From assembly GCF_002072105.2 (NCBI RefSeq), contig NZ_MTBC01000004.1, positions 388,182 through 452,181 on the forward strand: a DNA stretch of 64,000 bases, read 5' to 3'. Positions 1 to 64,000 of this stretch are shown piece after piece. The first letter of the stretch is position 1; each line of letters starts with the position of its first letter. Origin of the DNA: Croceivirga radicis (lineage in GTDB: Bacteria > Bacteroidota > Bacteroidia > Flavobacteriales > Flavobacteriaceae). Made by a program: the position numbers and the translations under genes. The notes under the pieces were generated by a model, which made no database searches, was not told the DNA's origin, and worked only from the letters and a program-made list of their open reading frames with translations.

Positions 1-683
1 CATACCTTATAAATAATCAATTTTATAACGGAGAATTAGTACATCTAAAAAGCGAAAACGGAAATCATGTAAATGCTTTTGTAGAGGATTATGCCTACTT
101 GGCAGACGCTGCAACCGCATTATACCTTGCCACACAAAATGAAGCTTATCAAGTATATGCACTGCAATTTTTAGAGGCTTCCAAGGAATTGTTTTATGAT
201 AAAGAGGAGGGATTATTTAAATATGCCAGTAACAACCAATTGGTGTCTAAAATTTATAAGACCAATGATGATGTTTTACCTAGTCCTACTTTGGTTTTAG
301 CCGACAACTATTTTAAATGGGGGCATATTTTATACCAGAAAGCCTATTTACAAATGGCAGAACAGATTTTGAAAAATACCTATAACCTTTATCAAGACCA
401 ACCGGAACACTACCCTAGCATTGGTGCTTTGGCCCTTAATTACACGTATCCCTTTTATGAGATAGCCATAGTAGGCCCCAAAGCCGAATCACTGGCAGCA
501 GAATTTAACCGCGCAAAGCCTATAAATGGTATAATTGTTTACAGTACTATTGCAAATGACCAACCGCTTTTTAAAGGCCGGTATGAACCTAACCAAACTT
601 ACATATACGTTTGCCAAAATAATAGCTGCAAACTACCAGTAGAGACGGTAGAAGAGGCCTTATTTCAAATGGATTTTAATTAA
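1..683 (+). CDS. DUF255/YyaL-like thioredoxin-domain protein, C-terminal part
   Basis: This is the 3' end of a gene that enters from the left edge; the frame is open from base 3, so the N-terminal thioredoxin-like part lies outside the window. The visible part resembles the C-terminal (alpha/alpha)6-barrel region of the YyaL/spermatogenesis-associated protein 20 family. It shows the stretch VEDYAYLADAA and an ending of the type YVCQNNSCKLPVETVEEAL, close to the family's usual C-terminus. No ATG is needed here, because the apparent TTG at 99 is internal. The biochemical role of the family is not settled. The gene is convergent with the oxidoreductase pair that follows. Confidence 0.8.
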   Translation, partial: YLINNQFYNGELVHLKSENGNHVNAFVEDYAYLADAATALYLATQNEAYQVYALQFLEASKELFYDKEEGLFKYASNNQLVSKIYKTNDDVLPSPTLVLADNYFKWGHILYQKAYLQMAEQILKNTYNLYQDQPEHYPSIGALALNYTYPFYEIAIVGPKAESLAAEFNRAKPINGIIVYSTIANDQPLFKGRYEPNQTYIYVCQNNSCKLPVETVEEALFQMDFN

Positions 684-725
684 AAGAAAAGCTATTGCAC
701 ATTGGTCTGCACAATAGCTCTCTCA

Positions 726-780
726 ATAGTCAACTAAAAGGTTGGTTGTTGGTTAAGTAGTTGTCTGTTTTGTTGACTAT
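726..780. terminator. Inverted repeat between convergent genes
   Basis: The 9-bp arm ATAGTCAAC (726-734) is repeated inverted as GTTGACTAT (772-780), with a 37-nt loop. The right arm overlaps the stop codon of the minus-strand gene. A second 8-bp stem, AGCTATTG/CAATAGCT (690-697/712-719), lies just upstream. Neither has a strong T tract, so these are candidate structured 3' ends for the two converging transcripts rather than textbook terminators. Confidence 0.4.
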
Positions 781-1490
781 GTTAACAAGTTGCCTTCGTC
801 GTCCCATTGGGCGATGTCGTTTCGTTTACTCTGATCCACACATTTAGCAAGCCATTCTTCATCATAAGCTACGCCATGCTGGTCCAAAACATCTTGTGGA
901 ACACCATCCCAAACATTTGGCGAATTGCCTTTATAACCCAATTCTTCTATTCCTAATTTAGAGGTGTAAAATCCGGTCATGGTTAAATTACGGACCAGAC
1001 TAAAAAAGTTTACGGCAAAGGGTCTTTCCATTTGGGGTGTTTCTGGATCGTAATACGCTATTTCGTCTAAAATTTCTTTTTGTTGGTTTTCTTGTAAACT
1101 ATCAAAGTTGGTATTAAACTGTGTATTGGCTTCGTGATCTAACCACATTAAACCACCCCTAAGGTCTAATTGCAAATCTGGAATATCTTTAGCCATAAAT
1201 TCTATAAAGTCTACCACATTTGCATCCGAGGCACCTTTATAGGTTTCGCTAGAAGGTAAAATTAAATCGCAAAGCACCGTTAAGGTTTCTATTTCGTGCT
1301 TATTAAAGAATTGATCATCATGTAATTCTTGTACAAGTTCATTTTCGCTAGCGGTTCGCCATTTAACCATAGAACTCTCTACAACCTCTGGGGCAATTTC
1401 CGTATCCGTACCTGGTTTGCAACCATGCAAGGCCAATCCGCCGGCTACACCTCCAAAAACTATAGATTTTAAACTTTTTCTCCTATCCAT
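777..1490 (-). CDS. Gluconate 2-dehydrogenase subunit 3 family protein
   Basis: The protein has 237 residues. The N-terminus combines an RRKSLK twin-arginine motif with a hydrophobic stretch and a lipobox-like LALHGC, suggesting Tat export and lipid anchoring. The body (residues 60-230) matches the small gamma subunit of periplasmic FAD-dependent gluconate/sorbitol-type dehydrogenases. It starts 3 bp after the stop of the GMC oxidoreductase gene, so the two form one operon and probably one complex, with this subunit helping to export or stabilise the flavoprotein. The substrate is unknown; sugars, sugar acids or alcohols are possible. Confidence 0.8.
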   Translation of the reverse strand: MDRRKSLKSIVFGGVAGGLALHGCKPGTDTEIAPEVVESSMVKWRTASENELVQELHDDQFFNKHEIETLTVLCDLILPSSETYKGASDANVVDFIEFMAKDIPDLQLDLRGGLMWLDHEANTQFNTNFDSLQENQQKEILDEIAYYDPETPQMERPFAVNFFSLVRNLTMTGFYTSKLGIEELGYKGNSPNVWDGVPQDVLDQHGVAYDEEWLAKCVDQSKRNDIAQWDDEGNLLT

Positions 1491-1493
1491 AAC

Positions 1494-3215
1494 TTAGAAG
1501 TTTTGCTTTTTAAATTGTTCTACAATATAATCCGAAGCCCTCCAGGAGAGCGCCAGAATTGTCCATGTACAATTCTTGTCTGCTTGAGACACAAAAGGCC
1601 CTGCATCTACAATAAAAACATTGTCCACATCATGCAACTGTTGGTATTTGTTGGTTACAGAAGTTTTGGGGTCATCTCCCATACGGGTGGTTCCAACCTC
1701 GTGTATAATACGTCCGGGAGCATGCAACCCATAATCTACATCCTTACCGGGTTTTTCTCCCAGTAATTCCCCACCCATATTGGTCAAGATTTCTTCAAAA
1801 GTATCTTGCATGTGTTTGGCTTGGTTACGTTCCAGATCAGACCATTTGTAATTGAATTTTAAAACAGGAATACCCCATTCGTCCACTACGGTATCATCTA
1901 TCTCGCAGTAGTTGTCCTTACGCGCAATAGATTCGCCCCGGCCTGCCATACCTACTACGGCTCCATAATATTTTTTTACATCGCTTCTAAGTACATCGCC
2001 ATAGCCCCCAACCTTAGTTCCAAAAAATTTGTTGAATTCGTTGGCGTTAAACCCAAATCCATAACTAGGCATACCCATACCACCCCAAACCTCTATGTGG
2101 TAACCTCTTGGAAAATCTAATTTAGAATTATCTCCCCACCATGGAGAATAGACATGCATACCGCCAACCCCATCTTCATTGTAGGAAACCTTACGGTTCA
2201 TCAAATCCGGGATAAAAGCAGCACGATCGGCACCAGTAGAATCATGTAAATATTTGCCAACGTGATCACTGCTGTTACCTAAACCATTAGGATGTTGTTT
2301 GCTTTTAGAATTTAACAGAATTCGTGCAGAGCTACAGGCAGAAGCGCCCAATACCACTACTTTACCTTTTAGTTTATATTCTGTTCTGTCTTCTTTGTTA
2401 ATGTAAGAAACTCCAGTAGCCTTACCTTCTTCATCTGTGGTAACGGTACGCACCACACAATTAACAAAAAGGTCTACCTGACCCCCATTTTTTTGAGCTG
2501 GAAATATTAAACAGGTACCGGCAGAAAAATCTGCATAAACTTGGCATGCCCTAGAACACTGCCCGCAGTAAAAGCAAACACCGCGCTCATTATTGATACG
2601 CTTGGTTAGCATGGACATTCTAGAAGGGTAAACCGGTATATTGGTTTTACGGGCTCCTTTTATATAAAAAAGCTCATGTAATCTTGGTTTGGGCGGAGGT
2701 AAGAAAAAGCCATCTGGATCATTCCTAAGCCCTTCATTGGTACCAAATACACCAATTAATTTATCTACTTTATCATAGTACGGTTTTACATCTTCATAAC
2801 CAATTGGCCAATCGTCCCCGTAACCATCTATACTTTTATGTTTAAAATCGTCTGGACCAAAGCGCAAAGAAATTCTACCCCAGTGATTGGTTCTACCTCC
2901 AAGCATATGAGATCTAAACCAATCAAATTTGGTGCCTTCTGCTCGCGTGTACGGTTCCCCTTCTATTTCCCATCCTCCATAAGCCGCATCAAAATCACCA
3001 AAGGGCCTTACGGTAGACGCCCCTCTTCTTGGGGACTCATAAGGCCATCTTAATTGGGTACGTTGTTCTGGGTCTGCAGGGTCAAAAAAGGGACCGGCTT
3101 CTACTACTGCTACTTTTAATCCAGCCTCGGAAAGCACTTTAGTGGCCATACCACCACCTGCTCCCGATCCTACTATGATTACATCATAGATAGTAGCATT
3201 CTCTTTTATTTGCAT
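1494..3215 (-). CDS. GMC family FAD-dependent oxidoreductase
   Basis: The protein has 573 residues. It starts with the Rossmann FAD-binding motif GSGAGGG (residues 16-22). A cysteine-rich segment CFYCGQCSRAC follows near residues 214-224, and the family's C-terminal region (VFIVDAGPFVSQADKN) lies near residue 540. This matches the large subunit of gluconate/glucose-type membrane dehydrogenases, which oxidise sugar hydroxyls and pass electrons to a cytochrome or quinone. It has no signal peptide of its own, so it is probably exported together with the Tat-bearing subunit encoded immediately downstream. No cytochrome c subunit is visible nearby. The 232 bp upstream contain no clear TAnnTTTG box. 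Confidence 0.85.
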   Translation of the reverse strand: MQIKENATIYDVIIVGSGAGGGMATKVLSEAGLKVAVVEAGPFFDPADPEQRTQLRWPYESPRRGASTVRPFGDFDAAYGGWEIEGEPYTRAEGTKFDWFRSHMLGGRTNHWGRISLRFGPDDFKHKSIDGYGDDWPIGYEDVKPYYDKVDKLIGVFGTNEGLRNDPDGFFLPPPKPRLHELFYIKGARKTNIPVYPSRMSMLTKRINNERGVCFYCGQCSRACQVYADFSAGTCLIFPAQKNGGQVDLFVNCVVRTVTTDEEGKATGVSYINKEDRTEYKLKGKVVVLGASACSSARILLNSKSKQHPNGLGNSSDHVGKYLHDSTGADRAAFIPDLMNRKVSYNEDGVGGMHVYSPWWGDNSKLDFPRGYHIEVWGGMGMPSYGFGFNANEFNKFFGTKVGGYGDVLRSDVKKYYGAVVGMAGRGESIARKDNYCEIDDTVVDEWGIPVLKFNYKWSDLERNQAKHMQDTFEEILTNMGGELLGEKPGKDVDYGLHAPGRIIHEVGTTRMGDDPKTSVTNKYQQLHDVDNVFIVDAGPFVSQADKNCTWTILALSWRASDYIVEQFKKQNF

Positions 3216-3447
3216 GCAATGTGCGTTAGTTTGTTAGTCTTATCGGTTGAATATCAAATGGATAAAAATTACGATATTATAATTAAAAATAACTTTACAC
3301 TTCAACTATTCAACAACATTACCTTAATTATCTACATTCTTACTGAATTTTGTTTAAATTTTTAGATAAACAACAATTTTAAAAAGCTTAACAACCGCAT
3401 ATAAACCATTAACTACAAAACTTTTAACCTCATCTCTACTTTTTTGT

Positions 3448-5346
3448 TTAGGTCTTCTTTACACGCTGTTTAGCCAGCGCAGCGGAACGCATTTCATCAC
3501 TATCCCAAAGTTTATCATGAGATAAGATACCGCGGGTAAAATCTTCTTCTAATAGTTTTTCTTGTTGTTCTAACTCTCTTCTGGCTTTAGAAATATAAGC
3601 GTCTCTATCTTTTGGCCTTTCTGCCATATTCTTAAGACCCTGCTCATCATACCTAATAAAATTTTGTGCCTGTCTGTAAACAGAATATCTTCTAAAACCT
3701 AGATGGGTTAATGCATCGCTAGCTAATTTTACAGAAGTATCTAACGATTCACGATAAATATCCTTTACTCCAGCATCCATTAATTCATAAGCATCATACC
3801 GGTTTCTTGCCCTAACCAGTAATTTTAATTTTGGATATTTTTCTTTAACGATTTTTACCAAATGGTTGGTGGTTTCTGTACTGCCAATGGCACAAATTAG
3901 CAGCTTAGCATCCGCAATACCCGCAGCTTCTAAAAGTTCCATACGAGTGGCATCTCCATAGTATACTTGAAAACCCATTTTTCTCAAAAAATCAACTCGA
4001 GTTGAATCATGGTCCAAGATAGTAGCTTCAATACCATGGGCGCGTAAAAAGCGACCAACAGTACTACCAAAATGTCCAAACCCAACTAAAATTACTTTAT
4101 GCGTTTTGGCAATATGGTCCATGGGCCTATTTTCTTGTCTTTTGGTACCTATTTTAGGCAATAAAAACCGCTCATTTAGCAAACTTAAAATGGGTGTTAG
4201 CGCCATACTTAGCGCCGTGATCACCAACATCATATCTAAATTAAACTGATCTATGATATTCAGTTGAAAGGCAAAAGAAAATAACACAAACGCAAATTCA
4301 CCAATTTGCGCCAAACCAATCATAAGCAATAGACGTTGGTCTGTCTTAATTTTAAATACCTTGGCTACACCGTAAATCACCAACGCTTTTAAGGCTATAA
4401 CGGCAATGACCAATCCAATAATCATAATAGGATTTTCTGCTATGACCTGAAAGTTGATAGAGGCACCAACAGTAATAAAAAACAGCCCCAGTAATAGCCC
4501 TTTAAATGGTTCTAGATTACTTTCTAACTCATGTTTAAATTCGCTAGTAGCCAAAACTACCCCACCCAAAAAAGCACCTAGCGCTGGGCTAAGGCCAACC
4601 ATTTCCATTAAAAAAGAGATACCTAGAACAATAAAAAGTGCGGATGCCGTAAGTAGCTCCCTAATTCTTGCCTGTGCCACCAATCGTAGGAGCGGTACGA
4701 TCAAATACCTACCCGCCAGTACAATTGCTACAATGGATAGTAGAATAGCAGCTGCTTGCCAGCCTAGAGATAGACCATCTAAAAAATGAAAATTATCTGT
4801 AGTATGAGATGTGGTGTTGTTTTCCCCTCCTGAAGACAATAATGGTAAAACCGCCAACATGGGAATAACAATTATATCTTGAAATAACAAAATGGAAAAG
4901 GAGGAAGTACCGTAGGTACTATCCATTAAATTTTTCTCTTTTAGGGTTTGTAAGGTAATTGCGGTGGAAGATAAGGCTACTGCCATGGCTATGGTAATAG
5001 CTACATTTGTTTCAAAACCTATGTAATAAAATAGCAAGTAGCCTAATATCAAGGTTACCCCAACTTGAAGCCCCCCTAAACCTACTATACGCTTTCGCAT
5101 CTGCCAAAAGGTCTTGGGTTCTATTTCCAACCCAATTAGAAATAACATCATTACGACACCAAATTCTGCAAAATGCAATATATCTTCCCCTTCTTCACCT
5201 ACGAAACCCAATAAAAATGGACCTATTAGTACACCTGCTAATAAGTAGCCTATTACAGAACTTAGACCAAACCGCTTGGCCAACGGAACACAAATTAATG
5301 CCCCAAGTAAAAAAACTATGGCTTGAAATAAAATGCTAGTAGTCAT
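3448..5346 (-). CDS. CPA2-family cation:proton antiporter, KefB/KefC type
   Basis: The protein has 632 residues. Residues 1-385 are a multi-spanning Na+/H+-exchanger-type membrane domain. Residues 410-530 form a TrkA-N/RCK Rossmann domain with the nucleotide-binding motif VGFGHFGSTVG, followed by a charged tail. Kef proteins export K+ in exchange for H+ under electrophile stress. The gene lies 3 bp from a flavodoxin-fold oxidoreductase like KefF/KefG, the ancillary subunit of such systems, which supports a Kef assignment over a plain Na+/H+ antiporter. The ion specificity and any thiol gating in this lineage are inferred. Confidence 0.85.
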   Translation of the reverse strand: MTTSILFQAIVFLLGALICVPLAKRFGLSSVIGYLLAGVLIGPFLLGFVGEEGEDILHFAEFGVVMMLFLIGLEIEPKTFWQMRKRIVGLGGLQVGVTLILGYLLFYYIGFETNVAITIAMAVALSSTAITLQTLKEKNLMDSTYGTSSFSILLFQDIIVIPMLAVLPLLSSGGENNTTSHTTDNFHFLDGLSLGWQAAAILLSIVAIVLAGRYLIVPLLRLVAQARIRELLTASALFIVLGISFLMEMVGLSPALGAFLGGVVLATSEFKHELESNLEPFKGLLLGLFFITVGASINFQVIAENPIMIIGLVIAVIALKALVIYGVAKVFKIKTDQRLLLMIGLAQIGEFAFVLFSFAFQLNIIDQFNLDMMLVITALSMALTPILSLLNERFLLPKIGTKRQENRPMDHIAKTHKVILVGFGHFGSTVGRFLRAHGIEATILDHDSTRVDFLRKMGFQVYYGDATRMELLEAAGIADAKLLICAIGSTETTNHLVKIVKEKYPKLKLLVRARNRYDAYELMDAGVKDIYRESLDTSVKLASDALTHLGFRRYSVYRQAQNFIRYDEQGLKNMAERPKDRDAYISKARRELEQQEKLLEEDFTRGILSHDKLWDSDEMRSAALAKQRVKKT

Positions 5347-5349
5347 GGG

Positions 5350-5943
5350 CTATTGATTTGGTAGTGTAATCTCGCTAAGAAAATTAGTGGTTTTAAAATA
5401 CGCTAGATCTGGTACGCGCATCATTTCTTCTAACAAGGCCCTATATTTTTCCGCATAAGCATTAAGGTCTATTGCTTCTACCCTATGTGTGCCCATTACT
5501 GTAAATGGCGATAGGTAATCCATACCACATAAAATTGCAGTTTGTTCAAAAGGCCTTAGAAACTCTGCCACCGAATAATGGTTAGACCCAGAAGAACAAT
5601 AAAGTTCTTTAGAGCCTCCTGTAGTTATGACATTGAAACAAGTCTTATCCCATAATGCCCGTCCGTTAGGGCCATATGCCCAGTTATATTCTAATACCAA
5701 ATCTATCCATTGTTTTAACAGTGGCGGGCAGCTATACCAATAAAATGGATGATGCCAAACAATGATGTCATGCAAGGCAAGTATCTTTTTTTCTTCATTT
5801 ACGTGAATATTAAAATCTGGGTAGAGCTCATACAAATCTCTAAAAGTTACCCCTTCCAAGTCTTTTATTGCATTGATTAATGCTAGGTTGGCTTTTGATT
5901 GTTCCAATTTAGGATGCGCAAAAAGCACAAGTATTTTTCTCAT
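5350..5943 (-). CDS. NAD(P)H dehydrogenase (quinone), KefF/KefG-like
   Basis: The 197-residue protein is a short-chain flavodoxin-fold oxidoreductase. It has the N-terminal phosphate-binding region ILVLFAHPKLEQSKAN, the WHHPFYWYSCPPLLKQWID stretch typical of MdaB/KefF/NQO-type quinone reductases, and TTGGSKELY near residue 107. It probably binds FMN or FAD and activates the neighbouring Kef-type antiporter, with which it is cotranscribed. The start is an ATG directly before MRKILVLF. A free-standing quinone reductase role is the alternative. Confidence 0.85.
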   Translation of the reverse strand: MRKILVLFAHPKLEQSKANLALINAIKDLEGVTFRDLYELYPDFNIHVNEEKKILALHDIIVWHHPFYWYSCPPLLKQWIDLVLEYNWAYGPNGRALWDKTCFNVITTGGSKELYCSSGSNHYSVAEFLRPFEQTAILCGMDYLSPFTVMGTHRVEAIDLNAYAEKYRALLEEMMRVPDLAYFKTTNFLSEITLPNQ

Positions 5944-5977
5944 ACTACCAGTTTGGCACCTAAATTAAGAAAAGCGA

Positions 5978-6592
5978 CTAAGAAACCCTTAGGTTGTCCT
6001 TATCCCCTTTTTTAGGATTGTACATAATAATTACCTGAATAATTACTGCTAGGATAATTAATAAATAGATTTCTATTTTGGTAAATAGATCTACTGTATT
6101 CAAGGCTTTTCTACTAATAGACACTTGCCTATTCCCTTCTTCTAATTGAATATTGGCCAATTGATTAAGGCTTCGTTCCAATACCGAAAGTTGTTTTAAA
6201 TAAGCTGCGTTATCTACCTCCATAATTTTCTCATTCTTTTCTAAGGCAAAAAGATTTTCTAACTCAGTTTTAAAATCGGAATAAATTACACCCTCCTCTC
6301 TGGTAAGCTTGGTATTGTCAAAACGGTCTAACAATAAATTAAGTTCTTTTTGTTGGCCGGCCAATTCTGTTGTGGCAAAAGGTTTAGCCGTTACAGCATC
6401 TAGCTTTTTCTCTTGCAGAATCTTATACATATTAAAAATAAGATTTTTTGCTACTAGCCGGTCTTCATAAATGGTGGCAACAGACTCTTTTACCAAAGAA
6501 AAACTATTACGGTCTACTAAATTGGTGGCAACAATTACGAAGAAAATCAGTAGGATACCCAGTATCCACTTTAGTTTGGTCAAAAAATTCAT
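5978..6592 (-). CDS. Four-helix-bundle membrane protein, chemoreceptor-sensor-like
   Basis: The protein has 204 residues. A transmembrane segment at residues 8-25 is followed by a helical extracytoplasmic region rich in charged heptads (residues 30-165), then a second transmembrane segment (about 172-193) and a short tail. This matches the periplasmic four-helix-bundle sensor of methyl-accepting proteins (4HB_MCP), but no signalling domain follows. It lies 34 bp upstream of the Kef pair in the same direction and may be part of that transcript. The ligand and partner are unknown. Confidence 0.65.
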   Translation of the reverse strand: MNFLTKLKWILGILLIFFVIVATNLVDRNSFSLVKESVATIYEDRLVAKNLIFNMYKILQEKKLDAVTAKPFATTELAGQQKELNLLLDRFDNTKLTREEGVIYSDFKTELENLFALEKNEKIMEVDNAAYLKQLSVLERSLNQLANIQLEEGNRQVSISRKALNTVDLFTKIEIYLLIILAVIIQVIIMYNPKKGDKDNLRVS

Positions 6593-6644
6593 CTTAGGTC
6601 TAATTAATTTAAGTCTGTAATTAAATATACCAATTAAAAATTAG

Positions 6645-6686
6645 TCCTTAAAAAAGAAAAACCCCGTTGCTGACACAACGGGGTTT
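6645..6686 (-). terminator. Rho-independent terminator of the first susCD operon
   Basis: A perfect 11-bp stem, AAACCCCGTTG (6659-6669) and CAACGGGGTTT (6676-6686), with a 6-nt loop, is followed on the minus strand by a run of T residues (the A-rich 6650-6658 on the + strand). It sits about 50 bp after the SusD stop codon. Confidence 0.85.
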
Positions 6687-6734
6687 AACAAATTAAAAAT
6701 GATTAAACTAAACTAACTCTAACTGTACCAACTT

Positions 6735-8378
6735 TTATTCGTATCCTGGATTTTGGCTAATACTACCACCAGAATTATCTATTTCTGCCTGTGGAATAGG
6801 TCTTAGTAAGTGCTTTTGTTCCAGAGCACCATTTAATGCCGCATGCGGATTGTTCGCTAAGGTTCTCTCTATTAACTTACCCGTACGTTTTAAATCCATC
6901 CACCTATTTGCTTCTCCAGCAAGTTCTCTTGCTCTTTCGTCCAAAATAAAGTCAAGGTCTACCTCCGCAGCAGTTACCGCTGTTGTTAATCCTGCTCTAG
7001 AACGCAATGTGGTTAATAAGGTTGCTGCGCTCGCAGCATCATTTAACTGTAAGTATGCTTCTGCCGCAATTAAGTATGCCTCACCAGAACGCATTACCAC
7101 CATATCCCTTTCTCCTTGAGAAGACTGATCTGGTTGTGTAAAAGGAACGCCTGGATCATCAAACTTTTTAAACATTGGGTAATGTACTACGGTAACACCA
7201 TTGTTCTCAAAATAAGTTCCTGGGTTAATTACTTTATAGGGTACCGCATCCATTTCGGCCTGCGTCCATGCAACCTTAGGAAAATAAATTGCCGTATCGC
7301 CAGCCATTACATTAACGGTAATACCATTAGCGGTAGACTCAAAATCCTCATCTGCAAAGAGTACCCTGCGGAACGTAGCATCTGCACGTTCGTCATCATC
7401 TTCAAACAAAGAGTAGAAAAATTCTGTTGGCGCCGCACCTAGCCCTTTTTGATATTTATCGCCACGAATAAGACCCGGATAATCAAAATAACGGAATTTA
7501 TACAGCATGTGCCTAGAATTACCCCAACCTCTACTTACAGAGTTAGTACCAAATAAATAGGAAAAAACAACTTCTGAGTTACGTTGATTTTCTTCGCTTA
7601 CCAAAGATTCAAAAGAAGCTACCAATGGGTGATTGGCAATAACCGTTTCTGAAAGACTTACAGCAGTCTGAAAATCAGAGGATGATCCAAATGATTTATA
7701 TCCTCTTGTCAATAAAACCCTGGCCATAAACTGCCTTACAGCATCTTTGGTTAACCTACCATACGTATCCGTAGTTTCTGGAAGATCTGCTAAAGCATCG
7801 TTCAAATCTAGAACAATTTGTGCATACACTTCTTCCTCTGAAGCTCTAGGATAATTAATCTCTGCGGTTGTTACCTGACTGGTAATTAGTGGAACACCAC
7901 CGAAGTTTTCTACCAGTTTAAAGTAGGCCAAAGCTCTAAAAAATTTAGACTCTGCAACCCCGCTAGACAATTCTGTTTGTGGCACATCTTCTGCAATTGC
8001 CGCGGCCTCAATGGCCACATTAGCCGCTGCAATTACCCTATATTGATTACCCCAATATACATCTACGGGCCAATTTCTACCAGTTAGATTAACATAATCG
8101 TTAATCTCATCTGTACCCGTTAAAGCCGTACCCCTTGTGACGATATCCGTACCTAGATCTTCCAAAACATAATACATATCTCCAGTATATCTGGTAGTAG
8201 TTTCTCTAGCCCTTTCGTAAACAGAAGCTACCAATTGGCCAAATATTGCTGGGTCTGTTGCTACGTTATCCAAACCTAGGGCCTCATTATTCTCTTCTTC
8301 CAAGTAATCTTCACAGCCAGTCATAAATAGTCCTAAGACCAATGAGGCAGCTACAATTTTATATCGATTTAATTTCAT
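6735..8378 (-). CDS. RagB/SusD family glycan-binding lipoprotein
   Basis: The 547-residue protein has a lipoprotein signal ending LFMTGCEDYLEEE, the usual SusD start. It also has helix-rich TPR-like segments (for example SGVAESKFFRALAYFKLVENFGG near residue 140, cut short here) and the C-terminal motif IPQAEIDNSGGSISQNPGYE. It is the surface lid of the SusC/SusD importer and binds oligosaccharides outside the outer membrane. It starts 21 bp after susC and is closed by a strong terminator. With the neighbouring glycoside hydrolases it marks a polysaccharide utilisation locus. Confidence 0.95.
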   Translation of the reverse strand: MKLNRYKIVAASLVLGLFMTGCEDYLEEENNEALGLDNVATDPAIFGQLVASVYERARETTTRYTGDMYYVLEDLGTDIVTRGTALTGTDEINDYVNLTGRNWPVDVYWGNQYRVIAAANVAIEAAAIAEDVPQTELSSGVAESKFFRALAYFKLVENFGGVPLITSQVTTAEINYPRASEEEVYAQIVLDLNDALADLPETTDTYGRLTKDAVRQFMARVLLTRGYKSFGSSSDFQTAVSLSETVIANHPLVASFESLVSEENQRNSEVVFSYLFGTNSVSRGWGNSRHMLYKFRYFDYPGLIRGDKYQKGLGAAPTEFFYSLFEDDDERADATFRRVLFADEDFESTANGITVNVMAGDTAIYFPKVAWTQAEMDAVPYKVINPGTYFENNGVTVVHYPMFKKFDDPGVPFTQPDQSSQGERDMVVMRSGEAYLIAAEAYLQLNDAASAATLLTTLRSRAGLTTAVTAAEVDLDFILDERARELAGEANRWMDLKRTGKLIERTLANNPHAALNGALEQKHLLRPIPQAEIDNSGGSISQNPGYE

Positions 8379-8399
8379 TTTTTCAGTTTTATTCGTTTG

Positions 8400-11300
8400 T
8401 TAGAAACTTACGTTGATACCTGTTATAATTGAGCGCGATAAGAATGCCGCTCCCCAGTGGTTTCTACCAGCATTTTCTGGATCCCAACCATCATAATCCG
8501 TAAATATAAATGGATTCTGCGCAGTTACGTAAAATCTTAATTTGTCTAAACCTAAAGTATTCAATGCATTGTCCGGTAACTTGTAACCTAGGGTAATGAA
8601 ACCTACTTTAGTAAATGAAATATCCCTATACTTTATAGCATTTTGGAAGGTACCGCCGTTACCAGGTTGGTACCAGTTGTTCGTAGGATTCTCAGGGGTC
8701 CAATAATTTACGTTGTAACCGTTAAAAGTTCGGGTTGGTTCACTGTCCCATGGGAAAGAGAAAGCATTGTGAAAGTTACTCATCATACTATTTCCCTGAC
8801 TTGTGCTAATTAAGAACGTAAAATCAAAATCTTTATAGTTCAACGTACTGGTAACACTACCCGTCCATTTAGGAACTACATTACCAATTATAGTTCTGTC
8901 ACCATCTGGGGTAATCTGGCCATCTCCATTAATGTCCCTTACTTTTACCTGTCCAGGTCTTTGGTTAAAAGTAGCCGCTTCGGCAGCTTCGTCTAATTGC
9001 CAAATACCTTCGTACTCATAGTCATATATAGAACCTATAGATTCTCCTACTCTATGAATAAGATTAGTACCGTTTACATTGAAAATAATCTCATCTAAAT
9101 CGCCATACAATCTATCAAGGGTGTTTTTGTTTCTAGCAAAATTGAAATTGGTGGTCCACGTTAGGTTCTCATTATCAATATTTACCGTATTTAAACCAAT
9201 TTCTATACCCTTGTTGGTAGACTCACCCACGTTATCAAATGTTCCAGAGAAACCGGTAACATCTGGTAATGGTGAAAAGAAAATAATATCTGAGTTTTTT
9301 CTGTTATACACATCTACAGAACCGTAAATACGGTTTTGTAAAAATCCAAAATCTATACCTACGTTAACTTCCGTAGTACGCTCCCATGTTAGATCTTCAT
9401 TAGCCAAACCACCTATGTAAGCCGTAGAAACTGCTGCATCACCTAAATTGGTTGCACTAGAAGACAACAAAGATTGAGAAGCCAATGGTGCCAACCCGCC
9501 ACCTTGACCATTATTACCGGTTTGCCCGTAGCTTAACCTAAGTTTGGCATTAGAAATTACATTTTGGTCTTTAAGGAAATTTTCTTCCATCATTTTCCAA
9601 GCAAAAGCTGCCGAAGGGAAAAATGCCCATTTGTTTTCATCAGACAAGATAGACGCACCATCATAACGGCCGGTTACCGTAAACAAATATTTGTTGTCTA
9701 AGGTATAGTTAATTCTACCCGTATAGGATTCAAGGGTTTGTTTAGAAAAACCACTAGACAGGTCCCTTATATCTAAACCAGCATCTAAGTTGTAAAATGA
9801 AAACTCATCTGTAGTAAAGTTTCTTACTTGAGAATAATACCCTTCTCTACGTTCTAAAAACCTAGAAACAACACCGGTTACATTTAAAGAGTGGATGTCT
9901 TTAGACCAGTTCCAGTTTAATATATTATCCCATGTATATGAGAAATAATTGGTGTTATCTACTACCGCTCTCCTATTAGAAGGATTACCAGAAACACTTT
10001 TAGACAGTAACCCCCTATACTCACCATATCTTTGGTATTTAATATTTGGGGAGAATTTTGTGGTAAAACTTAATCCATTAACTGGGGTCAGTTTTAAAGA
10101 AATATCTCCCAAATATTGAAGAAAACGTGTTTCTCTTGTTATATTTTGCGTATCAAACAATGGGTTTGTAATCTGCGTTTCTTTTTGTGTAGGAAAAAAT
10201 CGTAAACTACCATCTTCATTATAAGGTCTACCAATTGGCTTTAATCGATAAGCACTTCTAAACGCCTCCCAGCTACCGGTATTTTGCACCACACTAGTTA
10301 CATAATTGTTAACACTAACATTTAACCAATCTGTTAAATCACTAGAAAGGCTACCTCTAATATTATATCTATTGTAATCTTCGCCCTCTACGGTACCTTC
10401 ATCTAATGTATACCCAAGACCTACTGCATAGGTAGTGTTTTCGTTACCACCACTCATATCTATGGTATGGTTGCTTTGCAAACCACTTTTCAACAATAAA
10501 TCTACCCAATCCGTACTTACACCATCTGCTACGTTTTGCTGTTCCTCACTATCTAAATAATTGGTTAAATCTACTTGGTCTCTTCTAAAACTTAAATCAC
10601 CATTGGTTTGTGCAAACTCATTACCCACAACAACATCCTTAAGAAACTCAATATAACCAGGACCGTCATAGACAGAAGGTAAATTGTATGCTTGTTTAAA
10701 ACCAATGTAATTATTGTAGTTAACACGCATTTTACCTTGCTTACCTCTTTTAGTCTCTATAATAACCACCCCATTACTACCCCTAGAACCATAGATAGCC
10801 GTAGCAGAAGCATCTTTAAGAATATCCATTTTATCAATATCCGCAGGGTTTAAAAAGGAAATATCATCTACAAATATTCCATCTACGATAAACAATGGAT
10901 TTTGTCCAGGATTAAAACCACCTTGATTTGCGGTCTGATTAGAATTAATGGTACTGGCACCACGAATACGAATGTTAAAACCACCTGCACCAGGTTTATT
11001 GTCCGTACGTTGAATAACAACACCAGGAGCCTGCCCTTGTAATGCAGAAACTGCATCTACCTTATTGGCCTGCTCTATTTGCTCACTACCCACAGAGGCA
11101 ACAGAACCGGTTAGGTCTGCTCTTTTAACCTCGCCATAACCAATAACCACAACCTCGTCTAGTTTACTTACATCTTCTAGTAGTTGTACGTTAATTGTAT
11201 TTTGACTGCCAACCGTAATATCTTTGGAACTAAATCCTATATAGGAATAGGTAAGTACAACTGCATCTCCAGAAACATTAATGGTATAATTACCATCAAA

Positions 11301-11462
11301 ATCTGTTTGTGCCCCATTGTTAGTTCCTTTTTGGACAACAGTTGCACCAGGCAAGGGAGCACCCGTATCATCCGTAACCGTTCCGGAAATTGTACGGTCT
11401 TGCCCATAAGATAGCAGACAAGTACCAAACGCCAAGAGTAGCGTTAAAAATGATTTAAGCAT
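8400..11462 (-). CDS. SusC/RagA family TonB-linked outer membrane protein
   Basis: The 1020-residue protein has a signal peptide (residues 1-20), a CarboxypepD_reg-like beta domain (22-105, with ISGTVTDDTGAPLPGATV), a plug (about 110-225, with the typical DEVVVIGYGEVKRADLTGSV region) and a 22-strand barrel ending GINVSF. It imports the oligosaccharide captured by the SusD partner. The upstream 285 bp hold a 28-bp palindromic element shared with the MIOX/GH89 promoter region, so this pair is probably co-regulated with the uronate genes. Confidence 0.95.
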   Translation of the reverse strand: MLKSFLTLLLAFGTCLLSYGQDRTISGTVTDDTGAPLPGATVVQKGTNNGAQTDFDGNYTINVSGDAVVLTYSYIGFSSKDITVGSQNTINVQLLEDVSKLDEVVVIGYGEVKRADLTGSVASVGSEQIEQANKVDAVSALQGQAPGVVIQRTDNKPGAGGFNIRIRGASTINSNQTANQGGFNPGQNPLFIVDGIFVDDISFLNPADIDKMDILKDASATAIYGSRGSNGVVIIETKRGKQGKMRVNYNNYIGFKQAYNLPSVYDGPGYIEFLKDVVVGNEFAQTNGDLSFRRDQVDLTNYLDSEEQQNVADGVSTDWVDLLLKSGLQSNHTIDMSGGNENTTYAVGLGYTLDEGTVEGEDYNRYNIRGSLSSDLTDWLNVSVNNYVTSVVQNTGSWEAFRSAYRLKPIGRPYNEDGSLRFFPTQKETQITNPLFDTQNITRETRFLQYLGDISLKLTPVNGLSFTTKFSPNIKYQRYGEYRGLLSKSVSGNPSNRRAVVDNTNYFSYTWDNILNWNWSKDIHSLNVTGVVSRFLERREGYYSQVRNFTTDEFSFYNLDAGLDIRDLSSGFSKQTLESYTGRINYTLDNKYLFTVTGRYDGASILSDENKWAFFPSAAFAWKMMEENFLKDQNVISNAKLRLSYGQTGNNGQGGGLAPLASQSLLSSSATNLGDAAVSTAYIGGLANEDLTWERTTEVNVGIDFGFLQNRIYGSVDVYNRKNSDIIFFSPLPDVTGFSGTFDNVGESTNKGIEIGLNTVNIDNENLTWTTNFNFARNKNTLDRLYGDLDEIIFNVNGTNLIHRVGESIGSIYDYEYEGIWQLDEAAEAATFNQRPGQVKVRDINGDGQITPDGDRTIIGNVVPKWTGSVTSTLNYKDFDFTFLISTSQGNSMMSNFHNAFSFPWDSEPTRTFNGYNVNYWTPENPTNNWYQPGNGGTFQNAIKYRDISFTKVGFITLGYKLPDNALNTLGLDKLRFYVTAQNPFIFTDYDGWDPENAGRNHWGAAFLSRSIITGINVSF

Positions 11463-11526
11463 AATTTATTGTTTAGTTAAATTTCAGTTATTGCATAAAA
11501 TTAGGAGGGTACGGATGTTCTTACCA

Positions 11527-11554
11527 TGGACGTATTTTTCAAATACATGGATAT
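11527..11554. promoter_or_regulatory. Palindromic operator-like element, copy 1
   Basis: The core is GTATTT-TTC-AAATAC, bordered by TGGA on the left and ATGGATAT on the right. It matches the element at 16704-16731 at 27 of 28 positions. It lies 65 bp upstream of the susC start codon. Two near-identical copies in two promoter regions of one locus suggest a binding site for a dedicated regulator, but which protein binds is unknown. Confidence 0.6.
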
Positions 11555-11687
11555 ATCTTCAATAGCTTATCATTACTGGGCTCACAGCCATATAAACCTC
11601 AAAAAAAAGCATTTATATTAATTAGAAGATTACAAAATAAACGAGCTGTCCATACTTTTAGCCGCTAACTTCACGAAAACGATTTAG

Positions 11688-11716
11688 AAATAAAAAAAAC
11701 GGGCCATGCCCGTTTT
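11688..11716 (-). terminator. Terminator of the uxuA operon
   Basis: A 9-bp perfect stem, AAAACGGGC (11696-11704) and GCCCGTTTT (11708-11716), has a 3-nt loop. On the minus strand it is followed by an uninterrupted T run. It lies about 30 bp beyond the uxuA stop. Confidence 0.85.
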
Positions 11717-11747
11717 AATTTTGATTAACAATCCTAATTTGTATTTG

Positions 11748-12929
11748 TTAATTACTTCGTTCTATACCTAACATTAACCCTCTAAGCTCTGCCAAACCCC
11801 TTAATCTACCAATTCCAGAATAACCTGGATTTGTTTGCTTCTTTAAATCGTCTAACATTTGGTGCCCATGATCTGGCCGCATTGGCATTTGGTGGTCTTG
11901 TCTCCCACTTTTTTTTCTTTTGGCTTGCTCAGCCAATAAGGCTTTCATTACAGCATACATATCTACATCTCCAGTCAAATGATCTGCTTCGAAAAAACTG
12001 CCCCATTGATCCCTTTTGGTACTCCTTAGGTGAACAAAATTTATTTTATCGCCCAAACGCTTCACCATTCCCTCTAAATCATTCTCAACAATTACTCCAT
12101 AAGAACCGGTACAAAAACAGAGTCCGTTATTTGGACTATCTACTGCCGCCAACAGTTGCTGGGCATCTTTTTCTGTGCTCACCACCCTGGGTAATCCTAA
12201 AATTGGATACGGAGGATCATCGGGGTGTATTGCCATATTTACGCCATGTTCTTCGGCTACGGGAATAATTTCCTTTAGAAATTCATATAAGTTTTCCCTT
12301 AACTTTTTATCATCTACATGGGCATAACTAGTGAGTACTTCTTGAAATTGTTCTAAAGTATACCCTTCTTCTGCCCCTGGTAAACCAGCAATTATATTTT
12401 TGGTTAACGCTGCTATTGCTTCCTTGGTCAAGGAATTAAAAACCGTCTTTGCCCTAGTTACTTGCTCCTTGCTGTATACTGCTTCAGCATTTGGGCGTTT
12501 TAAGATAAAAAGTTCAAAAGCGGCAAATTGATCCGCATCAAAACGTAAGGCCTTTGAACCATCTGGCATTTCAAAAGACAAATCTGTCCTAGTCCAGTCC
12601 AAAACAGGCATAAAATTGTAGCAAATGGTTTTTATACCACACGCTCCTAAATTTTTTATGGTCTCTAGGTAATTAGCAATGTAGGTTTGATAGGCACCAG
12701 TTCTCTTCTTGATATCTTCGTGTACAGGTACACTCTCCACAACAGACCATTGTAAGCCAGCCCTTTCGATTATCTTTTTACGTTCCAAAATGGCATTTTT
12801 GGACCATACTTCCCCATTTGGAATTTGATGTAAAGCGGTAACAATACCGGTTGCCCCTGCCATTTTTATATCTGATAAAGAGACCACATCATCTGGTCCA
12901 TACCATCTCCAAGTTTCTTCTAAAGCCAT
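11748..12929 (-). CDS. uxuA: Mannonate dehydratase
   Basis: The 393-residue protein is a TIM-barrel enzyme that dehydrates D-mannonate to 2-keto-3-deoxy-D-gluconate in glucuronate catabolism. The family start [14 protein letters not shown], the metal-ligand region AIHPDDPP (near residue 237), LCFCTGSYG and the final region [13 protein letters not shown] are all present. The length is normal. It is the last gene of a minus-strand run with an acetyltransferase, a symporter and myo-inositol oxygenase, so the operon appears built to import or make glucuronate and degrade it. Uronate isomerase and fructuronate reductase are not in the window. Confidence 0.95.
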
Positions 12930-12938
12930 TCTAGCTAT

Positions 12939-14075
12939 TTAAATTTTTATGTAAATTTTCTTTTTGTGAAGCCATAAACCAACGAACCAACACAACAACA
13001 TAAACAAAACCCCAGTAATTAAGGCACCAAAAGCACCCGGAAAAATCTGTTGTACTATGGCTTCGCTAAACCACTCAAACGCATCATGATTTTTGGTTAC
13101 TGGTATAAGTCGTAAAGTGATGAAAAACAATTCAGAAAATAAATAAATGAAAAGTGGGTTTTTACCAAAGACATCAAAAAAGTATACACCAAATCTTACT
13201 TTTTTTATTTCTATTGCATAAACCAGAGTGGCCATAATAAATAAATCTAACCCAATAGTATGTAAGGCAAAACTACTGGTCCATAATTTTTTAGAAATAG
13301 GAAAAATAAGGTTCCACCATTGACCTAACGTGTAAATCAAAAAACCAGCTACCATTAAAACGGCTATTGATTTAAAAGTGTTGCCGTTTTTTTTAAGATA
13401 AACACCCGCAAAATAACCACCTAATACATTTACAATAGATGGTAATGTACTTAACAACCCTTCTGGATCAAAGGGCACACTGTCTTTTTTGTAAACATGC
13501 CCTTCTCCTAAAAGAAATAAATCTAGTCTTGTAATTGCATTACTGCCCATTTCCAATACGCCCCCGTTGCCATCAAACCAATACAAAAGACACCAATATA
13601 ACAGTAAAATAAGTGCTGAAATTAGGGCAACAAGTTTACTGTTTAAATGATAGATTAAGACAGAAGCAAAAAAATAACATAAGGCTATACGCTGTAAAAC
13701 CCCCATAATACGGGTTTCTGCAACAGGTTTTAAAGAGAAATCTTGCGCTGACCATTCAAAAAACGGGAACCAATACATTAGATATCCTAAAAGGAAAATA
13801 ATGAGGGTTCTTCTAACTACTTTCTTATAAAATTTAGATGCTGGAGTAGTTTTTAGTTTTGCCATAGAAAAGCTCATGGCATTACCCATAGCAAATAAAA
13901 ATGAAGGAAACACCAAATCTGCCAAGGTAAAACCAAACCAGTTTGCATGTGACAAATAGGGGTAAATATCTGCTCCCGTACCTGGTGAGTTTACCAAAAT
14001 CATTAAACATATGGTTAAGCCCCTAAATACATCTAAGGCCAAAAACCGGTTTGTTTTGTTTATACTGGTAGACAT
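12939..14075 (-). CDS. Membrane acyltransferase related to heparan-alpha-glucosaminide N-acetyltransferase
   Basis: The 378-residue protein has about 10-11 transmembrane segments and belongs to the DUF5009/HGSNAT-like family. It starts RFLALDVFRGLTICLMILVN. The segment LSHANWFGFTLADLVFP aligns with the human HGSNAT region that carries the catalytic histidine (KHASWNGLTVADLVFP). The human enzyme acetylates terminal alpha-glucosamine so that GH89 can remove it. A GH89 gene lies about 3 kb away in this locus, so the same two-step logic is plausible. The acceptor sugar is inferred. Confidence 0.75.
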   Translation of the reverse strand: MSTSINKTNRFLALDVFRGLTICLMILVNSPGTGADIYPYLSHANWFGFTLADLVFPSFLFAMGNAMSFSMAKLKTTPASKFYKKVVRRTLIIFLLGYLMYWFPFFEWSAQDFSLKPVAETRIMGVLQRIALCYFFASVLIYHLNSKLVALISALILLLYWCLLYWFDGNGGVLEMGSNAITRLDLFLLGEGHVYKKDSVPFDPEGLLSTLPSIVNVLGGYFAGVYLKKNGNTFKSIAVLMVAGFLIYTLGQWWNLIFPISKKLWTSSFALHTIGLDLFIMATLVYAIEIKKVRFGVYFFDVFGKNPLFIYLFSELFFITLRLIPVTKNHDAFEWFSEAIVQQIFPGAFGALITGVLFMLLCWFVGLWLHKKKIYIKI

Positions 14076-14084
14076 ATTCTGATT

Positions 14085-15665
14085 TTAAAGTTGACCCATA
14101 AAAATGTAAATAACTAAGGTAATGGCACATAGCACCAACCCCATTGGTTTGGCATACCGCCACGTTTCTAACTTCTCTTGGGTACTTTCTGGCATATCGT
14201 CAGTATTGTTTACTCTTGGATACAGATAAGAAACTCCAAACATGATAACGAGGTTCAATACAAATTCTATTCCCCATAAATGAACAAAATGGATACCCGT
14301 ATCAAAAACAAAAGTGGTTAGGATGTAGAACAAAAGACCCACAAATAACGCCACTTTTGCGCCCATTGCAGATATGTTTTTTAAGAAAAACCCCGCCAAT
14401 AAAATAGAGGCAATGGGAATAAAAAAGATACCGTTTAATTGCTGCAATAACTGGTACAAGCCATCTGGCGCATTGGCTACAAAAGGCGCAACAAATATTG
14501 AAAATACAGCTAAGATAATAGATGTGGTTTTACCTACACGTACCAATTTTGCATCGCTACTAGATTTGTCTATATGCTTTTTAAAAATATCTACAGAGAA
14601 TATGGTAGCAGCGCTATTAAGTACACTATTAAAAGTACTTAATACCGCCCCTAGAACTACAGCTGCAAAAATACCCACCAGACCTACTGGTAACACCCGC
14701 TTTATTAATTCAGGATAAATCATATCCTGTTCTGCATACATACTATCCCCTAGATAATAAAAAGCGATGACGCCGGGCAAAATAATAACTATAGGAATTA
14801 TGATTTTGAGCACCCCTGTATACAGAAGACCTTTTTGCGCTTCTTTCAAGTTTTTTGCACCCAATGCACGCTGTATTATTGTTTGGTTCATACCCCAGAA
14901 ATACAACTGGTTAATCATTAAGCCCGTAAAAAGGACTTCAAAAGGTAAAACGGAATCTTTGTCACCTATTACATTAAATTTATCAGGGCTATTTTCATAT
15001 ACTTTTTGTAGGCCTTGCAATGGGTTTCCGTCTCCAATGGCCAATAAAGCGAAAATAGGGATAGCAGCACCACCTATTAACAGACCATACCCATTAATGG
15101 TGTCTGATATTGCAACTGCTTTTAACCCTCCTAAAATTGCATAAAGTGCACCTAAACTACCAATTACCACAACGGTTACCCATAGGCTCTCTTGCTTCGG
15201 TAATTGTAACACTTCAGAAACATTAAATATGCTCTCAAGGTTTATTGCGCCTGTATAAAGTACAATGGGCAAAATAGTAACCACAAAAGAAACCATTAGA
15301 AAAAAGGCTACCATGGTTCTTGTGGTACCATCAAAACGTCTTTCAAGATATTCTGGAATGGTGGTCAAGCCCATTTTTAAATACTTGGGTATAAAATAAA
15401 GTGCCGCTATTACCAAAGCTATGGCAGAAGTTACCTCCCACGCTATGATGATAAACCCGTTCTTGTAAGAGGAACCATTCATGCCTATTAAATGTTCCGT
15501 AGAAATATTGGTCAATAGCATGGAACCGGCAATGACCACTCCTGTTAGACTTTTACCTCCTAAAAAATAGCCATCTTTAGTCTTTAAAGACTCCTTTCTA
15601 AGTTTAAACCAACTAAAAAATGCAACAAATAAAGTAAAGGCAAGAAATGAAAGTAATGTATACAT
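14085..15665 (-). CDS. SSS-family sodium:solute symporter
   Basis: The protein has 526 residues from the ATG at 15665 (MYTLLSFLAFTLF). The reading frame extends 7 codons further to a TTG at 15686, but those residues are charged and polar and look untranslated. It has about 14 transmembrane segments and the family features DGYFLGGKSLTG and NISTEHLIGMNGSSY near residues 32-68. Relatives carry sugars, inositol or sialic acid with Na+. Its position between the acetyltransferase and MIOX genes suggests myo-inositol or a uronate as cargo; that is inference. Confidence 0.85.
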   Translation of the reverse strand: MYTLLSFLAFTLFVAFFSWFKLRKESLKTKDGYFLGGKSLTGVVIAGSMLLTNISTEHLIGMNGSSYKNGFIIIAWEVTSAIALVIAALYFIPKYLKMGLTTIPEYLERRFDGTTRTMVAFFLMVSFVVTILPIVLYTGAINLESIFNVSEVLQLPKQESLWVTVVVIGSLGALYAILGGLKAVAISDTINGYGLLIGGAAIPIFALLAIGDGNPLQGLQKVYENSPDKFNVIGDKDSVLPFEVLFTGLMINQLYFWGMNQTIIQRALGAKNLKEAQKGLLYTGVLKIIIPIVIILPGVIAFYYLGDSMYAEQDMIYPELIKRVLPVGLVGIFAAVVLGAVLSTFNSVLNSAATIFSVDIFKKHIDKSSSDAKLVRVGKTTSIILAVFSIFVAPFVANAPDGLYQLLQQLNGIFFIPIASILLAGFFLKNISAMGAKVALFVGLLFYILTTFVFDTGIHFVHLWGIEFVLNLVIMFGVSYLYPRVNNTDDMPESTQEKLETWRYAKPMGLVLCAITLVIYIFMGQL

Positions 15666-15759
15666 AATATCTTTACAATTAGACAAGTAACCCCCTTTCT
15701 AAATCCATTATTGATTTAGAATGAAGGTTTTACAACGTTAAAATGTGATTGTTTACTTT

Positions 15760-16632
15760 CTAAAATTTAATCTTTTCAGGTAAATATTTAGCAGCCAATT
15801 CTTTGTAATACGGCATCAAGGCAGCCACATCTGGCTTTACCGGTGCTTTAGTATACAAATCGTACGGATTAAATTTCTTTACCCACTCAAACATCTCTTG
15901 ATCCTTTTGATTCATTAAATGGGTGTATGCATTTTCCTTATGTTGCGCATAAAAAGAATGATATCTTATTATATACAATGCTGGTTCTGGCAGGTAATCT
16001 TTCATTACATGGTATAGATACTCATCATGCCCCCAGCTCATTTTTACCTTATCCAAGCCGCAATTGGCTTCGTAAACACCGTATTTTGTATTGAATTTAT
16101 CGTTGGTGGTATCAGGATTTAGTTGAAAAAACTCTGGATACACTATATTTTCAGAAAAAGCACACCCAACTGGATAAGTATCCCCTACTACTGCCCATTG
16201 TGGCTCTCCAAACAAGCATAGTATTTTACCTAAATCATGTAAAAACCCAGTAAGTACAAACCAGTCTGGATGTCCGTCCGCGCGGATGGCTTCAGACGTT
16301 TGCAACAAATGTTGGGTTTGGTCTAAATCTATATCTGGATCACTATCATCTACAAGCGTATTTAAAAACTCTACCGCCTCCCAGACACTCATTTCCCGTT
16401 TTTGTAGTTTTAAAAATTCTTCTTCTTTCTTGCAGACAAAATCATATGTTTGGTACGTATGGTTTTCCTTATAAAATTCCCTAACAATAGCTACCCTATC
16501 AGAATCCACATAATTTCTAAATTCCTCTTTTTCCTTTACCGGTTCATCTGGATTAGGATATCTTCTTTTTAAATCATCCTCCCAATCGTCCTCAATACTC
16601 AATAAATTTTTATGGTTCTTTAGGTCTTTCAT
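15760..16632 (-). CDS. myo-Inositol oxygenase (MIOX)
   Basis: The 290-residue protein is close to the eukaryotic MIOX length. It is a non-haem di-iron HD-type oxygenase that converts myo-inositol and O2 to D-glucuronate. Visible metal-site segments are DGHPDW and FLHDLGK (residues about 118-135), MSWGHDEYLYH (about 198-208), IRYHSFY (about 222-228) and FNPYDLYTK. It is the first gene of the operon ending in uxuA, so inositol would feed into the same glucuronate pathway. MIOX is uncommon in bacteria and points to an inositol-containing substrate. Confidence 0.92.
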   Translation of the reverse strand: MKDLKNHKNLLSIEDDWEDDLKRRYPNPDEPVKEKEEFRNYVDSDRVAIVREFYKENHTYQTYDFVCKKEEEFLKLQKREMSVWEAVEFLNTLVDDSDPDIDLDQTQHLLQTSEAIRADGHPDWFVLTGFLHDLGKILCLFGEPQWAVVGDTYPVGCAFSENIVYPEFFQLNPDTTNDKFNTKYGVYEANCGLDKVKMSWGHDEYLYHVMKDYLPEPALYIIRYHSFYAQHKENAYTHLMNQKDQEMFEWVKKFNPYDLYTKAPVKPDVAALMPYYKELAAKYLPEKIKF

Positions 16633-16703
16633 AGATTGTCAATTTAAATTTTAGTCGTTATCAGTTGCAATGCTCAAGATACACCTTGCCATTATGTTAA
16701 GAA

Positions 16704-16731
16704 TGGATGTATTTTTCAAATACATGGATAT
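16704..16731. promoter_or_regulatory. Palindromic operator-like element, copy 2
   Basis: A perfect 8-bp inverted repeat ATGTATTT-TTC-AAATACAT (16707-16725) lies inside a 28-bp block almost identical to 11527-11554. It sits in the 263-bp region between the divergent MIOX and GH89 genes, 72 bp from the MIOX start, and could control both directions. Confidence 0.6.
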
Positions 16732-16895
16732 TTAAGGCTTGTTTATTTAAATATAGATAAAAATAAACCTAAAACCATATAGCACAGATAGTTAAAAAAT
16801 AGTTTTAAGTACTACTAATTTCAATCTATAAAATCATCTATATACTTGATTTATTTTTACATGGCTACTTTTATACAATGTAGTTTCTTTATTCT

Positions 16896-19034
16896 ATGAA
16901 AAACCGTACTTCTAATTTCACCTGCTTAATTCTCATTGCCATAACCTTGTTAATGAATGCATGTACCACTAAAACTAAAGTACCTGTATCTCCTGAACAA
17001 GACGTTTTAGTGCAACTTTTGGGCAAAAGAGCTAATGAATTTGTTTTAACCTTAGATACCCTTTCTACTACTAAAGGTGATTATTTTGAAGTAGATGCCA
17101 AGCCAAAGGAAGTACGTATTAAAGCTTCTTCTAAAATTGCCCTTACCTACGGAGCTTATTATTATTTAAAACAAATTGGAGCGGCATTCAATAGCTGGGA
17201 GGGTACTGCTTTGGATTTACCCGCAAAATGGCCCCAAAAAAAACTTAGAAAGCAAACACCTTTTGAGTTTAGAAAATACTTGAATGTGGTTACTTATGGT
17301 TACACCACACCGTGGTGGGATTGGGAAAGATGGAACCAGGAAATTAACTGGATGGCCCTACATGGTATAAATATGCCCACGGCTATGGAAGGGCAGGAAT
17401 ATATCTGGCAAAAATTATGGAAAGAGTATGGCGTAACACAAGCCGAACTGGACAAACATTTTACCGGCCCTGCTTTTTTACCTTGGCAGCGTATGGGCAA
17501 TATAAACGGACATGCAGGACCTATACCCCAAGAATGGATTACTAAAAAAGCCAAACTACAGAAAAAGATTCTGTCAAAAATGCGTGATTTGGGAATGAAA
17601 CCAGTGGTGCCGGCCTTTAGCGGTTACATACCTGCTGCTTTGGCCGAGAAATTTCCGAATGCGAAAATTAGTGAACTTAACGGTTGGTCTGGAGGCGGAT
17701 TTGATAGCACCTATTTATTAGACCCTAAAGACCCATTGTTTAAAGAAATTGGTAAGCGTTTTATAGAACTATATAATCAAGAATACGGCAAGGCCGAATA
17801 TTATTTGGCAGATAGTTTTAATGAGGTTACACCACCTGTTAGTACAGAAAATAAGCTAGATGAATTAGCCGCCTATGGCCAAGTAATTTATGAAACCTTG
17901 AACGAAGCCGCTCCTGGTGCCACGTGGGTAATGCAAGGTTGGTTATTTGGACATGATGCCGACTTCTGGGAAAAAGACGCCGTTATTGCCTTTTTAAGTA
18001 AAGTACCCAACGACAAGTTGATAATCCAAGACTTTGGAAACGATAGATACAAAGTTTGGGAAAAACAAGATGCATTTTATGGCAAGCAATGGACGTATGG
18101 TTATGTACATAACTACGGCGGCTCTAATCCTATTTATGGTGATTTTGATTTTTACAAAGAAGAAATTAATTATTTGCTAGAGCATGATAAGAGCACTAAA
18201 GTTTTAGGTTATGGTGTAATGCCAGAAGGTTTACACCAGAACTCTATGGTTTATGAGTATTTATACGATTTACCTTGGGATAGCAAAATACCCGTTAAAG
18301 ATTGGCTAAAAACTAACGTTAAAGCTAGGTATGGCAAAGATTTTACTAAAGAAACGCTAACCGCCTGGATAAAGTTAGATAGTGCGGTTTATAGCACTAA
18401 ATATTGGACACCTCGTTGGTGGAACGATCAAGCAGGAGCTTATTTACTCTTTAAACAACCATCTAAAGAAATAACAGCCTTTAAGGGGCATCCTACCAAT
18501 CTTAAATTGCTTGAAGAAGCGAATCTTTTGCTTGAAAAAAATAAAGAAAACAACCCGCTGATACAAGAGGATTTTATAGCACACAAAAGGCACGAACTTT
18601 CTCTAAAAATAGATACCCTACTACAACAAGCTACGTACGCCTACATAAATAACGATTTTGAAAAAGGAGACAGTTTACAGTTACAATTCCATACTTTAAT
18701 AGACAGCACGGAACAATTATTAGAAAATAGCAAACTAGACCGTTTGGATTATTGGGTGCAAGAAGCCACAAATTATGGGGACACCCCGGAAACTAAAGCA
18801 TTTTATAATAAAAACGCACGTTTATTAATTAACCAGTGGGGCGGTGTTGGTAATTTAAATAATTATGCCTCCAGAGCTTGGAAAGATCAATACCAATTAC
18901 TCTATAAATTAAGATGGGATATTTTTTTGGGTTCTCTTAGAGCCAATTCAGAATTAGGCGGTGAATTAAACCAAGAAAGAATAGAGCAAAACATCAAGGA
19001 ATGGGATGAATTATGGTTAGACTATCCGCATTGA
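16896..19034 (+). CDS. Alpha-N-acetylglucosaminidase, GH89
   Basis: The 712-residue lipoprotein has a signal ending LLMNACTTK. The N-terminal domain (about 30-110) is followed by the GH89 TIM barrel with TPWWDWERWNQEINWMALHG, the acidic segments DSFNEVTPP and GYGVMPEGLHQN that should carry the catalytic glutamates, and a C-terminal helical domain. The family removes terminal alpha-GlcNAc (NAGLU in humans). It is transcribed divergently from MIOX and converges with the hybrid sensor gene with only 3 bp between the stop codons. It is probably periplasmic or surface anchored. Confidence 0.92.
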   Translation: MKNRTSNFTCLILIAITLLMNACTTKTKVPVSPEQDVLVQLLGKRANEFVLTLDTLSTTKGDYFEVDAKPKEVRIKASSKIALTYGAYYYLKQIGAAFNSWEGTALDLPAKWPQKKLRKQTPFEFRKYLNVVTYGYTTPWWDWERWNQEINWMALHGINMPTAMEGQEYIWQKLWKEYGVTQAELDKHFTGPAFLPWQRMGNINGHAGPIPQEWITKKAKLQKKILSKMRDLGMKPVVPAFSGYIPAALAEKFPNAKISELNGWSGGGFDSTYLLDPKDPLFKEIGKRFIELYNQEYGKAEYYLADSFNEVTPPVSTENKLDELAAYGQVIYETLNEAAPGATWVMQGWLFGHDADFWEKDAVIAFLSKVPNDKLIIQDFGNDRYKVWEKQDAFYGKQWTYGYVHNYGGSNPIYGDFDFYKEEINYLLEHDKSTKVLGYGVMPEGLHQNSMVYEYLYDLPWDSKIPVKDWLKTNVKARYGKDFTKETLTAWIKLDSAVYSTKYWTPRWWNDQAGAYLLFKQPSKEITAFKGHPTNLKLLEEANLLLEKNKENNPLIQEDFIAHKRHELSLKIDTLLQQATYAYINNDFEKGDSLQLQFHTLIDSTEQLLENSKLDRLDYWVQEATNYGDTPETKAFYNKNARLLINQWGGVGNLNNYASRAWKDQYQLLYKLRWDIFLGSLRANSELGGELNQERIEQNIKEWDELWLDYPH

Positions 19035-19037
19035 TTT

Positions 19038-22000
19038 TTAGTTCAATAATTTACTAGGTGGAAATCCAAATTGCTTTTTAAAACATCTACTAAAATATAG
19101 AGGATCTTTAAAGCCTGTAGTATATGCAACTTCAGAAACATTGTACTTTCTAGATTTTAGTAATTGGGCGGACTTTTTAAGCCTAACCGTACGGATAAAC
19201 TCATTGGGAGACAAATCTGTAAGCTCCTTAATTTTTCTGTATAACTTAGAAGAACTTACTCCCATTTCTTTACATAGATAGGTAGTAGTTAGTTCAGAAT
19301 TGCCCATTTGATCCATAATGATTTGGGTTACTTTCTGCATAAACTCTTCATCTATGGGCGAATGTGTTAGCAAACTTACTTCGCTCTCTACCTCTTCAGA
19401 AAATTTAGCTTTTAGCTCTAATCTATTCTTTATCATGTTGTCTACAACAGTTCGCAACAGAGCCGGTTCAAAAGGTTTTACAATGTACCCATCTGCACCT
19501 GCTCCGTAGCCCTTTACTTTATCTTCATTTTCAGATAAAGCTGTTAATAGAATTACGGGTATATGGCTTATCTCTTCGTCTTGTTTTAATGCTTTACAAA
19601 ATTCAATTCCGGTCATTACAGGCATCATTACGTCTGCAATACAAAGTATTGGCTTTATTTTTTTACATAGATTTAAACCTTCTTCTCCATTTTCTGCCAT
19701 ATACACCTTATAGAAATCAGATAGGTAATCTACCAAGTACTTACGTAGCTCTACATTATCTTCTACAACCAGTATTTTTTGCTTTACTTGGGTGTTATTT
19801 TGGGCTTTTTTAGCTGTTATTTCTAGAACTTCAATTGGCCTATCCTGTTTAGCAGTTACTACATATTCAAAAACTTCATCCTCTGTATAACTATCCCTAC
19901 CTATAGGCAATTCTACCACAAAAGAACTACCCTTGCCCAATGCACTATTTACGGTAATGTCTCCTTTATGTAACCCAATTAATGATTTTACCAAGGATAA
20001 CCCAATTCCAGAGCCGGTATTGTAATCTTTATTGTTGGTAGCTTGATAAAAACGACTAAATATTTTATCTAAACTTTTGGCAGGTATACCAATACCATCA
20101 TCAGAAATTTCTACTACCAGAATATTCTTGTTGTTCTCCTTGGTACGTAAGAACAAATCTACCGTTCCATATGCCTCGGTAAATTTTAGCGCATTGGATA
20201 ATAGGTTATATACGATTTTATCGTACTTATCAGAATCTATCCAGCCCTTAATTTCTTCTTCCTCTACTATAAAATTATAGGTGATGTTCTTTTTAAAAGC
20301 AAGTTCTTTAAAAGATTCAAATATGTGCTTGGTATACAGGACAACATCTGTTTGTGCCACTTTAAGTTTTAGTTCACCGGTCTGGGCTTTTCTAAAATCT
20401 AAAACCTGATTTACCAAGTTTAGGAGCCTACTGGCATTTTGATAAATTAAATTATACCTACTTTTTTGGTATTCGGTTGCCCCTTCATTATGTTCCAATA
20501 GCTGTTTGGACGGACCTAAAATTAAGGTCAACGGTGTACGTAATTCGTGCGAAATGTTGGTAAAAAAACGTAGCTTTTCGTTGTTGAGTTTTACATCATG
20601 TTCCCGGTTCACCTTTTCGGTAAGCAAATCTGCCTTTAGCTTACTTCTGTGCTTTAATTCCCTTCTAATCAAAAAAGTAGCAATTGCTATAATTGCCAGC
20701 AATAAGGCCAGTGCTTGCGGGGTTAACCAGAATGGAGGTGAAATCTTAATGGTATATGATCTGGGCGTGCTCCAAACCCCAAAATTATTGGTGGCCCTAA
20801 CTTTAAAGGTGTACGTGTTAGGAAATAAATTGGTATACTGTACGGTACGTGAATTGCTGTTTACCGTAATCCATTCCTCATTAAACCCCTCTAATTTATA
20901 TTGGTAACGGTTTAATTTGGGGTTGGTATAAGAAGGGGTAGAAAACTGCACGGAAAAATCCCTATTGTCATAGGTAAGATGAACTGTTTCGCCCAGGTTT
21001 ATATCTTCTTTTAAAGGAATTTGGTTGTTAATTTCTTGCTGTGGCAACACCTCCTTATTTTTAACGCGTAAATCTGTAATAAACGGTCTAGGACTCCATT
21101 GGTTTTCTTTTATATGGTGGGTATCAAAATGAACTATCCCGTTCTTACCCGCTAGATAAATATTTCTACCATCAACATTTAGAAAGCCACTAGAACTGAA
21201 CACATCTAACCGATTCCCAGAGTTTACCTGAAAGGTTTTTAAGTCTTTATTTTGCGGGTTTAACCTAGCGATATTATTGTTATTAATGTTTAACCATAGA
21301 TTACCCATTCCATCTGTTTCCAAATCGGTAATCCATTTTCCTACCAGCTCTTTGGGCTCTTTTACATTTACAAATTGCTCCGTTTGTGCATCAAAATAAC
21401 TTAAACCTACACGCGTTGCGATCCAAACCTTGTTTTGATTATCTACCAATACATCGCCTACGTTGTCCTCAAAAACCAATTTATCGCCATCTTGGGGTTT
21501 GGTTTTATAAGTTCTAATAGAACCGGTGTCTACTACATACCTTACAATACCCGTTTCCGTAGCCATCCAAACAATACCCTTTTCATCTTTATCTAGTGCA
21601 TTGATCTTAAAACCAGGTACCAAATGCATATTGGCATCAACAACCGTGTTGGTTTTAAGATCTAGTAGTTTTGCCCCATCTCCAAAAGAGCCCACCAATA
21701 GTTGGGCATTGCTTATTTCTTGAAAAGCGAAGATTGGGAAATTTCCAAAACCTAAATCGAGTTCCTTATGCTTTTTGGTCGCCAAATTGTAATGCAGTAT
21801 TTTCCCGTTCCATAAACCGCAGTAAAAAGAATTACCGTCTACGGAATAAATGCTCGCAATGTCCTCATTTTGATCATACAGGGGAATAAATCTACCTTTA
21901 TCACTTATAAACAAACCGTTATGGCGGGTAGCTACCACTACTTGGTTGTTGGCGGTTTTAGCAAAGCCTCTAATTCTAGGGGCCTTATTTCCAATATATT

Positions 22001-23099
22001 TTGAAATATCCTTACTTATTTTAAACTGGTTTTGAAAAGGATCATATTTATCCAATCCATCTTCCGTACCAATCCATAATACGCCAGAATCGTCTAAATA
22101 GAGTGAAGAAACCAAATTGTCTATTAAACTGGTATCATCAGATAAAACAGAATAGTACCATGTATAATCCCCATTAGGAATATCTTCTAAATTTTTACAT
22201 TCCAACAAACCGCCAAGGGTACCCACCCAATACGAACCATCTTGGGTTTGTGCCACCGATAAAAAATAAGGACCAAGACTTCTTCTTCTGGTTTCGTCTT
22301 GTATATAAAGATTTACAAATTGGTCCGTTTCCGTATCCAATTTATAGAGACCGGCCCTAGTCCCTACAAAAATATTTTGCTTTAAATCTTCGTAAATAAA
22401 ATTGATATAAGGGTTTTTTTGGTTGGTTTGTGGTATTTCCAATTCAAACGTTTGTTTCTGGGTCACCCTTCCGTTCGCATCTAAACGTAGTTTGGCTATG
22501 CCCACGTTTTCATAGCTACCCACCCAAATATTACCATTTTTATCTTCAAAAATTTCTTTAACATAATTAAAGCCCGTAAGCTCAATTTTTTGAAAGCTGT
22601 CCGTATCTGCTAAAAACCGATACAAACCTTTGGTTTTGGTACCCACCCAAACAGTACCCTTCCGGTCTACCAAAACGGAACGAACTTCTTCGTCTGGTAG
22701 ACTAGCGGGATTATCTGGTTGAGTCAAAAAAGTGGTAAAGGTATAGGTATCCATTTCAAAACGGGTTAAGCCTTTACGGGTACCTATCCATAAAATATTA
22801 TTGGTATTATCTAACTCTAAAGCAGTTATATCATCATTATTTAAATATTTACCTTCCTCAGAATTACTCGTAAAAGTCTTAAACTCATAACCATCAAAAC
22901 GGTTTAAACCCGCAAAAGTTCCAAACCATAAAAAGCCGTTCTTGTCTTGTACTATATGCCTTATGGAATTGTGAGACAATCCATTATTGTCGTTATAGTG
23001 CTCTAACTTTATTTCTTGAGCAAAATGAAATTGTACCAAGAACAAGCATGCCAGAATTAGAAGGCCGCTCTTTGTAAACTTATGGTTTGATACCTGCAT
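19038..23099 (-). CDS. Hybrid two-component system sensor/regulator (HTCS)
   Basis: The protein has 1353 residues. In order it has a signal peptide, two seven-bladed Reg_prop beta-propellers (about 30-750, with many WIGT and GLWNGK-type repeats), a Y_Y_Y domain (about 765-835) and a transmembrane helix (about 843-865). These are followed by HisKA with FFTNISHELRTPL, a HATPase, a receiver domain with the phosphoacceptor in IADVMMP, and a C-terminal AraC-type HTH ending KKQFGFPPSKLLN. HTCS proteins bind a breakdown product in the periplasm and switch on the surrounding locus. It is the last gene of the GH92-GH28-GH115 run, 48 bp after GH115, and is the obvious candidate regulator of the locus. 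Confidence 0.95.
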   Translation of the reverse strand: MQVSNHKFTKSGLLILACLFLVQFHFAQEIKLEHYNDNNGLSHNSIRHIVQDKNGFLWFGTFAGLNRFDGYEFKTFTSNSEEGKYLNNDDITALELDNTNNILWIGTRKGLTRFEMDTYTFTTFLTQPDNPASLPDEEVRSVLVDRKGTVWVGTKTKGLYRFLADTDSFQKIELTGFNYVKEIFEDKNGNIWVGSYENVGIAKLRLDANGRVTQKQTFELEIPQTNQKNPYINFIYEDLKQNIFVGTRAGLYKLDTETDQFVNLYIQDETRRRSLGPYFLSVAQTQDGSYWVGTLGGLLECKNLEDIPNGDYTWYYSVLSDDTSLIDNLVSSLYLDDSGVLWIGTEDGLDKYDPFQNQFKISKDISKYIGNKAPRIRGFAKTANNQVVVATRHNGLFISDKGRFIPLYDQNEDIASIYSVDGNSFYCGLWNGKILHYNLATKKHKELDLGFGNFPIFAFQEISNAQLLVGSFGDGAKLLDLKTNTVVDANMHLVPGFKINALDKDEKGIVWMATETGIVRYVVDTGSIRTYKTKPQDGDKLVFEDNVGDVLVDNQNKVWIATRVGLSYFDAQTEQFVNVKEPKELVGKWITDLETDGMGNLWLNINNNNIARLNPQNKDLKTFQVNSGNRLDVFSSSGFLNVDGRNIYLAGKNGIVHFDTHHIKENQWSPRPFITDLRVKNKEVLPQQEINNQIPLKEDINLGETVHLTYDNRDFSVQFSTPSYTNPKLNRYQYKLEGFNEEWITVNSNSRTVQYTNLFPNTYTFKVRATNNFGVWSTPRSYTIKISPPFWLTPQALALLLAIIAIATFLIRRELKHRSKLKADLLTEKVNREHDVKLNNEKLRFFTNISHELRTPLTLILGPSKQLLEHNEGATEYQKSRYNLIYQNASRLLNLVNQVLDFRKAQTGELKLKVAQTDVVLYTKHIFESFKELAFKKNITYNFIVEEEEIKGWIDSDKYDKIVYNLLSNALKFTEAYGTVDLFLRTKENNKNILVVEISDDGIGIPAKSLDKIFSRFYQATNNKDYNTGSGIGLSLVKSLIGLHKGDITVNSALGKGSSFVVELPIGRDSYTEDEVFEYVVTAKQDRPIEVLEITAKKAQNNTQVKQKILVVEDNVELRKYLVDYLSDFYKVYMAENGEEGLNLCKKIKPILCIADVMMPVMTGIEFCKALKQDEEISHIPVILLTALSENEDKVKGYGAGADGYIVKPFEPALLRTVVDNMIKNRLELKAKFSEEVESEVSLLTHSPIDEEFMQKVTQIIMDQMGNSELTTTYLCKEMGVSSSKLYRKIKELTDLSPNEFIRTVRLKKSAQLLKSRKYNVSEVAYTTGFKDPLYFSRCFKKQFGFPPSKLLN

Positions 23100-23147
23100 T
23101 ATTGCAATTAGGTTTATTCTTTTAAATAGAATTGGAAATATACTCTT

Positions 23148-26120
23148 TTAGTTATTAATTCTTGTTTCTGGAGGAAAATCATAGCTCTGTTTTCTTCCCC
23201 CTAAGTCTATTAAAATCTGGTCTAGAAACAAGCCTTCATCTAACATCCAAATTTTAAGGGTATGTTTACCGGCTTGTTTTACCAATTGTTTTTTAAGGGC
23301 AACGGCTTTATTTTTTAGTACATTCTGCTTCCATTCATCACTTCTGCCTATGGTTTCAAAATCTAAAATTACTGGTGCACCATCATCTATTGCAATAGCA
23401 CATTTTACCCCTCTTCCTTTATGAACGGGATGTGTGGGCAATGCAGAAACGGAAACGATTGCCTCACCTAGATTAAAGCTGTAAAAATCATAAGTTAATA
23501 CGGGCAAACCCTCTAAATCTTTAGTAGTGGTTTTGTTTATGCCATTCTTAGTAAAACCAACTCCTATTAGTTCTTTACTGTAGCCCAAACCAGAAATGGT
23601 AACCCAACCTTGGTTGTCCGCATCCGTTTTAGTTGTATAATTGGCTGCTTTTATAGACACATAACCTTTGTCTTCTACAAAACCATTAAAATTATTTAAC
23701 GCCTTAAATTTTGGATTGTAAGCAGAAACGCCAATAGTAAAAGTGGTGTCTTTTGTCTTAATTTGTAAGGCACTGTTGGTTTTAAAGCTAGGCGGTATTA
23801 ACTGGTAATCGTGGCCTAATGGTGCCTCTTTGGCATCTTTCCCTTTAGGTACTATTTCCCAATCTATGGTTACCCATAAACGCTCTTCTTTTTTTCCAAA
23901 TTCATTTAAAAGTGTTCCTTCCGTGGCACTCACTTTTATCCAATCTGCCAAAGGTTTAATGCTCCAACTTTGTGCCTGTTCACCTTTTAAAAACAGATCG
24001 ATAAAATAACTACTATTGGTATACCGATTAAAAACAGGCAGTACATCTGCAAAACTGTTTACCGTTTTATTGTTTACAGGCATATCATAGCCCTCTAATA
24101 GTACACCTATACTAGATGTGTTTTCTTCTGGAATAGCGTATTGACTAGGCTTATCGTAAACCGGCAAATACCTAGGAGACATACTCATTATATGCTTCCA
24201 TTTACCCCCCAGCAACTCGTTATTATAAAAATTGGTCTCTGTTACAATACGTTTATAAGCATTATGGGCCAATACCGCATAATCGTTAGCACTTTGTCTG
24301 TTTTGCTTTGCATAAAACTCATTTTTATACGTATACAACCATTTCTGGTTCATTTTTACTGAAGCCATAACAGGATAATATACCAATTGATAGAATGAGC
24401 TTTGGTTTTCTTTATCAATAGCGTTGTAAAGCCTTTCTACTTTTTCTTCTATACGTTTAAAAGCAGCCAGCCGTTTACCCACCTCATCACCATACTGAAA
24501 TTGACTAAATTCGTTCGTTTTGGGTTTTGTTGTAGGCTCTGTTTGGCTCCAAGCCATAAATTCTGGTCTTCTTTTAAAAGACAAGTATCTTTCTTCTTCT
24601 AAAATAGTATACGCCTCTAAACCCATTGTATCGCCATACAAAGCTTGCAACCACTTAACATTATGTTTTTTAACGTCTGTTACCTCCTTAAAACTTTCTA
24701 TGTTCCAGGCCATATCCAAGAAGAGTTCTAGATTGTATTCATGTGGCTTAATATCGCCCACATTAAGTATCCAAATATCTTTGGCACCAAAGAAATAGGC
24801 CTTTTTCATTTCGGACCACATCTGCAATGGGTGTGTAGAATTTAACCAGAGATAATCGTGAGGTCTACCCCAATAAGAAGTATGGTAGTAAACGCCCGCC
24901 CCGCCTTTACGCTGTTGTTCTTCTGGGGTGCTTAGTTGTCTAATATATCCGTAATTATCATCTGTCCAAATAAGGGTAATATCTTCTGGTACTTTTAGCC
25001 CATTTTGATAGCTAGTTAATACTTCTTTGTACGGAATAAAAGCTTGTGGAATTTTATGTGCCGGTTTTTTTTGGGTCTTTTCCAATATGCTTCTTTGGTC
25101 GCTTATAATAGTTTCCAATAGTTTTACTTGCCCTTCAATATCATAATCACCCAAAATCATAGGAGAATCATGCTCTCCCCGCATACCGGTGGTATATATA
25201 GCTTCAAAATTTGCGGTTTCTTTGGCTCTTTTGGTAAATAGTTCTTTAATAGGTTCCGCATTGGTATCATACCTATATTCCCCCATGGTTTCTTTGTTCC
25301 ATTCCATATTAATATTGCACAACATGGGTTCTGCATGAGAACTACCTACCACAATGGCATATTGGTCTGCAACTACTTTGTTTTCTGGATAGTAATAGAA
25401 AGGCTGTGTACTACTATGCATTGCCGGCCAAACGGTATTGGCTTTTAGGCGCAACATTAATTCAAATATTTTTGCATACGTTTTTGGACCTATATCTCCT
25501 GTTTCTGGTTCAAAAGTTTTAGCTGCCCAAGGTTGTAAGCCCCAATCTTCGTCGTTTAAAAAAATACCACGGTATTTTACTGAGGGCGACTCAGAAATTG
25601 GGTCTTTAATTTGTAACGAAATGCGTTCTTGTTTGGCAGGCTCCACATCTGCCCACCATTTCCAAGCAGAAACACCTATTTCTTTAGAAAGTTGTAATAA
25701 TCCATAGGCAGTGCCCCTACGGTCGCTACCCACTACCATTAAAGCTTGGTCTATATTTTTATGTGGATTTGCCACAAGAAAATACCCGTAACGCTCCCAG
25801 CTACCTTTAAATGCATCAACATTTATTTTGTTTGCTTTTACCAATTGGTCTATGAATTTACTGTGACCAAGGGTACCCGCAAGTATAACGGTGGATTTAG
25901 TTGTTTTAGGCGAATGAGAAATTACCGCTTTTTTACCAGTAACAGTAAATATATCTTCTACCAATAATTGCGCTGCAATATGAACCACTGCTGCATCTTT
26001 GGCATCCGTAATTATGGTTGGCGCCACATCTGTTACCAAATCAACTGTAAAAGGAGCATTGGATTGGGCATAAAATGAACAAACTAAAAAATTGAAGAAA
26101 ACAAGGCTTAGATATCTCAT
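23148..26120 (-). CDS. Alpha-glucuronidase, GH115
   Basis: The 990-residue secreted protein has a signal peptide ending VCSFYAQS. The domains follow the GH115 plan: an N-terminal domain, then a barrel with KYRGIFLNDEDWGLQPWA, TGMRGEHDSPM, LIWTDDNYGYIRQL and WILNVGDIKPHEYN, then helical and C-terminal carbohydrate-binding-like domains. GH115 enzymes remove alpha-1,2-linked (4-O-methyl-)glucuronate, classically from xylan. No xylanase is visible here, so another GlcA-bearing glycan is likely. It is 3 bp from GH28 and cotranscribed with it. Confidence 0.95.
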   Translation of the reverse strand: MRYLSLVFFNFLVCSFYAQSNAPFTVDLVTDVAPTIITDAKDAAVVHIAAQLLVEDIFTVTGKKAVISHSPKTTKSTVILAGTLGHSKFIDQLVKANKINVDAFKGSWERYGYFLVANPHKNIDQALMVVGSDRRGTAYGLLQLSKEIGVSAWKWWADVEPAKQERISLQIKDPISESPSVKYRGIFLNDEDWGLQPWAAKTFEPETGDIGPKTYAKIFELMLRLKANTVWPAMHSSTQPFYYYPENKVVADQYAIVVGSSHAEPMLCNINMEWNKETMGEYRYDTNAEPIKELFTKRAKETANFEAIYTTGMRGEHDSPMILGDYDIEGQVKLLETIISDQRSILEKTQKKPAHKIPQAFIPYKEVLTSYQNGLKVPEDITLIWTDDNYGYIRQLSTPEEQQRKGGAGVYYHTSYWGRPHDYLWLNSTHPLQMWSEMKKAYFFGAKDIWILNVGDIKPHEYNLELFLDMAWNIESFKEVTDVKKHNVKWLQALYGDTMGLEAYTILEEERYLSFKRRPEFMAWSQTEPTTKPKTNEFSQFQYGDEVGKRLAAFKRIEEKVERLYNAIDKENQSSFYQLVYYPVMASVKMNQKWLYTYKNEFYAKQNRQSANDYAVLAHNAYKRIVTETNFYNNELLGGKWKHIMSMSPRYLPVYDKPSQYAIPEENTSSIGVLLEGYDMPVNNKTVNSFADVLPVFNRYTNSSYFIDLFLKGEQAQSWSIKPLADWIKVSATEGTLLNEFGKKEERLWVTIDWEIVPKGKDAKEAPLGHDYQLIPPSFKTNSALQIKTKDTTFTIGVSAYNPKFKALNNFNGFVEDKGYVSIKAANYTTKTDADNQGWVTISGLGYSKELIGVGFTKNGINKTTTKDLEGLPVLTYDFYSFNLGEAIVSVSALPTHPVHKGRGVKCAIAIDDGAPVILDFETIGRSDEWKQNVLKNKAVALKKQLVKQAGKHTLKIWMLDEGLFLDQILIDLGGRKQSYDFPPETRINN

Positions 26121-26123
26121 AAC

Positions 26124-27647
26124 TTAATAGGTTTTAACCTGTTTTATTAATTCGTCGGCAATTTGTACGTCTTTTACTTCCTTTAGAATAAGGGCTTCTG
26201 ATTTAGGATTTGGCAAGTTTACCTTTTTTATTTGCAGGTTGCTTACTTGATCAAAAACCATAGCAGGCCTATAATCCTTTTCTTTTAATTTGAAGGTGAT
26301 ATCCTTCATTTGAAGCCCTTTTACGTGCCTAACATATAAACCGTAGGCCGGCAACTCGCCAAACATAGAAAACTCAGGATAGCCTTTAACCTCTTCCGGT
26401 ACTTGAGACAATCTACTTAAGGGCACATAACCCATAGCTTTGGAAGACCTACCGGGATAGGTAATTGTAATATTCTTTAAACGGACATCTTCTACTTGGG
26501 CACCAGGAATGCCAGTGATAGAAGAAGGAAACGGGTTATGGAAAAAATTTACCTCGGGGCCCCGAACGTCATAAGCTATATCTGGTCTTCCAAAGGGTAT
26601 TTCTACCTCTATATTACTAATGCTTACGTTACGGACCACTCCTGGTTTCTCTCCAGACCTATGCCCTAAACGAATAAAAATTGCATTGCCCGTATTCTTG
26701 GCTAGGATATTAGAGACCTTAATATTTTCTATAACTCCACCATCTACCGACTCAATAGCAATGGCCGAACGAAACGTATCATAAACTTGAATACTATCTA
26801 TGGTTACATTTTTAAAACCACCCAAAGAAGCCGTACCGAACTTAATAGCACTAGCACTTGACCTAATGGTACAATTTTTAATGGTAATACTATCATTAAA
26901 ATGATTAGCGGAATGCGATTTTAAACAAATGCCATCATCTGCAGTATTTAAATTGCAGTTCTGTACGGTTATGTTTTTGGAATCTACTATGTCAAAACCG
27001 TCGTTATTCCAATAGGCCCTATTAAAAATAGTTACTCCGTCATATAAGACATCTTCACATTGATCAATGGTTTGTAACCAACTCGCGGAATTTTTTAAAG
27101 TAATACCAGATACGGTGTATCCCTTACATTGGAAAAAGTTTATTAGTTCTGGACGCGCCAGTTCGTTTGGCCGCATTCTACGCGTATTGTATTTAGGGTC
27201 TATGCGCTTACCAATATGATGCAAGCTATCTACCGCCAATGCCAACGGCCTTCCTTGTCCGTCTATTGTGCCGCTACCACTTATGGCAAAATTGGTAGCA
27301 CCTTTGGCCAAAAGCAGCGCTAAATTCCCCCCATCTATTTTTCTATATTGGTAAATATCCGTGCTACCTAATAGAGTTGTACCATCTTCAAGATATAGTT
27401 CTACATTACTTTTTAGTTCTATACTGCCAGACAAAAACGTTCCTTTAGGCAAAAGTACCGTGGCCCCTTCTTTACTTTTAGTTGCTTTATCTATGGCATT
27501 TTGTATGGCCTGGGTACTTAAAGCCACACCACTACTATCTGCCCCAAAATCTAGAACATTATAGGTTTTGCGGTTTTTTTGGGCCGTAACCAGCATGGTT
27601 ATAAGCAAAAATCCTAGGAAGACAATCGCTTTTAAATTTGAATACAT
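26124..27647 (-). CDS. GH28 family glycoside hydrolase (polygalacturonase-like)
   Basis: The 507-residue secreted protein forms a right-handed beta-helix. The signal peptide ends MLVTAQK, and the Pectate_lyase_3-like start is YNVLDFGADSSGV. The active-site acids lie in the segments YWNNDGFDIVDS and NTADDGICLKS. The canonical GHG motif is replaced by FGTASLGG, and the RIK motif by IFIRLGHR. These changes, common in PUL-encoded members, argue against plain polygalacturonan as substrate. It is flanked by GH92 and GH115 in one operon. Confidence 0.88.
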   Translation of the reverse strand: MYSNLKAIVFLGFLLITMLVTAQKNRKTYNVLDFGADSSGVALSTQAIQNAIDKATKSKEGATVLLPKGTFLSGSIELKSNVELYLEDGTTLLGSTDIYQYRKIDGGNLALLLAKGATNFAISGSGTIDGQGRPLALAVDSLHHIGKRIDPKYNTRRMRPNELARPELINFFQCKGYTVSGITLKNSASWLQTIDQCEDVLYDGVTIFNRAYWNNDGFDIVDSKNITVQNCNLNTADDGICLKSHSANHFNDSITIKNCTIRSSASAIKFGTASLGGFKNVTIDSIQVYDTFRSAIAIESVDGGVIENIKVSNILAKNTGNAIFIRLGHRSGEKPGVVRNVSISNIEVEIPFGRPDIAYDVRGPEVNFFHNPFPSSITGIPGAQVEDVRLKNITITYPGRSSKAMGYVPLSRLSQVPEEVKGYPEFSMFGELPAYGLYVRHVKGLQMKDITFKLKEKDYRPAMVFDQVSNLQIKKVNLPNPKSEALILKEVKDVQIADELIKQVKTY

Positions 27648-27678
27648 TTACATTAGTTTTTAATTATACCACCTTATC

Positions 27679-30000
27679 TTAAGGCATTGGATCAAATGTT
27701 TTGGTCATTTGTAAATCTAGCTCCCCTCCTGCAACCAGGCGGTTATGGTCTATAGCGAAGTTAGCTAGGTTACTTCCATTAAACGTTGCTGAATTTACAT
27801 AGTAATTACCTGCTGCGGCACCGTTAGCTTTTATGGTTAAAACATTTCCTGGGTAGTAATCTGGATTTAAACTGATTTTTACCTCGTCAAAAATTGGACT
27901 ACCAATTTGATAAACCGGATTGGCCTCTGTACCGCCGTTCATCTGAAAAAGCCCTATTTTGAGTAGCACATTTAAACTCCCCATAAGACCTTGGTCCTCG
28001 TCCCCGCAATAACCCGTTGCTGGCGAAAGTCCGCTAAAAGCTTGTTCTACAACTTTTCTTGACCAAAGCTGGGTCAAATCTGGTCTTCCTAGTAGATGAA
28101 AAACAAAAGCTGTTTGTATAGAGGGCTGGTTACCAAAATTTACCGGTATCCTACTATATTCCGGATGCAGCTCCTTATCATGTGAATTTCCAGAGGTAAA
28201 CTTTAATTTTTCTGCGTCTTTAAACTGATTTTCTAACTTGGCAACAGCAGCCTCCTTGCCCCCCATTAAACTGGCCAGCCCTTCCAAATCATGTGGAACA
28301 AACCAAGTTGCCTGCGCACTATTGGACTCTACAAAACCATTTTCATATTGGTAAGGGTCAAAATCCAGTTTCCAGTCACCAGAAGCTGTTTTAGGAACCA
28401 TCCAACCAAAACCTTTATGATATACATTCTTATAATTTTTGGCACGATTTTGAAATAATTCTACATCCTCATCTTTACCCAATTTTTTAGCCAACTGTGC
28501 CAAGGTCCAATCTTGGTAGCTGTATTCTAAAGTTTGCCCCGTACCATCTAAATGAATACCATGGCCCTGCTCTTCCGTTGGTAAAGGAAATGGCGCGTAG
28601 CCTTTAGTAAGGTAATGCTTAAAACCACCACCTAAATGGGTAGTATGTTCATAACCTGCTTTAGCCATTAACCCCACTAACGTATGGTTCTTTTTTAAAG
28701 CCTCATAGATAAATTCCAAACTATCTTTTACAATACCTTTTTGTATAGCACTTACTAAAAAAGGCGTTGAGGATGCACCCGTCATCACGTAGGTATAATT
28801 ACCACCAGAGGGGCCTCTTGGTACTAGGCCGCCATCTTTGTAGTACTGCATTAAAGATTGTGAAAATTCGTGCATAATTTCAGGATAAACCAAACCCCAC
28901 AGGGTATTTAACGTCCATTGTGCACCCCAGAACGAATCAGAATTGTAATGGTTAAATAAGGGTTTACCTGTATCATCTAGAGGTAAATGGCCAATTCTAA
29001 AGCTGTTACCCGTATTATCCGGGTAAGCACCATTGGCATCGGAAATAATGCGTCTTCCCTGCAACGCGTGCCATAAATCTGTGTAGAATCTACGCTGCGC
29101 CTGTTGGGTATTGCCGGTAACTTGAATACGAGACAACATTTGATTCCATTCTTCCTTAGAATCCGCAACCACTTGATCAAAGTTCCAGTGGTTCAACTCC
29201 TGTTTCAAATTATTGGATGCATTTTCTACAGAGGTATAAGAAAGTGCAACCTTCATTAAAACCGGATTTGCACTGTTGGATAGGGTTAGCACATAATTGT
29301 TAGATAAATTATCTTTTGCAAAATGGGTAACCGGTGTATTCATTTCAATTTTAAAATAGGCCTTAAACGGTTTTGGCCTTCTAATTGTGGGCTGCATTAC
29401 AAAAGAACCGTAAAAACTAGTTTCGGTTTCTTGAACAACCTCACCTTTGGTTATTTCACATGGCCCTAATATACCTTCTAAATCTATAACCAATTGATTT
29501 TCTTTGGTATTATCAAATTGGTATTTATGAAAGCCTACCCGTTTGGTACTGGTTAATTCTACCGTACTATTATACCTATCCAACTCCACCTTATGGTAAC
29601 CGGGTGCTACAACTTCTTTGTCATGACTAAAACTAGAATGGTACTTAGTATAACTAAATGTTGCTCCTTTTTCTTTTGAAATAGGCATTACCGTTAAACC
29701 AGCCATTTGCCAAGCATGTATATGGCTAAAACCACGTATGGTATCTGTTATATACCTGTAGCCACTGCCCCATGCCCCGTCTACCTCTGTATCTGGGTTA
29801 AGATTTACCATACCAAATGGCCTACAAGCACTACTAAAGAAAAACCATCTGGAATTTTCTGTATCCAATTGATTGTATACCAAATCTACCGGGTTGGGTT
29901 TTGGTTTTTCCTTAGACGTATTTTCTACTTTTTGGTTGCTACAAGACCCTAGCGTTGCGGCTACTAAAAGGGAGGCTGCCCACTGTTTAATTATTCTCAA
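27679..30000 (-). CDS. GH92 family glycoside hydrolase (alpha-mannosidase-like)
   Basis: The 773-residue lipoprotein starts at a TTG (30000), chosen because the encoded MRIIKQWAASLLVAATLGSC is a complete lipoprotein signal. The GH92 N-terminal region follows (CRPFGMVNLNPDT, FSHIHAWQMAG), then the helical barrel with SDSFWGAQWTLNTLWGL, GNQPSIQTAFVFH and YCGDEDQGLMG. GH92 enzymes are Ca2+-dependent exo-alpha-mannosidases, but divergent members exist and the specificity here is unknown. It is the first gene of the operon continuing through GH28, GH115 and HTCS. The 158 bp upstream contain motifs shared with the susC promoter region. Confidence 0.85.
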   Translation of the reverse strand: MRIIKQWAASLLVAATLGSCSNQKVENTSKEKPKPNPVDLVYNQLDTENSRWFFFSSACRPFGMVNLNPDTEVDGAWGSGYRYITDTIRGFSHIHAWQMAGLTVMPISKEKGATFSYTKYHSSFSHDKEVVAPGYHKVELDRYNSTVELTSTKRVGFHKYQFDNTKENQLVIDLEGILGPCEITKGEVVQETETSFYGSFVMQPTIRRPKPFKAYFKIEMNTPVTHFAKDNLSNNYVLTLSNSANPVLMKVALSYTSVENASNNLKQELNHWNFDQVVADSKEEWNQMLSRIQVTGNTQQAQRRFYTDLWHALQGRRIISDANGAYPDNTGNSFRIGHLPLDDTGKPLFNHYNSDSFWGAQWTLNTLWGLVYPEIMHEFSQSLMQYYKDGGLVPRGPSGGNYTYVMTGASSTPFLVSAIQKGIVKDSLEFIYEALKKNHTLVGLMAKAGYEHTTHLGGGFKHYLTKGYAPFPLPTEEQGHGIHLDGTGQTLEYSYQDWTLAQLAKKLGKDEDVELFQNRAKNYKNVYHKGFGWMVPKTASGDWKLDFDPYQYENGFVESNSAQATWFVPHDLEGLASLMGGKEAAVAKLENQFKDAEKLKFTSGNSHDKELHPEYSRIPVNFGNQPSIQTAFVFHLLGRPDLTQLWSRKVVEQAFSGLSPATGYCGDEDQGLMGSLNVLLKIGLFQMNGGTEANPVYQIGSPIFDEVKISLNPDYYPGNVLTIKANGAAAGNYYVNSATFNGSNLANFAIDHNRLVAGGELDLQMTKTFDPMP

Positions 30001-30120
30001 TCCGTTTTTATTTATTCAGTCGTTAATAGCCGCTAACCCACACTAAATTGTGTGCACTAGGGCTTACCTGCTAAAATACTGGAAGGTTTTAGCCGCCTTA
30101 TGGACAGTTTGTGCAGAAAT

Positions 30121-30136
30121 ATGGATGTATTGTACA
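30121..30136. promoter_or_regulatory. Partial copy of the locus operator-like element
   Basis: ATGGATGTATTGTACA matches the left half of the 28-bp element at 16704-16731 (ATGGATGTATT) but lacks the full right arm. It lies 120 bp upstream of the GH92 start codon. It is suggestive only. Confidence 0.35.
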
Positions 30137-30158
30137 GTAGCTATAAGTAGCGAACAAT

Positions 30159-31832
30159 CTAACTTTTAGTTCTATTATATAAAATGGAAAGTATTAAAAT
30201 AAGCAAACAAACCAGAGCTCCTATAAACCATAAATTCAAAGTTGACTTTTTAGGAATATTTTCTTCAATTATGTTAAGTTGATTAACCTTTGGATTCTGA
30301 ACAACTTGCGTACTTCCATCTGGCCATACCACCTTAACCGCTTCAATAACACTATTTTTACCTAAGCCGAAATGAAGTGTTGAAGAATTTTGGGATAAAT
30401 GACTGGATCCGCCACCATCCACTTCTCTAACCATCGTCTTATTATCACTAGTAACATACACCTTAGCTCCGGTACCATTAGATTCAAAGTGTTTTCCCTT
30501 TAGTCTAAATTTTATCCAATCGTTATCAGTTCCTTCATTTAAAAATAGTCGTGTTTTTGATTCCACAGGATACTCTAAAATAGGTTCTTGATTTACCACC
30601 AGAATATCCAAATCTCCATCATTTTCCACATCTAAAACTACAGAACCCCTTCCAATACCATAATCATTGGTATTAGAAAATCTAGAATTATCTGTAAAGC
30701 TTCCATCTTGGTTTACAAAAAAGAAATTACCCATTGGCACACAGTTTGGGTTTAAATCTCCATTTGAAACATATAAATCAACATCACCATCATTATCAAA
30801 ATCGGCAAAATTAGCACCCCAGCTAATTGCGAATGAATAAGTGCCCAATTCTTTAGATCTATCTTTAAATCCTTTGGAACCTTCATTGTACATTAACCAA
30901 TTGAATTTTATATTGGTCATGTAATAGTCTAGATTGCCATCATTATCTATGTCTCCCACCGCAGAACCCATGGCATTAATTTTCAAATCCATACCCAATT
31001 CTTTCCCAACTTCTTTAAAAGTCTTTTTGGGGTACATATTTTGATATAATAAATTGGGCACCGCCTTATATCCAAAATCTTGATTTACTATCAAATCTTG
31101 GTCTCCGTCATTATCAAAATCCGTAAAAACCCCACCAAAACCAAAACCTTTATGGTTTAAGCCATATTCTTGATAAACATTTACAAATGTTTTGCCTTCT
31201 TGATTCAATAATAGATAACCTTCTGCCGTCTGGTTTGCACTTACGATGGTAGCATCTTTTATAATACCAAGTTTACCTTCAAAGTTTTTAAAATAATTTC
31301 CAACATAGATATCCGGATAACCGTCGGCATTAAAGTCACCAAAACACGCTCCGGTGCTAAACGAGTTTAAGTCTGCTAGTCCGTAATCATCTGTCTTGTC
31401 CAAAAATGTGCCATTTCCATTATTTATAAACAATAGGTTTTTTGCCCTTGGTATTTCTTTTGGATTATTTTTAGTATTAATGGTGGTTATAAATAAATCT
31501 ACCCAACCATCTTTATTAACGTCCGCGCTTATGGCTCCTTGTGTAACGTAGTTTTTACTGGCTCCAAGACCGGAGTACTCATAAACATTGGTAAATGTGC
31601 CGTCCTTGTTATTCTTATACAAGGCATCTAGTGCCATACCTCCAGTTAAAAACACGTCTTCAAATCCGTCTGCGTTGTAATCAAAAACAACGGCTCCACC
31701 ACCAAAAGTACCCTCATAAACTTTATACACATGATCAATATTGGATGCTTTAGTAGCTTCTTTAAAAATTTGAGCCTGCAAAAAAACAGTTAGTGAACAA
31801 AAGGCAATGGTCAAAAATTGTTGTTTATTCAT
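30159..31832 (-). CDS. FG-GAP/VCBS repeat protein with ASPIC-UnbV domain (CRTAC1-like)
   Basis: The 557-residue exported protein has at least seven Ca2+-binding repeats of the type DxDxDGxxD (DYNADGFED, DVNKDGWVD, DFNADGYPD, DFDNDGDQD and others) forming a predicted beta-propeller. An ASPIC/UnbV domain (about 430-515) is followed by a C-terminal transmembrane segment (about 532-550). Such proteins are surface or periplasmic binding modules with no proven activity. The start codon overlaps the preceding haloperoxidase gene by 8 nt, so it is the last gene of the second SusCD operon. Confidence 0.88.
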   Translation of the reverse strand: MNKQQFLTIAFCSLTVFLQAQIFKEATKASNIDHVYKVYEGTFGGGAVVFDYNADGFEDVFLTGGMALDALYKNNKDGTFTNVYEYSGLGASKNYVTQGAISADVNKDGWVDLFITTINTKNNPKEIPRAKNLLFINNGNGTFLDKTDDYGLADLNSFSTGACFGDFNADGYPDIYVGNYFKNFEGKLGIIKDATIVSANQTAEGYLLLNQEGKTFVNVYQEYGLNHKGFGFGGVFTDFDNDGDQDLIVNQDFGYKAVPNLLYQNMYPKKTFKEVGKELGMDLKINAMGSAVGDIDNDGNLDYYMTNIKFNWLMYNEGSKGFKDRSKELGTYSFAISWGANFADFDNDGDVDLYVSNGDLNPNCVPMGNFFFVNQDGSFTDNSRFSNTNDYGIGRGSVVLDVENDGDLDILVVNQEPILEYPVESKTRLFLNEGTDNDWIKFRLKGKHFESNGTGAKVYVTSDNKTMVREVDGGGSSHLSQNSSTLHFGLGKNSVIEAVKVVWPDGSTQVVQNPKVNQLNIIEENIPKKSTLNLWFIGALVCLLILILSILYNRTKS

Positions 31833-33168
31833 TTTTCCAATTTAAATCCAAAATGTTGTTGGCTATACGTTTTCCATTTTCTAAACCTACGGTATTATCA
31901 ATGGGCGTATGTATACCACCATAAAATCTAGAATCTGCCGTTTCAAGTGCAAAATCCCAAAAAGAATCAAAACGTCTACTTACAAACTCAGTATCCCTAA
32001 CCTCATCTTTTGGTCTACCTTCATGGGCTTTATCAATAAATGAAACAGTACCTAAATTTGCTTCCAATACAGTAGCTGCAGCTGCAGCTTGTATGGCATG
32101 CCCAGATGGAAAAGCAGGAAATGGTGGATCGGGCCAAAAAGACTCCCATTCTTGATCAATATATTTTGGAACATAGGTATTTGGACGTTCTGAAAAATAG
32201 TGGTATTTCCATTCCCAGCACTTTATAAAAGCATCAGCAACGGCAAGAGCTGTTTGCGCCAAAGTTTGTGCTGTTTTTACAACATCTGGCCTAACTTTAT
32301 CTAATACAACGGTAGCTAGATAATACGAATGTCCTGGCGGGGTAAAACTAACATCTGGGTCATCTCCCCACCAGATAGCTGCCTCTTTTTCTTTTTGGGT
32401 CAACGTTTTTTCTTTTTTATAAACCGCCAAAAACTGTTCATAATAAGGACTACCGGGAACCGTATCAAATTTTAAGTACTCAGGAATAGAAATTGCTCTA
32501 TTTGATTTGGCAAAAGTCCGGTTTTGTCCCCAGTAGGGGTGCAATGGTTTATGGCTAAAAGACTGTGCGAATAAAGGAGGTTTCCAAGAACCTAAAAATT
32601 CCTCTCTGTAAAAGTCTTTATCAAAGTTTTTCAAATAACCTCTGTGCCCTCCATCCGTTTTAGACCAATTAAAGATAGATTGAGCAATTTGCTCTCCATA
32701 TGACTCTGATTTCTTTATAATTTCAATTGTAGAATCTTGAACTAGTTGATCATGAATCACATTTTTTAAAGAATCTATCTTGATTATATTCTCATCTGAA
32801 GTTTGCTGATAAATCAATTTTATAATTTTTGCCTGGCCCGCATTTAAAACAGCTGTCCAGTTATATTTTATTTGATTATCTGGTTGCGGCAATTGGTTCA
32901 GTCCATTCAGTTTTAACGCCATTGAATTGTAACTGGTATCGCTATGTACAACACACTCATACATTGTTAATGAAATGTAGGCAAATGCCCTAGACGCAAA
33001 AGTGGGCGAATTAGAAGGTGTGTATTGTGTTATGTAAGTTGTTAATTTGGCCCATTCCAATGCAGTTTCAGTAGCGTCATATTTTTTTTTAGGACTCTGG
33101 CAACCACCCAACAGTAGCATACCAACTAGAACAAAAAATATATTTTTCACTAATTTATTCTTAGGCAT
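31825..33168 (-). CDS. Vanadium-dependent haloperoxidase/PAP2-fold lipoprotein
   Basis: The 447-residue lipoprotein has a signal ending LLLGGCQSPKK. All three conserved active-site motifs of the vanadium chloroperoxidase/acid phosphatase superfamily are present: KYHYFSERP (KX6RP), PSGHA, and SRFYGGIHTPID (SRX5HX3D). The enzyme is therefore probably active, either as a phosphatase on a phosphorylated or lipid-linked substrate or as a haloperoxidase; sequence alone does not decide. It lies between two FG-GAP/ASPIC-UnbV genes, overlapping both, in a SusC/SusD operon. Confidence 0.88.
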   Translation of the reverse strand: MPKNKLVKNIFFVLVGMLLLGGCQSPKKKYDATETALEWAKLTTYITQYTPSNSPTFASRAFAYISLTMYECVVHSDTSYNSMALKLNGLNQLPQPDNQIKYNWTAVLNAGQAKIIKLIYQQTSDENIIKIDSLKNVIHDQLVQDSTIEIIKKSESYGEQIAQSIFNWSKTDGGHRGYLKNFDKDFYREEFLGSWKPPLFAQSFSHKPLHPYWGQNRTFAKSNRAISIPEYLKFDTVPGSPYYEQFLAVYKKEKTLTQKEKEAAIWWGDDPDVSFTPPGHSYYLATVVLDKVRPDVVKTAQTLAQTALAVADAFIKCWEWKYHYFSERPNTYVPKYIDQEWESFWPDPPFPAFPSGHAIQAAAAATVLEANLGTVSFIDKAHEGRPKDEVRDTEFVSRRFDSFWDFALETADSRFYGGIHTPIDNTVGLENGKRIANNILDLNWKNE

Positions 33169-36100
33169 TAGTAGTTTAGTTTATAAGTTTCTAAAGGTTG
33201 CCCATGTGCACCTATTATTAAATAATCATCTATGAACAATGCACCATGTACATCTCCCGTTACTTTTAAGCCACTTGATTTATTACCTATAGGATTAAAA
33301 TTTCCATTACCGTCTCCCAGCAATAAAGAACCGTAACCAGCATCAAGTTTTCCAAGGCTAAGTTTTAAGAAGCCTTCATTACCAAATAGCAGTAAATCTT
33401 TAAACCCGTCTTTATTGAAATCTGAAATAATAATACTTTTTATTGCTGTTTTCTGGGCTTCTACTGGCAATGTGATTTCTTTGTAATTACCACCCGAAGT
33501 ACTCAACAACACAAGGGATGAAAGGGTATTAATTTCTTTTTTATCTCCTTGCCCCAACTGTTCTTTAGTTAATATATTTTCTATGGTTGCCTCTGAGAAA
33601 CTTTCATAGGTAGTGTATTTGGACTTTAAGAAAGACAATTGGTTCAACAGTTCTTTTCTGGATAGATAAGGGTAACTAGTTCCTTGAATGTAGGTATTTA
33701 ATATGGGATCCACCGATCCATTATTATCAAAATCCGAATAGAATAATTCTATTGGTTCTTTTACCGTTGCCCTTAGCTGCGTGTTTTCTCCAAGGTTACC
33801 TAAAACAAAATCTGCTTTTCCATCATCATTTAAATCCGCAATAGATAGAGTGTTCCAAAGACCATTGTTATTATTAAGTCCCAAGTCTTTATTCATATTT
33901 ATTACTTGGGAGCCCTTGATTTTTAAAACTGTAAATGGCATGAATTCTCCTACTAGAGCGAGTTCTTCTTTTCCGTCCCTATCTATATCAACCCAGTTTG
34001 CCCCTGTTATTATGTGATTTTGGGAGGCTTGTGACTTCAACGATTTTCTTAAAAAATTACCTTTCCCATCGTTAATCAAAAAATAACTTTCAGAAGCTCT
34101 TGGATAATTACCAGGAATAACGCCACTTCCAATAAATAGATCCAAATCACCATCCTTATCAATATCATTTTTTACCACTACGTTGGTACTGCTGCCATAA
34201 GCGCCAATTGATTCTTGTGATTTTACAAATTTTCCTTGACCGTTACCCAAGTACAATTGATCAACCATGGCATTATCATCCTCTTTAAAGCTATGATAGC
34301 CACCATACCCTAAATAGATATCTAAAAACCCATCCGCATTAAAATCACCTGAACACATGGCTTGTATGTTAGATTTTAAAGCCTTTGGCAAACCTGTGTT
34401 GCCAACCATATTAAATTGGCCATTGCCATCTCCTAAATAAAGGTAAACGCCATTCCCAACGCCTCCTGCTACAATAAAATCTTCTTTACCATCACCATTA
34501 AAGTCTGATTTAACCAAGGTGGGCGTCTTATGGGAATACTGCTTTAATAACAGTGTCTGCCTATTAAAATCGTTAATGTTATTATGTATATCCTTAAAAG
34601 AGAAAGAATTTTTTACCCATTTGAACATCGCATCAATTGAATCTTTTGATACCTGCTCAGTGTTACTTTTATGTATTAATTCTTTTAGCTCTATTCTTTG
34701 ATTACTCTGTAAGTTGTACAGGTTATGTTTTTCTCCGGAATTCCAAATCACTATTAATGAGTCTATTTTGGTCTGAGTTCCCAATCCAAAATGTAGAATT
34801 GGGCTAACAGTAGATAAATACCCTCTGGTAGGCATTTGATATAATATCTGCTGTTCTTTTCCAGTAAAAATCTTTACAGTTGCACCAATACCCAAAGTAT
34901 TTTTGGAAGAACCTTTTAGAACAACATCCAAATAATTGTTAATTGTACTGTTGGTGTTATTTTGATAGATAAATGCCCGTTCATTAATATTGTTAACTAC
35001 TAAATCTAAATCCCCATCATTGTCCAGGTCTCCATATGCTGCTCCATTACTATTTACCTTTTCATTTAACCCATTGATACTTGCCGTATTAAGGTATCTA
35101 AAATCGGTTTGCTTGGTAAAAAAATAGTTTTGCAATTTGGATGAGGGCATATTACTCACCAGCTTAAGAACATCTTCTCTTTGAAGCCTTCCTTTTGAGG
35201 CTACATAACTATCCATATAATCAATGTAATCCAAGTTTGTATAATCCCTTAAATACCCATTGGTTACAAAGAGTTCCTTGCTTCCATTATTTGAATAGTC
35301 TGCCCATAAGGCAGACCAGCTCCAATCCGTATTACTTATACCGGCCAATTGCCCTATTTCCGAAAACACTCCATTACCGATATTTTTTTGCAACATGTTA
35401 CGCATGTATTGATAGTGGAAACCTGTTTTTACATTTAATCCGAATTTCTCATAGTTATCTGGTGCCAATAAAAGTTTTTGTCTTTTGTTATCTTCTGGCA
35501 ACATGTCTAGAGTATATATATCCAGTAGACCATCATTATCTACATCAGCTATATCATTACCCATAGAGAACTGACTGGTGTGGCCTATCTTCTCTTTAAG
35601 TTGGTCTGTAAAAGTGCCATTCTTTTGATTTATATATAGATAATCTGGCACGGCATAATCATTGGAGACATAAAAATCTGGCCAACCATCTTCATTTAAA
35701 TCTGCAATACCAATTGCCAAACCATAGGATAAAGGTGAACCATTAATTCCCGATTCTAATGTAACATCTGTAAAGTAATTTTTGTGATTATTAAAAAGCC
35801 TTAAACCAGAATTAGTATCATCCTCTTTTAAAAACCTTTTGGTACTGGCCACATTAAGAATAGGTAGTGATTTTGGATTGTGGTTCAACAACAACATATC
35901 CAAATCACCATCTTTGTCGTAATCTAAAAAATAACCTTGATTGCTATAGCCTTCTGAATCTAAGCCAAATTCCTTGGCCTTTTCTTTAAACCGAGGTACG
36001 CCATCTGTACCAACCCCTTGATTGATAAATAGCTGATTGACCCTTTTATGACCGGGAAGTGCCCCAGAATAACACAAATAGTAATCTATTAGCCCATCAC

Positions 36101-36509
36101 CGTTTACATCTGCAGCAGAAATACCGGTTTTCCACGGTCCTTTTCTACCCAGCAAACCAGCCTTAATGGTAATATCCTTAAATTTCATATTACCTAGGTT
36201 TAAATAGCATTTATTTTCTCCCATATTGGAGGTAAAATAAATATCCAATAAACCATCATTATTAATATCTGCCAAAGCAACACCACCACCGTTATAAAAG
36301 TACTCGTACATTAAAACGTTGGTATTAGGCCCTTCCTTCAGTTTATTTTGAAAATCTATACCTGTAAAATCATACGATAATGAAGTATACAAAGGTGTTT
36401 TTCTGGATTCTGAATCTTCTGAGATATGCTCCTTTTCTTTACAGCTTAATATTAGAAAGGAGAAAATAGAAATACAGAGTAATATATTACAGATAAATTT
36501 ATTGATCAA
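33168..36509 (-). CDS. Large FG-GAP/VCBS repeat lipoprotein with ASPIC-UnbV domain
   Basis: The protein has 1113 residues. The signal peptide ends FLILSCKEKE (lipobox). Two blocks of Ca2+-binding repeats are seen, about 6 in residues 60-520 (for example DINNDGLLD, DYDKDGDLD, DVDNDGLLD) and about 7 in residues 660-1080 (DFNGDGKED, DIDKDGDLD, DLNDDGKAD). An ASPIC/UnbV domain separates them (about 535-610). It is the first gene after susD and probably an extra surface glycan- or protein-binding component of that importer. The stop overlaps the start of the haloperoxidase gene by one base. Confidence 0.88.
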   Translation of the reverse strand: MINKFICNILLCISIFSFLILSCKEKEHISEDSESRKTPLYTSLSYDFTGIDFQNKLKEGPNTNVLMYEYFYNGGGVALADINNDGLLDIYFTSNMGENKCYLNLGNMKFKDITIKAGLLGRKGPWKTGISAADVNGDGLIDYYLCYSGALPGHKRVNQLFINQGVGTDGVPRFKEKAKEFGLDSEGYSNQGYFLDYDKDGDLDMLLLNHNPKSLPILNVASTKRFLKEDDTNSGLRLFNNHKNYFTDVTLESGINGSPLSYGLAIGIADLNEDGWPDFYVSNDYAVPDYLYINQKNGTFTDQLKEKIGHTSQFSMGNDIADVDNDGLLDIYTLDMLPEDNKRQKLLLAPDNYEKFGLNVKTGFHYQYMRNMLQKNIGNGVFSEIGQLAGISNTDWSWSALWADYSNNGSKELFVTNGYLRDYTNLDYIDYMDSYVASKGRLQREDVLKLVSNMPSSKLQNYFFTKQTDFRYLNTASINGLNEKVNSNGAAYGDLDNDGDLDLVVNNINERAFIYQNNTNSTINNYLDVVLKGSSKNTLGIGATVKIFTGKEQQILYQMPTRGYLSTVSPILHFGLGTQTKIDSLIVIWNSGEKHNLYNLQSNQRIELKELIHKSNTEQVSKDSIDAMFKWVKNSFSFKDIHNNINDFNRQTLLLKQYSHKTPTLVKSDFNGDGKEDFIVAGGVGNGVYLYLGDGNGQFNMVGNTGLPKALKSNIQAMCSGDFNADGFLDIYLGYGGYHSFKEDDNAMVDQLYLGNGQGKFVKSQESIGAYGSSTNVVVKNDIDKDGDLDLFIGSGVIPGNYPRASESYFLINDGKGNFLRKSLKSQASQNHIITGANWVDIDRDGKEELALVGEFMPFTVLKIKGSQVINMNKDLGLNNNNGLWNTLSIADLNDDGKADFVLGNLGENTQLRATVKEPIELFYSDFDNNGSVDPILNTYIQGTSYPYLSRKELLNQLSFLKSKYTTYESFSEATIENILTKEQLGQGDKKEINTLSSLVLLSTSGGNYKEITLPVEAQKTAIKSIIISDFNKDGFKDLLLFGNEGFLKLSLGKLDAGYGSLLLGDGNGNFNPIGNKSSGLKVTGDVHGALFIDDYLIIGAHGQPLETYKLNY

Positions 36510-36541
36510 TCCGATAGTTTTTTGGTTAGGAGCAAAAGGTA

Positions 36542-36575
36542 GTAATCCTATTTCAAATTAATGAAATAGGATTAC
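36542..36575. terminator. Strong stem-loop between susD and the FG-GAP gene
   Basis: A perfect 14-bp stem, GTAATCCTATTTCA (36542-36555) and TGAAATAGGATTAC (36562-36575), has a 6-nt loop. It lies in the 107-bp gap between SusD and the downstream gene of the same operon. The following T run on the minus strand is short (4 T). It could be a partial terminator or an mRNA 3'-end stabiliser that keeps susCD transcripts more abundant than the distal genes. Confidence 0.65.
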
Positions 36576-36616
36576 AAATTTAAATTAACTTACTCTAAAT
36601 CAATTCTTGATGGTCC

Positions 36617-38488
36617 TTAATAACCTGGGTTTTGGACCAAAAGTTCATTTTTATTTATCTCATCCCTGCTAATAGGCATAAAATACATTTTATCGTCCCA
36701 GGTACGCGTTTCGTTTTCAGTATTATCTACAACATTGTAAACGTAATCGTAAACAGCCGGGTCATATCGATAAGGTACATGCGGAGTTGCTCCGGGTTTT
36801 AAAGTTGCAGTTACACGAACAACCTTTATTCCCCTTCCTAATGTTTCATCTGCAATTAACCATCTTCTTGCGTCAAAGAATCTATGCTCTTCATATGCCA
36901 ACTCAATTCTACGCTCGTTTCTGTAAGCATCTACTAACTCAGTTCCCGAAGCATTGATTGCGGGCATACCAGCTCTATAGCGAATTTTATTTAGCCATGC
37001 CACAGCTTCGGCTTCATCACCTGTTTCCAAACAAGCCTCAACATAGTTTAGAACAATCTCTGTGTATCTTATAAACGGCCAAGGTACCACTTGAGCGCTA
37101 GACATATTATCTATAACACCTGGATCCGGGTCAATAAACTTTCTTACATAATAACCAGTTCTACTACCATTCCAATTTTCTATTGATGAACTTCTAGTAT
37201 CTACACCTGGTATTATACCGCCAGAACCATCTGCATAACTACCAGTTTGAATTTGGTCATAGGGATCGATAGATACAACATCACTTGGTCGCGGCTTCCA
37301 ATCTGCACCATCATATAATATGGTTGCATATAAACGTGGGTCTCTATCATCGTATGGTGCCGCTGCATGGTCTGGGTTATCCCAATCAAAGTCTGTACCG
37401 TCCATCATTTGATAGTCATCTACCAGTTGTTGAATTGGGGTATTACCGGCCCAATTATGATATCCATTAGGTCCGTTATTAATACCATTATGAATACCTC
37501 CTAAAGGCCAATTACTTTCTTGGGTAAATAAAGGTGAATGTGTCCTTTCAAACAAAATATCATCATGCCCTGCAGGATCGGCAGCGTTACTACCACCACC
37601 CATTGACAATGCCACGTAATTTGCAGTACCTTCCTCTGCAGAAACTGGTGCAGTCAAATCAAGTTTATAGCCAGTTGTGGCATCTAGCAATGCTTTGGAT
37701 GCAACCTTAGCGGCATTCCATCTTGCTGCTTGGTCACCTCCTGTGTAGGCAACTAATTCTAGATTTCCATAACCGGAATGTGCAGTTGAACTGGCACTGA
37801 CCGTAGGACCATGACGCAAATCGCTAGCTGCATATAAAAGCACTCTAGATTTTAACCCCATTGCACTAAATCTTGTGGCCCTTCCTGGATCAGCAACGTC
37901 TCCTAACAAAGAAATTGCTTGATCAATATCATTAGTGATAAAATTCACTAGTTCTTCGTAGGTGTTTCTTGCTACGGTGTAATCATCATCCAAACCATAT
38001 GGCACTTCTATTATTGGCGCACCACCATAATAGCGAACTAACTGGTGATAAAAATAAGCTCTCAAAAAATAAGACTCTCCTAAAAGTTTATTTTTTAAAC
38101 CTTCATCTTCAAAAGTAGCATTTGGCAGCTCCTGAATAGCAATATTAGCTTGCCTAACGGCTGAATAAAGCTCATCCCATTGGGGTACAATATTTACATT
38201 TCCGGTACCTGTAGGAGATAAAGTTCCCTCGTTAATAACATTGATACCCCTCCCAGAATGGGTAAACATTGCTTCGTCTGTTAGGGAAGCAAGACCTTCT
38301 TCCTCAAACCCCCCATAATTTAGATTTGAGTATACGCCAAAAACAAATGCCTCTGCCAATGATCCATCTGCCCATGTAGCATCTGACGAAACCTTGTCTA
38401 ACGGACGTGTCTCTAAATAATCTTCCGCACACGCCGTCAAAAGAACTGTAGCCGAAAAGGCCAACAAAACCTTAATTCTAATTTTCAT
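36617..38488 (-). CDS. RagB/SusD family lipoprotein, second system
   Basis: The 623-residue protein has a lipoprotein signal ending LLTACAEDYLETRPLDKVS, the standard SusD opening. Helical repeats lie around residues 130-220, and the ending INKNELLVQNPGY is typical. It is longer than the first SusD because of loop insertions around residues 260-450 that probably shape the binding site. It starts 10 bp after the susC gene. The ligand is unknown. Confidence 0.94.
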   Translation of the reverse strand: MKIRIKVLLAFSATVLLTACAEDYLETRPLDKVSSDATWADGSLAEAFVFGVYSNLNYGGFEEEGLASLTDEAMFTHSGRGINVINEGTLSPTGTGNVNIVPQWDELYSAVRQANIAIQELPNATFEDEGLKNKLLGESYFLRAYFYHQLVRYYGGAPIIEVPYGLDDDYTVARNTYEELVNFITNDIDQAISLLGDVADPGRATRFSAMGLKSRVLLYAASDLRHGPTVSASSTAHSGYGNLELVAYTGGDQAARWNAAKVASKALLDATTGYKLDLTAPVSAEEGTANYVALSMGGGSNAADPAGHDDILFERTHSPLFTQESNWPLGGIHNGINNGPNGYHNWAGNTPIQQLVDDYQMMDGTDFDWDNPDHAAAPYDDRDPRLYATILYDGADWKPRPSDVVSIDPYDQIQTGSYADGSGGIIPGVDTRSSSIENWNGSRTGYYVRKFIDPDPGVIDNMSSAQVVPWPFIRYTEIVLNYVEACLETGDEAEAVAWLNKIRYRAGMPAINASGTELVDAYRNERRIELAYEEHRFFDARRWLIADETLGRGIKVVRVTATLKPGATPHVPYRYDPAVYDYVYNVVDNTENETRTWDDKMYFMPISRDEINKNELLVQNPGY

Positions 38489-38498
38489 AACAGCTTAT

Positions 38499-41400
38499 TT
38501 AAAATTTTAATGTAAATCCAGTATTGACAACTCTAGCTTGTGGATAAAACTGACCACTATTCACAGTAGATTCCGGATCATAAATATCACTCTTAGCCCA
38601 AGTAAATACATTGTTTGCACTTACATATACACTAAATCCAGTTAAACCAAATGGTTCAATAATATTGTCTGGAAAATTGTATGCTAATTGTATATTCTTT
38701 AATCTGATGTAGTCTTTACTAAACAAATAATAGGTATTATTACCAAAACCTCCGCCAGTGTAATAAGTATCGCCACGCGTAGCTAACCTTGGGTGTACAC
38801 TGCTTGGATTAGTGATACTCCACCTATTATCAAAAGAGTATTTTAAATAATTACCAATATCTCCAGACTCTGTTTGTATAGGTAATGAAGCACCGGTAGC
38901 ACCTTGGAACAATACTGCCAATCTAAAGTTCTTATATTCTGCATTAAAGGTGGCTCCAAAATTGAACTTTGGTACAATATTTTCCTCTAATCTTACTTGA
39001 TCGTCTCCATTAATAACACCATCGTTATTAATGTCTTTAAATTTCATATCTCCAGGCCTTAAGTTAGGAGTTACTTCGCTGTAATCCAAAGTTGTTGAAG
39101 CAATATCGGCATTGTCACGAAAAACCCCATCATATTCATAAACCAAATATGCTCCAATTGGTTTACCTTCCATTCGCTGATAATCTGGAGCACCTGGAAC
39201 TTCATCCATAAAAACCACTTCGTTTTTGGCATAACCACCGTTTAATCCTACATCCCATTTAAAATCACCTTGGCTATTTCCATAATAATTTAAAGCAAAT
39301 TCAAAACCTTTGTTATCTACCTTACCAGCATTTACAGGTGGTAATTTAGATGCTATACCAGAGGATCCAGGCGTAGATCCTGTTTTCTGAATAAGAATTT
39401 GATCTCTTCTATTGTAAAAATATTCAAAGCCCACCGTTAAGTTGCTATTAAATAAGGCAGCGTCCAATCCTACGTTGAAATTGTTGGCTCTTTCCCATGT
39501 GAAATTTGGATTAGCCAATAAAGATTCTGTTAACGTATTTACTACTTGCCCATTAATAGGGTATTGATTTGGTGCGTAGGTAGATAAAAAAGCATATTCT
39601 TGTAATGAACCGTCAAAAAACACCTGATCATTACCCATTTGCCCGTAAGAACCCCTAATTTTTAAATAGTCAATAGCTTTAACATCAAACCAATCTTCAT
39701 TTGAGACATTCCAACCAGCTAAGAAACCAGGAAAGAAACCAAATCTATCGCCTTCTGGGAAAATATATGAGCCATCATATCTCCAAATAAATTCCGCTAG
39801 ATATTTTTGCTTGTAGTTATATTGCGCCCTACCATAATAACCAAGTCTTGTTCTATTAAAGGCACTACCATCCACTTGTTGTCCGTCTTGACCACCAAAG
39901 AATAATTGATCAATTGAAGGCGAAATAAAATTTCTACTAAATGCAGAGAAAAATTCGTTTTGAAAACGTTCTCTTGTTACGCCCGCCATAAGATTTACGG
40001 TATGGTCCTCTGCAAATATTCTGTCATAACTTACCAAAGCGGTAAGGTTGGTATTTAAATTATTGGTAGCAGATTGTGTTAATCTAGGGTCGGTAAAACT
40101 AGAACGAACCGCAGACTCTAAAACAGGTACACCTGTATTAATATACGTCTCCCTATCCAGAGAGTACAACTCCCAAGGCGTTTGCCATAATTTTCTTCTT
40201 AATTGGCTTTGATCAACACCGGCCAATAAGGTTAATTTTAGACCATCTACCCAAGGATTAGTAATGTCTACTGACCCGGTAAACTGTATATAATCTGTTG
40301 GTTGCCTGTCATATCCTGTCGCATTGGTTGTTATAACCACTGGCTGCTGCCCATTTTCAATATCCGGGCCAGGTTCTCCCGTTGGCCATATTGCAGGATC
40401 TGTTGGCCTACCACGCATCAACATTCTAAAAATTGCACCAGCACCTTCCGTTGGATACTTACGATCTTCTTTTCTGTAACCAAAACCCAATTTAGTTTTT
40501 ATGTGATCTGAAACTCTAATATCCGTATTAATTCTAAAGTTATACTGTTGATATCTTGTTCCTGAATTTTTATAATATGCGTCTTGGTCAAAATATCCAA
40601 TACTAGAGAAATATTTTACATCTTCACTACCTCCGCTCAAGGTTATATTATGTCTGCTTTGGTAAGACCAATCCTTAAAGGTAGCATCAAACCAATCGGT
40701 GTTTGGGTAAATCCACGGATCTTCCGCAGCTGCATACCCTTGCAAAGCGGTTGGTGAAAATGCCCCAGTTACCGTCTCATCTGTACTTGGTATAGTATAA
40801 CTACCATTAGTGTTAAAAGAGTCCCAAGCTGCCCCCCATTGACCTACAGGAATATTGCTATTAAAAATGGTGATCTCGTTCATAATATTGGCATACTCAA
40901 TTGCACTGGCCATCTCTGGAACTTTTGTGGGTTGCGCCATACCAAAGTCAGCTGTGTAGGTAACTTCTGGTTTACCCACCTTACCTTGTTTTGTGGTAAC
41001 AATAATAGCTCCGTTAGCAGCCCTTGCACCATAGATAGCAGCAGAAGCATCTTTTAAAACAGAAATATTCTCTATATCCATCCCATTTAACCTTGCAATA
41101 CCGCCGTCCCTATCCGGGATACCATCTATTACAATTAAGGGAGAACTGTTACCCAAAGTGTTGGTTCCCCGTATACTAATGCTTGCCGCATCACTACCTG
41201 GTTCACCACTAGTCTGTATAACCACTAGACCAGGTAAACGACCCGCCAATGAATTAGAAACACTAATTGTAGGCGACTCTTCCAAAACCGCACCCTTTAC
41301 GGCCGTAACCGCTCCAGTTACCGTGGCTTTCTTTTGTGTTCCGTAGCCAACAACCACCACCTCATCCAAGGCGGCCCTATCTTCTTCCATAGATAGATTA

Positions 41401-41714
41401 ATTGTTGTTCTGCCATTAACGGCTACTTCTTGTCTTTTAAATCCTACGTAGCTAAAAATTAAAGTTGAATTGGAATCTACACCTGTAATTGTGTAATTTC
41501 CATCAAAATCGGTAATAGCGCCTTTGGTATTATCGTTTAAGTCTACAATTGATACTCCTGGTAAGGGCATACCGTCTACAGTTGCAGTTACTGTTCCTGA
41601 AATAGTAATAGTCTGGGCAAAAGCAAGTGTCCAGAACACACTTCCAAAAAGCAACGCAAATAAGTAAAGGTGGGGCCTAATACCACACCTTTTCATAATA
41701 GATAGGTTGTTCAT
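38499..41714 (-). CDS. SusC/RagA family TonB-linked outer membrane protein, second system
   Basis: The protein has 1071 residues. The signal peptide (about 1-33) is followed by a CarboxypepD_reg-like domain (ISGTVTATVDGMPLPGVS, about 36-115), a plug with DEVVVVGYGTQKKATVTGAV and a beta-barrel ending RVVNTGFTLKF. An alternative start is the ATG at 41696 (MKRCGIRPHL). The gene diverges from a GntR-type regulator with a 262-bp AT-rich gap and heads the operon through susD, FG-GAP, haloperoxidase and FG-GAP. Confidence 0.94.
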   Translation of the reverse strand: MNNLSIMKRCGIRPHLYLFALLFGSVFWTLAFAQTITISGTVTATVDGMPLPGVSIVDLNDNTKGAITDFDGNYTITGVDSNSTLIFSYVGFKRQEVAVNGRTTINLSMEEDRAALDEVVVVGYGTQKKATVTGAVTAVKGAVLEESPTISVSNSLAGRLPGLVVIQTSGEPGSDAASISIRGTNTLGNSSPLIVIDGIPDRDGGIARLNGMDIENISVLKDASAAIYGARAANGAIIVTTKQGKVGKPEVTYTADFGMAQPTKVPEMASAIEYANIMNEITIFNSNIPVGQWGAAWDSFNTNGSYTIPSTDETVTGAFSPTALQGYAAAEDPWIYPNTDWFDATFKDWSYQSRHNITLSGGSEDVKYFSSIGYFDQDAYYKNSGTRYQQYNFRINTDIRVSDHIKTKLGFGYRKEDRKYPTEGAGAIFRMLMRGRPTDPAIWPTGEPGPDIENGQQPVVITTNATGYDRQPTDYIQFTGSVDITNPWVDGLKLTLLAGVDQSQLRRKLWQTPWELYSLDRETYINTGVPVLESAVRSSFTDPRLTQSATNNLNTNLTALVSYDRIFAEDHTVNLMAGVTRERFQNEFFSAFSRNFISPSIDQLFFGGQDGQQVDGSAFNRTRLGYYGRAQYNYKQKYLAEFIWRYDGSYIFPEGDRFGFFPGFLAGWNVSNEDWFDVKAIDYLKIRGSYGQMGNDQVFFDGSLQEYAFLSTYAPNQYPINGQVVNTLTESLLANPNFTWERANNFNVGLDAALFNSNLTVGFEYFYNRRDQILIQKTGSTPGSSGIASKLPPVNAGKVDNKGFEFALNYYGNSQGDFKWDVGLNGGYAKNEVVFMDEVPGAPDYQRMEGKPIGAYLVYEYDGVFRDNADIASTTLDYSEVTPNLRPGDMKFKDINNDGVINGDDQVRLEENIVPKFNFGATFNAEYKNFRLAVLFQGATGASLPIQTESGDIGNYLKYSFDNRWSITNPSSVHPRLATRGDTYYTGGGFGNNTYYLFSKDYIRLKNIQLAYNFPDNIIEPFGLTGFSVYVSANNVFTWAKSDIYDPESTVNSGQFYPQARVVNTGFTLKF

Positions 41715-41808
41715 AAATAGTTTAGTTTTAGTTAAAAGCTTGTTAACACAAAAGTTCTCACAAAAACAAAATAAAACTGTGATACACTGTGCTACCTTGC
41801 TAATATAG

Positions 41809-41826
41809 TATATAATATATTATATA
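41809..41826. promoter_or_regulatory. AT-rich palindrome in the susC/GntR divergent region
   Basis: An 18-bp perfect palindrome of A and T (TATATAATATATTATATA) lies between the divergent susC and GntR-like genes. It could be the operator of the adjacent regulator, but low-complexity AT sequence makes chance palindromes likely. Confidence 0.3.
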
Positions 41827-41976
41827 TACATTTTTTTACATATAAAATTATATTTTTTTTATTATTAACACCTTATTATTGCTCTATTAGTATTTTAACA
41901 TAAATTAAGTGTGAAAGATTTTATATTGTAACGTTATGTTAAATAATAGTATAAATAACAGGCTGAGGGTTAAGAA

Positions 41977-42996
41977 ATGGATTTTTTAATACATAAAATA
42001 AAATCATTACAGGAGCACAAAACGCTAAGTAAACACCAGAGAATTAGTTTAGCTATAACAGAAGCTATTGACGCAAAAAAGCTAGGTATTGGAGATAAAT
42101 TGCCCTCTATAAATTTGATGGTATCTAAAATTGGCTATGCTAGAAGAACCGTTGTTAAGGCCTATGAAGTTTTAAAGGAAAAAGGACTTGTTGCTTCTAA
42201 ACAAAACAAGGGTTACTTTATAGTTGATACCAATACGCAAATAAATACTAAAGTAGCTTTGGTCTTATTTGCTTATCAAAGCATACAGGAAGATTTTCAT
42301 ACTGTTTTTACCGAAGCCCTAGGAGCAACATATAGGGTAGACATATTTTTTCATCACAACAATATTCCGTTGTTTAAATCAATTTTAAAAAGCATTATTG
42401 GAAATTATGGTAAATATGTGGTGGCCCCAATACAGAATGAAGCCTTGATTCCTTTACTAAATGGATTGGAGGCCCAAAAATTATTGTTAGTAGATCGGTA
42501 TATTAATGTTGGCCCCAATATATCTTACGTAACACAAGAATTTCAAAAAAATACCTATTCCATTCTAGAAGATTACAAAAATGTAATTGCAAAATACAGT
42601 GCCATTCATTTTATATTCAATCCTAGTAACGATTACTCACCAGAAGTATTGAAGAAAGTATTTCTAGAATTTGTAACCAATAATAGCATGAATCATGAAA
42701 TTTATAAAACCATGCAAGAGGACAAAGTAAAAAAAGGAATTCTTTTCTTCGTAAAAAATGATAGTTGCCTTTGGCCTCTAATTAAAACTTGTAAAAACAA
42801 AGGTTTAGTGGTTGGCCAAGATGTTGGTGTGTTGTCTTATGATGATAACATATTAAAGGAATTGGTTTGTGAGGGAATCTCTACTATTTCTACTGACTTT
42901 AAAAGAATGGCAGAACTAGCTGCCCAGCATATTAGAGAGAATACTCTAATGCAAGAAATTGTTCCTACAAAAATGGTTTGGCGCAATTCTCTGTAA
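41977..42996 (+). CDS. GntR-family regulator with LacI-type sensing domain
   Basis: The protein has 339 residues. Residues 1-75 are a GntR winged helix (ISLAITEAIDAKKLGIGDKLPS, cut here, then YARRTVVKAYEVLKEKGLV). The rest resembles a periplasmic-binding-protein-like effector domain (NTKVALVLFAYQSIQEDFH and VGQDVGVLSYDDNILKEL). This AraR-like arrangement is common beside Bacteroidota sugar loci. It is divergent from the second SusC operon and probably responds to a sugar from that system. Only 7 bp separate its stop from the convergent DUF4249 gene. Confidence 0.85.
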   Translation: MDFLIHKIKSLQEHKTLSKHQRISLAITEAIDAKKLGIGDKLPSINLMVSKIGYARRTVVKAYEVLKEKGLVASKQNKGYFIVDTNTQINTKVALVLFAYQSIQEDFHTVFTEALGATYRVDIFFHHNNIPLFKSILKSIIGNYGKYVVAPIQNEALIPLLNGLEAQKLLLVDRYINVGPNISYVTQEFQKNTYSILEDYKNVIAKYSAIHFIFNPSNDYSPEVLKKVFLEFVTNNSMNHEIYKTMQEDKVKKGILFFVKNDSCLWPLIKTCKNKGLVVGQDVGVLSYDDNILKELVCEGISTISTDFKRMAELAAQHIRENTLMQEIVPTKMVWRNSL

Positions 42997-43003
42997 TATA
43001 TTT

Positions 43004-44185
43004 CTAGTCTTTCCAAAAATCAGGTGGGATTGCGGTACCATATAAAGTACAATCTATACAATTTATTGGCGCTATAAAGTAGCTGATAGGTAGGCCAGGT
43101 TGTTCTGACACAAATTGATGCGTGCCAGATGCTATTCGTTCAAAAAGGAAGGTATCATCTATTGGAAAAGGACCTTGTGGGCTTTCACATGAATCTATGA
43201 AGGGTAATGCATCTTGAAAGATATCTTCATAATTAAAGAAGATACGTTGTTGTGAAACCGAAACCAACTCAAACAAACCAATAACATTATTTACTTCATT
43301 TGAAATTCCTTTTATATTGCCAACCAAAGGACCTGGTTGTACCTGCGTAAATAAGTTTACGTTTGTAGAAAAGTTCTTTAAGGTTGAATAAAACTCAAAA
43401 GATTGTCTTGAAGAGTTCAACTGCTTTACCAATATACTATATCTATAACGCACTTTTCTATTCGTTCGTTCGATAAAAGTTATGGGAAATTTTCTGGTAC
43501 TATTATCAATACTATTATTAGTCGTGGTTGTTAATATTGTATTTGAATTATTAGTTATGTAACAAAACCGTTCTTCATCCAACTTTGGCACTAATTCCAA
43601 TACAGGTGGTTCATTAGAAATAACTCTAAATTCATTTAAAGGCTTATAAAAAGAGTCAAAGCGATATGTTTCTATAAATTGGTATCTTAAAAATGCCGTT
43701 TGGTTATTTGTCGAAAGACCATCCACATATATTTCAACCCCGTCGACCCCTTCGTCATTTAAAACCCGTTCTGCCCATAAATTAGTTAGAACTGAAGGTT
43801 CTGGTAAACCTACCTGCTCAGAGGTATAAGAAATACCCCTTTCATCCGTAATAAATAATCTGTAACTATTTCCTTTTAGGGGTTTAAACGGGGTTGATGA
43901 ACGGTATAAACCTTCTTTTACCTCAAAAAAGTTAGTTTTAACCCCATTTTGGTTCTCTATATATACACTTGCACCTGATACATTTACATTGGTAGAATCT
44001 ATTTGGTAACTCCTGCTAATTCTAATATCGTGCTGTTTTAACTCATCTGTAATGCTAGCTTCAACAATTAACATATCTTCAAAGTCCAAACTGGAAGCTT
44101 CAAATGGCTCGGTACAAGAAATTATGCACACTCCTATCCCCAATAATAAGCCCCTTACTACCTTATATTTATAAATCGTTTTCAA
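43004..44185 (-). CDS. DUF4249 lipoprotein, paralogue 2
   Basis: The 393-residue lipoprotein has a signal ending GVCIISCTEPFE. A beta-rich Ig-like N-terminal region (LDFEDMLIVEASITDELKQH) is followed by a C-terminal domain with CESPQGPF and the ending CIDCTLYGTAIPPDFWKD. It is clearly a paralogue of the protein at 46010-47182, sharing VNVSGASVYI/VNISSAKVYI-type stretches and the CIDCTL ending. DUF4249 proteins accompany TonB receptors in Bacteroidota; their role is unproven, possibly as surface partners. It is the last gene of the operon. Confidence 0.85.
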   Translation of the reverse strand: MKTIYKYKVVRGLLLGIGVCIISCTEPFEASSLDFEDMLIVEASITDELKQHDIRISRSYQIDSTNVNVSGASVYIENQNGVKTNFFEVKEGLYRSSTPFKPLKGNSYRLFITDERGISYTSEQVGLPEPSVLTNLWAERVLNDEGVDGVEIYVDGLSTNNQTAFLRYQFIETYRFDSFYKPLNEFRVISNEPPVLELVPKLDEERFCYITNNSNTILTTTTNNSIDNSTRKFPITFIERTNRKVRYRYSILVKQLNSSRQSFEFYSTLKNFSTNVNLFTQVQPGPLVGNIKGISNEVNNVIGLFELVSVSQQRIFFNYEDIFQDALPFIDSCESPQGPFPIDDTFLFERIASGTHQFVSEQPGLPISYFIAPINCIDCTLYGTAIPPDFWKD

Positions 44186-44263
44186 CTATTGATATAGTTC
44201 ATTTAGTACGCTTAAAATAGGTAAGGAAAAAATACCTAAAGAAAATTTTAAAATAAATGCAGT

Positions 44264-46003
44264 TTACTTAACCGTAAACTTTTTTACTGACCTAATTGGA
44301 GAGAGGTTATCTGAAAAACCTTCCAATTCAATTACATACTCACCAGGTACATCTGATGTAAAAAAGTAATCTACCGTAATTGCGTTCTTTACCCTAAGAT
44401 CTGGATTCCAATATAATTGATGTCTAAAATCTGGGATAATACTTTTTTCTTGTTCTTTACCATACAATTGTTTAAATCTTTTCTTTGGAACATCTGGTCT
44501 AAGCAACTCCAAATTAGCATATAAATCCGCATATAGATTAAAAAAATCTTTTTCAAACGTTTCAATCTGAAAAATTCCTTGATAGATGGTACCACCAAAG
44601 GTGTACTGATTTCTGAAAACTTTAATAGTTTTTATCTTGGAAGCTGGATAATTAATTACGCTTTGATGATCCGTTACATATAGACCGTCTACAACCACCA
44701 ATGGCTCATAACCAACTGTTTCTCTGGTTGCATCTGTATCTCTCACAAATATGCTACTTTTACCTCCTTGATTCGTTATCCAAGCGTTATCCACTACCTC
44801 TACAAGTGTTTCTTTAAAACTTGGAAAACGGGTATATTCATCTAATTCATAAGAAATGAATTTGTTACCAAATTCTGAAATTTTAACGTTTTCTAGTAGA
44901 ACCGTATCTGGTTTTAAACCATAAAATGCATTCTCTATTTGATTGTAGACACTTCTTTTGGTAATGGAATTTTCCATATCCGGTGTTAAGATAAAAGGAG
45001 GTATTTCCTCTTCAGCTACTTCTAATATTGGCAGATTTTCAATTTCAATTTTAAAATCTTGGATTTGACCATCTAGTATTTTATAAAATAAATTACTCTC
45101 TAGGTTACGCCCTTCTAAATTGAAGGCAAAATCTCCGTTGTTATCTGTATTTACAATTCTAAACTCATTGTTGAAGCCAGGTAGAGAAAATGCTATTTTT
45201 CTGTTAGCCGCACTAACTTCATTATTTAGCGCCCTAAGTGTACCTTGAATAATTTCTGACCTAACTTCAGGAATAACTTTATTGTTTTCATTTATTGCTT
45301 TCTCATTTTTCAAGCCTGCATTAAATGGGTTTTTCTTTATTGAATACGTTAAAGAGTTCGTTAATTTTCTTACCGAAAGCGAATAACTTCCTTGTAAATT
45401 TTTTGGTGCTTCCAAATGTAGCTCAACCCTATCTCGGGTAGAAAAAACACTTTTATTCAATTGTAATTCTATAGGATTTCTATTTGAATTATTATCAAGC
45501 TTTGCACCACTTTTTAAGTCTTCTAAATTGCCATCTACAGTACTTTCATTATTTGGCCAAAATACTTTTTGCTCGTTTGTATAGGGATTAATTATTACAA
45601 TGTCATCTTTAAAAAACGTACTAAACTGCCCACTCCTAGTTGCCTTTGTATACCCAATTAGTTTGTAATAACCAGATGGCGTATTAGTGGGTATAAAGAT
45701 GTCTCCATCTCCCATACCATCTTTAATAGTTACTTTTTTAATTGCAATACGATCACCTTTGGCAGACAATAATTCCACATAACCCAACTTACTTAAATTG
45801 GAATAATTGCTTTGTTTTTTATTTATAACATCTATTCTAAAAAATAAATACTCTCCAGTGAGCAGAAGGTTATTGCTGTAGTGTACATAAATAGATTCAA
45901 TACTAGCTTTTTGGGATAAGTTGGCCATTTTGGCTTGATTTTGCCCAAGTACGTTTAGGGTGCCAATTAAAAAAAACGTAATTATATAGAGTGATCTTTT
46001 CAT
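44264..46003 (-). CDS. Secreted MG2/TonB-plug-like protein
   Basis: The 579-residue exported protein has a signal ending GTLNVLGQ. Residues 30-125 resemble the macroglobulin-like MG2 domain (YVHYSNNLLLTGEYLFFRID). The middle has a carboxypeptidase-regulatory-like beta region, and residues 395-470 look like a TonB-receptor plug remnant (VGYEPLVVVDGLYVTDHQ, IKTIKVFRNQYTFGGTIYQG). No barrel follows. It lies between two DUF4249 genes downstream of a TonB receptor, so it probably assists that receptor at the surface. Its function is not established. Confidence 0.65.
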   Translation of the reverse strand: MKRSLYIITFFLIGTLNVLGQNQAKMANLSQKASIESIYVHYSNNLLLTGEYLFFRIDVINKKQSNYSNLSKLGYVELLSAKGDRIAIKKVTIKDGMGDGDIFIPTNTPSGYYKLIGYTKATRSGQFSTFFKDDIVIINPYTNEQKVFWPNNESTVDGNLEDLKSGAKLDNNSNRNPIELQLNKSVFSTRDRVELHLEAPKNLQGSYSLSVRKLTNSLTYSIKKNPFNAGLKNEKAINENNKVIPEVRSEIIQGTLRALNNEVSAANRKIAFSLPGFNNEFRIVNTDNNGDFAFNLEGRNLESNLFYKILDGQIQDFKIEIENLPILEVAEEEIPPFILTPDMENSITKRSVYNQIENAFYGLKPDTVLLENVKISEFGNKFISYELDEYTRFPSFKETLVEVVDNAWITNQGGKSSIFVRDTDATRETVGYEPLVVVDGLYVTDHQSVINYPASKIKTIKVFRNQYTFGGTIYQGIFQIETFEKDFFNLYADLYANLELLRPDVPKKRFKQLYGKEQEKSIIPDFRHQLYWNPDLRVKNAITVDYFFTSDVPGEYVIELEGFSDNLSPIRSVKKFTVK

Positions 46004-46009
46004 GTGTTT

Positions 46010-47182
46010 CTATTCTGTCCAAAATTCTGGTACTTCAGCTGTACCAAACAACGTACAGTCTATACATCTAATTGAAGAGATATTAAATATACCCGGTGGA
46101 TTTTCGGAGGTGTATTGATATGCTCCTGATTCTATTCTTTCTAACAATAAAGGGCTGTTGATACCAAAGCCTTCTGCTTCACAATTACCAAGATAAGGAA
46201 TGTCATTGCCAAAAATTTCTTTATAATTAAAAAACAATCGCTTCTCGGATATGGATACCACCTCGAACAAACCAACTACTTTTTTATTAGAGTTGGAAAC
46301 ATGTTCTATATTACCGACTAAAAGTCCTGGCTGTATTTGAGAAAACAAACTTTCACTACTAGAGAAATTTTGAAGTGTGTTGTAGAATTCATAGGCAGTC
46401 CTACTAGAACTTAATTGTCTTACAAGAATACTATAACGTAAGGCAACCTTTCTATTTCTCCTATTAATAAAAGTTACAGGAAAATCTTTAATACTATTAC
46501 TACCTAAATTAGTCGTAGCCGTTAAAAGAATTGTATTGGATTTATTAGATACATAACAGATACGTTCTTCTTCTTGCTTCTCTACCAATTCTAAAGGTTC
46601 TGCTGGATTAGCGGTTAACCTAAATTCTTTTGTTGGCTTAAAAAATGATTCAAACTTATACGTTTCTACAAACTCATACCTAAAAAATGAAGTAGTGTTA
46701 GTAGTATTAGAGCCATCTACGTAAATTTCAACCCCATCCACACCATCATCATTTAATACCCTTGCCGCCCTTACATTATCTACTGTCGCTTTTTCTGGTA
46801 ACATCACCTTGTCAGAAAGGTACTCTTCCCCTTTTTCATCCGTAACAAATAACTGGTATTCCATACCTGGCAATGCCCTAAAAGCTTCGTTAGAACGGTA
46901 AAGCCCTTCTTTAACTTCAAAAAAATCTAATTGATTACCATTATTATCCTTTATGTATACCTTGGCGCTAGATATGTTCACATTTGTTGAATCTTCTTGA
47001 TAGCTTCTACTTAATCTAATATCGTGTTGTTTTAGCTCATCCGTAATACTAGCATCAATAATCAATAAATCCTCAAATTCTAAAGTAGGCGCTATAAAGG
47101 GTTCTGTGCAAGAAGCTATTAACAACCCTATACCTATAACAAGTACCGCTACTATTTTAGTAATGCTCTTATTCCTCAACAT
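46010..47182 (-). CDS. DUF4249 lipoprotein, paralogue 1
   Basis: The 390-residue lipoprotein has a signal ending LLIASCTEPFIAP. Layout and motifs match the paralogue at 43004-44185, including LLIIDASITDELKQHDIRLSRS near the start (cut here) and CIDCTLFGTAEVPEFWTE at the end. It begins 1 bp after the TonB receptor stop codon, so it is translationally close to it. Two paralogues in one operon suggest duplication and divergence of a receptor partner. Confidence 0.87.
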   Translation of the reverse strand: MLRNKSITKIVAVLVIGIGLLIASCTEPFIAPTLEFEDLLIIDASITDELKQHDIRLSRSYQEDSTNVNISSAKVYIKDNNGNQLDFFEVKEGLYRSNEAFRALPGMEYQLFVTDEKGEEYLSDKVMLPEKATVDNVRAARVLNDDGVDGVEIYVDGSNTTNTTSFFRYEFVETYKFESFFKPTKEFRLTANPAEPLELVEKQEEERICYVSNKSNTILLTATTNLGSNSIKDFPVTFINRRNRKVALRYSILVRQLSSSRTAYEFYNTLQNFSSSESLFSQIQPGLLVGNIEHVSNSNKKVVGLFEVVSISEKRLFFNYKEIFGNDIPYLGNCEAEGFGINSPLLLERIESGAYQYTSENPPGIFNISSIRCIDCTLFGTAEVPEFWTE

Positions 47183-47183
47183 C

Positions 47184-49949
47184 TTAAAATTTAAAATTAT
47201 AGGTAATGGATGGTACAGGTATAGAAAAAATAGAACTTTTATAAGCTTTTATTCTTCCTGACTCGGTAACATAAAAAACAGAATATGGGTTGTTTCGCCC
47301 TAAGGCATTGTAGACAGATATGGTCCAAAAGCTATGCCCTACCTTGTTTAGCTTATGGTTACCCTCTATATTAAACCCAAGGTCTAATCTGTAAAAGTCT
47401 GGTATTCTAAGGCTGTTACGGTCGCTGTAAGCCGCATATTGCGCATCATTAAAATTAAAATTACCTACGGGGACCGTTACAGGCCTACCCGTTTGGTATA
47501 CAAAATTTGCAGAAAGACTATATCTTTTTGTGAATTTATAGTTGGCAACTAAGCTAACATCATGTGGTTTATCAAAATTAGAGGCAAAGAATTCACCGTT
47601 ATTGACACGCTCTTCTTCAAATTCGCTATCTAATTTTAAAAATGATCTTGAATAGGTATAACCCAACCAGCCATTAAGCTTACCTAGGTTTTTTCGAATT
47701 AAAAATTCTACACCGTAAGACTTACCGTCTCCTTGTAAAATTTCTGTTTCAATATTTTCGTTTAAGAGTAACTGCGCACCAGTTTTGAAATCAATTACAT
47801 TCCTAGCCGTTTTATAAAAGCCTTCTAAGCTTACCTCGTAGGTGTTTGATTCAATATTTTTAAATACACCCAAGGAAAATTGTTGCCCTTTTTGTGCTTT
47901 TATATTCGTATCTGTTAACTTCCAAGTATCTATTGGCGAAATAGTGGTATTGTTTGTTAAAATATGAATATACTGAGTTGCCGTATTAAAACCAGCCTTA
48001 ATGGACAAAGAAGGATTTAACAAATAGCGCGCACCAATTCTAAATTCTGGATTTCCTTGAAAATCTATAAACTCATTATTTTGGTAATTAATGGTATCTT
48101 GTCTTGTACTTTCTGATCTTGGAGCATTGGGATCATAAGTATATTGTGTGCTACTACCCAAACCAGCGTAGGAAGAGTACCTTACTCCCATATTAATGGA
48201 AAATTCCTTAGAAATATCTTGTTCAACACTAAGATAAGCTGCTGTTTCTAGTCCTTTTTCTCTTTTTAACTCATTGGATTTAACAATAGAATTATTATTC
48301 AACGGTTCAATATACCCTGGTACTACGCTATAGAGTCCGGACTCTATGCCGTAATTAAAACTTGTTTTTGTACTTTTTAAATAATTAAAATCAAATTTGG
48401 CCCTATATTCTTCGATATCAAAACCAAGTTTAAAGTCATCATTAGAGCCCCTCTCGTAATCTATATTAAAACCATAGCCTGTATAACTTAATTGTACATT
48501 GGCAAGGTTCTTATCATTGAACTTGTGTTGCCATTGTAGTGAAGCTAGTTTATTCCTATAAATGTAGGTTGAGTCTGATGAAATACTAAAGTTATCATCA
48601 CTGTAATATGTAGTGACCTTTACCGTATTATTTTCATTGACTCTATCATTATAATTAAGAACACCATCATAAAAAGACGCTCTACTTTTGTTCAAAGACT
48701 TCTCATTGAGCGATCTTAGAATCCAGTTTGCGTACGCTCCTCTGGCACCAAACAATATAGAAGATTTCCCTTTTTTAACTGGTGATTGCAATACCAAATT
48801 ACCAGTTACGGGTCCTAAGGAGGCCTCTCCTTTAAAAGCTGTTGTGTCTCCAATTTTGGTATTGATATCAAAAACAGAAGATAACCTACCTCCGTAAGCA
48901 GCGGGTATATTACCCTTGTAAACACTTAATTTACCAATACTAAATGGGTTAATAGCAGAAAATATACCAAAGAAATGTTGTGGGTTATAGATAGTAGCAC
49001 CATCAAACAGCATTAAATTCTGGTCTGCCCTACCACCCCTTACATTAAAACCGGTAGAACCTTCACCTGCTGTAGATATACCCGGTAATGCGGTTGCCAC
49101 TTTTAAAACATCTCTTTCTCCTAAGACCAAAGGCACCGTTTTACTTTCTTCACTGTCTATTTCTTCTGGAGCTCCCGCAGTTTCTTCTACATTTCTGTAT
49201 ATATTACCCTGCACTACTACTTCATCTAATTGCTCCAAACTTTCATCAAACCCAAAGTTTAATTCACCATCATTAAAAATAATCAATCGCTTTGTAGCTT
49301 GCTTTATTCCCAGGGCCCTAAAATTGAGCACGTTTTCACCCGGATTTAATTCCATTTCAAAATTTCCATCAAGAGATGTCAATGCTTTCAATGTTCCATT
49401 TTGAGCTATAATAGTCATATCTGGAATGGGTTCTCCAGTGTTATTATTGGTTACACGGCCGTAAACCCTAAATGAAGTTCTACTATTATTTTTCTGTTCT
49501 TTACCCAATCTTACCGTTTCTATTCTACTCCTTAAACGTGTTTGTTTATTGTTTCTGGAGTAAAATATGGGTCTGCTAACAGGTTCTATTGGTTTTACCA
49601 CGGAATCTTTTTTAAAAAATCCTTCCGGCAGCTTATCGTATATAATGTTATTTTCGGTTAAGATAATCTTGTTACCTTCAAATACGTAGTAGTTTAGATT
49701 TGTGTTTTGCAATACCGCCTCCAACAATTCTTGTATTGTAGTACTGGTATAGGTTTTGGTTAATCTAATACTGTCCAAACTATTGGCATCATAGTAAAAA
49801 GAATAGTCGGCTATAGAGTTTAATTGCTTTAAGGCTTCCTTAAGCGTTTGTGCATTAATCTTAATGGTATCCTTTGCAGGGTTATCTTGAGCATAAATGG
49901 AGAATCCTATTAGACAAAAGACAAAAAGAAAGATAGTTTTCTTTAACAT
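47184..49949 (-). CDS. TonB-dependent receptor with N-terminal STN domain
   Basis: The protein has 921 residues. The signal peptide (about 1-20) is followed by an STN domain (about 24-100, INAQTLKEALKQLNSIADYS), a linker, a CarboxypepD_reg-like domain (about 160-240), a plug (about 245-375, with GGRADQNLMLFDGATIYNP) and a barrel ending SITYNF. The STN domain usually signals to an anti-sigma factor, but none is encoded in the neighbourhood. The cargo is unknown. It is the second gene of a five-gene operon with two DUF4249 proteins. Confidence 0.92.
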   Translation of the reverse strand: MLKKTIFLFVFCLIGFSIYAQDNPAKDTIKINAQTLKEALKQLNSIADYSFYYDANSLDSIRLTKTYTSTTIQELLEAVLQNTNLNYYVFEGNKIILTENNIIYDKLPEGFFKKDSVVKPIEPVSRPIFYSRNNKQTRLRSRIETVRLGKEQKNNSRTSFRVYGRVTNNNTGEPIPDMTIIAQNGTLKALTSLDGNFEMELNPGENVLNFRALGIKQATKRLIIFNDGELNFGFDESLEQLDEVVVQGNIYRNVEETAGAPEEIDSEESKTVPLVLGERDVLKVATALPGISTAGEGSTGFNVRGGRADQNLMLFDGATIYNPQHFFGIFSAINPFSIGKLSVYKGNIPAAYGGRLSSVFDINTKIGDTTAFKGEASLGPVTGNLVLQSPVKKGKSSILFGARGAYANWILRSLNEKSLNKSRASFYDGVLNYNDRVNENNTVKVTTYYSDDNFSISSDSTYIYRNKLASLQWQHKFNDKNLANVQLSYTGYGFNIDYERGSNDDFKLGFDIEEYRAKFDFNYLKSTKTSFNYGIESGLYSVVPGYIEPLNNNSIVKSNELKREKGLETAAYLSVEQDISKEFSINMGVRYSSYAGLGSSTQYTYDPNAPRSESTRQDTINYQNNEFIDFQGNPEFRIGARYLLNPSLSIKAGFNTATQYIHILTNNTTISPIDTWKLTDTNIKAQKGQQFSLGVFKNIESNTYEVSLEGFYKTARNVIDFKTGAQLLLNENIETEILQGDGKSYGVEFLIRKNLGKLNGWLGYTYSRSFLKLDSEFEEERVNNGEFFASNFDKPHDVSLVANYKFTKRYSLSANFVYQTGRPVTVPVGNFNFNDAQYAAYSDRNSLRIPDFYRLDLGFNIEGNHKLNKVGHSFWTISVYNALGRNNPYSVFYVTESGRIKAYKSSIFSIPVPSITYNFKF

Positions 49950-49951
49950 GA

Positions 49952-50692
49952 CTAACTGTTTATATTTAAATTAAACAGTCTTGAATAAAACTGGTCTTTA
50001 TTATTTTTATATAACAATCTGTTTTCTTTAAAATACTGATTAATTAAATCCTTTTTTAACGGATATAGGTCTCTTAAATCTTGTTTACCCTTTACCTCTA
50101 TTAAAATGTTATCCTTAAAAACCCAAAATGATTCTTTTAAAATATACTTTAGCGCTTCTTTTTTATCTTTTCTATAGATAATCCTAAGCTTTCTACTTTT
50201 CTTAAAAACCCAGCCCTTATCTCCCTTGGCCAATAATTTTATGTAACCAGTAACTTTAGGACTTTCTGTAAGATTATCTGCATTATAAAATGTTTCTTGG
50301 TCTAGGGTAAACCAGTATACCTTAGATTTGTCCAACACCAATAATAATGCGTTAGCTAAATTTTTTGGCGTAATTAACAATTGATCATTATAGGTATCTA
50401 ATTTTAACTTTTGACCATAGTAAGATTGTTGATCATAGTTAAGGTCTCCAACAAAAAAGTTTAAATTTTTATAGAATACATTAACAAGTTCGGTATTGGT
50501 GTACTCCTCTTTATATAGAATACCATTGTAGATAGCAAGATTTTGATCTCCTATAACTGCATCGTGCAAATTGTATATTGCTTTATTGTCTTGCCCCAAG
50601 GCATGAAAGGTAAACTGCAAGGTAAAAACAAGAGATAAAATACTACGGAAAGTGCATCCATTACATGGAAGCAAGAAACTTGGATTGGTCAA
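49952..50692 (-). CDS. Hypothetical secreted protein of the TonB receptor operon
   Basis: I do not recognise this 246-residue protein. A signal peptide is visible at about residues 16-34 (SILSLVFTLQFTFHALGQ), followed by an alpha/beta region and a lysine-rich C-terminus. No in-frame ATG precedes the signal, so the start is a TTG at 50692 or an internal TTG at 50674. It ends 2 bp before the TonB receptor start and is the first gene of that operon. Its role may be linked to sensing or to receptor function, but nothing in the sequence shows which. Confidence 0.6.
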   Translation of the reverse strand: MTNPSFLLPCNGCTFRSILSLVFTLQFTFHALGQDNKAIYNLHDAVIGDQNLAIYNGILYKEEYTNTELVNVFYKNLNFFVGDLNYDQQSYYGQKLKLDTYNDQLLITPKNLANALLLVLDKSKVYWFTLDQETFYNADNLTESPKVTGYIKLLAKGDKGWVFKKSRKLRIIYRKDKKEALKYILKESFWVFKDNILIEVKGKQDLRDLYPLKKDLINQYFKENRLLYKNNKDQFYSRLFNLNINS

Positions 50693-50875
50693 TTTTGTTT
50701 TAAATATCTAATTGGTCTGGTTAAATATAGTTAATATTTTTGTTAAAATGTTACATTTTTAATGTTCAATAATTTAACCATCTAGTAACGAGAATATTAC
50801 CGTAATTTTTTAATATACCAAGACTTAAATTAAGTAACTATTCTTTATACATAGAGAGATTTACGGTTCATCTTT

Positions 50876-50903
50876 TAATTTTGTCTTATTCATCCTAATT
50901 TTG
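50876..50903 (+). promoter_or_regulatory. Tandem -7-like boxes upstream of rluF
   Basis: Two copies of TAATTTTG (50876-50883 and 50896-50903) fit the Bacteroidota primary-sigma -7 consensus TAnnTTTG. The second would give a short leader of about 10-15 nt before the TTG start. No clear -33 TTG at ideal spacing is seen. Confidence 0.45.
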
Positions 50904-50922
50904 CCACATTAAACAAACCCCA

Positions 50923-51648
50923 TTGGTACGCATAAATAAGTATTTTAGTGAAATTGGCTATTGCTCTAGAAGAGAAGCAGACAAGTTGGTTGCCCAACAG
51001 CGGGTAACTATTAATGGACAAGTGGCCGAGATGGGTAGCAAGGTATCCCAAACGGACGAAATAAGATTAGACGGCAAGCTAATTTCTGCAAAAAACAATA
51101 AGCCTAAACCAGTCTATTTGCTATTGAACAAACCAAGAGGTATTGTTTGCACTACAGATACCAAAAGAGAAAAAAATAATGTTGTAGATTTTGTAAACTA
51201 CCCAGATCGTATTTTTCCTATTGGTAGGCTAGACAAGGATAGCCAGGGACTACTATTGCTAACCAATGATGGAGATATCGTAAACAAGATTTTAAGGGCT
51301 CGTAACAACCATGAAAAGGAATATCTTGTAACGGTAAAAGATCCTATAACCACAAAATTTATTCAACGTATGGGTAATGGCGTACCAATTTTAGATACCG
51401 TAACCAATAAATGTTATGTAGAACAGATAAATACCCATCAATTTAAAATTATACTTACCCAAGGCCTTAACCGGCAAATACGCCGTATGTGCGAATATTT
51501 AGGCAATAAAGTAACCCGTCTTAAACGCTACCGTATTATGAATATTCATTTAGATGTACCCGTAGGCAAATGGCGACATCTAACTGAAAAAGAATTGGCA
51601 GATTTAAACAAACTTCTGGCCCACTCTACCAAAACATACACCCCTTAA
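50923..51648 (+). CDS. rluF: 23S rRNA pseudouridine synthase, RluF/RluB/RluE type
   Basis: The protein has 241 residues. It has an N-terminal S4 RNA-binding domain (residues 2-60, INKYFSEIGYCSRREAD) and a catalytic domain with GRLDKDSQGLLLLTNDG, whose aspartate is the nucleophile, and RQIRRMCEYLG near residue 183. This best fits RluF, which isomerises U2604 of 23S rRNA; RluB/RluE relatives differ. The start is TTG at 50923: an in-frame stop lies at 50896 and no ATG occurs between them. It is a housekeeping gene. Confidence 0.88.
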   Translation: MVRINKYFSEIGYCSRREADKLVAQQRVTINGQVAEMGSKVSQTDEIRLDGKLISAKNNKPKPVYLLLNKPRGIVCTTDTKREKNNVVDFVNYPDRIFPIGRLDKDSQGLLLLTNDGDIVNKILRARNNHEKEYLVTVKDPITTKFIQRMGNGVPILDTVTNKCYVEQINTHQFKIILTQGLNRQIRRMCEYLGNKVTRLKRYRIMNIHLDVPVGKWRHLTEKELADLNKLLAHSTKTYTP

Positions 51649-51680
51649 CCAAAAACCCTAATGCAATACATTTTTTTAGG

Positions 51681-51739
51681 ACATATACGTAACTAGTTAC
51701 ATATATTATATATATTTGCGTAACCAGTTACGTATATGT
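51681..51739 (+). promoter_or_regulatory. MarR operator pair enclosing a TAnnTTTG promoter
   Basis: Two inverted 20-bp arms (51681-51700 and 51720-51739) match at 19 of 20 positions. Each contains its own palindrome, GTAACTAGTTAC on the left and GTAACCAGTTAC on the right. The 19-bp spacer holds TATATTTG (51711-51718), a perfect -7 box. The right arm ends 1 bp before the MarR start codon. Binding would block the promoter, so negative autoregulation is expected. Confidence 0.8.
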
Positions 51740-51740
51740 T

Positions 51741-52220
51741 ATGGATGATTTTTTGTTGACATTAAATATTGAGGGATTTACAAGTAGGTTAAAACGATTA
51801 AGTGATTACCTGTTGTATAGCACACGTGATTTGTACGATGAGTTGGATATTGCCATTGAACCCAACTGGAACTTGGTTATTCGATTATTGCAGAAGAACC
51901 AACAAATGACTTTGATGGAAATTGCGGACCAAATTAATTTTTCGCATCCGGCAGTGGTAAAAATTATAAAAAAAATGAAAAAAAGAGGATTTGTAAAAAC
52001 GCAACCAGACCAGACCGATGGCCGCAAACAACTTTTACTCCTAACCCCAAAGGCACTTAAACAACTACCGCAATTAGAACAGCTATGGCAAACCCAAATA
52101 ACGGTATTAACTCACCTATTAAAAGATAGTCCCAATTTTTTAACGGAACTGGGCCACATTGAGGAACAACTAAAACAACAAGATTATAAACAACGTGTAT
52201 TAACCCAACTAGAGCAATGA
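51741..52220 (+). CDS. MarR family transcriptional regulator
   Basis: The 159-residue protein has a central winged helix (about 50-110) with QMTLMEIADQINFSHPAVVKI, the recognition region, and a wing MKKRGFVKTQPDQTDGRKQ. The ATG at 51741 follows directly after a double palindromic operator. The gene overlaps the next one by ATGA (4 nt), so both are coexpressed and the regulator probably controls that small membrane protein and itself. The ligand is unknown. Confidence 0.9.
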   Translation: MDDFLLTLNIEGFTSRLKRLSDYLLYSTRDLYDELDIAIEPNWNLVIRLLQKNQQMTLMEIADQINFSHPAVVKIIKKMKKRGFVKTQPDQTDGRKQLLLLTPKALKQLPQLEQLWQTQITVLTHLLKDSPNFLTELGHIEEQLKQQDYKQRVLTQLEQ

Positions 52221-52465
52221 CAGTAATAGTAGAAACCATTGGTTATATTGCCATTGTAGCCGGCTTTTTTGCCGCTACTAAAAAAGAAATGGCACATTTT
52301 AGGGTATGGCATCTAGTTTCTAGTGCTTTTTACGTAGTATATGGGGTATTTTTAGCCTCTGGCCCCTTAGTAATTTCTGGTATTATCTTCTGCATAATAC
52401 ATATTTATCACTTGTATAAAATGCGGTTACCAAAAAATGAAAAGCTTAACGGTAGCGGGTGCTAG
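52217..52465 (+). CDS. Small membrane protein, YgjV-like
   Basis: The 82-residue protein has three predicted transmembrane helices (about 5-20, 29-46 and 50-65), resembling the short YgjV-type inner membrane proteins (ETIGYIAIVAGFFAAT, AFYVVYGVFLASGPLVISG). It is translationally coupled to the MarR gene upstream. Its function is unknown; control by the MarR regulator suggests a role in a stress or efflux-type response, which is inference. Confidence 0.65.
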   Translation: MTVIVETIGYIAIVAGFFAATKKEMAHFRVWHLVSSAFYVVYGVFLASGPLVISGIIFCIIHIYHLYKMRLPKNEKLNGSGC

Positions 52466-52485
52466 CTAGATCTGTTACCCCTTGT

Positions 52486-52541
52486 CCATAAACGGTTGCC
52501 ATGTTATCAACACAAACTTTGGCACACCGTTTATGGTTTTT
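52486..52541 (+). terminator. Terminator-like inverted repeat after the MarR operon
   Basis: Perfect 10-bp arms CCATAAACGG (52486-52495) and CCGTTTATGG (52527-52536) are separated by 31 nt that can add a short inner TGCC/GGCA stem. The right arm is followed by a run of T. It lies 21 bp after the membrane protein stop. Confidence 0.55.
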
Positions 52542-52639
52542 GCCAAAAAACCATATTCATACACAAAAAAGTAGATTTCGCCCTTACTATTTTTCCAATA
52601 ATGGGTATGAAATCTTGGATTAAACCCTTCCCTTTTTAA

Positions 52640-52852
52640 TTAGGCTTGCCTTATTGTAGTGTAACCAGACCGGTTAAAACGTTTTAAGATTTTTCGGTTC
52701 ACCTTCAACTGCTTATCCACTTTAAAAAAATAAACTTCTTCTGTCTGTCTTTTTTCATATTGGCTGCTAGATTTACATTTTGCACCACAGAACTTTTTAT
52801 CGGAACGACCTTTAATGACCTCCCCGCAAATTGGACAATGCCGTGTTTCCAT
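52640..52852 (-). CDS. Small zinc-ribbon protein
   Basis: The 70-residue protein has a four-cysteine zinc site: CPIC at residues 6-9 and CGAKC at 22-26. The rest is basic (KRQTEEVYFFKVDKQLKVNRK). No enzyme domain is seen; it may bind nucleic acid or another protein. It is divergent from the recombinase gene, with 67 bp between the start codons, so it marks the last chromosomal gene before the cassette array. Any functional link to the recombinase is unproven. Confidence 0.65.
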   Translation of the reverse strand: METRHCPICGEVIKGRSDKKFCGAKCKSSSQYEKRQTEEVYFFKVDKQLKVNRKILKRFNRSGYTTIRQA

Positions 52853-52919
52853 TACATTTAAATGAATATTATACGTTTAAAATACGACTTATGATTCTTT
52901 TTTAAGCTAGGATTGTAAA

Positions 52920-54047
52920 ATGATTTCTTCTAAATCCATAACCCTGCATCATCTAATGATTGCCAACAAACGGATAATTGGCATTCAATTTAGTCCAGAT
53001 AAACTAATACAAGACCTTCTTAAAGGCTTACCACAATGCAAGTGGAGCACCAAATACCGTATGGCCTATGTACCCAATAGCAAAACCAATCTAAACCGAA
53101 TATATAGCACTTTTAAAGGGGTGGCATGGATTAACTACAATAAATTTTTAACCAACAGACCTATAAACACACATAACCAAGAAGTAGATGCCAATTGGTT
53201 TAGAACGCGCGAATTACCGCCTAGCTACCGGCGGTGTCCAGAGCCCTATTTACAACGTTTAGAACTTAAACGCTACGCTAAAAACACGGTTAAAGTGTAT
53301 GTGCAGTTTTTTGAACAATTTATAAATCGATATCCAGAAAAAGACCTGGAAACCCTGAACGAGAGTGAAATACGAGAATACTTAAAAAGTTTAATTAACC
53401 GTAATTGTTCTAACTCTTACGTAAACCAGGCCATTAATGCCATTAAGTTTTATTACGAAGGTGTTTTGGGTATGCCCAATCGGTTTTATGAGCTAGAAAG
53501 ACCTAGAAAAGAAAGCCATTTACCCAAAGTTATATCTAAAGAAGAGGTATTACGTATTATTGACCATACCAATAACTTAAAACACCAATGTATAGTACAA
53601 CTACTGTATTCTTCAGGATTAAGGCGAAGTGAATTGGTAAGTCTTAAACTAGAAGATATAGACAGCAAACGTATGATAATACGTATAAAACAAGCCAAAG
53701 GCAAAAAAGATAGAATTACCATATTGAGTTCAAATGTTTTGGAGAATTTAAGACGATATTATAAAGAGTGGCAACCTACCACCTATTTGTTTGAAGGCAG
53801 AAATAAAGAAACCTACAGTGCCGTAAGTGTATTAAAAATAGTAAAAGATGCAGCCAATAGAGCCGGTATACGCACAACGGTTACCCCACACGTACTAAGA
53901 CATAGTTTTGCTACACATTTGCTAGAATCTGGTACCGATTTACGGCAAATACAAGTTTTATTAGGCCATGGAAGTACCAAAACAACAGAAATATATACCC
54001 ATGTAGCCAAACATACTTTTACGGCAATTAAAAATCCACTAGATTAG
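52920..54047 (+). CDS. Tyrosine recombinase, Xer-like, of the cassette array
   Basis: The protein has 375 residues. An extra N-terminal domain (about 1-95: IGIQFSPDKLIQDLLKGLP, then KWSTKYRMAYVPNSKTN) precedes a SAM-like core-binding domain (about 105-185) and a catalytic domain. The full active site is visible: R235, K260, H324, R327, H350 and Y359. The K-to-H distance is 64 residues, as in XerC/D (about 72) and far shorter than in integron IntI (about 106), so the IntI-specific insertion is missing. The end, YTHVAKHTFTAIKNPLD, resembles IntI C-termini (SPLD). It is oriented toward the array, with its stop only 45 bp before the first cassette boundary. Confidence 0.9.
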   Translation: MISSKSITLHHLMIANKRIIGIQFSPDKLIQDLLKGLPQCKWSTKYRMAYVPNSKTNLNRIYSTFKGVAWINYNKFLTNRPINTHNQEVDANWFRTRELPPSYRRCPEPYLQRLELKRYAKNTVKVYVQFFEQFINRYPEKDLETLNESEIREYLKSLINRNCSNSYVNQAINAIKFYYEGVLGMPNRFYELERPRKESHLPKVISKEEVLRIIDHTNNLKHQCIVQLLYSSGLRRSELVSLKLEDIDSKRMIIRIKQAKGKKDRITILSSNVLENLRRYYKEWQPTTYLFEGRNKETYSAVSVLKIVKDAANRAGIRTTVTPHVLRHSFATHLLESGTDLRQIQVLLGHGSTKTTEIYTHVAKHTFTAIKNPLD

Positions 54048-54097
54048 TATTCACAAAAAAGAAATATCCGTCATATGACGGATATCCAATTGTTGTA
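54048..54097 (+). other. Candidate primary attachment site (attI-like) with palindrome
   Basis: The gap between the recombinase stop and the first cassette contains a perfect 22-bp palindrome (54064-54085; arm ATATCCGTCAT) and then CAATT followed by the first core GTTGTA (54092-54097). It lacks the long two-arm structure of the sites between cassettes. This is where an integron has its attI. The palindrome could bind the recombinase or end the int transcript. Confidence 0.5.
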
Positions 54098-54104
54098 ACC
54101 AATT

Positions 54105-54530
54105 ATGAAAAAAATTCTCGTCCTAACAATATTGCTTTTCACTATTCAATCTTTTTCGCAAGAAAAAAATGATTGTGACGAACGGACTTTACCATATTGG
54201 GCAAACGGAATTAATAGTCGAATTGAGGGCGAAAATCCCGCTTTAAGAAAAGCCTTTGAGAAAATCCAACTTTCCGAAACAGAAATTCAACCAAAAAATG
54301 GATTTGTAACATTGAGGTTAAATATCTCGAAAACAGGAAAGCTTTGCGATATCGAAACATTCCAAATCGATGAAAATTATAAAAGTACCGAGTTTAATAA
54401 CGGACAACTAATAAAGGAATTGGAACAAATTGCAATCGGACTTACAGACTGGAAAAGAGATAAAGATTATAAAACGTACAACCTAATTAGACTCAAAATC
54501 AAAGACGGAAGAATTGAAGAAATTTTTTAA
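54105..54530 (+). CDS. Secreted protein with TonB-C-like fold, cassette 1
   Basis: The 141-residue protein has a signal peptide (1-18, ending QSFSQ). The region around residues 60-135 (KNGFVTLRLNISKTGKL) recalls the TonB C-terminal fold, in which a strand pattern V.L...I...G.. is followed by a helix and a final strand. The match is weak. It is the first gene of cassette 1, and its 3' end overlaps the next gene by 17 nt. Its function is unknown; it may be an envelope protein. Confidence 0.55.
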   Translation: MKKILVLTILLFTIQSFSQEKNDCDERTLPYWANGINSRIEGENPALRKAFEKIQLSETEIQPKNGFVTLRLNISKTGKLCDIETFQIDENYKSTEFNNGQLIKELEQIAIGLTDWKRDKDYKTYNLIRLKIKDGRIEEIF

Positions 54531-55290
54531 ATATTTATTCATCGGTTTAGGTTCCATAATTCTTCTGTTAATAATCGGAGTTACAATTTGGTGGAAAACA
54601 AAATCGGACAAGGAAAAATCAAGGTTAATGGTAGAATCTCACCAGTACGAAAAAGCCATTGAATATGACCAAGAAAATAGCGATGCTTGGATGGAACGTT
54701 CAGTTGCATTTAATAAAGCTGGAAATTTCGAGAAAGGATTTGAATATCTTAATAAAGCAGTCGAACTCGACCCAAAATTACATTTAGGTTACAGAGGTTG
54801 GATAAGGTTAAGAAAAATGCGAGATTTTGACAAAGCTCTCGAAGATTTTGACAGACTTGACAGTTTAACACCAAACTTCGTAGATGCGCCTTGGGGAGAA
54901 GATATCGACTTTTTGCGAGGAGAATGCTTTTTCGGAAAGAAGGAATATCAAAAAGCCATTGAATTGTTTAATCGCAATATCAAAAATCAAAAAGAGGATT
55001 GGGTAGATATTCATAGTTTCGTTTATCTCGGACTTTGTGAGTACGAACTCGGGAATTACAAAAAAGCGATTTCAGAATTTGAACGGGCTTTAAAACAATC
55101 GGAACACATTCCCGAATCTTATTTTGGAATGGCAAAATCCTACCAAAAACTTGGGCAAATCGAAAAAGCAAAAGAGCAAATCTTGAAAGCGGAAAATAAT
55201 ATGCATTATAAACGAGATGATGTTTATAACGAGTTTTTAAATGAAATTTATATTTCCGAGATACAGAAATTTAAACAAAAAATAAACTAA
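54514..55290 (+). CDS. Membrane-anchored TPR protein, cassette 1
   Basis: The 258-residue protein starts at a TTG (54514) inside the previous gene, giving MKKFFKYLFIGLGSIILLLI, a clear N-terminal membrane anchor (about 8-28). At least five TPR units follow (SDAWMERSVAFNKAGNFEKG and EYQKAIELFNRN for example). TPRs mediate protein contacts; the partner may be the co-encoded protein. Translational coupling is likely from the overlap. It ends 10 bp before the recombination site of the cassette. Confidence 0.75.
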   Translation: MKKFFKYLFIGLGSIILLLIIGVTIWWKTKSDKEKSRLMVESHQYEKAIEYDQENSDAWMERSVAFNKAGNFEKGFEYLNKAVELDPKLHLGYRGWIRLRKMRDFDKALEDFDRLDSLTPNFVDAPWGEDIDFLRGECFFGKKEYQKAIELFNRNIKNQKEDWVDIHSFVYLGLCEYELGNYKKAISEFERALKQSEHIPESYFGMAKSYQKLGQIEKAKEQILKAENNMHYKRDDVYNEFLNEIYISEIQKFKQKIN

Positions 55291-55300
55291 AATAACTGGT

Positions 55301-55430
55301 TACAACAATGGCTATAAACAATTGCTATTACAGGCTTATCCTGAAAAATTCCTGCGGAATTTTCAGCTTGTCGTGTAATTGTAAAAGTCCGTACTAAACC
55401 ACGCAACTATTCATAGCCGAGACCGTTGTA
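55301..55430. repeat. attC-like site 1
   Basis: A 130-bp imperfect inverted repeat. Outer arms are TACAAC (55301-55306) and GTTGTA (55425-55430). Inner arms are GGCTAT (55310-55315) and ATAGCC (55413-55418), extended by AATTGC/GCAACT. A central hairpin CTGAAAAATTCC-TGC-GGAATTTTCAG is also present. Cassette 1 ends GTTN7A/AAC-N7-AAC match: 5' GTTGTAACCAA, 3' CTGGTTACAAC. Confidence 0.8.
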
Positions 55431-55437
55431 CCACATT

Positions 55438-56103
55438 ATGAAAAAATTGTTAATCTTAATTATTCTATATTCAATCTGCCCTTTATTCGGACAGGAATCT
55501 GAAATTGAAAAACTCTTAATTAAAGGTAATGATGCCTATCAAAATTCTGATTTTCAAAATGCAAAAATCAATTACGAATCTATAATTAAAATTGACTCAA
55601 CTAACAAAGACGCTATTTACAATTTAGCTGGAACTGAGTTGAATTTAGGGAACAAATTTAGGGCATGCGAGCTGCTCCAAAAATCATATTCTCTGGGCGA
55701 CTTTGGAGCGTATGACCTGATTAAAGAACAATGCGGAGAACTTAATTACTCTGAAAAAATGTTCTTATTCCATGTCGATGAGCTTCCAAAATTTCTCTAC
55801 AAAGACAAATTTTTTCCACTCATAATCAACAAAAAGGAACTGAATCCTAATTACATGAAATTAATTAGAGCGGAAATAAAAAATTCTAAGGAACTGAAAC
55901 AAATTAAAGGACGTGCAAGCATTCTAATAAATGTTGACATAAACGGAAAATTAGTAACCAAAATACGTGGAGAAGTTCCTGAGAACAAAAGAGAATTAAT
56001 AAGTCAACTATTAGAAAATTTAACAGAATACAAACCTGCAACTTATATGAATAAATCAGTTGGACTTTTTGGTGGAGGATTTGCGTTACCCTTAACGTTC
56101 TAA
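55438..56103 (+). CDS. Secreted TPR/TonB-C-like protein, cassette 2
   Basis: The protein has 221 residues from the ATG at 55438 (MKKLLILIILYSICPLFGQ is the signal peptide); an upstream in-frame TTG at 55426 lies in the recombination site and is not the start. Residues about 20-95 hold TPR-like helices (GNDAYQNSDFQNAKINYES). The C-terminal half (about 145-221) shows ASILINVDINGKLVTKI and ends FGGGFALPLTF, close to the end of a TonB C-terminal-type domain. It resembles the combined content of cassette 1, so the two may be related in function. Confidence 0.65.
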   Translation: MKKLLILIILYSICPLFGQESEIEKLLIKGNDAYQNSDFQNAKINYESIIKIDSTNKDAIYNLAGTELNLGNKFRACELLQKSYSLGDFGAYDLIKEQCGELNYSEKMFLFHVDELPKFLYKDKFFPLIINKKELNPNYMKLIRAEIKNSKELKQIKGRASILINVDINGKLVTKIRGEVPENKRELISQLLENLTEYKPATYMNKSVGLFGGGFALPLTF

Positions 56104-56114
56104 AAATAACGTGG

Positions 56115-56307
56115 TACAACAAAACCTATAAACAATACGGGCTTCGGACTTAAACAGAAGGTTTGCGTATTTTTATGAAGTCTGCAAAATCTTTTGGATT
56201 TTGCTCTAGAAAGGAAAAAATAAATCAAAATAAAAAGATTTTGCTATGTGCGTGGCGGAAAGCAAACGCCAATTTGCCCCCGTACTGTTCATAGCTAAAC
56301 CGTTATA
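56115..56307. repeat. attC-like site 2
   Basis: A 193-bp inverted-repeat site beginning TACAAC (56115) and ending GTTATA (56302-56307). Inner arms are CTATAAACAATACGGG and CCCGTACTGTTCATAG. As the array model predicts, the left arm TACAAC pairs with the start of its own cassette (GTTGTA at 55425), not with the GTTATA that belongs to the next cassette. The cassette ends share GTTGTACCAC. Confidence 0.8.
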
Positions 56308-56744
56308 AATAACCCGCACTTAAAAAAGTAGAGTTTGGTCCGCTACCTTCCCTTTTTTGCTTTTAACGTGCTAGTCGGACCCAACAATGCGCAAACAGAA
56401 CGTTTATCAGGAAAGCAAAAAATGCCTTTCTTTTATCGCTTAAGTCTGTCCAAAACAAAAGGTTTGGGTCTTAAAGTAGATTGTGGCTTGTTACCCTACT
56501 TTTTGCCGCCAGTGCGCAAGTATTACGCAAGGTGGACGGGTATGGAACGATTAAAGCGGCAAAATTTTGAGACATCAATTTTACTGTTGTGCCAAGGGTT
56601 TGTTCTGCCCTGCAGGCAATTTATAACAAGATGTATAGCTAATTGCGGTCGAATTTCCAGACGGAAATTCAACCGTATTAACTATATTTATTCGCAACCG
56701 TTTGGTACGCGCTCTTTTGGGCGCAACTTGCCATACATTTAACG
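56303..56744 (+). other. Cassette 3: no convincing protein gene
   Basis: A 442-bp cassette bounded by GTTATAAAT and its inverse ATTTATAAC (ending 56627). An open frame runs through most of it (56335-56742) but starts at a TTG. It is cysteine- and arginine-rich without recognisable domains, extends to the end of the attC-like site, and is broken in the sister copy at 56745-57184. It therefore appears non-coding, or it may carry an RNA or a promoter. No TAnnTTTG box is seen. Confidence 0.55.
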
Positions 56745-56749
56745 TTATA
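56622..56749. repeat. attC-like site 3
   Basis: A 128-bp site, TATAAC (56622-56627) to GTTATA (56744-56749). The inner arms are GTATAGC-type on the left and CATAC on the right, and a central hairpin ATTTCCAGACGGAAAT is visible. Here both the left-arm hexamer and the next cassette's GTTATA agree because cassettes 3 and 4 are sister copies. Confidence 0.75.
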
Positions 56750-57184
56750 AATAACCCGCACTTAAAAAAGTAGAGTTTGGTCTGCTACTTTCCTTTTTTT
56801 GCTTTTAACGTGCTAGTCGGACGCAACAATACGCAAGTAGAACGTTTATCAGAAAAGCAAAAAATGCCTGTCTTTCATTGCTTAAGTCTGTCCAAAGCCA
56901 AAGGTTGGGTTTTAAAATAAAGTATGGCTTGTTACTTTCCTTTTTGCCGCCAGTGCGCAAGGGTTACGCAAGGTGGACGGGAACGGAACGATTAATGCGG
57001 CAAAATTTTGAGACATCAATTTTACTGCCGTGCCATGGGTTTGTTCTGCCCTGCAGGCAATTTATAACAAGATGTATAGCTAATTGCGGTCGAATTTCCA
57101 GACGGAAATTCAACCGTATTAACTATATTTATTCCCAACCGTGTGGTAAGCGCTCTTTTGGCGCAACTCGCCATACATTTAACG
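56745..57184 (+). other. Cassette 4: diverged copy of cassette 3
   Basis: A 440-bp cassette very similar to cassette 3 along its whole length, including the attC-like site. A one-base deletion in the GGTTTGGG stretch and an in-frame TAA break the open frame of the sister copy, so the conserved part is probably not a protein. ORFs here end in, or run through, the recombination site. The tandem pair suggests duplication by recombination or double integration. Confidence 0.6.
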
Positions 57185-57189
57185 TTAGC
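57063..57189. repeat. attC-like site 4
   Basis: A 127-bp site, TATAAC (57063-57068) to GTTAGC (57184-57189), nearly the same as site 3. The hexamer on the right belongs to cassette 5, so the two outer arms no longer pair perfectly, as expected at a boundary between unrelated cassettes. Confidence 0.75.
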
Positions 57190-57199
57190 TTTAATTTGA

Positions 57200-57607
57200 A
57201 TGAACGCTATTGACAAACAACTATTTTTAAAACATTTTATTCCGACTGAAATGGAACGGAAAAGAAGAGTTATGTTTGAAAACGGTTCATCAATAACAAC
57301 TAAATATAAATCTGAATTCAAATATTACGTGAAATATTTACCTGGAAATTCTGCTTACTATTATTCACCTGAATTCATTTTTAAAACAGAAACCGATTTA
57401 AAAATAATACCAATTCCGAATTTCTATACTTTTCTTTTTATTCCAATAGCTTTGGTCATTTTGACTTATTTTGAAAACATAGAATTGGAAAATATTTGGA
57501 CTATTTTAATTGCTCTAATTGGATTTGTAATATTAGTACAAATATTTCTAATTTTTCCAAGCATTATGAATATTAGAAAACGAGTAAATGAAAAACAAAA
57601 AAACTAA
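57200..57607 (+). CDS. Hypothetical two-helix membrane protein, cassette 5
   Basis: I do not recognise this 135-residue protein. Residues 1-75 are soluble and charged with aromatic patches (YYVKYLPGNSAYYYSPEF), and two transmembrane helices follow (about 78-92 and 100-122) with a short basic tail. The start is the ATG at 57200, 15 bp into the cassette, so little room remains for its own promoter. It ends 1 bp before the left recombination arm. Confidence 0.6.
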   Translation: MNAIDKQLFLKHFIPTEMERKRRVMFENGSSITTKYKSEFKYYVKYLPGNSAYYYSPEFIFKTETDLKIIPIPNFYTFLFIPIALVILTYFENIELENIWTILIALIGFVILVQIFLIFPSIMNIRKRVNEKQKN

Positions 57608-57608
57608 A

Positions 57609-57737
57609 GCTAACAATGTATAACCGCAATTACGGCGGATTCGACTACGTACGAATCCAGCGCGTATTGCTAAAACCTGTGCTTAATTCTAACGCTACCA
57701 ACTAAATACCGTAACTTCGGTTATACCAACCGTTGGC
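57609..57737. repeat. attC-like site 5
   Basis: A 129-bp site, GCTAAC (57609-57614) to GTTGGC (57732-57737). Inner arms are GTATAACCG and CGGTTATAC, with CAATTACGG and CCGTAACTT further in; a hairpin GGATTCG/CGAATCC lies in the centre. It is nearly identical to site 8 at 59768. Cassette 5 ends match over 10 bp (GTTAGCTTTA). Confidence 0.8.
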
Positions 57738-57752
57738 GTGCATGCAAAAAAA

Positions 57753-58052
57753 ATGAAACGACTTTTTCAAATATTGACCATTGCTTTACTATTTGTGACA
57801 ACTTCATGTTGTGACATTCTATGTGAACGACAAGAATATGCTGAATTAATTATCGAGAAAGTCGAGAAGTTCAAACAAGAAAACGGACGACTTCCAAAGA
57901 ATGTGACCGAAATAGGATTAGACGATACTCAAATGCACCTTTCATTTTACCAACTAACAAGTGACACGACTTATATGGTTTGGTATGGACTCGGTGTTGG
58001 AGAATCCAAAATTTACAGATCCGAAACAAAGAAGTGGACTGAAGAAGGATGA
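57753..58052 (+). CDS. Small lipoprotein, cassette 6
   Basis: The protein has 99 residues from the ATG at 57753; the frame also opens from a GTG at 57738 within the recombination core, which is rejected. The signal MKRLFQILTIALLFVTTSCC has a lipobox. The mature part is a short alpha/beta region (IIEKVEKFKQENGRLPKNV and MVWYGLGVGESKIYRSE) of no known family, with the look of pilin-like or inhibitor-type small exported proteins. Its stop overlaps the next start (ATGA). Confidence 0.65.
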   Translation: MKRLFQILTIALLFVTTSCCDILCERQEYAELIIEKVEKFKQENGRLPKNVTEIGLDDTQMHLSFYQLTSDTTYMVWYGLGVGESKIYRSETKKWTEEG

Positions 58053-58369
58053 AGAATAAGTGGAAAATAGGATTTTGGATTTGTCTCCTTCTTTTAATTG
58101 TTACGACAGGAATTGGATTCTATTCAGTTGTCGACCAAGCAGTGGCATTAACACACATGAAAGAAGGATATTCTGACACGGAATCGGACTTAGAAACAAT
58201 CATTCAAATTGTTGGACAAACTGACCAAACCAAACAAGAAATTGAGAATGTGCTTAAAGACCATAGACTTTATGAATACATGGACTTTAGAACAGACACA
58301 ATTGAAATTGAACGACTTACTCTCATTTTCGAGAATGATTATTTGAAGAGAATAGAAAAGCAATGGTAA
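58049..58369 (+). CDS. Hypothetical membrane-anchored protein, cassette 6
   Basis: The 106-residue protein is translationally coupled to the lipoprotein before it (4-nt overlap). An N-terminal transmembrane helix (about 8-28) is followed by an acidic helical domain (SDLETIIQIVGQTDQTKQE). No family is recognised. As the two share one cassette, they were acquired together and may act together in the envelope. Confidence 0.6.
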   Translation: MKNKWKIGFWICLLLLIVTTGIGFYSVVDQAVALTHMKEGYSDTESDLETIIQIVGQTDQTKQEIENVLKDHRLYEYMDFRTDTIEIERLTLIFENDYLKRIEKQW

Positions 58370-58389
58370 AAAAGAAAAAAGCACGACAC

Positions 58390-58447
58390 GCCAACAACAC
58401 CTATACGCAATATCCTGCGGGACACTGCGCATAGCCAAACCGTTGTA
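58390..58447. repeat. attC-like site 6 (shortest)
   Basis: Only 58 bp, from GCCAAC (58390-58395) to GTTGTA (58442-58447). The inner arms CTATACGCA and TGCGCATAG pair with one mismatch, and the top is a short hairpin TCCTGCGGGA. It shows the minimal site: outer arm, unpaired spacer, inner arm, loop. Cassette 6 ends match as GTTGGCGTG/CACGCCAAC. Confidence 0.85.
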
Positions 58448-58466
58448 GAGCATTTAAAAGCAAAAA

Positions 58467-59114
58467 TTGAAAAAAACAGTAATATTATTTTCCATCCTAA
58501 TTTCAATCTCTTCTTGTGGACAAAAAGAGAATAACGGAAAGTCAGACTTTAAAATTGACGAAAACATAAAAAAAGAGGTGGATTTTAAACTGTCTGAGTC
58601 GGAATTTGGCGAATCTTTCAATGAACTTTTCTTAGTGTATGACAATGTCCTTTTGGCTAATTTTTATGAAAATGACTCTTTGATGGTCTCTACTATTGGA
58701 AAGGAGCGGAAGATGCCCTTTAAATCATTTTATTACGTTAAAAACGACACTATTTCAATAGATGGCGCATATGGACTTTTTGGTGGTTTTGGATTTTCAA
58801 TAAAGTTTGTGGAAAACAAACCAATGGTTTATCACATGCTGGCTGGGGACGATTTTCCCGAATATTCTGAGTCTGCAGATGGACAACTAAAATTTAGAAT
58901 TGAAGTACAATGTACCGAAAGCACCCTCACACTTTCAAAATTTCCAGAACCAAATATGAATGACGTAATTTACGGAATTGTCGAATTTAAAAGCAAAGAT
59001 TATTATTCTGGGGCAATGCTAGTGGATAATGAGGAGCATGGTGAAAGGAAGAAAACAAGAATGGACATGAAAATTTATTTTAAGTCCAAATTTGTGGACT
59101 TTGAAAAATTATAA
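58467..59114 (+). CDS. Hypothetical lipoprotein, cassette 7
   Basis: The 215-residue protein starts at a TTG (58467); the encoded MKKTVILFSILISISSCGQK is a complete lipoprotein signal and no ATG is available before it. The mature protein is beta-rich (DGAYGLFGGFGFSIKFVENK) and matches no family I know. It is single in its cassette, starting 20 bp into it and ending 8 bp before the left arm. Confidence 0.65.
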   Translation: MKKTVILFSILISISSCGQKENNGKSDFKIDENIKKEVDFKLSESEFGESFNELFLVYDNVLLANFYENDSLMVSTIGKERKMPFKSFYYVKNDTISIDGAYGLFGGFGFSIKFVENKPMVYHMLAGDDFPEYSESADGQLKFRIEVQCTESTLTLSKFPEPNMNDVIYGIVEFKSKDYYSGAMLVDNEEHGERKKTRMDMKIYFKSKFVDFEKL

Positions 59115-59122
59115 AAACGCTC

Positions 59123-59250
59123 TACAACACGGTGTATAATTAATTGCGGGTGGATTTCCCAAATGGAAATCCTTACAATTAACTATCTTCGGTACAGGCG
59201 GACATTTTCCGTTGGAAAAGTCCGCAACTAATCATACACGAACCGTTGTA
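59123..59250. repeat. attC-like site 7
   Basis: A 128-bp site, TACAAC (59123-59128) to GTTGTA (59245-59250). Inner arms are GTGTAT and ATACAC, then TTGCGG and CCGCAA; a further hairpin GGATTTCC/GGAAATCC lies inside. Cassette 7 ends match over 10 bp (GTTGTAGAGC) and again after one A/G difference (TTT). Confidence 0.85.
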
Positions 59251-59262
59251 GGTAATTTAAAA

Positions 59263-59754
59263 GTGCGTATCGACATAAAAAAACACATATTACCCATTGG
59301 ACTTTTGATAGTCATTTTTAGTTTCTTTTTTTACAATCAAGATTTACTTGGAGGACTAGTTTTTCTAATTGTTGGTTGCGGATTTTTATACGCAGGATTC
59401 TATATTCGAAATATTAATTACAGAATAAAAACCAACGGAATTAAAGCTAAAGCGAAAATAGTTGACTTTAAAAAAGAACAGAATAAAGATGCTGATGGAG
59501 ATTCTTATGAATATTATTTTCCGATAGTAAGTTTTACCGACCGAAATGGAGTTGAAACGACTCAAAAGTTGGACTTAAGTGAAAACCCGAAACGAATTAA
59601 TGAACTGATTGACATTATTTACCTGAAAAAAGGAAATGAATACAAAATAATAAAGGACAATGATTGGTGGGAAAAAAACTTCCCAATGATTTTTATAATC
59701 GGTGGATTTTTATTTTCTGGAATTGGAATTATATGGTTGATTAATAAAATATGA
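59263..59754 (+). CDS. DUF3592-like membrane protein, cassette 8
   Basis: The protein has 163 residues from a GTG at 59263 (MRIDIKKHILPIGLL); the open frame extends left to 59212, but that part lies in the previous cassette's site and is unlikely to be translated. Two transmembrane helices (about 10-45) are followed by an extracytoplasmic beta domain (YYFPIVSFTDRNGVETTQK, KKGNEYKIIKD) and a final helix (about 142-160), as in DUF3592 proteins. Function unknown. Confidence 0.7.
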   Translation: MRIDIKKHILPIGLLIVIFSFFFYNQDLLGGLVFLIVGCGFLYAGFYIRNINYRIKTNGIKAKAKIVDFKKEQNKDADGDSYEYYFPIVSFTDRNGVETTQKLDLSENPKRINELIDIIYLKKGNEYKIIKDNDWWEKNFPMIFIIGGFLFSGIGIIWLINKI

Positions 59755-59767
59755 ATAAAAAACTACC

Positions 59768-59896
59768 TACAACAACGTATAACCGCAATTACGGCGGATT
59801 CGACTATGTCCGAATCCAGCGCGAATTGCTAAAACCTGTACTTAATTCTAACACTACCAACTAAATACCGTAACTTCGGTTATACCAACCGTTGTA
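59768..59896. repeat. attC-like site 8
   Basis: A 129-bp site, TACAAC (59768-59773) to GTTGTA (59891-59896), differing from site 5 at about six of its inner positions although the cassettes are otherwise unrelated. Inner arms are GTATAACCG and CGGTTATAC. Cassette 8 ends match over 10 bp (GTTGTAGGTA). Confidence 0.85.
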
Positions 59897-60130
59897 CTTA
59901 ATGATGAAAAGAAAATATAATTCACATAATGTTTTTGTGAATAATCACAAGAATTCCAAGTGCTATTTATAAAAGCATATACTCTCTATTGATAATAGGT
60001 ATTGAGTTGCCTATTTTCTATTTTAAAATAAAATGGCCAGTATTTAGTTTTTAAAGCAACAGTTTGAAATCAAATCAAATCAAATTACGAACCAATTACA
60101 ACAGCTGAAAACCAAGCGTATTATTTTTTT
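59897..60130 (+). other. Non-coding leader of cassette 9
   Basis: About 234 bp precede the gene of cassette 9, unlike the 8-30 bp seen in other cassettes. It holds a stem-loop AATAGG/CCTATT (around 59993-60016) and a tandem AATCA repeat (around 60070-60085). No TAnnTTTG box is clear, but there is room for a private promoter. The stretch 59755-60130 otherwise contains only site 8. Confidence 0.4.
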
Positions 60131-62347
60131 ATGAAAAAATCAATTCTAACACTTTTAACGATTACTTTTATCTTTACATATTCGTGTTCAAAAGAATCGT
60201 CAAACCCTACTGTTGAGCCAGATGTAACGGCGCCAACCTTCAATTTTTCAATTACCGGTTTCAACAATAATTCATCTGCTATTCCAATTGTTGTAAGCAA
60301 TCAAATAGAAATCAATATTAACGCCCAAGATGCAGGCGGTATTTCGAAAGTAGAAGCTTTTATAGATGACGAAAAAGCGGGAGAAGACACTAGTGCGCCA
60401 TACTCCATAATTGTCGATGTCTCTTCTTTAGCTTCTAAAATAGGTAAAACAAATACTTTTAAGAACTATACCTTGACGGTAGTTGTTACGGACAACTCTG
60501 GTAATTCAGAATCAAAGAACACAATTATCAATGTAGACAACGAGAAACCAACAATATCTGGGGTCAGCCTTTTTACTGGAGCAGTTATTAACGGAGATAC
60601 CAATACTGTAACTTTTGATGTTATGGATAATCAAGAATTGACTTCAGTTAAGGCTTTTTTAAACAATGAGCTGTTAATAGACCTACCGCTTGATAGTTTA
60701 TCAATCAACATTAACACCACTAACCTTACTGATGGGGAGAACGTTTTAAAAATAGAAGCAATAGACTCTGGCGAAAATCTTGGTACGTTTGAAGTAACCT
60801 TTATTTCTGACAACACAGGACCGGAAATAACAATTGAATCATTGGTTGAAAATCAAATTTTAGATAGCCTTATAACATTAAGTCCAAATGTTAATGATTT
60901 ATATTCTGAGGTAGATTCTTTGAAAGTGTTTTTAGGAGATTCTACGATAGTTTCTTTAGCAAATCAGACAGACTACAGCTTTGACTTTGACCCTAACCTA
61001 TACGCAACAGGTGCCAATTCAGTAAAGATTATAGCTACTGATAGTTTAGATAATGTATCCGAGTTAATTATTCCAATAGAAATATATCGAAGGTTAATAT
61101 CTTTGAATTTTCCCTCTAATTTTTACGACCCACAATTAGCAAGAATATACGTGTTTGCTTCCGACGCAGAAGGAAATCTACTTGACAATAAAAGAGTTAC
61201 CCAAGACACCGACAAGATAATACTACGTACTATAGAAGAGATCAACCCTAATTCGGAATTTATGCTCACGATAGGTGAATATAGTACAGGTGCATTTGGA
61301 AATTCAAGTGAGTTTACAACACTTCAAAACTTAACCCCATCCACTTTAGGTGAAATCAATTTTAAAACTTATCCACGATTTGACTACGTCCCTACGAATC
61401 CTTTTCAGTTTCCAACTCAAGGTTTCGATTCTCAAGATATTATTTCAATGAATTCTGAAGGTTTTGGATATGGGGGTAGCTTCTATAGCGAAACAGAAGA
61501 GTTTAACATAGATAGAAGAAGAAATACAACAAGTGCCGTAAATTCTGAGTTCATTTATGTTCCTCAAATTAATTTGACTTTGAATGAATATAGTTATTAT
61601 GTTGCTGATTGGGATATACCGTCGGATTTTGTTTTCACGCCACAGCTATTTACAAATGAAAATGTAGAAAAAAGATTCTATCAACCCATTCTAAGCAATG
61701 GAGAAACGTTTGAATCATCATCTTACTGGATTGCGGGTTATTTTAGCAATGATGATTTTCAAAACAATGTTTACCACCGTATTGACGGACATGGATATGG
61801 TTATCAGGGATTAGAGGGTATACCTTATTATTTCAATTCTATTTTTACTAATTATAAGTACAATGTTAGAATTAATGACTATTACACAGAACGAACCGGG
61901 GAGCTTGCACCGTCATTTCATACTTTAGATTGGTCAATAGATTATTCTTATTCAAATAACGAAATTGAAGTAATTAAGAATGGATTGGACCATACTGTTG
62001 GGAAGGTTTTTATTAATAGTGACCCATATGTGGTTATAGAAGGACTAAATATAAGTTATCGTTGGAGCCTGGTTTTTGATAGTCAAAAGACAGATAACAT
62101 CAAACTTCCAAAAATTCCTGAAGAAATAAAAACATGGGGGTTTTATGAATTGTATGAACAGGGGAATATGGAGGTACAACAGGTTGAGATAAAACGCTAT
62201 GAAAATATAAACTCATATGACGAATACCTATATAAGGTTATCAAAGATAATCGTCACTCATATTTAGTGTCACCAGTAATGGAATCTAAATTCAAATCAA
62301 CTGTACCGGGATATTACAAAAAAGCGTCTCATTTTTTATTGGATTAA
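60131..62347 (+). CDS. Large lipoprotein with Ig-like domains, cassette 9
   Basis: The 738-residue lipoprotein has a signal MKKSILTLLTITFIFTYSCS. Three bacterial Ig-like domains follow (about 35-135, 137-228 and 230-318), each opening with a DxxxPT or DNTGPEI-type phrase and carrying VFLGD/AFIDDE-type strands. The C-terminal 400 residues are a unique beta-rich, tyrosine-rich region (DIISMNSEGFGYGGSFYSE). It is probably a surface-exposed binding or adhesion protein. It is unusually large for a cassette gene (cassette 2766 bp). Confidence 0.75.
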   Translation: MKKSILTLLTITFIFTYSCSKESSNPTVEPDVTAPTFNFSITGFNNNSSAIPIVVSNQIEININAQDAGGISKVEAFIDDEKAGEDTSAPYSIIVDVSSLASKIGKTNTFKNYTLTVVVTDNSGNSESKNTIINVDNEKPTISGVSLFTGAVINGDTNTVTFDVMDNQELTSVKAFLNNELLIDLPLDSLSININTTNLTDGENVLKIEAIDSGENLGTFEVTFISDNTGPEITIESLVENQILDSLITLSPNVNDLYSEVDSLKVFLGDSTIVSLANQTDYSFDFDPNLYATGANSVKIIATDSLDNVSELIIPIEIYRRLISLNFPSNFYDPQLARIYVFASDAEGNLLDNKRVTQDTDKIILRTIEEINPNSEFMLTIGEYSTGAFGNSSEFTTLQNLTPSTLGEINFKTYPRFDYVPTNPFQFPTQGFDSQDIISMNSEGFGYGGSFYSETEEFNIDRRRNTTSAVNSEFIYVPQINLTLNEYSYYVADWDIPSDFVFTPQLFTNENVEKRFYQPILSNGETFESSSYWIAGYFSNDDFQNNVYHRIDGHGYGYQGLEGIPYYFNSIFTNYKYNVRINDYYTERTGELAPSFHTLDWSIDYSYSNNEIEVIKNGLDHTVGKVFINSDPYVVIEGLNISYRWSLVFDSQKTDNIKLPKIPEEIKTWGFYELYEQGNMEVQQVEIKRYENINSYDEYLYKVIKDNRHSYLVSPVMESKFKSTVPGYYKKASHFLLD

Positions 62348-62467
62348 GTAGGAAATAAGTTCATACCGGAGAGGATTATTAAAAGGAATTGCCAACTAAA
62401 TTTGATATCTGGAGAATTCTGTTCCTACTTGTTTTACTAGGAGACCAACTGTCCAGAAAGCACTAAG
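62348..62467 (+). other. Non-coding tail of cassette 9
   Basis: About 120 bp lie between the stop codon and the left recombination arm, more than in the other gene-bearing cassettes. I see no gene, hairpin or repeat in it. With site 9 it accounts for the gene-free stretch 62348-62681. Confidence 0.4.
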
Positions 62468-62662
62468 TACAACAAAACCTAAACGTAATACGGACTTTAG
62501 GGCAAAACTGAAAGGTGTGTGTATATTTATGATGTCGCTAAATCTTATGGATTTAGCTTTGGACAAAAAAAAGAAAAAGCAAAACAATAAGCTTTAGCTA
62601 CGTCGGCAGACGGAAACGAAAAGTTTCCTTGTCTCCGCACTACGCTTAGCCGAACCGTTGTA
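62468..62662. repeat. attC-like site 9
   Basis: A 195-bp site, TACAAC (62468-62473) to GTTGTA (62657-62662). The inner arms CTAAACGTAATACGG and CTCCGCACTACGCTTAG pair with mismatches. A central hairpin AAATC...GATTTAGC resembles the one in site 2. Cassette 9 ends match over 10 bp (GTTGTACTTA). Confidence 0.8.
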
Positions 62663-62681
62663 CGCTATTTAAACCTCGATA

Positions 62682-63731
62682 ATGACAATTAAGAACTTAT
62701 ATCTAATTTCCATTTTTCAATTTTTGATTTTTTCCTGTAATAATGGGACTTCACAATACTATGAAAAGGGCAAGTCATTATATGATGAAGGGAACTATAC
62801 CAAGGCTATCGAATTATTAACCAAGGATATAGATTTAAACGGTGGGACAGATTTAGCATATTATTATCGTGGAAGAGCACTGCAATCCACTCAAAAGTAT
62901 CAAAAAGCAATTCTGAACTTCAACAAGGCAATAGCTATAAACGAAGATTTAATTTACATCCACGTGAATAAGGCTGTAACGCAAATCAAATTAAAACAGC
63001 ACGATTCCGCACTTCAAGGATTGAACTACATTATTACAAAATTTGAGCCTTCCCAAGATTCAAACATAAATAGAAATCTTGCTATAGCCTACAATAATAG
63101 GGGTCTGATTAAGCATCAGATTTTAAAAGATTTTCCAAATGCATTAGCTGATTTTAATAAGTCACTAAGTTTTGAAGAAAATTCGGAGAGTCAATTGCCT
63201 TTTATGAATAGAGGTGTTTTGTTTCTTGAAACAAAGGAATATGAAAAGGCCATTACTGATTTGGAAAGGGCTATACAATTGAATGACAAAAAAGCATGGG
63301 CACACTTCATGAAAGCCCGCGCTCATTTTCAGATAAAGAACTATTCAAATTCATTGATTAGTATAAATCGCGCAATTGAACTGGAAGCAACCAACTGGAG
63401 GTACTTCAATTTAAGGGGCATGACATTAAATAACCTAGAAAGATATAATGAAGCTCTATCTGATTTCAACAAAGCTGTGGATATTTCAAATCATGACTAT
63501 GCATATAATAATCGGGGATTTACAAAATATAAACTTGGAAATCTAAAAGAAGCTCTTGAGGACTGCCAAAAAGCGATGGAATTGAATAATGAAAACAGCT
63601 GGACTTTTTATAATCTTGGTTTAATCAACTATGAAATCGGAAATAAGTCAAAGGCCTGCGATTATTTTAAAAAGGCTTTGGACTTAGGAAAAAAAGAAGC
63701 CGAAATCGAGTTGGTGAATAAATGCCAATAA
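62682..63731 (+). CDS. TPR-repeat lipoprotein, cassette 10
   Basis: The 349-residue lipoprotein has a signal ending FLIFSCNNGTS. Nine or so TPR units fill the rest (GKSLYDEGNYTKAIELLTKD, KKAWAHFMKARAHFQIKNYS for example), ending YFKKALDLGKKEAEIELVNK. TPR arrays of this kind act as protein-docking scaffolds, often at the outer membrane. It is one of three TPR-bearing cassettes in this array. It starts 20 bp into the cassette. Confidence 0.82.
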   Translation: MTIKNLYLISIFQFLIFSCNNGTSQYYEKGKSLYDEGNYTKAIELLTKDIDLNGGTDLAYYYRGRALQSTQKYQKAILNFNKAIAINEDLIYIHVNKAVTQIKLKQHDSALQGLNYIITKFEPSQDSNINRNLAIAYNNRGLIKHQILKDFPNALADFNKSLSFEENSESQLPFMNRGVLFLETKEYEKAITDLERAIQLNDKKAWAHFMKARAHFQIKNYSNSLISINRAIELEATNWRYFNLRGMTLNNLERYNEALSDFNKAVDISNHDYAYNNRGFTKYKLGNLKEALEDCQKAMELNNENSWTFYNLGLINYEIGNKSKACDYFKKALDLGKKEAEIELVNKCQ

Positions 63732-63739
63732 AAACAGCG

Positions 63740-63873
63740 CACAACACGGGCTATAATTCATTGTGGGCGGATTTACTTAAACGGAAATCATTAACTTCAA
63801 GCCAAGGTTTGATTTCGGGCGGAATGTTCACTACGTGAAATTCCACAACGAAATCATAGCCGATAACGTTTTA
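63740..63873. repeat. attC-like site 10
   Basis: A 134-bp site, CACAAC (63740-63745) to GTTTTA (63868-63873). Inner arms are GGGCTAT and ATAGCC, with a further GGGCGGATTT...AATC pairing inside. Cassette 10 ends match at 9 of 10 positions (GTTGTACGCT against GTTGTGCGCT). Confidence 0.8.
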
Positions 63874-63939
63874 ATACATTTAATACCGAAATTTTGCAAC
63901 ATAAGAAATTGAATGTCGTCTTCTAAAAAAATAGAATTT

Positions 63940-64000
63940 ATGAGAAAAATAATTTTGACTTTGACTTTGGCATTGTTCACTTCAATGGTTTTTGCAACTG
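63940..64000 (+). CDS. Start of a secreted protein, cassette 11 (partial)
   Basis: An ATG at 63940 opens MRKIILTLTLALFTSMVFAT, a signal peptide with an A-x-A-like cut site, and runs off the end of the window. It is the gene of the eleventh cassette, which starts with GTTTTAATACATTT. Nothing can be said about its function. Confidence 0.6.
   Translation, partial: MRKIILTLTLALFTSMVFAT

What the first reader, a model, noticed from the sequence alone, without database searches (positions are those of the whole stretch)
52920..64000. Integron-like cassette array in a Bacteroidota genome
Seen: a tyrosine recombinase followed by ten complete cassettes of 440-2766 bp and part of an eleventh, all genes in one direction, each closed by a long inverted-repeat site whose outer, spacer and inner arm order follows the integron attC plan (outer arm, 3-nt spacer on one side and 5-6 nt on the other, inner arm, variable loop). 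Established: in integrons the cut lies between G and TT of the right core, so a cassette starts with TT and ends with G; the ends here obey this. Inference: this is a working or recently working cassette-capture system of a type distinct from classical integrons, whose core is GTTRRRY.
Basis: partly seen in the sequence, partly recalled or inferred. Interest (0 to 1): 0.95.

Follow-up and report, generated by a model that had tools for sequence, protein, structure and literature searches.

The report
Non-IntI integron with scattered entry sites
A bacterium carries genes as precisely bounded units that recur with other neighbours in other species, beside a recombinase that likely inserts and removes them; the plan is that of an integron, the best-known bacterial gene-capture system, but the enzyme lacks the integron enzyme's hallmark part and likely serves several entry sites scattered over the genome.

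Summary
The window shows a tyrosine recombinase, an attI-like site, ten complete cassettes (440-2766 bp) and part of an eleventh. The left arm of each site matches the start of its own cassette (75 of 90 letters), not of the next (41 of 90; 0 of 200,000 permutations reach 75): the mark of units that existed as circles. Over 168 intervals in 25 loci it is 1011 versus 472 of 1176.

Units recur elsewhere with other neighbours. At two attI sites shared with another species of the genus, the flank is 93-95% identical up to G|TT and unrelated beyond it.

It is not a classical integron: the recombinase lacks the IntI insert and lies outside the IntI clade; 4 of 84 sites have the GTTRRRY core. The attI is a palindrome before G|TT, with seven copies here and one such integrase; a zinc-ribbon gene is divergent from it. 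Sites carry a fixed A.C mismatch (T.G on the other strand), which predicts bottom-strand folding. Viral relatives, equally without the insert, head arrays of the same site type in 41 of 80 loci.

Recombination itself is inferred; nothing was tested at the bench.

The parts
52640..52852 (-). 70-aa zinc-ribbon protein gene, divergent from the integrase; conserved partner
   Evidence: Homologues upstream of the integrase on the opposite strand in 26 of 27 loci with a tblastn hit at E<=1e-3 (this window included; two of the 26 lie about 850 nt away); 1 of 27 on the same strand far away. DUF2116 24.3 bits, under Pfam's cut-off 26.8
52920..54047 (+). tyrosine recombinase (integrase) of the cassette system
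52920..53147 (+). N-terminal domain, residues 1-76, predicted beta-beta-alpha-beta-beta-alpha-beta
54064..54094 (+). attI-like site: 22-bp perfect palindrome, then CCAATTG|TT (cut after 54092)
54093..55425 (+). cassette 1: 141-aa and 258-aa TPR proteins; left arm of its site matches its own start 8 of 9
   Evidence: gene body also in G472
55297..55434 (+). attC-like site 1
55426..56302 (+). cassette 2: 225-aa protein; also in G548 and G762 with other neighbours
56111..56311 (+). attC-like site 2 (long loop)
56303..56744 (+). cassette 3, near-copy of cassette 4; a 92% copy is the first cassette of the second array on C19
56618..56753 (+). attC-like site 3
56745..57184 (+). cassette 4
57059..57193 (+). 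attC-like site 4
57185..57732 (+). cassette 5: 135-aa protein; also in G282 and G614
57605..57741 (+). attC-like site 5
57733..58442 (+). cassette 6: 99-aa and 106-aa proteins (no Pfam match above its cut-off)
58386..58451 (+). attC-like site 6 (shortest, 50 nt from AAC to the cut)
58443..59245 (+). cassette 7: 215-aa protein
59119..59254 (+). attC-like site 7
59246..59891 (+). cassette 8: 180-aa protein; also in an array of G575 that has its own integrase and zinc-ribbon gene
59764..59900 (+). attC-like site 8
59892..62657 (+). cassette 9: 738-aa protein with bacterial Ig domains
62464..62666 (+). attC-like site 9 (long loop)
62658..63868 (+). cassette 10: 349-aa protein; TPR-like by its sequence pattern, not scanned against Pfam
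63736..63877 (+). attC-like site 10
63869..64000 (+). cassette 11, cut by the contig end

Best explanation
This is an integron-like gene-cassette array whose Xer/IntI-type tyrosine recombinase, which lacks the integron-integrase-specific insert, likely captures, reorders and releases cassettes by cutting between G and TT of hairpins predicted to form on the bottom strand of attC-like sites and joining them to palindrome-marked attI-like sites, of which this genome has seven. Shown by sequence: unit boundaries at G|TT, own-start complementarity of each site, the same whole units in other genomes, and turnover that begins at the cut in two orthologous attI loci. Inferred: that this recombinase is the catalyst, that the folded bottom strand is the substrate, that the zinc-ribbon protein helps or regulates, that the N-terminal domain aids binding to the attI palindrome or the hairpin, and that the dispersed attI sites are served in trans by the single integrase.
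For: Own versus next complementarity 75 versus 41 of 90, 0 of 200,000 permutations; 1011 versus 472 of 1176 letters in 168 intervals of 25 array loci. Covariation in 40 sites: 161 double-change cells versus 49.3 +/- 5.8 shuffled and 27-49 when slid. Array-like chains (7 of 7 own letters) on the integrase's strand: 102 in 1.67 Mb downstream, 1 in 1.17 Mb upstream, 221 loci. Window clade of 19 recombinases: 13 with arrays, the other 6 with under 1.2 kb of sequence downstream. First-cassette start found behind the integrase in 21 of 31 loci with a detected first site. A 1,061-column match of 97.5% from the G of the attI cut to 8 nt past the attC cut in G168 and G134, two genomes of one genus whose integrases are 41% identical. 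Cassettes 2, 5, 8 and 3/4 elsewhere with the left junction at G|TT. Orthologous attI loci: 94.7% over 1,500 nt up to the cut, then only short matches; second pair 93.0%. Palindrome at 7 places here (control 0) and 5 in G010, 0 in nine other genomes of the genus.
Against: No recombination was observed and no two strains of one species were compared. In the stretches compared, only 52475-54116 and a 58-nt piece of a site are shared with G010, so the integrase could be a passenger of the array rather than its engine. 22 of 51 long recombinases with 5 kb downstream have no array detected on their strand; my scanners may miss other site types. Own-arm sites lie behind 4 of the 7 palindromes here (2 more have covariance-model sites), and a stricter chain that drops arms of only two letters keeps 2 of 7. 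Shuffled sites also lean to the bottom strand in 56 of 84. G175 and G015 have one palindrome each. The extra N-terminal domain is not needed for arrays as such: viral recombinases of about 267 aa without it head arrays.
Confidence: 0.86

Rival explanations
1. A classical integron with a diverged IntI and diverged attC sites.
Against: IntI score under its curated cut-off of 265; 24 unaligned residues where IntI4 has 67; motif spacing 58-59 in 111 of 129 readable relatives versus 100 in the one IntI row that the motif search read rightly (11 others misread); 12 IntI rows plus three relatives form their own clade; GTTRRRY in 4 of 84; integrase on the same strand as the cassettes.
Confidence: 0.07
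2. The sites are mobile hairpin repeats (REP or MITE type) that happen to lie between genes near a recombinase.
For: Near-identical sites occur in many genomes of the family; many matches cover the site alone; a few single sites lie elsewhere in this genome.
Against: Own-start complementarity, which dispersed repeats do not give; whole units elsewhere with exact ends; longest ORF on the sense strand in 117 of 118 cassettes; chains 102 downstream versus 1 upstream on the integrase's strand.
Confidence: 0.02
3. The cassettes are moved by host XerC/XerD or by an unseen IntI in trans, and the adjacent recombinase does something else.
For: Xer-like proteins are in the genome; host XerCD act on a folded phage site (PMC4792948, passages).
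Against: No IntI above the cut-off in this genome; arrays begin at attI-like sites behind this recombinase type in many genera; related viral recombinases head arrays in a second layout; the dispersed palindromes occur in the two genomes of the genus whose integrase has that attI.
Confidence: 0.05

Closest known systems
Integrons with IntI (mobile and sedentary chromosomal; TIGR02249)
   Same: attI plus array of cassettes, one attC-like site per cassette, G|TT cut, own-start complementarity, predicted bottom-strand hairpin with unpaired central spacer
   Different: Recombinase lacks the IntI additional domain and has an extra N-terminal domain; core not GTTRRRY; outer arm of GTT plus 7 cassette-specific letters; fixed A.C (top) or T.G (bottom) positions; palindromic attI in several copies; integrase on the strand of the cassettes; divergent zinc-ribbon gene
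CALIN (attC clusters without an integrase), including those in phages (PMC9892861, passages)
   Same: The second arrays of this genome have no integrase beside them in the stretches fetched; the paper's phages include a Polaribacter phage
   Different: They start at their own attI palindrome, which as far as I recall is not part of the CALIN definition; the paper's intact phage integrase is IntI-type (95.3% to that of Shewanella oneidensis)
XerA/XerH/XerCD dif systems
   Same: Recombinase core aligns with XerA without the gap seen against IntI4 and matches XerA and XerH folds
   Different: Substrates are long hairpins and an attI; I saw no dif-like pair of arms but ran no dif search
Bacteroidota classical integrons (e.g. 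Salinibacter ruber M1; PMC9024848, passages)
   Same: Same phylum by that paper's naming
   Different: IntI-type; in the window's class only 1 sampled genome (G095) has IntI above the cut-off

Membership tests
Integron (IntI type) | Integrase with the IntI-specific additional domain near patch III | tested here: not met
   TIGR02249 213.6 < 265, two stretches; 24 versus 67 unaligned residues in IntI4; spacing 58-59 versus 100. That this domain defines IntI: PMC9668308, passages; PMC8138268 (passages) adds that it is not fully conserved in its integron-like subgroup
Integron (IntI type) | Integrase inside the IntI clade | tested here: not met
   12 IntI rows and 3 relatives form one clade, SH-aLRT 100; window row outside it (quick tree)
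Integron (IntI type) | attC plan: R'' and R', spacers, L'' and L' inverted repeats, variable loop | tested here: met
Integron (IntI type) | Core site GTTRRRY | tested here: not met
   4 of 84 sites
Integron (IntI type) | R'' complementary to the start of its own cassette | tested here: met
Integron (IntI type) | Extrahelical bases on one arm that set the strand | tested here: inconclusive
   18 of 84 stems aligned with a gap; instead A.C/T.G positions at fixed places
Integron (IntI type) | attI next to the integrase, first cassette starts there | tested here: met
   (21 of 31); but palindromic and multi-copy
Integron (IntI type) | Cassettes gained and lost as units with G|TT junctions | tested here: met
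   between species only
Integron (IntI type) | Recombination of the bottom strand of attC with double-stranded attI | not testable with these tools
   predicted from folding energy only
Integron (IntI type) | Promoter Pc that reads into the cassettes | not tested
   -
NCBIfam NF040815 (XerA/integron integrase) | Score above the curated cut-off | tested here: met
   233.2 bits, cut-off 220; six viral relatives 167-206, under it
HARP / UvsW-N / XPB damage-recognition fold (N-terminal domain) | Sequence or fold match above chance | tested here: inconclusive

The most novel reading that the evidence does not exclude
A second, non-IntI lineage of integrons shared by Bacteroidota chromosomes and viruses: recombinases without the IntI insert, in two builds (chromosomal: extra N-terminal domain, zinc-ribbon partner, array on the enzyme's strand, a genome-wide network of palindromic attI sites fed by one integrase; viral: a minimal enzyme of about 267 aa with a divergent array), act on the same kind of folded site, so capture of folded single strands does not need the insert that defines integron integrases.
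Probability: 0.55. Interest if true: 0.95.

Novelty: new variant of a known kind. Interest (0 to 1): 0.9.

Why it matters
Integrons are the standard example of a recombinase that uses folded single-stranded DNA, and the IntI insert is held to be what makes that possible; how the insert and the sites could have arisen together is put as a chicken-and-egg question (PMC4792948, passages). A cassette system with the same logic and no such insert makes that question directly testable. It also points to a large gene-exchange system in the window's class, where IntI above its cut-off was found in 1 sampled genome: 262 of 397 genomes of the window's family have a DNA match to this one array, many of them to its sites alone. 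Several attI per genome would be a new way to spread captured genes over a chromosome, and viral relatives of the system would be a way to carry cassettes between cells.

Tried and rejected

Literature: seven searches on integrons (one search found no paper) and one on the HARP fold of an open-licence library; no description of such a system was seen in their listings or in the passages that I read. Preprints and most subscription papers are not in that library. Two of the papers name Bacteroidota among phyla with integrons (PMC8618304, PMC9668308; passages). PMC8138268 (passages) says the IntI insert is not fully conserved in its integron-like recombinase subgroup, so relatives of this recombinase may have been binned there.
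Full report
What is there. The window is the end of contig C15 of a draft genome. A 375-aa tyrosine recombinase at 52920-54047 is followed on the same strand by an attI-like site, ten complete cassettes and part of an eleventh that runs into the contig end. Residues R235, K260, H324, R327, H350 and Y359 are invariant in an alignment of 13 relatives (that these are the catalytic ones is recalled).

The units. For each cassette I compared nine letters of the left arm of its site with the reverse complement of its own first letters after TT: 75 of 90 match, against 41 of 90 for the next cassette; permutations average 36.3, their highest is 67, and 0 of 200,000 reach 75. Leaving out cassette 4, a near-copy of cassette 3, it is 68 of 81 and again 0 of 200,000. 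Circular units give this: when the circle is closed, the left arm and the start of the same cassette form the outer stem. The scanner uses only AACA, the inner stem and CGTT, not these letters. Over 67 pairs in the first set of loci it was 398 versus 214 of 469, and over 168 intervals in 25 loci chosen because they hold arrays 1011 versus 472 of 1176; 139 of 168 had six or more of seven, with a median length of 803 bp; of the 118 of these with an ORF of 60 aa or more, the longest lay on the cassette's sense strand in 117.

The sites. In 40 aligned sites the inner stem covaries (161 double-change cells; 49.3 +/- 5.8 in shuffles; 27-49 when slid). The pair of columns 25 and 48 never forms a standard pair (0 of 40): column 25 is always A and column 48 is C in at least 90%, hence T against G on the bottom strand. 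Of 227 mismatches in 84 inner stems, 158 are of this kind and 2 of the reverse kind; mismatches cluster at offsets 9-10 and 14 after AAC (counted from 0). The inner stem is more stable on the bottom strand in 81 of 84, the whole site in 77 of 84; shuffled sites lean the same way in 56 of 84, so part of the bias is composition. Classical attC sites mark the strand with extrahelical bases (PMC2727003, passages); here wobble positions may do so, which is inference. GTTRRRY fits 4 of 84 sites.

The attI. Behind the integrase stop lies ATATCCGTCATATGACGGATAT, then CCAATTG|TT. Behind 17 of the 19 recombinases of the window's clade (clade) lies a palindrome with half-length of 10 or more (one mismatch and a loop of up to four allowed); means of shuffled segments are 5.7-8.1, though their highest values reach 12. 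In 16 of 19 a few letters and G|TT follow at once. Outside the clade 3 of 19 loci have such a palindrome. Its sequence differs between genera. In 21 of 31 loci with a detected first site (38 loci examined, 7 without one), a GTT within 600 nt of the stop shares six or seven of seven letters with the first site's arm, so the insertion point is at the attI cut.

Several attI in one genome. The palindrome (two mismatches allowed) lies at seven places in this genome, control 0. Each is followed in one orientation by 6-7 nt that end in the G of G|TT. Behind four there is a site whose arm matches the start in six or seven of seven letters: C15, C19, C1:185602 and C12:399901; a stricter chain that drops two-letter arms keeps C15 and C1:185602. 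Downstream of C2:93090 and C1:143827 there are covariance-model sites (38.8 and 53.6 bits). C2:100808 has only a weak overlapping hit (18.5 bits). The genome's other matches to this integrase score about 1e-28 or weaker. Of ten other genomes of the genus, G010 alone has this palindrome: five copies, all followed by [TC]CAATTG|TT, four with an own-arm site. G031 has a second exact copy of its own attI palindrome with an own-arm site of seven of seven; a third copy with three mismatches has no GTT behind it. G015 and G175 have one each.

Turnover. At C1:185602 and its counterpart in G010, the 1,500 nt before the cut align at 94.7%, and behind G|TT there are only short matches (best 22 nt); at C19 and its counterpart 93.0%, again up to the cut, best match behind it 18 nt by E-value. 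In G168 and G134, of one genus, with integrases 41% identical, a cassette is 97.5% identical from the G of the attI cut to 8 nt past the attC cut; with the integrase genes included the alignment runs on upstream at a lower identity, 91% over 1,304 columns. Cassettes 3 and 4 of the window are 92% identical to the first cassette behind the attI on C19. Cassette 2 is in G548 as an 878-bp unit between two cuts (88%) and in G762 (89%); cassette 5 in G282 (91%) and G614 (84%); cassette 8 in G575 (86%), in an array with its own integrase and zinc-ribbon gene; cassette 1 gene body in G472 (77%). The left junction is at G|TT in five of these six; in G472 I could not place it. In the six fetched stretches no other window cassette body was matched. 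262 of 397 genomes of the family have some DNA match to the array at E<=1e-10; many listed matches cover only the sites of cassettes 1, 2, 7 and 9.

The recombinase. Best NCBIfam model NF040815 (233.2, cut-off 220); IntI model 213.6, under its cut-off of 265. Between the two aligned stretches IntI4 has 67 residues and ours 24; XerA aligns in one stretch. In a quick tree of 154 rows, 12 IntI from this phylum and three relatives form one clade (100); the window's row sits in a starred clade of 19, 13 with arrays and 6 with under 1.2 kb downstream. Array labels outside that clade are scattered (15 changes), so the family as a whole is not one clean array clade. Named arrays: Winogradskyella ursingii, Flavobacteriaceae S0862, Seonamhaeicola aphaedonensis, Rufibacter, Algibacter onchidii and a Bacteroidetes MAG. 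Of 395 genomes of the phylum, 116 match the family at E<=1e-60 (which may include IntI itself), 54 of them in the window's class; IntI above its cut-off is in 105 of 395, of which one (G095) is in that class.

Two layouts. On the integrase's strand, chains lie downstream (102) and not upstream (1). On the opposite strand there are 3 downstream and 165 upstream, 161 of them in 41 of the 80 viral loci. These viral recombinases are about 267 aa long and have no N-terminal extension; their motif spacing is 53-54 in 40 of the 41 and 58 in one, so no IntI insert either. Their sites give own 658 versus next 400 of 882 letters in 126 intervals, GTTRRRY in 3 of 83, and mismatches at the same offsets 9 and 14, 126 of 156 being top-strand A against C. 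Six of them score 139-157 with the IntI model, cut-off 265. So one site type goes with two builds of insert-free recombinases. That the contigs are viral is the label of the collection; I did not check it.

How it would work. The recombinase binds a folded bottom strand (two arms, unpaired spacer, T.G positions as strand mark), cuts between G and TT of the right core and joins it to an attI or to another site. Steps shown: boundaries, circular logic, recurrence of whole units, turnover at the cut. Steps inferred: catalyst, strand, role of the N-terminal domain and of the zinc-ribbon protein, action in trans.

Noticed in passing
L163, L171, L188, L195, L210, L226, L227, L235 and 33 further viral contigs: Arrays of the same site type lie upstream of, and on the strand opposite to, short insert-free recombinases in 41 of 80 viral loci: virus-borne cassette arrays in the layout of classical integrons.
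   Followed up: partly
window 56303-57184: Cassettes 3 and 4 are tandem near-copies (88-92% identical over the two repeat blocks); the ORFs listed in them (135 and 111 aa) start with TTG, so they may hold no gene.
   Followed up: partly
L079, L104, L124, L109, L106, L087, L123: These recombinases of the family end within 34-342 nt of a contig end, as expected if arrays of similar sites break assemblies; arrays are then under-counted.
   Followed up: no
G000:C19:2850, C1:185602, C2:93090, C12:399901: The dispersed attI copies share further letters upstream of the palindrome in two versions (like TATCTTTA..C.AAAAGT and TAGTAGTTTTAT.C.AAA) that the integrase-linked attI lacks.
   Followed up: no
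plasmid CP012862.1 (Persicobacter sp. JZB09), 200882-202000: A relative of the recombinase (42.6% identical over 99%) lies on a 395-kb plasmid, so the platform may itself be mobile.
   Followed up: no
window 51681-51739: A 95% complementary inverted repeat (20-nt arms) between a pseudouridine-synthase-like gene and a MarR-like gene (names from the sequence, not scanned).
   Followed up: no
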